The position numbers were made by a program, and so were the translations under genes. A stretch of DNA of 22,555 nt from a virus: positions 1 through 22,555 of the IMG/VR virus record IMGVR_UViG_3300023196_002416, one strand, 5' to 3'. This document shows positions 1-22,555 of this stretch, piece after piece. The notes under the pieces are model-generated. The model was not told the origin of the DNA. It saw only the letters and a program-made list of their open reading frames with translations, and searched no databases. Numbering within the stretch: the stretch's first letter is position 1; each line of letters opens with the position of its first letter.

Positions 1-295
1 TAGTAGTTTCTATAGGTAATGTAGTACTACTTGTTGTAGTGGTTGTTGGTAAAGTACTAGTAGTAGTTGTAGTTGGGCAATTAGTTGGTAAGTCTATACA
101 ATTAGTACAGTCACCTACAGAACAAACTCTAATAATAGTTGCACCTAAAGGAAGCTCTACAATATAACCAAGTAACATATCATCAGTAGGAACTTGTGTT
201 CTAAAAGGAGAAGAATATCCATCTGCATCTGAAAATAAATCAAATGGTCCAGCTAAGCCAGAGGGAGGAATTGTTATGGTTATTTGTATTAACAT
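1..295 (-). CDS. Partial fibre-type protein with N-terminal module and poly-Thr linker (3' end outside window)
   Basis: Only the first 98 codons are inside the window; the gene continues past the left edge. The ATG at 293-295 lies one codon after the stop of the preceding gene, in the same frame. Residues 1-70 form a compact module with the pattern GPFDLFSDADGY..PF, then LLGY. The same pattern occurs at the N-termini of the 84-aa gene (299-553) and the 926-aa gene (3479-6259). A Cys-containing stretch follows, then two threonine tracts. By analogy with the 926-aa protein, the missing part probably carries a binding or propeller domain. I infer a virion adhesion or fibre protein from the cluster context. 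No enzymatic motif is visible. Confidence 0.75.
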   Translation of the reverse strand, partial: MLIQITITIPPSGLAGPFDLFSDADGYSSPFRTQVPTDDMLLGYIVELPLGATIIRVCSVGDCTNCIDLPTNCPTTTTTSTLPTTTTTSSTTLPIETT

Positions 296-298
296 ATC

Positions 299-553
299 TT
301 AAGGTATTGTAGTAGTGGTTGTTGGTTCTGGTAGAGACTTTAATGCAATATCTATAAAATTAACACATTTATTGGTAGATTTAACTCGCACCTCATTAGT
401 ATAATCTGGAACTAAAGAAGTGGTGTAACCATTCAATAATGAAACTTTACTTACGTTTATTTCAAAAGCAGTTTGAAAACCATCAACATCTGAATATAGT
501 TCAAAGTTACTGGTGTCAGTACCTGCAGTAGTTAGTGTTAATAATACAGTCAT
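299..553 (-). CDS. Stand-alone copy of the fibre N-terminal module
   Basis: This is an 84-aa protein if translation starts at the ATG at 551-553, which sits 2 bases after the upstream stop. An upstream in-frame ATG at 568 would overlap the preceding gene and adds only MLSII. The sequence is almost entirely the module shared with the genes at 1-295 and 3479-6259: a hydrophobic first strand (MTVLLTLTTAG), then NFELYSDVDGF, LLNGY and a Cys near residue 63. It ends directly after a PTTTTTIP linker, so the domain that normally follows the linker is absent. It may be a free capping or adaptor subunit, or a remnant of a longer fibre. The family function is unknown to me. Confidence 0.72.
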   Translation of the reverse strand: MTVLLTLTTAGTDTSNFELYSDVDGFQTAFEINVSKVSLLNGYTTSLVPDYTNEVRVKSTNKCVNFIDIALKSLPEPTTTTTIP

Positions 554-555
554 AA

Positions 556-870
556 TTATGGACAGCAATTATTGTTAATATTAGTTATTTGATTATTTAT
601 ATCAATTATTTGTTCTTTCATTGCAGCAATATCTTGAGTGTTTTGAGCTTGTTGAGTTTGTAAATCACAAAGAAGAGCATCTATTTTTGATAGTGCAACA
701 TTTAATGTATCACAAGCTTCTACATTTGAACAAGGGGTTGTGGGCCCATCATACACAACTGTGCTTGACAAAGGTCCATTTGTTCCACATGAATTTGTAG
801 AAGAGTTACATCCGCAAGGACTATTTAAAACTACACCAGTGCAGCAAGGGTTTACAGGTAAGTATGCCAT
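556..870 (-). CDS. Small Cys-rich protein with C-terminal coiled coil
   Basis: This is a 104-aa protein of unknown family. The first half is rich in Cys, Gly, Asn and Ser (CC near residue 9, CGC near 20, further Cys to about 53). The second half, about residues 55-100, is helical and shows heptad-like spacing of hydrophobic residues (ALSKIDALLCDLQ, then QDIAAMKEQIIDINNQI). It ends with a CC pair. The helix suggests a trimeric or dimeric coiled coil, as found in fibre stalks and attachment proteins. The start is 12 bases from the preceding gene and the stop is 2 bases from the next start, so it is co-transcribed with the collar-domain protein. I infer a minor virion attachment subunit. Confidence 0.65.
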   Translation of the reverse strand: MAYLPVNPCCTGVVLNSPCGCNSSTNSCGTNGPLSSTVVYDGPTTPCSNVEACDTLNVALSKIDALLCDLQTQQAQNTQDIAAMKEQIIDINNQITNINNNCCP

Positions 871-882
871 TTTGTTTTTATT

Positions 883-2088
883 TTAAGGTATGTAAATTAT
901 ATAATATCCTGCTCTTCCAGGCTGATAGTTTTGATGAGAGTCTCCTCCACCTGTATTGTCTACAGATACTACAGTCTCAACCGTTTGTGTTATTTGATCC
1001 CAAGGACTAGTTGACCTTACAGGTGGGCCTGATACACCTATACTTGGTAAATTACCTAAATGATTAAATTTTATAGCATATGTAGCATCATTTCCACTTG
1101 AACACCAGTTACTTAAATTTTGAGTTGTGGATGTACCACCATCATTACATTGACCTCCGCCAGGTGATGGTTCAAATAATTTATGACTGTGAGTGCTTGG
1201 AGTTAATGCTGATTGTGCAGTAGCTCCGTGAAAATGACTAGGAATCTGTTGTGTTGTTAATATAACATTATTTGATCCAAGTGCATTAAAATTACCCCCT
1301 GTCCAAGTAGGGTTACCTTGTATATTAGGATTAACAGCATCATCATATCCAGCATTTCCTAACATGTCCGTAACTCCAACTATCACTCTTCCTCTTAAAT
1401 CAGGTGTAGCATTAGTACCATTACATAAATATATATTTGCCCAATCACCTAAACCTGCTCCACCTCCATCAAAGTTACTTAATGGTCCGTAGTAAGCTGT
1501 CACTGCATAAGGAACCATTCGATTACTAATCAAAGATGCACTAGGATCACTTTGTATATAGCTCTCAATATAAGAATTAATATCTGAAATTGCAACATAA
1601 GTGTTAGCTACATAGTCTATAAAACTAGTTAACTGTTCTGATACTTGACAAAGTTTATTAATTACAGCTTGCAATACAGCTTGTGTGTCAGTGCTTTCTG
1701 TAGGATCATCAGTAGCACCTGGAACAGTAAGACATCCTAGTATATATGGATCATTAGGTATTTCTTCTTCTATTACTACAATTGACTCTTCTATTTTACA
1801 AAGAGCTTGAGTGATAGCTGTTAGATAATTATTAAGTGAAAGAGGACTACAATCAGGTAACTCACTGTCCACTGTTGGACAAATAGAACTAGCTGGAATT
1901 ATAGGTAATATACCTGTTCCATCAAGTGTAGAACTTAAAAAGTTTATAATACTTTGCTCTATGAAAGACAAAGAATCTCCGTTTTGAATTCCTAGAAGTG
2001 GTACATCCACTCCTGTATATTTAACGCATTTGTCTGAAGTTATTTCAGTACATCCGTTATAGCAATTTGAGCAATTTTGTGTTGACAT
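883..2088 (-). CDS. Tail-collar-domain short tail fibre / receptor-binding protein
   Basis: This is a 401-aa protein. Residues 1-60 are a Cys-containing N-terminal module (CSNCYNGC, then KCVKYTGVD), probably the virion-anchoring end. Residues 85-185 are helical and likely form an oligomeric shaft. From about residue 192 there is a phage tail-collar domain (Phage_Collar type) with the hallmark W..IYLCNGTNATPDLRGRVIVG around 216-238. Beyond it lie two HxH motifs (H285-F-H287 and H300-S-H302) and the typical terminal GGDSHQNYQPGRAGYYIIYIP around 381-401. Collar-domain fibres such as T4 gp12 bind host surface glycans and hold metal ions through HxH motifs. Receptor binding is therefore a family-based inference, while the domain itself is clear from the sequence. 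Confidence 0.85.
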   Translation of the reverse strand: MSTQNCSNCYNGCTEITSDKCVKYTGVDVPLLGIQNGDSLSFIEQSIINFLSSTLDGTGILPIIPASSICPTVDSELPDCSPLSLNNYLTAITQALCKIEESIVVIEEEIPNDPYILGCLTVPGATDDPTESTDTQAVLQAVINKLCQVSEQLTSFIDYVANTYVAISDINSYIESYIQSDPSASLISNRMVPYAVTAYYGPLSNFDGGGAGLGDWANIYLCNGTNATPDLRGRVIVGVTDMLGNAGYDDAVNPNIQGNPTWTGGNFNALGSNNVILTTQQIPSHFHGATAQSALTPSTHSHKLFEPSPGGGQCNDGGTSTTQNLSNWCSSGNDATYAIKFNHLGNLPSIGVSGPPVRSTSPWDQITQTVETVVSVDNTGGGDSHQNYQPGRAGYYIIYIP

Positions 2089-2106
2089 AATATTATTATT
2101 TATATT

Positions 2107-3486
2107 TTAGCAATCGTTGGTTAAATCTGAATCATTAGTTAAGCCTGCTTGATAATAAAATTTTCCGTTGCAGTTTTTTATTTTATCACCACTTACACCT
2201 ATTTCTGTTATATTTTCAAAACTTTCAGTATTTACAACTTTAAAGTTATCTAAATCAATTGATGGATCCCACCATTCAACTCCTAATTCTGCTGCAATGT
2301 GATCAATTCTACAGAATAAAAACCTTGTAGAACAGGAATTAGTTCCTATTTGAGTACAACATGTATTACCATTATATTCTGGAGGCATATCTGACATATT
2401 ACAACCACCTGCAAAAAGTAATCCAACTAAAACAGTACCTCCACCTGATGATAGTTTTGCATACACTGCAGAACCTGAGTCTCCTGGTAATCCTGGATTT
2501 AAACATCCTGGTTGTTGAGAATTTGGTGTATCTGCATCTGGTCTTATTACACTTATACAGTCCTCAAATTCACATACTACTTGTTGACCTTGAACATTAT
2601 AAGCAATCTGCGCCATAACACCCACTGCATTTACTCTAAGCCAACATCCAGTGTTAGAATCACCCATAGGTCCTGAAGTTCTACCTGAAAAAACTATTTG
2701 TGGATTATCATTAAATAAATTATTTAATTCTGCTGTTGTAGCAAATCTAGGATTATTAGTTCCAATAGATACCCCAAGAGGTTTCCAAGAATCCAAATAA
2801 TCAACATCATTTTTCTCAACATTAAATGCTGCAGCATCTACTTTATTTGGTAATACAAGACCTTGTGACATTGTTGTAATTGGTACATATCTTACACTTC
2901 TACCTATTCGATTGCCAGGTGCTTGCATAGTACTATCTTCTCGTCCTTGAACTACATGGTTTATATTAACGTAATCATTTTTTATCTCACCAGTTAATAT
3001 ATTTCTTGCTGAAGTAAAGCTAGCATCATTAACAGTAACGTGATTATTAGTAAGTCCTAAAATTGCACCTGTTCCTGTATCTTTTACAAAAGTTCCTAGT
3101 GTTCCAATCTTTTCACTATTATTAGTGGAACTAATAGTAAGGCCTGGTTTAAGAGGTCTCATAAAATCTCGGTTGCCAGTACTTGCTCCACCAAACCAAC
3201 CTCCACAATTTGCACATGTAATAAAAGCATAAGTTTGACCTTCTTCAATTACATCTATTTTAATTGTGTCATCACCAACTATAACTTTATTTGGTAATAT
3301 TTCATTTTCAGACAATTGATCAATAGGTTTTTTTTCTAGGAATGAACATATAATTGCAGGCTCTCCTGTAGCTTTACCATTAGATACCTTCTCACCTAAT
3401 CCAACAGATAAAAGTTTAGGGTTGCTCCTTTTTATCTCTTTTATTTTATCTTTTATTTCTTGTGTCAGTTTCATACTATTAATCAT
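2107..3486 (-). CDS. Trypsin-like serine protease, Nal1-type, in the fibre cluster
   Basis: This is a 459-aa protein with a complete chymotrypsin-fold catalytic signature. GTLGTFV at 128-134 is followed by LTNNHV with His149, then VDAAAF with Asp217, then GLPGDSGSAVY with Ser337. The N-terminal 20-85 region (SVGLGEKV, a conserved FLEKKP, VIEEG) resembles the leading domain of bacterial and plant Nal1-like proteases. It has no signal peptide and carries about 14 Cys, including a cluster at 361-392. The start at 3486 overlaps the upstream stop by 8 bases; an internal ATG at 3474 would leave a 4-base gap and is nearly as likely. Its place among fibre genes suggests a virion-associated or fibre-processing protease. 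The substrate cannot be read from sequence. Confidence 0.87.
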   Translation of the reverse strand: MINSMKLTQEIKDKIKEIKRSNPKLLSVGLGEKVSNGKATGEPAIICSFLEKKPIDQLSENEILPNKVIVGDDTIKIDVIEEGQTYAFITCANCGGWFGGASTGNRDFMRPLKPGLTISSTNNSEKIGTLGTFVKDTGTGAILGLTNNHVTVNDASFTSARNILTGEIKNDYVNINHVVQGREDSTMQAPGNRIGRSVRYVPITTMSQGLVLPNKVDAAAFNVEKNDVDYLDSWKPLGVSIGTNNPRFATTAELNNLFNDNPQIVFSGRTSGPMGDSNTGCWLRVNAVGVMAQIAYNVQGQQVVCEFEDCISVIRPDADTPNSQQPGCLNPGLPGDSGSAVYAKLSSGGGTVLVGLLFAGGCNMSDMPPEYNGNTCCTQIGTNSCSTRFLFCRIDHIAAELGVEWWDPSIDLDNFKVVNTESFENITEIGVSGDKIKNCNGKFYYQAGLTNDSDLTNDC

Positions 3487-6259
3487 TTATTTCTGATTCA
3501 AACCTAGTCCATATTGTTCTAACCTCTCCATCAGGTGGTCTTTCACTAGTGGTTGTTGTTATTACTTTAACTATAAACCCATCACTAATTCTACAACCTG
3601 GTCTACTTGCAGCACCAGTAGCAAACTCTGAATTTTCATCTCCAGTAATTGGAGCTTGGAAGTCAGGAACTTTTGTCCATAATTCTGTGTTTATATCTAT
3701 ACTCCAAAGTCCTATTGTTGATGATTGAGAATTAATTCCAGCACTAATATATATAGAGTTTCCAATCATGGAAATATCTTTAGCACCACTTACTCCTTGT
3801 GGTAATTCTATTGAATTTTCAAACAATCCAGTTGCATAATCCCATTGAGTTATATACCATGGGGTGTTAAATCCTAGCTCATCTTGTCCAATAGCTATTA
3901 ACTTATTTGGCGTTACACCATCTGTTTTAAGTGTAATTAATGTTTCTCCATTTAAAATCCATCCAGTATTTTCAAACTTCTGAGTAATTAACAATTCATT
4001 ACTTCCATCAACTATTTCTACTTCTAAAGTTTTGTTGTTAAGTCCACCAACAACACGATCAAAACTAACCCATTTAGTATCACTGATTACACTAATTCCA
4101 GTTACTGTAGGGAAGAAATTTGGTGTAGTATATTCTGTACGTTCCCATTCTAAATTAATAGGTACACCAGTGGTAGATAGATCATATGAATATCTTGTAA
4201 ATCTAGAACGTTCACCTTCTGATGCAGGGTTACATTGAGTTATAATAAAATTGTTACTTATTCCTAAACTAGGAATATTAAAGTAACTAGCTGAAGGTAA
4301 TGATACTTCTTCTAGTGCAGCTGATACAGGATTCCAAGCATATATTCTTTTGAACTCACCACTGTCATTTGTAGAGCTACATGTTCCTATATTATCATTA
4401 CAGCTTTCAGGGAATCCATCTGCAAATATTCTTAAACATTCAAAAGAAGTTGCTGGACAACCCATTCCTATTGGAGTTCCATCACCATCGTTTGTTGATA
4501 AAATAGTTAGTGATGTAAAGTCTTGAGATCCTGTAACAATAACTTCACAACTAGCATATCCATAATAAACTTCTTCATCTGTGTAAATCTCATTTCCATT
4601 TTGAATACTCATATTACAACCAATCACTAATGATAGTGTAGTGTTTGATGAGTTTGTAAGGAATCTAAAATTATCACCAGTATCCATCACAGATATTCTT
4701 ATTGGTATATTGTTAACTGGTATTGGAAAATCTATAATATAATCAGCTGCTGGATTATCAAGATTAGTAGAGTCGTTTCCAGATAATACAGCACATTCAA
4801 AAGGTTGTCCTTCTTCAAAACCAGGTATAATAATTCCACACTGACTTACAGTAAACTCATTACCTGGACCAGGTGAGGCCATACCTTCAGGTAGATTAGT
4901 AGATGCTGTTAATTCTAACCCTTGAAAGTTAAAAGATACTGGAGATATATTTTCACCTCTTGAATCTACAACTGAAGGAAGAATAGTTGGAATACAACCT
5001 GTCACCTCATCTTGATTTAGAATATCTACATTTGCACAATTACTTGATGAAGATAACCAAACTATTCTATCTGGTATATTATATGCAACAGTAGCAATGT
5101 AATTTGGTTCTTGAGTTATATCATATACATCTCTTGTTTCTGGCTGTAATACTTGCAATGTTCCATTTAATCCCCATAGAGGCATATTGAAATTTGGTCC
5201 GAAGACAAACTCAGGTACACCAATATTTTGTAATTTTATTTCTGGTTTTAGTAAAGATAAAGCCAACCATTGATTCTCGTCTGTACCTTCTGGAGGCAAT
5301 CCAACAAATTGTTTTATGTAATTTCCATTAGTATTCTCATCAGCAGGAACTAGTGGATTACCAGAAACTCTAAGAGAAACAATAACATTATTATCAGTAG
5401 TAATAAATAATCCTAGATTTGAATAATATCCAAAATTATTTTGCGTAAATTTAGTTGACTGCTCTGCTATTTTATTACTTCCTGTTAATGTTAAATTACC
5501 AGGTGATGATATATCCCAAGAACAAACACCAACATATGCAGATTCTTCTATTTTATCACTAAATCCAACAAGTAATGTATTATTGTCAGCAGTTACTCCT
5601 ATTGATTGTACTTCATCTGAAAAGTTTTGAGGTAATGTAGGTGTAACTATAATAATTTCTCTAACATAAGATAAAGTTGGAGGAGTTGTTGAATGATTTA
5701 TATCCCACTCTCTAATAAATCTATCACCAGTTCTCGCATCTGTTAGTCTACGTCCAGAAATCCATAATTTATCTGAAGTAGTACATATAGCTTTGTCAAT
5801 ATCGTTATTATCTGAACCATTTTCAAAATCATTAGGTACTAATATTACACTTGAAAGTCCTGTAGAAGGATCAAAAGTAGCTATTTGTCCAACATCACCA
5901 CCGTTTGAAGACCATAAACATTCAGTAAGTGTAGGAGGTTTGTCTGTACTGGTAGTAGTTGTTGTTGGTGCAGCAGTTGTTGTAGTTGTAACATTACAAA
6001 GAATGGATCCAGCAAAGTCACAATTTGGTGTAGCACAAGTATAAATGTCTGTTGTAAAAGGTGTACACGAAGCACTTAAATCTAATAATCTAACAGTTAT
6101 AGTTCCATCAGGAGCAGTTACCTCATATCCTGCCAATAGATTAGCTTTAGAAACAGGACCAGTTGTATTAAACGGTGTGGTAAATCCATCAACGTTAGAA
6201 TACAAGTCAAAAGGACCTGAATCTGCACCTGCTAAACTTAATGTTATAAATATTGTCAT
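3479..6259 (-). CDS. Large modular fibre protein: shared N-module, Thr linkers, two propeller-like halves
   Basis: This is a 926-aa protein. Residues 1-75 are the cluster's shared N-terminal module (SGPFDLYSNVDGF..PF). A Cys-rich stretch and two Thr tracts follow (about 91-105). About 112-400 repeats short strands such as TTSDKLWISG, TADNNTLLVGFSD and TTDNNVIVSLRV, the style of beta-propeller blades. About 400-640 is a different beta-rich, Cys-containing segment. About 645-895 again reads like propeller blades (KRIYAWNP, ISDTKWVSFD, GNSIYISAG, GLWSIDIN). A third short Thr tract lies near residue 900, followed by a short tail. No catalytic motif is seen. Repeated propellers on a phage fibre suggest ligand or glycan binding at the host surface; this is inference. 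Confidence 0.72.
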   Translation of the reverse strand: MTIFITLSLAGADSGPFDLYSNVDGFTTPFNTTGPVSKANLLAGYEVTAPDGTITVRLLDLSASCTPFTTDIYTCATPNCDFAGSILCNVTTTTTAAPTTTTTSTDKPPTLTECLWSSNGGDVGQIATFDPSTGLSSVILVPNDFENGSDNNDIDKAICTTSDKLWISGRRLTDARTGDRFIREWDINHSTTPPTLSYVREIIIVTPTLPQNFSDEVQSIGVTADNNTLLVGFSDKIEESAYVGVCSWDISSPGNLTLTGSNKIAEQSTKFTQNNFGYYSNLGLFITTDNNVIVSLRVSGNPLVPADENTNGNYIKQFVGLPPEGTDENQWLALSLLKPEIKLQNIGVPEFVFGPNFNMPLWGLNGTLQVLQPETRDVYDITQEPNYIATVAYNIPDRIVWLSSSSNCANVDILNQDEVTGCIPTILPSVVDSRGENISPVSFNFQGLELTASTNLPEGMASPGPGNEFTVSQCGIIIPGFEEGQPFECAVLSGNDSTNLDNPAADYIIDFPIPVNNIPIRISVMDTGDNFRFLTNSSNTTLSLVIGCNMSIQNGNEIYTDEEVYYGYASCEVIVTGSQDFTSLTILSTNDGDGTPIGMGCPATSFECLRIFADGFPESCNDNIGTCSSTNDSGEFKRIYAWNPVSAALEEVSLPSASYFNIPSLGISNNFIITQCNPASEGERSRFTRYSYDLSTTGVPINLEWERTEYTTPNFFPTVTGISVISDTKWVSFDRVVGGLNNKTLEVEIVDGSNELLITQKFENTGWILNGETLITLKTDGVTPNKLIAIGQDELGFNTPWYITQWDYATGLFENSIELPQGVSGAKDISMIGNSIYISAGINSQSSTIGLWSIDINTELWTKVPDFQAPITGDENSEFATGAASRPGCRISDGFIVKVITTTTSERPPDGEVRTIWTRFESEIND

Positions 6260-6306
6260 TTTTTACTTATTGTTTTTTGATTTTACTATACTCCATAACC
6301 TAATTA

Positions 6307-8256
6307 TTAAGGTGCTGTTGTTGTTGTAGTAACTGTTGAATTACATCCAGATATAATTTCATCTTGTATTGTTTGTGCATCTGAACTACTATTCCAAGAT
6401 CCACCAGTTTGTTCTGCTAGTTCTCTCCATGGGTATATACCAAGAAGAGCTCCTACTGTATTTGGAAATGGACCACCTTGTAAATCAACCCCTGGACCTA
6501 GAACAAAATATTTAATTCCATTTGCATTAGCGTATGTTATCATATCTTGTATTCCATTCCAAGTAGGTATATCAAAATAATCTCTAGTGCTTCCTGGAAA
6601 GTTATCAGTTATTATAATAATATATTTTGCAACATTTGACCTAAATGCTCCTGCAAAATTTGATTCTGTAATTAATTTAGAAACATAGTCACAAGGCTCT
6701 GGCCCAGCTGCACCATAACCCATTCCTACACAACAGTTGAAACCATTACATGAAGGATCTACTCCTCCATTTAATTTTTGAAGTTGTGTATTAAATGCTG
6801 CTTGATTACTATCATTAAATTTTTCCCAAACAGTACTTACAATATCTGTTCCAATATTTCCGGTAAGTATTGGGTTTAGAGATTCAAAAGGTCCTTCCAC
6901 TAATCTTTGAGATTCTGGCAATAGTAAATAATCAACACAATTTGCATAACGTGTTTCCTCATGGGTATCAAGAAGTACTTGATCACTAGTAGTTAGAGCT
7001 AATCTATACCCACCAGCACCAGCTTCAGTAGCAATTGTATTTACAATACCTGCTACTCCTGCTTTTACATCTTCGATTTCTTCAGCCATAGAAGCTGTAT
7101 AATCAAATACAAATGCTACATCTAATCCATCTATACATGGAATATCAACAGGAGGACTGCTAGATGTTGTAGTAGTTGTTGTAGGAGCAGTTCCAGCACA
7201 CACATAAAAATCAATAATTACTCCTACAACCTGTGTTCTAGATATATTACTAAGTACTAATTCTTCAATACCACCACTTTCTGCTGTGATGATAGTTGCT
7301 CCACGATGACTACTTGGGACATTTTGTACACCTTGTATATTAACTTGATTTGCATTTACTTGTATTGTTTCGTATGTAGGATCTACACCAGGTGTCGTGC
7401 AACAGGACATCATTTGCTCACCTATAATTGGAGTCAAAGATTCTATAGATACAACTTCCATCTCACCAAGCTGATCTCTATTATATCCCCATGAAGCTGA
7501 AGCAAATGCTATACTGTTTATAGGAGGATTAAACTGCATAGTTAATACTCCATTAACTTTTAATGAAAAACTTGCACGTGTGCTAGTATTTGTTCTATTT
7601 ATAAAATATCCATCACATAATTCATCTGTTCCTATGGGACTATTATCATGTTGTGTAAGACCAGTATATGTTGTAGTTAACACTACACCATTAGATAATG
7701 TTTTTGTTCCATTTCCTGTTACTGCATTAGGAAAGCCTTCTGGATTATTTGTATTAAATGGTTCGTCACATGAAGCAACTGGAGGGAAATCTCTAACTTG
7801 GAAACATCCTTCCACTCTACAATCTGGATCTAAAGTAGTTGTACTTGTAGTTGTTGAAGTTGTTGGTAGTACAGTGGTTGTAGTTGTAGTTGTACTTGAT
7901 GTACTAGTTGTAGTTGTAATTGGGTTTGGTACCACAGTTACACAACATGTAGTAATTTCACACACTGTAGGTGTATTACATCTACTAACACAACCAGAAG
8001 TTAATCGAATTACTTTAGCAGCAATATCATTAACAGAAATTGTCCCAGCATAACTAGGATTGCAATATTTAAAAGTTAAAATACGTTTGTATGCTAACAA
8101 CTGAGAGATAGTGTACGCAGGCACATCTCGACCTAACATAAATACAACATTGTTGTACATGTTATTGCCAAGCTCTGCAAGCTTACAATCTATACTCTTA
8201 AGTAAGTCAGGTATCTTATGACAGTCCTGACAGTTTGTTAATCTAGGTGTTAACAT
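6307..8256 (-). CDS. Fibre protein with von Willebrand factor A domain and poly-Thr linkers
   Basis: This is a 649-aa protein in four parts. Residues 1-105 are a Cys-rich helical domain (CQDCHKIPDLLKSIDCKL, YKRILTFKYCNP), of a type I associate with virion-anchoring ends in Bacteroidota phages. A long Thr/Ser linker covers about 113-142. Residues 143-355 are beta-rich with few landmarks (QFNPPINSIAFASASWG). After a second Thr linker (359-364), residues 377-640 form a von Willebrand A domain: DVAFVFDYTASM gives a metal-site motif D385-x-T387-x-S389, and YIIIITD gives T550-D551. The protein ends in a Thr tract (TVTTTTTAP). VWA domains mediate metal-dependent protein or matrix adhesion, so host-surface attachment is the likely role, by inference. 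Confidence 0.8.
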   Translation of the reverse strand: MLTPRLTNCQDCHKIPDLLKSIDCKLAELGNNMYNNVVFMLGRDVPAYTISQLLAYKRILTFKYCNPSYAGTISVNDIAAKVIRLTSGCVSRCNTPTVCEITTCCVTVVPNPITTTTSTSSTTTTTTTVLPTTSTTTSTTTLDPDCRVEGCFQVRDFPPVASCDEPFNTNNPEGFPNAVTGNGTKTLSNGVVLTTTYTGLTQHDNSPIGTDELCDGYFINRTNTSTRASFSLKVNGVLTMQFNPPINSIAFASASWGYNRDQLGEMEVVSIESLTPIIGEQMMSCCTTPGVDPTYETIQVNANQVNIQGVQNVPSSHRGATIITAESGGIEELVLSNISRTQVVGVIIDFYVCAGTAPTTTTTTSSSPPVDIPCIDGLDVAFVFDYTASMAEEIEDVKAGVAGIVNTIATEAGAGGYRLALTTSDQVLLDTHEETRYANCVDYLLLPESQRLVEGPFESLNPILTGNIGTDIVSTVWEKFNDSNQAAFNTQLQKLNGGVDPSCNGFNCCVGMGYGAAGPEPCDYVSKLITESNFAGAFRSNVAKYIIIITDNFPGSTRDYFDIPTWNGIQDMITYANANGIKYFVLGPGVDLQGGPFPNTVGALLGIYPWRELAEQTGGSWNSSSDAQTIQDEIISGCNSTVTTTTTAP

Positions 8257-8271
8257 AATACTTTGTGGTGT

Positions 8272-8373
8272 TTATTGTCCTTTTTTTGAATTACCGTTAC
8301 AGTGAGCACATAGTCCGTTTGTTAACTGACATCCACATCCCACTTTTGCTCCACAATTTGCACATTGAGCCAT
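8272..8373 (-). CDS. 33-aa zinc-ribbon-like micro-protein
   Basis: A short gene encodes 33 residues from the ATG at 8371-8373 to the TAA at 8272-8274. It reads MAQCANCGAK, then CGCQ, then LCAHCNG and a basic end. Cys at 4, 7, 13, 15 and 22 and Cys/His at 24-25 make two CxxC-type knuckles, typical of a small zinc ribbon. It starts 1 base after the stop of the 188-aa gene and ends 15 bases before the next start, which is the packing seen for the genes around it. I take it as real for that reason. Similar tiny zinc-ribbon proteins accompany tail genes in other Bacteroidota phages, as far as I recall. Function is unknown. Confidence 0.72.
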   Translation of the reverse strand: MAQCANCGAKVGCGCQLTNGLCAHCNGNSKKGQ

Positions 8374-8374
8374 A

Positions 8375-8941
8375 TTATCTAAAGTTTATTACATAGTTGT
8401 TCCCTGAACAACCACAGTTGGATTTTAAAAACTTATCAAGCATGTTATCTGCTTGGTTATATAATTTAAGAGCTTCTGTTTCTGCACAATTATTTGCAGA
8501 TGCTAAAGCTCCTTGTATGAAAAAATTAATTGTATTCAAATTTACACTAGCTTGGGTTTTGAGTGCCATATCACATTGCATCAGATCAAGCTGTAAAAAT
8601 GCATTGTCAAACTTCTCTTGTAGTTTATCAACACGCATTATAGTTTTCTCTACATAATTTAAATATGCTGGAGCTATTGAATATTTTAAATGGTATATAC
8701 CATCAGGTAATTTTTGTTGGCATCCTGCTTCAGTTATTCCTAAAGTGTCAGAGCCAAATATATTTGTATCCAATGGTACAAAAGGTAGAATCTTTTTACC
8801 AAAGTTTGGTACCTCTATCTCAATAGTAGGAGCTGATACAATTGGTGGACTATCAGGATAGATAGACGCATCTGTAACAGCAAGTATATTGACACTATAA
8901 CTAGGAGGAACTATTATATCTAATTGTAGATTAGCTGCCAT
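8375..8941 (-). CDS. Virion structural protein, beta N-terminus and helical C-terminus (unassigned)
   Basis: This is a 188-aa protein that I do not assign to a named family. Residues 1-95 look beta-rich (LQLDIIVPPSYSVNILAVTDAS, IEIEVPNFGKKILPF, GIYHLKYSIAP). Residues 100-180 are helical (KTIMRVDKLQEKFDNAF, ALKLYNQADNMLDKFL), with Cys at 122, 153 and in a CGC triplet near 175. The start lies just after the intrinsic terminator that ends the 368-aa gene. It therefore depends either on read-through or on a promoter I cannot identify. Position between the connector genes and the fibres suggests a tail, head-tail or fibre-base component. That is context inference only. Confidence 0.65.
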   Translation of the reverse strand: MAANLQLDIIVPPSYSVNILAVTDASIYPDSPPIVSAPTIEIEVPNFGKKILPFVPLDTNIFGSDTLGITEAGCQQKLPDGIYHLKYSIAPAYLNYVEKTIMRVDKLQEKFDNAFLQLDLMQCDMALKTQASVNLNTINFFIQGALASANNCAETEALKLYNQADNMLDKFLKSNCGCSGNNYVINFR

Positions 8942-8952
8942 ATTATTGTTTT

Positions 8953-8998
8953 AAAAAAAATGCCAGAGGATATGAGATAATCCTCTCACCTCTGGCAT
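8953..8998 (-). terminator. Intrinsic terminator with compound hairpin after the 368-aa gene
   Basis: On the minus strand a perfect 10-bp stem (ATGCCAGAGG with CCTCTGGCAT, plus-strand arms 8989-8998 and 8960-8969) is followed at once by eight U residues (A8 at 8953-8960). Inside the loop there is a second 5-bp hairpin (TGAGA/TCTCA around GGATTA). This is a textbook Rho-independent signal. It lies between the stop at 9039 and the start at 8941. Confidence 0.92.
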
Positions 8999-9038
8999 AG
9001 GTTTGTTATTATTTATTCTCTGCCTAGAAGCAGTACTG

Positions 9039-10145
9039 TTAAGCACATACGTTGTTATCAACAACAGTTCCTAGAGCAGCTTCTAATATTGTCTCCATAA
9101 GAGCAGCAATACCACTAGTAGTAGCGTTTGGTACAGCGAGAATCACAGTGCTATCTTGCATTATGTAATCTCCCCATTGGTAAGCAGACTTATCTAATTG
9201 ATTAAATCGGATGTAGTAGCTATCGTAAATGGTTCCATCAGTTACATAAGACTCAAAGTTCTCATTGTATCCACCTTTTCTGTATAGAGATTTTAAGTAT
9301 CCAGCTTGGTAGCTATAGAAGTTTTTCTCTAATTGCTTAAATTCATCAGCAGTTCCTGATGGATAGTTTGATGTTTGTGTCACTGTAGCAGTTGCAACAA
9401 TATTACAAGCATCAGCAACAATAAAGTCAGCAGTTGTAGCAGGTCCATCGTATACAAAAGTACTGAAGTACATTCTGTCATATTCCCATGGGAATGCTGC
9501 AACATCACAAGGCTGTCCATATTTAGTTAATGGCTTACCTGTAATTCTAAGTGTAGTTCCACCAACATTAGCAAATGTAAAGAAACTATTAAAAGAAACA
9601 TTCTCTGGATTATTTCCTGGAGCTTGTTGTTCTAATTTAGTAATAATTGAGTTAATTAATGCATTTACATCTACATCAGTACACACATCACCACCACATT
9701 CACAACATGGAGCTTGTACAGTTACTGATCTAGTAAATCCGTTGAAGTAAAGAGTGTCAATGTAAGATGAGTGAGCTCGTAATGTTAAAGTTACTACTTC
9801 ACCACATTGTACTTTGAAACCAGTTACATCAGTGATTTGATTTGTTACGGTAGCACATCCTGATACTTTGTACCATTCAGTTACATTTGAATTACAAGAT
9901 GCTCCAGCTGTTGGACATCCTTTAATTTTGTCAGACCTCTTAGATCCTTGAAGATAGGTATTTGCTCTACCTTGTGCTACATAGAAGTAAGGGGATGCTG
10001 CTATATTTGCAGCGGTTGCAAGAGCATAATCACTCTTGAAAAACCCTACTTGACCTGCAGTAAGATCTTGAGTCGAACCAGAGCTAGGGAGTGCGGTTTG
10101 CCCTACTGGCACCACGAATAACGTGGTTAATGAAAAATCAGACAT
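9039..10145 (-). CDS. Major-type virion structural protein (unassigned)
   Basis: This is a 368-aa protein. It starts MSDFSLTTLFVVPVG and continues with TQDLTAGQVGFF, SPYFYVAQGRANTYL and KRSDKIKG. There is a Cys cluster around residues 148-156 (CCECGGDVC) and a hydrophobic C-terminal segment (STVILAVPNATTSGIAALMETILEAALG). There is no enzymatic motif. The regular beta pattern, the absence of low-complexity stretches and the strong terminator right after it fit an abundant structural protein such as a tail tube, tail-sheath-like or head-tail component, but I cannot choose among these from sequence. It is preceded by a 29-base gap after the 243-aa connector-like gene. Confidence 0.7.
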   Translation of the reverse strand: MSDFSLTTLFVVPVGQTALPSSGSTQDLTAGQVGFFKSDYALATAANIAASPYFYVAQGRANTYLQGSKRSDKIKGCPTAGASCNSNVTEWYKVSGCATVTNQITDVTGFKVQCGEVVTLTLRAHSSYIDTLYFNGFTRSVTVQAPCCECGGDVCTDVDVNALINSIITKLEQQAPGNNPENVSFNSFFTFANVGGTTLRITGKPLTKYGQPCDVAAFPWEYDRMYFSTFVYDGPATTADFIVADACNIVATATVTQTSNYPSGTADEFKQLEKNFYSYQAGYLKSLYRKGGYNENFESYVTDGTIYDSYYIRFNQLDKSAYQWGDYIMQDSTVILAVPNATTSGIAALMETILEAALGTVVDNNVCA

Positions 10146-10174
10146 ATTTTATGATTTAAGGTTAATATTAATTT

Positions 10175-10906
10175 TTATTCATTTGTTTGTATTCTAAACT
10201 GTGCACTTTGCACAGCAGAACTGTTTTCTGTATACATTGCAAGATTTTGAACTGTTAAATCTAGAAGTTCATCTTCTAAATATTCTTCAAGCTCACAATT
10301 TTGATTAGTGGATGGAGTACCGTCCATCATAATATAACCTGTTTTGTTAATATAAACAGGATATCTCATATACATTATGTAAATATCTTTGGGAGTAAAT
10401 GTACCATCAGTATATATACTAATAGAATTAGATGATATAGCATTTAAAGTTTCTTGATACTCAAAACTAGGCTTGTAGTGATCATTATTAAGTAATAGAG
10501 ATAAGTCTCCATGTTTACTTAAATCTTTGTTGATCCATATCTTACGATCTTTGCACCTACCTTTATCTGCTAATACGTAACTATCTACATAAAACATATA
10601 TTTAGGTTTCAGTAAAGTTAGATCAGCATCCCATTGATGTAGTTCTTCATTAGTTTCCACTAACGATAATGGTTGATTTTTAAAATCTATAACTAAATTT
10701 TGTAAATCTTCATACCTTTTTTTAAAAGCGTCAAAACCTAACTTGTTAGGAATTGCAAAACCATCAACTTTTTGTTTTATCAACTTAATCTGAGCCTCAT
10801 TCAAAGCTAAGATTTTGTCTTCTAATTGAATCTGTTGATGCTCGTTAGTTGATAGTTTATTTAGTTTTTGGTCTATTTTGTATAATAAACTATCTACTGG
10901 TATCAT
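10175..10906 (-). CDS. Head-tail connector / ring-like structural protein
   Basis: This is a 243-aa protein. Residues 1-50 are helical and charged (SLLYKIDQKLNKLSTNEHQQIQLEDKI as a coiled-coil-like opening, then ALNEAQIKLIKQK). A mixed alpha/beta domain (WDADLTLLKPKYMFYVDSYV, PKDIYIMYMRYPVYINKTGYI) follows. The acidic helical end (CELEEYLEDELLDLTVQNLAMYTE) resembles the C-terminal helix of phage connector and adaptor proteins ("L..YL.DEL.DL..."). Similar proteins occur downstream of the capsid gene in crAss-like and related Bacteroidota phages, where some form rings under the portal. The start codon overlaps the stop of the 52-aa gene (ATGA), which implies coupled translation. The connector role is inferred from position and this end motif. 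Confidence 0.68.
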   Translation of the reverse strand: MIPVDSLLYKIDQKLNKLSTNEHQQIQLEDKILALNEAQIKLIKQKVDGFAIPNKLGFDAFKKRYEDLQNLVIDFKNQPLSLVETNEELHQWDADLTLLKPKYMFYVDSYVLADKGRCKDRKIWINKDLSKHGDLSLLLNNDHYKPSFEYQETLNAISSNSISIYTDGTFTPKDIYIMYMRYPVYINKTGYIMMDGTPSTNQNCELEEYLEDELLDLTVQNLAMYTENSSAVQSAQFRIQTNE

Positions 10907-11061
10907 AATAATGCTATTTTTTTAGCTACATTAGAAGTATAACATAAAGTATTATCTTCATCTATTTTACAATTTCCTTTTTCAAATTCATCTAAAAGGA
11001 TTTTTTTTATTCTTTTATCAGTGTTTGGATATAGCTTTTCAAAATCTTCTTTAAAGCTCAT
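10903..11061 (-). CDS. 52-aa small charged protein between connector genes
   Basis: A short gene runs from the ATG at 11059-11061 to the TGA at 10903-10905 and encodes 52 residues. It opens MSFKEDFEKLYPNTDKRIKK and is highly charged, with a helical look and two Cys (31, 40). It begins 1 base after the TAG of the 322-aa gene and overlaps the next start by the ATGA arrangement. The spacing on both sides is what makes it convincing. No family is recognised; a small assembly or accessory protein is possible. Confidence 0.75.
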   Translation of the reverse strand: MSFKEDFEKLYPNTDKRIKKILLDEFEKGNCKIDEDNTLCYTSNVAKKIALL

Positions 11062-11062
11062 A

Positions 11063-12031
11063 CTACACCGAAGCTAGCTTTTTTGTTTTTAATTTTCCTT
11101 CTAATGTCAATAACTCATCTTGGTTATCTTCATCAGCTAAGAATTTAATTAACTCTTCTTCTTCTTTTGCTATTTCATACTCACCTTCATAGACTCTTCC
11201 ATTTGGCTTAACTCTATATATTGAGTGTTGTATAGCTTGTTTAACTAAATCTTTAATATGGAGTAAATTTTCTTTCATGTCAGCAAATCTTGTAAACACT
11301 TCAACAGGATTTAATCCTTTAAAGTTACCAGACTGTACTTCTGACTGCTTTAACATATTGTCTACTTTATTGTATACAACTTCTTCTTTTGTATCATCCG
11401 TAACAGGAAGACCTAAAAGTCTTGCAACTTTTTTCTTCTTTTCAGGAGTCATACCATCAAACTTAATAATAGCTTTATTAATTAGTTGCTTTTTCTTAAA
11501 CACTAAAGCATTTTCAATATCATCATTCACTACATAAAACTGTGTATCTGCAGGAAACTCTCCTCTTTGCCAAGCTTGATAGGAAGAAGCAATAGTTGGA
11601 TGAACTCTTAACCAAGCAAATGCTAATTCTTGCATTGCCATTGTTAGATCGTAATAGTTATCACCATCTAAAAGTTTTACAGGTTGAACATGTAACTGAT
11701 CATTTGTTCCAGTGGATAATCCATAGTTCCAAAATTTAGCTCTTGGTCCTAAATCAATATCTCCTAAAACAGATTGTAATTTATCTCGTAATTCTGTAAC
11801 TCTTTGAATTTCAAGTTCTTTTTCTGTTGGATCTTGAATTCTTTTAATGTATCCAGCATTAGGATCTAGACCTGTTCTATATTGACCATCTAGTTCCTTA
11901 TAAGGATATTTAAAAACTCCAGTTCCTGGAATTCGTGTCATTCCCTGTTGTGCAAGATTACTATCCATCGTTTGCAACTGAGAACTATTGTATTCTCTCT
12001 TTATAGTAGAGATTTTTCCTAATTTACCCAT
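11063..12031 (-). CDS. Conserved phage protein downstream of the capsid gene, unknown function
   Basis: This is a 322-aa protein. The N-terminal part (about 1-90) is polar and helical. A conserved-looking block follows (KFWNYGLSTGTNDQLHVQPVKLLDG, about 99-123) and then a helical region. About 190-230 (KAIIKFDGMTPEKKKKVARLLGLPV) looks like a small helix-extended-loop-helix or SAP-type element. The C-terminus is acidic with a short beta stretch (YRVKPNGRVYEGEYEIAKEEEE, then FLADEDNQDELLTLEGKL). I recognise this layout from the gene following the capsid gene in other Bacteroidota phages but know no proven function. It is most likely a minor virion or head-completion protein. Confidence 0.65.
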   Translation of the reverse strand: MGKLGKISTIKREYNSSQLQTMDSNLAQQGMTRIPGTGVFKYPYKELDGQYRTGLDPNAGYIKRIQDPTEKELEIQRVTELRDKLQSVLGDIDLGPRAKFWNYGLSTGTNDQLHVQPVKLLDGDNYYDLTMAMQELAFAWLRVHPTIASSYQAWQRGEFPADTQFYVVNDDIENALVFKKKQLINKAIIKFDGMTPEKKKKVARLLGLPVTDDTKEEVVYNKVDNMLKQSEVQSGNFKGLNPVEVFTRFADMKENLLHIKDLVKQAIQHSIYRVKPNGRVYEGEYEIAKEEEELIKFLADEDNQDELLTLEGKLKTKKLASV

Positions 12032-12068
12032 AATGTAGTTATTAATTTTTTTGGTTTAATTCTTAGTT

Positions 12069-12167
12069 GAGCACTCTGATCAAACAGATAGGATCTTAGT
12101 CCAGTGCTCTAGTTGAGAAAGTAGTCCCCTCTGAGGAGGGACAGTGTGGGATGAGGGGACACTTCTC
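12069..12167. promoter_or_regulatory. Two strong hairpins in the gap after the capsid gene
   Basis: Hairpin 1 pairs GAGCACT (12069-12075) with AGTGCTC (12103-12109), 7 of 7 bases, with GATC repeats inside the loop. Hairpin 2 pairs GAGAA-a-GT-a-GTCCCCTC (12115-12131) with GAGGGGAC-AC-TTCTC (12153-12167). That gives 15 base pairs with two single-base bulges; the 8-bp core is perfect. The octamer TAGTTGAG occurs at 12064-12071 and again at 12110-12117, one copy ahead of each hairpin. Neither hairpin is followed by a U-run on either strand, so these are not ordinary intrinsic terminators. mRNA stabilisation, processing or protein binding next to the capsid transcript is possible. Confidence 0.7.
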
Positions 12168-12179
12168 GGATATTATTTA

Positions 12180-13745
12180 TTAGAACTGTGGAATTTCTTC
12201 TATTAATACAGTTCTAGATAAGTCCTCAATGAATACATCACAACGATCTTTCATCCATAGTTCATATCCTGGGAATTTATTAGCAGAGCTCATACCTTGA
12301 GATTTTGCAAATCCTAAGTGATGACGAGTTCCATCAATATAACCCCAAGTCATAGAAGGTGCACCCTTCATACGTACTTCACGGATATTGTTGATCATTG
12401 ATCCATCAGACTGAGGAGATACATCAAATACCATAAATACAGGTGTAGACTTTTTGTTTTGTCCAAATTCTAAGTTAGTTTGTGGTAAATCTAACTCTCT
12501 TAAGTGAACAAGTTCTACACGTCCAGTCTCACGAGTAACCATTGCATCAAATGCAAAGTTATAAGTGATGTTTTGTCCAGACCCTTGCATATATCTGTCT
12601 CCAGAATCTGCACTAAAAGTTAATCCAGAATTAAGTGCATCGTCTTTTAAAGCTTGTTGGAATACATCGAATCCAGCTTCATTAGTATACATTTTAACTC
12701 TACGATCTTTAACATCCACTCGTCTGTAGAATAAATCTCCAAATACTGAACGAATCAAGTTAGCTGAAAATTCTCCACGGTTGTATTGTACTAAGTTTCC
12801 GTTATTTCTCATTCTGTGGTATACACCAGCAGAAGTTCTTTTTAATTCTTGCTTAGAACCATTAGTCTTAACTGTTCCAGGCTTAGCCCAGATCATTCTC
12901 TTAACTTTTAATTCTATCATAGACTTACGCATCCAGAACTCAACGAAAGGCTCCCATTTAACATCATTACGAGTTAATGGTAATTGATTACGTCTTTGTG
13001 GTGCATATACTAAGATGTCTAATGGCTTACCAGAAGCATCACGCATCATTTTATCATCAGCCCATTCTGTAATTTTGTGCTCATAACCATATGCAGAACC
13101 TAAAGATTCAAACATTGTGATTTGCTCACCTAATCTTGGAAGACCTAATAAATCTTGATCAAATTCACCAATTGCAGCATCAACTAATTCTAGTTCAATA
13201 CCTATTGCTAAGAATGTAGTATTTACAAAGTCAACTGTTGGGTTGTCACTTACTAATGTAAATGTGTAAATAAATCCAGCATTCCAAGGCTGTGGATCTT
13301 TAATTACGTAGAAACGTGGTCCATACTGACGTGTTCCTACAGAAATGATAGCATTTTTAGAGAACTCATTAGTATCTAAGATAAGTTGGAACTCTTGTCC
13401 ATCAATACCCACTTTACCAGTTCCATCAATGATGTTCTGTGTAGATGTTGGTACATCAAGAATTTTTGGAAATTTATAAGGGACTGCTATGTTCCATTTC
13501 CACGCATCGCTGTTTGTGTCAATGAAATAAGGAGTACTCTTATTGATCATGTCTAAGAAATCATTGCTATACAATGATGATTGAGTGTACAGACTAATGA
13601 TTTTTTTATCATAGTCCGCAGGCTCTGAAGAGTGAAAAGACTCTAAGTGGTTTGAATCTGTAAGTTTACCTACAGCACGTTTGTCCATAGACGCTACTCG
13701 TGCATAAGTAAAACCAGTTAAACCTGGGATTGTTTGAATTGCCAT
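12180..13745 (-). CDS. Major capsid protein
   Basis: This is a 521-aa protein, the size expected for a HK97-fold capsid protein. It lies directly after a scaffold-like gene in the order terminase, portal, scaffold, capsid. The N-terminus (QTIPGLTGFTYARVASMDKRAV) is followed by a helical arm (DKKIISLYTQSSLYSNDFLDMIN). The long central part is mixed beta (VPYKFPKILDVPTST, FYVIKDPQPWNAGFIYTFTL). A Trp/Lys-rich helix comes next (KWEPFVEFWMRKSMIELKVKRMIWAKPG), and the C-terminus is beta-rich. No protease or enzyme motif is present. The fold call is based on position, length and layout, because HK97 folds have no short sequence signature. Confidence 0.85.
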   Translation of the reverse strand: MAIQTIPGLTGFTYARVASMDKRAVGKLTDSNHLESFHSSEPADYDKKIISLYTQSSLYSNDFLDMINKSTPYFIDTNSDAWKWNIAVPYKFPKILDVPTSTQNIIDGTGKVGIDGQEFQLILDTNEFSKNAIISVGTRQYGPRFYVIKDPQPWNAGFIYTFTLVSDNPTVDFVNTTFLAIGIELELVDAAIGEFDQDLLGLPRLGEQITMFESLGSAYGYEHKITEWADDKMMRDASGKPLDILVYAPQRRNQLPLTRNDVKWEPFVEFWMRKSMIELKVKRMIWAKPGTVKTNGSKQELKRTSAGVYHRMRNNGNLVQYNRGEFSANLIRSVFGDLFYRRVDVKDRRVKMYTNEAGFDVFQQALKDDALNSGLTFSADSGDRYMQGSGQNITYNFAFDAMVTRETGRVELVHLRELDLPQTNLEFGQNKKSTPVFMVFDVSPQSDGSMINNIREVRMKGAPSMTWGYIDGTRHHLGFAKSQGMSSANKFPGYELWMKDRCDVFIEDLSRTVLIEEIPQF

Positions 13746-13774
13746 TTTTATTCGTTTTTGTTAATAATTACTAT

Positions 13775-15040
13775 TTATATAAACCATGAATTAGGTTTTG
13801 TTTTCTTTCCTTGTGACTTTATAGTTTTAGCTTTAGTCACTTGTCTTGCTACCTGACCGAACAGTTCATTAGATTTTTTAGTTATCCCTGTTCTTTGTAT
13901 TGTAGATAGTGTAGGATCTTTTTCTAATACCTTAAGTAAAAGCCCCACTTTTACTTTCATTTCATGGTTCTCAGGTCTTTTCAAATCTAAGATAGCACGA
14001 TCAAAGTCAGTGAGATTTTCTCCAGCAGGAGTTTTCCACTTATCTACCAATAGGAAGTCTTGTAGTTCGTTTGCTAAATTGTTATTGATTGGAATACCAT
14101 CAAACTCTTTTTCTTTTAGCTTATCAGTAAGGATTGTCTGAACATTCTGAACATACTGATTTCTAATTGCAGTTTTTTGTTCTTGAACATCTTGAGCTTC
14201 CTTATCTAATTTTTGAAGCTTAATAGCTTCTTTCTTTACTAGCACTTTATGATGTCTAGTAGCTACGGATTCTAAATCACCGTAATTTTCTAATCTTTCA
14301 ATTTCTTTACCTATGTCTTCTGGTTCAAACCCTTGATCAGCTAGAGCTTGTTTCATTATTGATTTTTGATTTTTCTCTTTAGATAAATCCATCTCAGAAA
14401 AACTTACTATTTGATTATATGTTCCAAAATATTCTTTTGGATCAGCACCTTTTACAAAGATTGATTCAAATGCGTTTTGGTAATCTTCTCCAAATTGACC
14501 AATGAAGTTTTGAACTAATTCAGATGCTCCTTTTTTCTTCTCAGCAGTAAATCTATCTAAGAATTCCTCAGCTGTATTTATTGATATTTCTTCATCTTCA
14601 CTATTCTTAGTAAAAATACCTAGATCAAATAAGTCTCCTGCTAATGCTGAAAATTGAGTTCCTTCTTTAGGATCTTCATCTTCACTATCATCAGTTTCTT
14701 GTTCAGCTTCAGTTTCAGTTTCTTTAACTGGTTCTTTCTTTTCTTCAACTTCTTCTTCTTCTTCAACATCACTTAAAAAATCAGCTATTAAGGATTCTCC
14801 TGTTTGCTTCTCTTCATCAGTTTTACCGTCAACACTTTTTGGAGGAATTATATCCTTTCCTTTCTTTGGACCATCGTTAGCTTCTTGTTTTGGAGTTTCC
14901 ACTTCATTTACAATAGGCTCAACATCTTCAGGATTTCCTGAAGCAGTTTCTGGTGCAAGTAAATCATTCAATAATTGTGAATCACCTGCGCCTGTTTCCA
15001 TAGTATTTTGAATACCGAAGTTATCTAAATTATCAGACAT
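13775..15040 (-). CDS. Scaffolding-like head assembly protein
   Basis: This is a 421-aa protein immediately before the capsid gene. Residues 1-130 are strongly acidic and apparently disordered (runs of Glu around 93-100, then ETETEAEQETDDSEDEDPKE). About 140-330 is helical and charged, with a coiled-coil-like stretch near 260-310 (KKEAIKLQKLDKEAQDVQEQK). The C-terminus turns basic (VTKAKTIKSQGKKTKPNSWFI). This is the composition of scaffolding proteins, whose basic C-terminal end commonly binds capsid subunits inside the procapsid. No Ser-His-Asp protease signature is visible, so a maturation protease fused to scaffold is not supported. Confidence 0.78.
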   Translation of the reverse strand: MSDNLDNFGIQNTMETGAGDSQLLNDLLAPETASGNPEDVEPIVNEVETPKQEANDGPKKGKDIIPPKSVDGKTDEEKQTGESLIADFLSDVEEEEEVEEKKEPVKETETEAEQETDDSEDEDPKEGTQFSALAGDLFDLGIFTKNSEDEEISINTAEEFLDRFTAEKKKGASELVQNFIGQFGEDYQNAFESIFVKGADPKEYFGTYNQIVSFSEMDLSKEKNQKSIMKQALADQGFEPEDIGKEIERLENYGDLESVATRHHKVLVKKEAIKLQKLDKEAQDVQEQKTAIRNQYVQNVQTILTDKLKEKEFDGIPINNNLANELQDFLLVDKWKTPAGENLTDFDRAILDLKRPENHEMKVKVGLLLKVLEKDPTLSTIQRTGITKKSNELFGQVARQVTKAKTIKSQGKKTKPNSWFI

Positions 15041-15181
15041 ATGTAGTTTATTTTGTTACTATTTGGTTTTCTTATGTAAAAATATAAGAAGAGTATATAA
15101 TATCAAAACATTATATGCACATTATTGGAACTTTTTTAAATAATATAGCATTAATATTTATACCCCTCCTAATTTAATTAA
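15041..15181 (-). other. AT-rich gap between portal and scaffold genes, with dyad
   Basis: This 141-base gap has no ORF. It contains a perfect 7-base inverted repeat, ATATAAT (15095-15101) and ATTATAT (15110-15116), separated by 8 bases. On the minus strand, one arm reads as a TATAAT-like hexamer at 15110-15115 followed by GTTTTG. It could be an internal promoter for the scaffold and capsid genes, but no -33 TTG element at proper spacing is visible. Confidence 0.3.
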
Positions 15182-17767
15182 TTAGTTTTTCTTATCTCTA
15201 CCTTTTGCATTCATTTTAGCAACAGCTAGATCGTTTGCTTGATTGTCACGAGCTAATTTAATCTTTTCTCTTTCAATCTGTAGTTTCTGTTGAGCTAAAC
15301 TATTCTTTGACATAATATCAGCCATTTTACCATCATAGTTCTTCTGAGCTGTAGATTGTTGTAAAGCTAATTTTTCTATCTCTAATGAATCTGGAGTACC
15401 AGAATTATCTAAATCAGCACTCGCACCACCTTCTTTAGACATTGCATTTATCATTGCAATTTCTTTCTTGTTTATACGATCTAGTTCATTTTGATAATTT
15501 TCATTTGCTGTTTTTGCAGCAGTCATTTGTTCTGCCTGTTGCATTTGAGCTTGTGCAATTTGACCAGCTTGTTCTTGTTGCTGTTGTTGCATTTGCATCT
15601 GTTGCTCTTGCTGTTGAACTTGTCTATCTCTAAGATCTTTGAAAGTTTTCTTCATCTCTCTCATAGACTTAGTACTATATAGTTCAATAACATCATAAAG
15701 TGTACCACCATTTTGTATAATAGCTTGTGACAGTTGTCTGAGCTCATTAAACATCTGAGTGTCTTCTGGTCTATTAGTTAAGAATACTTTAAGGTCTCTA
15801 AGTTTTAATTCTGTTCCATTCACTTGAACAAATGCAGACTCTCCTTCATTAGTTATATATGATAGTGTAGATTGAGGTTTTGTGCTTTCTGTATACAAAG
15901 AAGCATCTACAATAGCTTGATACAATTGACCCATTACATACTCGTGTGCAATAAATAGAGGCTCTGTTTGAGAGTAACTTTGTTGCATGGCAGTTTGAGT
16001 ACCTGTAGCTGTTTCTGATGCAGATATAGATCCCATACGCTGTCTAGACATACCTATAAGTTCCCAACATTCTAGTTTCATTTGTTGAGCTAGTGTATAT
16101 CTTGATTGTATTTCTTGTGTACGTGTAAGATCTAATGATGTAAACTGATTAAATGAGCTTGGAGCTTTTAAGTTCTCTGGACTATCATCTATAAATACTA
16201 CACCACGTTCTCTAGCTTCCATTTCCCAAATATCAAGTGCATCTTGCGCATCTCCATCTTTAGGAACAGGTATATGTCTAAGTGACATCAATTGCACCTT
16301 ACCAACTTCTTTTTCTAGAAGCTTATATAACTGGTTCATACAGACGTTATAAATAACTTGGAAGGGTTTCATTAGATCTACTAGAGATCGTGCCTCTGTG
16401 TTCTTTACTTCGTACGTAGTACCTATAATAGGACAGTAATCTAGCAATGAATATGGTTTTACATGATATATGTCTGGTCCAATCTTTGTTCCTTGATACC
16501 ATTGATTAATCCATCCCCATTCTAAAGATATTTGCGTAGGCATGTCTCCTGACTTATATGATTCATTTACAAGTGTAGACTGCTCATTGCCCATTTCATC
16601 TGTATAAATAAGCTTACCTATTTTCTTCTTAGATACCCAATAACTTTGTATCACTACATACTTATATCCAAATGAAGAAACATTATCACTTAATCCTAAG
16701 AAATCTTGAAGACCATCATTGTTTTCTTTCATTTCACTTTCAATTAGCATACGTGTCTGTAATACTAAAGGATCATAAGTGTCATAGTTAATTGAATCTA
16801 TACCAGGATCAACACTAGAGTTACCTAAGTTAGATTCTCTTACATTTATAAGACCATAATCTTGCAATGAAGTTCTTAAATGATCTATCTCATCTTTTGT
16901 AAGATCTGGAAACGCTTCTATAATTTCTGATATTTCCATAACCTTCACAGTACCAGCAGCATACGCTCCTTGTTTTCTACCTGAAGGATCAGATATATAT
17001 TTTTTATCTGGAGTTGTTAAAAACCAAGTGTTTTTTGGATTAAGAACTTCTACATTATATCCCACTTTAGAATTATCCTCATATATATGATAAAACTCTC
17101 TTGCAGATATTAATAAGTCTCTAAATGCATCTTCACTCTTTTCTTTCAGGTTGAAGTCTGCCTTTTGACATGTAAGTGTGTGATTAGCCCATTTTTCAGC
17201 TACTGAAGTGTAAGAGTCTAATTGATCTTTAACTTGTTCAAATGTTATCTTATCTAAGTCTTCTTCTGCTATTTCTTGTCCAGATATTGCAGCTTTTGCC
17301 ATTACCTGTTCTTTAACTTGAGATATTACATAAGCTTTTAATGTATCAGTTTTAAACTGAAGCTCTTGAGCTTGACTATCATCATCAAACGCTTTCACTC
17401 TAAATGAATCTGGTCTCTTGGATATTTCTCCTACAAGTTCATTTACAGGTGTAGTCATTATTGAATAATGCTTTACATAAGATGGAAGACTTAAATCTTG
17501 CTGTAACATATCTGTAAAACTTTTAACTTCAGGTTCATCAATTAAGAAATCTTCCGTTCTTAATATACCTTTCATTAAATCATAGTTTTTTACAAACGTT
17601 TCTCTATTCTTTATGTATTCTGCGTAAGCTCTGTTTGCGAAGTAATCCATTGTATTCTTGATCCAACTGTCATCTTTCTTTTGCTTTTCAGTTTTAAACT
17701 GATCAGGAAAGATGTTTAGGTAAGCATATCTTATGTTTTCTTCTTTTGTGTATCTTATAATTGCCAT
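15182..17767 (-). CDS. Portal protein with Gln-rich and calcium-loop-like C-terminus
   Basis: This is an 861-aa protein placed right after the terminase. The first 700 residues match the layout of large portal proteins: helical N-terminus, mixed wing/stem region with YVSKKKIGKLIYTDEMG, and the crown-side helical part with ERGVVFIDDSPENLK and SASETATGTQTAMQQ. The latter is typical of portals (a TATE/SA.E.ATG segment near 610-625). A Gln-rich stretch covers about 715-748 and a helical tail follows. Residues 785-796 read DLDNSGTPDSLE, a DxDxSG..D..E calcium-loop pattern. The start ATG shares one base with the terminase stop (TAATG), so translation is coupled. The portal forms the dodecameric DNA channel at the head vertex. 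Confidence 0.93.
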   Translation of the reverse strand: MAIIRYTKEENIRYAYLNIFPDQFKTEKQKKDDSWIKNTMDYFANRAYAEYIKNRETFVKNYDLMKGILRTEDFLIDEPEVKSFTDMLQQDLSLPSYVKHYSIMTTPVNELVGEISKRPDSFRVKAFDDDSQAQELQFKTDTLKAYVISQVKEQVMAKAAISGQEIAEEDLDKITFEQVKDQLDSYTSVAEKWANHTLTCQKADFNLKEKSEDAFRDLLISAREFYHIYEDNSKVGYNVEVLNPKNTWFLTTPDKKYISDPSGRKQGAYAAGTVKVMEISEIIEAFPDLTKDEIDHLRTSLQDYGLINVRESNLGNSSVDPGIDSINYDTYDPLVLQTRMLIESEMKENNDGLQDFLGLSDNVSSFGYKYVVIQSYWVSKKKIGKLIYTDEMGNEQSTLVNESYKSGDMPTQISLEWGWINQWYQGTKIGPDIYHVKPYSLLDYCPIIGTTYEVKNTEARSLVDLMKPFQVIYNVCMNQLYKLLEKEVGKVQLMSLRHIPVPKDGDAQDALDIWEMEARERGVVFIDDSPENLKAPSSFNQFTSLDLTRTQEIQSRYTLAQQMKLECWELIGMSRQRMGSISASETATGTQTAMQQSYSQTEPLFIAHEYVMGQLYQAIVDASLYTESTKPQSTLSYITNEGESAFVQVNGTELKLRDLKVFLTNRPEDTQMFNELRQLSQAIIQNGGTLYDVIELYSTKSMREMKKTFKDLRDRQVQQQEQQMQMQQQQQEQAGQIAQAQMQQAEQMTAAKTANENYQNELDRINKKEIAMINAMSKEGGASADLDNSGTPDSLEIEKLALQQSTAQKNYDGKMADIMSKNSLAQQKLQIEREKIKLARDNQANDLAVAKMNAKGRDKKN

Positions 17768-19788
17768 TATGAAAAAAGTTTGTTTTTCTTTCTGTTAAAA
17801 AGTCCTCGTGACTCTGTAAACATCTTATTTTTTTTGTTATTGTTAAGCATAGATGTTAATCTAATATCTTGCTTATCTCCTACCTTTCCTAAGATGGGGT
17901 CAAGCTTCATAGCTAGCGCAATTGCTAACTCAGCTGCAATGATTCTATCAAAGTTACCTGATTCATTATATTGTATCATTTCTTCTAACAATACAGGATC
18001 TAGTACTTTAGCCATACCTTTTGTTTGAGATATAACCTCTCCATCATCATTAGTTTCAGAATGTATTATTTCTTCTGTATATTTTTTTAAACATCCGTGT
18101 AAGAAATCTCTAATCTTTTCTGAAGACCTATGTATACCATAGTCACGTCTAACTGTAGTGGTAGGAACTATTTCTTTTAGCCAAGTTGGCTGTCTTTCAA
18201 GATATTGAGAGTCTCCTTTACTAATCATATGATCTATAAAAGAAATCTCATCATTTTCACAAAGCGCTCGTGCATTAAAATACTTTATTAGGTAACGAGC
18301 TTGGTTTTCCCATGTTTCTTTCTTGTCTGGTCTGGCACAATAGCTAGCTACAAACATATCCTGGTACTTATCACCAGATATAGCATGCATACGCTTATAT
18401 ATGTACACAGAACCTAATGATGAACTATATGCTGATTTTCCCTGTCTATAAGGGTCAATACCTGCAACATATAGGCCATATGGAGGGTTTTCCATAGGGA
18501 ATTCATAAATAACCACAGGAGCATCTTTCATATCAGTATGCTTTAGTGGAAAGTTTACAATAGGTCTCTTATCTGTAAACTCATGTTTTACACCTTCTCC
18601 ATCATCGTATAATATAACAGGTGTACCTGTTCTTTCATTCTCTATAAGTCTAGACTTTTGACGTTTAGCTGCACTTATATCGAATATATTAGTGTCCTCA
18701 TTTAAAAATATATCATCTACCTCTTGTGGATAATACATCTTTTCTTTTAGATATGCAAGTCTATCACCTGCTTTCTTTAGACGCTCTAAATTATCATTTG
18801 TTACTTTATCTGCTTTCTCTTCGTTAGACACCATCATTGGTATCTTGTTTAATACAGAACTTTTAGGCTTTTCTAGAAAGGCACCAAGACTACTATCTTC
18901 CTTAGCTTCCATTCTATATTTATGTGAGATGAATAATCCGTGAATACGTCTTTCATCTTTTGCATTGTTGTATGTAAGAAAGTTAAAGTTCTCTACATCA
19001 AACATTAAAGACTTAGCATCCATAAACTTCTTCATATCTCCACCTGTTCCTGTAAGAATAGGACTACAACCCCAACCAAATGGTGTAGTAAATCCAGGTA
19101 TTGCTGCCTGTAATCCTCTTAAAAAGCTTCCTTTACCTATTTCATCAATAATTAGTCTACGAGGTTTTGTACCTGCAATAGCTTCCTCATTATTACCATC
19201 ATCTAAGTTACGAATTAAGATCTGTGAAAAAGGTATTCTTTCTCCACCTCTAGTTTTTATACCTAGAGTTACTTGATTCTTCCAGTTATCTTCTACTCTC
19301 TGCCACCTCCAAGCTTTAGGTAAGAAGTTTAACCCTTTGTCTATTTTATCTGTAATTAACTTAATATCAGGAGCATTTAGTCCTGCAATAATGTTTTGAG
19401 AGTTCTCATCAAAGGTTGCACCTTGAGCAATGTAGCTTGCTTCTATAACAGACTTAGCAAAACGTCTAATTCCTAGAATAACTAGTCCTTTCTTTTCTTT
19501 ATGTGCTCTATCTATTTCATTTGTTACAAGCCACTCGTTATCTCTAAGTAGTGGATTAGCATACTTTTGATTAATTCTACCATATTCATCTATGATATCT
19601 ACCTCTGTATGCCAAGCATTTAAGTGCCAGTATAAGAATGGATTAATATAAGTACCATCCATCATGCATCCGTTCATGCATAGTTCTTTATGAAAGTTGT
19701 AAAAAGATTTATACTCTTCAGATTCTTTATCAGGAAGTCTCTTCTGATTAATCATCCAATCTTTATAGTCTATACTTTTTATCTCCAT
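17767..19788 (-). CDS. terL: Terminase large subunit (packaging ATPase-nuclease)
   Basis: This is a 673-aa protein. The ATPase part has a variant Walker A GIRRFAKS (106-113), Walker B RRLIIDE (210-216, with the catalytic Glu at 216) and motif III LTGTGG (245-250). The C-terminal RNase H-like nuclease shows VAGIDPYRQG with Asp445 and a second acidic site at ALCENDE (Glu511); the third acidic residue is probably in the VLDPVLLEE segment. The enzyme docks on the portal, cuts concatemeric DNA and pumps it into the procapsid. The start shares one base with the stop of the 113-aa gene (TAATG), and the stop shares one base with the portal start. Walker A has Ala where Gly is usual before KS. Confidence 0.96.
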   Translation of the reverse strand: MEIKSIDYKDWMINQKRLPDKESEEYKSFYNFHKELCMNGCMMDGTYINPFLYWHLNAWHTEVDIIDEYGRINQKYANPLLRDNEWLVTNEIDRAHKEKKGLVILGIRRFAKSVIEASYIAQGATFDENSQNIIAGLNAPDIKLITDKIDKGLNFLPKAWRWQRVEDNWKNQVTLGIKTRGGERIPFSQILIRNLDDGNNEEAIAGTKPRRLIIDEIGKGSFLRGLQAAIPGFTTPFGWGCSPILTGTGGDMKKFMDAKSLMFDVENFNFLTYNNAKDERRIHGLFISHKYRMEAKEDSSLGAFLEKPKSSVLNKIPMMVSNEEKADKVTNDNLERLKKAGDRLAYLKEKMYYPQEVDDIFLNEDTNIFDISAAKRQKSRLIENERTGTPVILYDDGEGVKHEFTDKRPIVNFPLKHTDMKDAPVVIYEFPMENPPYGLYVAGIDPYRQGKSAYSSSLGSVYIYKRMHAISGDKYQDMFVASYCARPDKKETWENQARYLIKYFNARALCENDEISFIDHMISKGDSQYLERQPTWLKEIVPTTTVRRDYGIHRSSEKIRDFLHGCLKKYTEEIIHSETNDDGEVISQTKGMAKVLDPVLLEEMIQYNESGNFDRIIAAELAIALAMKLDPILGKVGDKQDIRLTSMLNNNKKNKMFTESRGLFNRKKNKLFS

Positions 19789-20129
19789 TATTTTCTACTC
19801 TTGATAAAATCCTCAGCCATACTTCCTAACTCCTGACCACCTCTAGTCTCCACTTTCTTCTTCTCTTCCTTCTCACGTAACTTATCAACTTGTTCTAATA
19901 AAGATAAATAGTTCTTCATTGTATCTTGTACAAACTTTCCTTGAGATTCTATACTTGCAACAACCATTGGAATTGATCCTCCATTAGATGTTTCTTTGTA
20001 CTTCACTCTATCTTCAAGCTTATGTAGTGGGTTAGCATCAACATACTCTTTCCAAGAGCTTAGTTGTTGTTCTGCCCAATCTAATTCAGCATTTATGTAT
20101 GTAGTTTTCTTTGCCATTTTGTTGTTCAT
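19788..20129 (-). CDS. Small coiled-coil protein upstream of terL (possible small terminase)
   Basis: This is a 113-aa protein (109 aa if the second ATG at 20117 is used; MAKKTTYINAELDWAEQQL then begins the protein). It has a helical N-terminus, a short central loop rich in Gly and Ser, and a C-terminal coiled-coil-like helix (YLSLLEQVDKLREKEEKKK). Its stop overlaps the terL start (TAATG). Position and size are those of a terminase small subunit, but no helix-turn-helix is evident, so the small-terminase role is only a suggestion from context. The first ATG is preceded by a GAGTGGA stretch, which favours it slightly. Confidence 0.6.
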   Translation of the reverse strand: MNNKMAKKTTYINAELDWAEQQLSSWKEYVDANPLHKLEDRVKYKETSNGGSIPMVVASIESQGKFVQDTMKNYLSLLEQVDKLREKEEKKKVETRGGQELGSMAEDFIKSRK

Positions 20130-20133
20130 TCCA

Positions 20134-20160
20134 CTCGTCTCCCCAAAATATGAAAACGAG
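20134..20160 (-). promoter_or_regulatory. Leader hairpin before the 113-aa gene
   Basis: CTCGT at 20134-20138 pairs with ACGAG at 20156-20160, and wobble pairs extend the stem inward by about four. It ends 5 bases before the start codon at 20129. It is weak and may affect ribosome access; no U-run follows. Confidence 0.3.
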
Positions 20161-20167
20161 ATTATTA

Positions 20168-20443
20168 TTAATAGAATTCATCTTCATCAAAACTTAAATC
20201 CATACCATCTCTTATTATCTTATCCACTTCAAAGTTATCATCAGATAAATCCACTGTATTTAATTTAGATTGGTAGTTTTTTAGTAAAGAGTAAAATTTA
20301 TTGTTAGTTAAAGACCATATATCTTCTCCATCTAAAGCTGTATCTATATGTTTACCAAGAGGAATCTTAGGGTGATTGTCTGATAATTGATTAATAATAT
20401 CTACAATTTTTTGCATATATGTTCTTGATGATTTGATTTTCAT
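20168..20443 (-). CDS. Acidic 91-aa protein, unknown function
   Basis: This is a 91-aa protein of unknown family. It has a basic N-terminus (MKIKSSRTYMQKIVDIINQL), a central TNNKFYSLLKNYQSKL helix, and a strongly acidic end (DLSDDNFEVDKIIRDG, then FDEDEFY). The gene sits in the small-gene run between the regulators and the terminase, 8 bases from the preceding gene. Its composition is typical of small phage accessory proteins. No DNA-binding or enzymatic motif is seen. Confidence 0.6.
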   Translation of the reverse strand: MKIKSSRTYMQKIVDIINQLSDNHPKIPLGKHIDTALDGEDIWSLTNNKFYSLLKNYQSKLNTVDLSDDNFEVDKIIRDGMDLSFDEDEFY

Positions 20444-20451
20444 TAGTTTAT

Positions 20452-20754
20452 TTATATTAAATCATTAATATCTTCGTCTGAAAGGGGTTTAGTTTCTTCA
20501 TCTTTACTGTCTACATCTTTATATTCCTCTTCTGTAAAAAAATATTCTAATTCTTCATCAGCACTCTCTTTAGCCTCTTCATTGTTATCAATATAGTATT
20601 CTGGTCGAACAGTCACCTTTATAATGTCATTCTCATCAGTGTCTGTACGTTCACCTTCTATATCTATAAAATCAGCACCATCTTGAAACAATTGACTCAA
20701 TACATCAATTAAAGATACAATAGGTACTTTATTCAGCCTTAGTGGATTTTTCAT
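20452..20754 (-). CDS. Acidic 100-aa protein, unknown function
   Basis: This is a 100-aa protein of unknown family. The first 40 residues have hydrophobic helices (KVPIVSLIDVLSQLFQDGADFI). A beta segment (NDIIKVTVRPEYYI) follows, and then a Glu/Asp-rich tail (EEAKESADEELEYFFTEEEY and DEDINDLI). The start overlaps the 3' end of the zinc-ribbon gene by 26 bases. The acidic tail could mimic nucleic acid or provide a binding surface; this is speculation. Confidence 0.58.
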   Translation of the reverse strand: MKNPLRLNKVPIVSLIDVLSQLFQDGADFIDIEGERTDTDENDIIKVTVRPEYYIDNNEEAKESADEELEYFFTEEEYKDVDSKDEETKPLSDEDINDLI

Positions 20755-21025
20755 AATTTTCTTCTTCTTCAGATGTTAGTACTGCCTCCCATTTATTTAT
20801 AGGACATGAGCAAGATAAGCATTTAGTCTTTGCAGATAATGTACATCCACAACTTATACAATGTGCATCTGGTCTTACTGTTTTATGATTCTTAGAATGA
20901 TTCTCGCAACTATTGCATATGTCCATTCTCTCATTACTAACTTCTGCAATTTTATCTTTTAACTTTTCAGGAGGTATTAAATTGTTTCTCCATCCTTCAT
21001 ATATCTCAGATAGTTTTATCTTCAT
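20729..21025 (-). CDS. Zinc-ribbon protein
   Basis: This is a 98-aa protein. Residues 1-33 are helical (LSEIYEGWRNNLI, KLKDKIAEVSNERMD). A dense Cys array follows: C37, C40, C56, C59, C61, C69, C72 and C74, with CNSC, CISCGC and CLSCSC patterns and a KW near 78-79. This is a double zinc-ribbon layout that I associate with a small family common in Bacteroidota phages. The C-terminus is acidic. It overlaps the IHF-like gene by 20 bases and the next gene by 26 bases. A role in DNA or protein binding near the terminase is plausible; no function is proven. Confidence 0.7.
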   Translation of the reverse strand: MKIKLSEIYEGWRNNLIPPEKLKDKIAEVSNERMDICNSCENHSKNHKTVRPDAHCISCGCTLSAKTKCLSCSCPINKWEAVLTSEEEENYEKSTKAE

Positions 21026-21371
21026 CGTCTTTTATTTTTGGCTTTAATGAATTTAACGTTAGATTTATAGAGCTAAGTTTACTTTTTATAAAGTTAGATC
21101 TTTTTAATGAAATAACCTCATTATCTAGTATCTTTTCGTAAGCTGCTTTTATATCAATAAGATTCTTCACCTTAGTGACAGCTTTCTTTTTATTAAACAA
21201 AAACTTACCGTAACCAGAAATCTCTATACTATTGTTTTCCTTTAGTGCATCGTGAGCACTATTGAACTGATGATTTATCACTTGATTGAGCACGACTTCT
21301 GACACTACTAGCTTTGTTGACATCTTCTTTATCAACCTCTCCTTTAATGACAACTTCTTTGGTTTCTTCAT
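21006..21371 (-). CDS. IHF/HU-like DNA-binding protein
   Basis: This is a 121-aa protein (105 aa if the internal ATG at 21323 is used). VVSEVVLNQVINHQF at about 22-36 is followed by the histone-like signature IEISGYGKFLF (49-59), matching the VEIxGFGxF core of IHF/HU proteins, and then a basic stretch KKKAVTKVK. IHF-like proteins bend DNA and can assist packaging, replication or transcription. Such genes beside the terminase are known in crAss-like phages. The long start overlaps the winged-helix gene by 113 bases and the short start by 65 bases, so an overlap exists either way. The C-terminus is Lys-rich. Confidence 0.75.
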   Translation of the reverse strand: MKKPKKLSLKERLIKKMSTKLVVSEVVLNQVINHQFNSAHDALKENNSIEISGYGKFLFNKKKAVTKVKNLIDIKAAYEKILDNEVISLKRSNFIKSKLSSINLTLNSLKPKIKDDEDKTI

Positions 21372-21720
21372 TGTGCAATATTCTAATTACTAGATTTAAA
21401 TTTTTTTTGAAGTCTATTACAATAACAGGATTGACACTCACCTTACCAGAGTCCTTTATAAAGATTCCGATTTTTTTGAGTTTTGATACAATATTATTAA
21501 TCGTAGCTGTAGTGGTGTTATACTCATCACAAAACTGTGATCTTACATTAGCATAAGATATGTTTCCTTTTACAGCTGTAAATGCTACCAACTCTATTTC
21601 TCTTTTAGTGAGATTTAAGTTATTAATAGCAGATAGTATAGAATAATACTTTCTTGCCACTGCATACTTATCTTCCATTCCTTTTCTTAGTTCTTGGATA
21701 ACTGTATTTCTTTCTTCCAT
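21259..21720 (-). CDS. Winged-helix (RepA/regulator-like) protein, first gene of the late block
   Basis: This is a 153-aa protein. Residues 35-90 have the shape of a winged helix: LNLTKREIELVAFTAVKG, then a second helix to CDEYN, a recognition-helix-like TTTATINNIVSKLKKIGI, and a wing ending in SVNPVIVIDF. The C-terminal 30 residues are polar and Ser/Lys-rich. This is a family I associate with Bacteroidota phages, in which it is a putative regulator. Promoter elements at 21740-21769 place the start only about 13 bases downstream of a likely transcription start, so it is expected to be expressed first. Its last 65-113 bases overlap the IHF-like gene in another frame. Confidence 0.7.
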   Translation of the reverse strand: MEERNTVIQELRKGMEDKYAVARKYYSILSAINNLNLTKREIELVAFTAVKGNISYANVRSQFCDEYNTTTATINNIVSKLKKIGIFIKDSGKVSVNPVIVIDFKKNLNLVIRILHNEETKEVVIKGEVDKEDVNKASSVRSRAQSSDKSSVQ

Positions 21721-21739
21721 GATTTAGTTAATTCATATA

Positions 21740-21769
21740 CAAATATACAATAAAAATCTATATACACAA
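21740..21769 (-). promoter_or_regulatory. Bacteroidota-type promoter for the late block
   Basis: On the minus strand, TTG (21767-21769) is followed by 19 bases and then TATATTTG (21740-21747). This is an exact match to the Bacteroidota primary-sigma consensus TTG-N19-TAnnTTTG. The predicted transcription start, near 21733, is about 13 bases before the ATG at 21720. Confidence 0.8.
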
Positions 21770-21945
21770 CATCTTGTAAATTTCAATGCTATATTATGTA
21801 CTATTGTTCTTAACATATCTTTAAAATTAGAAGTATAAGAAGAACCCACCCACCCACCAAAGGTAAATGTTTTTTACCATGCCAACCAAATTTTCTGAAA
21901 ACTTTTTTTTCAAAAACGCCCCACCCCACCATGTGTGTACGATAG

Positions 21946-21969
21946 GAGACCCCTCCCCTTCGAGACCCC
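21946..21969. repeat. Direct repeat GAGACCCC, 16-base period
   Basis: The octamer GAGACCCC occurs at 21946-21953 and again at 21962-21969, inside the C-rich part of the divergent region. The spacing between starts is 16 bases. It could be a pair of protein-binding half-sites. Confidence 0.5.
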
Positions 21970-21986
21970 ACGCATAAATTGCAGGT

Positions 21987-22003
21987 TGGGGGATAATCCC
22001 CCA
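21987..22003 (+). promoter_or_regulatory. Perfect GGGGG/CCCCC hairpin in the plus-strand leader
   Basis: TGGGGG (21987-21992), loop ATAAT, CCCCCA (21998-22003) gives a 6-bp perfect stem. An outer pairing TGCAG (21980-21984) with CTGCA (22014-22018) could enclose it. It ends 33 bases before the plus-strand ATG. It may act as a leader structure or a dyad operator; no U-run follows. Confidence 0.6.
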
Positions 22004-22036
22004 TTTAATGTAACTGCAGTCCTAAAAAACAGAAAA

Positions 22037-22450
22037 ATGGATACAAATTTAATTAAGTGGGAAGAACGTACCCAAACAGAAAGAGAAACTATTGGTACAC
22101 TATTACAGGTGTCTAAAGGTGCAGACATTAATATTATTCCTCAAAACTTTGAGGCAGTGCCTGACCTCAACGGTAAGATTGTGAACGTAATGCTTGTTAT
22201 GAAAGACAGTGATGGTAAATCTGCTTCAATTACTTGTTCTCCTAATGTGAGCAAGTTATTTCGTGCAAAACAAATTACTAAAGGTCAATTAGCAGGGTTC
22301 CCTGTTTGTCAAGTTGTTAGTAAAGACGGAGAAATCTTTGCTCAAGTTCAGATGCCAAATGGTGCAGGTCTTATTACCATTGGTGCTTTCACTAAAGTGG
22401 AAGAGTACGTGGTAAAAAGTGTTAGTAAAGAAGAGTTAATTGACTTCTAA
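22037..22450 (+). CDS. Lone plus-strand gene, 137-aa protein of unknown function
   Basis: This is a 137-aa protein beginning MDTNLIKWEERTQTERETIG. I chose the ATG at 22037-22039, which is preceded by an A-rich leader (AAAAACAGAAAA) as in Bacteroidota. The in-frame GTG at 21935 would run through the C-rich hairpin region and adds an unconserved-looking extension. A helical opening is followed by a beta-rich part: VPDLNGKIVNVMLVMKDSDG, then KQITKGQLAGFPVCQVV, then IFAQVQMPNGAGLITIG. No enzyme motif is seen. It is the first gene of the opposite-strand block, which in crAss-like phages usually carries replication and early genes. Its own terminator suggests a separately controlled, possibly abundant product. 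Confidence 0.75.
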   Translation: MDTNLIKWEERTQTERETIGTLLQVSKGADINIIPQNFEAVPDLNGKIVNVMLVMKDSDGKSASITCSPNVSKLFRAKQITKGQLAGFPVCQVVSKDGEIFAQVQMPNGAGLITIGAFTKVEEYVVKSVSKEELIDF

Positions 22451-22462
22451 GAAGTCTCTTAC

Positions 22463-22486
22463 AAGGGGGCTAACGCCCCTTTTTTT
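22463..22486 (+). terminator. Intrinsic terminator of the plus-strand gene
   Basis: The stem AAGGGGGC (22463-22470) pairs with GCCCCTTT (22475-22482) with one G-T wobble, around the loop TAAC. A run of seven T (22480-22486) follows. It lies 12 bases after the stop codon and is a clear Rho-independent signal. Confidence 0.93.
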
Positions 22487-22493
22487 ATATATA

Positions 22494-22515
22494 GGGTGGG
22501 AAAGATAAGGGTGGG
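22494..22515 (+). repeat. Paired GGGTGGG motif at the right edge
   Basis: GGGTGGG occurs at 22494-22500 and 22509-22515. The four G-runs (loops of 1, 8 and 1 bases) could form a G-quadruplex on the plus strand. No gene start is visible in the remaining 40 bases. Confidence 0.5.
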
Positions 22516-22555
22516 CCTTAAAAAAGCTAAATACTTACGTGTTTTGTGTGTGTAA

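Follow-up and report, generated by a model that had tools for sequence, protein, structure and literature searches.

Enzymes known from phage tails act mostly against polysaccharides and peptidoglycan. In the Cellulophaga crAss-like phage phi4:1, gp051 and gp052 are coded in the tail cluster between homologues of the structural genes that flank the locus described here; they are annotated as pectate lyases and, according to the record, were found in virions by MS/MS. However, these are annotated polysaccharide lyases rather than proteases and have no sequence relation to the protein considered here. The latter shares with plant NARROW LEAF 1 (NAL1; PDB 8pmg, 8hau, 7y77) a NAL1 leading domain with a chymotrypsin-fold domain behind it. 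Work on ZmNAL1a identified NAL1 as an active protease that works inside plant cells on TOPLESS-type corepressors (PMC12915138), whereas the present protein, with approximately 17% identity, is phage-encoded and tied to tail fibres and a C-terminal tag. Streptogrisin-type S1 bacterial proteases (PDB 2sfa, 2sgp) match it in the fold of the catalytic domain (E 6e-7 to 5e-6) but are free secreted enzymes without the NAL1 leading domain. Among viruses, the best named match to the family consensus by tblastn was the putative serine protease ORF 25-326 of Aeropyrum coil-shaped virus (ACV), at a weak E value of 0.1. The PHROG 20754 'protease' profile was matched by all 48 homologues scanned (best E 2e-22), and in our view ORF 25-326 probably belongs to this PHROG. 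ACV differs in being an archaeal virus without tail fibres, and no Thr-rich fibre is annotated beside ORF 25-326. A survey limited to the open literature found no paper linking crAss-like phages with such a protease and no description of the C-terminal tag and fibre-partner setting in phages; we regard these as new, and the NAL1-type enzyme class itself as known.

Genomic setting, active site and fold of the protease

The window (the whole stretch of DNA analysed, 22,555 nucleotides) is a 22.6-kb fragment with 33% G+C from a crAss-like phage; its major capsid protein matched PF23898 (E 9.5e-31). The large terminase subunit (TerL; 17767-19788) matched phrog_6681 (E 8e-78), and the portal, capsid and virion proteins resembled their counterparts in Leptolyngbya phage Lbo-JY46 and Cellulophaga phage phi4:1. 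The closest cultured phage by TerL was the cyanophage Lbo-JY46 (39%), followed by Cellulophaga phages (30%); the window TerL is thus nearer to Lbo-JY46 than to Bacteroidota crAss-like phages. From this closeness, cyanobacteria may be among the hosts of this phage group.

All structural genes of the window lie on the minus strand. The protease gene (2107..3486, minus strand; stop codon at 2107-2109) encodes 459 amino acids and sits between a 926-aa Thr-linker fibre (3479..6259, minus strand) and a collar-like tail fibre directly downstream (883..2088, minus strand; phrog_8763, E 8e-16; phrog_8469, E 3e-11; also supported by synteny), as the earlier note had described. The 926-aa partner fibre comprises an N-terminal anchor-like domain, a Thr-rich linker, a predicted propeller head (weak Kelch matches, below cut-off), a Thr-rich stub and a C-terminal tag. 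Another fibre (6307..8256, minus strand) has an N-terminal domain, a Thr-rich linker and a von Willebrand A (VWA)-like head, the VWA_4 match being below cut-off. Downstream of the collar fibre are a small conserved protein that served as a synteny marker (556..870, minus strand) and a small protein (299..568, minus strand) whose anchor-like domain, according to the comparison among related loci, is common to the N-terminus of the partner fibre. A domain of about 90 aa (GPFxLYSNVDGF...), occurring alone or at the N-terminus of Thr-linker fibres, is present in several copies per genome (299-568 and 3479-6259 in the window, and in related loci) and is probably a shared fibre anchor. Several Thr-linker ORFs terminate suddenly in a brief Thr stub (TVTTTTTAP, PTTTTTIP; 6307-8256 and 299-568 in the window), a pattern that would fit breakage or recombination of fibre modules at linkers.

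The catalytic triad proposed in the earlier note was confirmed codon by codon: His149 at 3040-3042, Asp217 at 2836-2838 and Ser337, within GDSGS, at 2476-2478. All three residues were present in 111 of 111 distinct full-length homologues from IMG/VR, down to approximately 30% identity, so the triad cannot be a product of chance, and no complete homologue lacking His, Asp or Ser was found. The start codon may be Met5 (3474) instead of Met1 (3486), because homologue alignments begin at about residue 4. Pro331, six residues before Ser337, was conserved in 181 of 188 alignment rows. The description 'trypsin-like' applies to the fold only, as a conserved Pro occupies the position of the trypsin-type Asp189, a correspondence obtained by counting back from the Ser only.

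The NAL1_N-like leading domain (protease residues 9-81; 3244..3462, minus strand), which had also been recognised earlier, was only suggested by the single window sequence, whose match to PF25608 (NAL1_N) had an E value of 0.022, below its cut-off. For the family it was well supported: a profile of 48 homologues found the NAL1 crystal structures in the PDB at E 1.3e-6, with the leading domain through the catalytic His aligned (8hau/8pme) and GDSGS falling in a second, weak segment. The window protease alone found no match in a single-sequence search of the PDB, and the INPHARED annotated phage collection contained no homologue at normal thresholds; at the sensitivity applied, the family was not found in any cultured phage. 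Since such single-sequence searches (PDB, Pfam, INPHARED) were weak or empty, the case for family identity rests on profiles. An AlphaFold2 model built from an 86-sequence alignment reached a pLDDT of 88.7 and a pTM of 0.91, with strands and a helix in the leading domain; an earlier model from a 10-sequence alignment was discarded (pLDDT 44.7). With this model, Foldseek matched rice NAL1 over the whole length (> 400 columns, best E 1.7e-16). The best 34 PDB matches were all NAL1 chains, followed by streptogrisin-like bacterial serine proteases, and the nearest viral model was an unnamed protein of Virus NIOZ-UU157 (TM 0.89). Because the predicted structure matches rice NAL1 over its whole length, the protein is assigned to the NAL1-type chymotrypsin-fold proteases with a Ser-His-Asp triad. 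The predicted fold is that of NAL1/S1 enzymes, in which His and the GDSGS Ser are in register with NAL1 and the register of Asp217 is taken from family conservation.

A relic that merely binds would hardly be expected to have retained the whole triad, and we therefore take the protease to be catalytically intact and probably active. A NAL1-fold binding domain devoid of activity is a very improbable reading, given a triad that is invariant across the 111 distinct sequences to about 30% identity and a plant relative that is itself an active protease (ZmNAL1a, PMC12915138).

IMG/VR was searched twice by alignment, with 122 and 252 candidate stretches confirmed; the 80 best loci from each search were retained. 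Homologues were found in crAss-like contigs, with the PF23898 capsid in 21 of 50 records (many of them fragmentary), and also in records of up to 322 kb without this capsid. The carriers are mostly uncultured phages, some of them crAss-like. When a collection in which each prokaryote species is represented by one genome was searched by pattern, the only match (locus L082) lay on a short contig assigned by binning to Bifidobacterium breve, probably as phage contamination. A defence-system reading was rejected, the PADLOC match being only a chance one.

Fibre linkage, fusions and the C-terminal tag

The protease was coded within the tail-fibre cluster with conserved synteny, and the usual order in close relatives with flanks in view was anchor/VWA fibre, propeller fibre, protease and collar fibre. 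The survey of poly-Thr neighbours proposed in the earlier note yielded a clear answer, in that homologues lay nearly always directly behind such a fibre. Among ORFs of at least 150 aa, a gene with a Thr-rich linker stood immediately upstream of the protease in 77 of 85 distinct homologues, versus 117 of the 842 remaining ORFs of these loci (14%; Fisher p 4e-49, uncorrected for relatedness).

Although the window protein is not a fusion, its counterparts in other lineages are covalently joined with Thr/Ser/Pro linkers and adhesive or hydrolytic domains. The fusion partners included Gly_rich_2 (L076), DUF285 with PKD (L055, L064), a leishmanolysin-like (M8) metalloprotease domain below cut-off (L082:2-1939) and repeated adhesin-like units, which in L181, L183 and L207 come with a segment resembling the head of the window's VWA fibre (6307-8256). 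Two further loci (L049:10924-12870, L060:9971-11926) have a fusion of the protease with a phosphatidylethanolamine-binding (PEBP) domain. The PEBP family includes serine-protease inhibitors, and this domain could be a built-in regulator of the protease. Two or three proteases stood in tandem in L041, L049 and L080, and the three copies in L080 (7008-8360, 8299-9666, 10001-11293) were divergent.

The protein coded just upstream of the protease ends, after its Thr-rich stub, in a conserved peptide of the approximate form G-V-N-T-I-[FWY]-x-x-F-[ED]; in the window this tag is VRTIWTRFESEIND (3482..3523, minus strand), a candidate docking peptide for the protease. In 69 distinct tags, the consensus consisted of G at -3, V/P/I at -2, N/R/K at -1 and T at 0 (68/69), followed by I/V/L, an aromatic residue, two variable residues, F/Y and then often E/D. 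The strict tag was present in 76 of 95 distinct upstream proteins versus 11 of 1,934 other ORFs, and only one of these 11 matches (L178) was genuine by inspection. About a fifth of the upstream proteins thus had no strict tag, and several of these showed looser variants. When proteases were clustered at 70% identity, the strict tag was found in 36 of the 49 clusters with an upstream gene and the looser form in 43. A doubled tag occurred in L056 and L107. Of the two tandem proteases of L049, the one that precedes the other has a tag variant at its own C-terminus.

Two trivial sources of the tag were considered. The tag codons varied and the distance from tag to protease start was mostly 25-51 nt; this variation in codons and distances ruled out a ribosome-binding artefact and indicated that selection acts on the peptide. 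The Thr-rich linker alone was also ruled out as a source, as the pattern matched only 5 of the 322 distinct Thr-rich proteins that did not belong to the upstream set; by position, these were three upstream genes in redundant loci, one internal chance match and L178. In L178, a fibre (9630-11294, plus strand) carries a genuine C-terminal tag, GIRTIYTHFEAL, with the collar gene directly after it and no protease in the locus; this orphan tag perhaps reflects protease loss or another partner.

Accessory distribution and weighing of explanations

The accessory status of the protease was assessed in 37 relatives anchored on the conserved gene p9, each with at least 9 kb downstream in view. The propeller fibre and the protease were both present in 16 of the 37, and neither was present in the other 21. 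On the p9 tree, this pattern needs only about two changes and behaves as a trait of one lineage, apparently lost once (L167); therefore, the co-occurrence of fibre and protease is not a test based on independent events. L171 has the two genes as a pair elsewhere in the fibre cluster. By the Nei-Gojobori method, which is crude and relied here on few substitutions, dN/dS was 0.24-0.57 for the protease (pairs of full genes) and 0.26-0.63 for the fibres and collar, versus 0.03-0.09 for the capsid protein and 0.00-0.11 for the capsid together with neighbouring head genes (MCP, p11, p10). The protease combines an invariant active site with a body that changes fast, which is what one would expect of an enzyme facing the host.

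This distribution led us to reject a general capsid or tail maturation protease of the phage group, to which the location of the gene within the late structural cluster might otherwise point. Most relatives that share the capsid, p8 and p9 genes lack the protease (21 of the 37 anchored on p9), and all of these lack the propeller fibre as well; moreover, the gene is not adjacent to scaffold or capsid genes, and it is fused to fibre heads in other loci. We therefore give a maturation role hardly any credence. Processing of a neighbouring fibre, one of three functions suggested in the earlier note along with host-surface digestion and carriage in the virion, is a more serious rival. During assembly the protease might cut the Thr-linker fibre, for instance within or close to the tag. 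The tag would in that case be its substrate, and no display for host digestion would be needed. The strict association of the protease with the fibre coded before it, the conservation of that fibre's C-terminal peptide, the joint presence or absence of the two genes and the aromatic residues of the tag, which a chymotrypsin-fold enzyme could cut, are all compatible with processing. However, removing a ten-residue tail has no obvious purpose, and the tag lies at the very end of the fibre, not between domains. A displayed enzyme agrees better with the adhesive heads that some of the proteases carry themselves, with the tandem copies, with the metallo-type protease fusion and with the fibre-like evolutionary rate. 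Fibre processing is thus kept as a rival that we consider unlikely, whereas the fusions, the tag and the evolutionary rate speak for carriage on the virion and digestion of the host surface.

The tag might instead be an inhibitory or product-like peptide that occupies the active site and silences a fibre-borne protease until the tail meets the host. The presence of one tag per protease in adjacent genes, and the PEBP-family domain fused to the protease in L049 and L060, would fit such an inhibitor; this function is nevertheless compatible with docking and does not exclude it, and as a separate explanation it seems to us decidedly improbable.

Proposed role at the host surface

The best explanation, which we hold to be somewhat probable, is a virion-displayed NAL1-type protease that is docked to its fibre by the C-terminal tag and cuts host-surface proteins. 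The propeller fibre, whose gene directly precedes that of the protease, would be anchored at its N-terminus and would present, past flexible Thr-rich linkers, the conserved tag peptide at its end. The tag is probably a docking peptide that binds the protease non-covalently, so that the enzyme would hang on the fibre by a tether. As the window protease has no anchor domain, its presence in the virion is argued from the tag and from the fusions in relatives. The more specific proposal of a tag-and-dock system, in which a fibre tag of diverse phages, placed behind a Thr-rich tether, captures a separately made NAL1-type protease to yield a virion-borne enzyme digesting host-surface proteins, is advanced tentatively, with slightly less than even confidence. 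Once the phage meets a cell, the protease on its tether would cleave proteins on or close to the host surface, such as S-layer, sheath, outer-membrane or secreted proteins, and this cutting could clear or loosen the way to the receptor, much as polysaccharide depolymerases do on other phages.

If this explanation is true, many environmental phages would also attack host-surface protein, by means of a family that has an invariant active site and occurs in > 100 phage contigs. The tag would provide a directly testable rule for the recruitment of an enzyme by a fibre, and searches for it could reveal further tag-borne cargo. The NAL1 fold, investigated chiefly in crops, would also be placed in a large viral reservoir.
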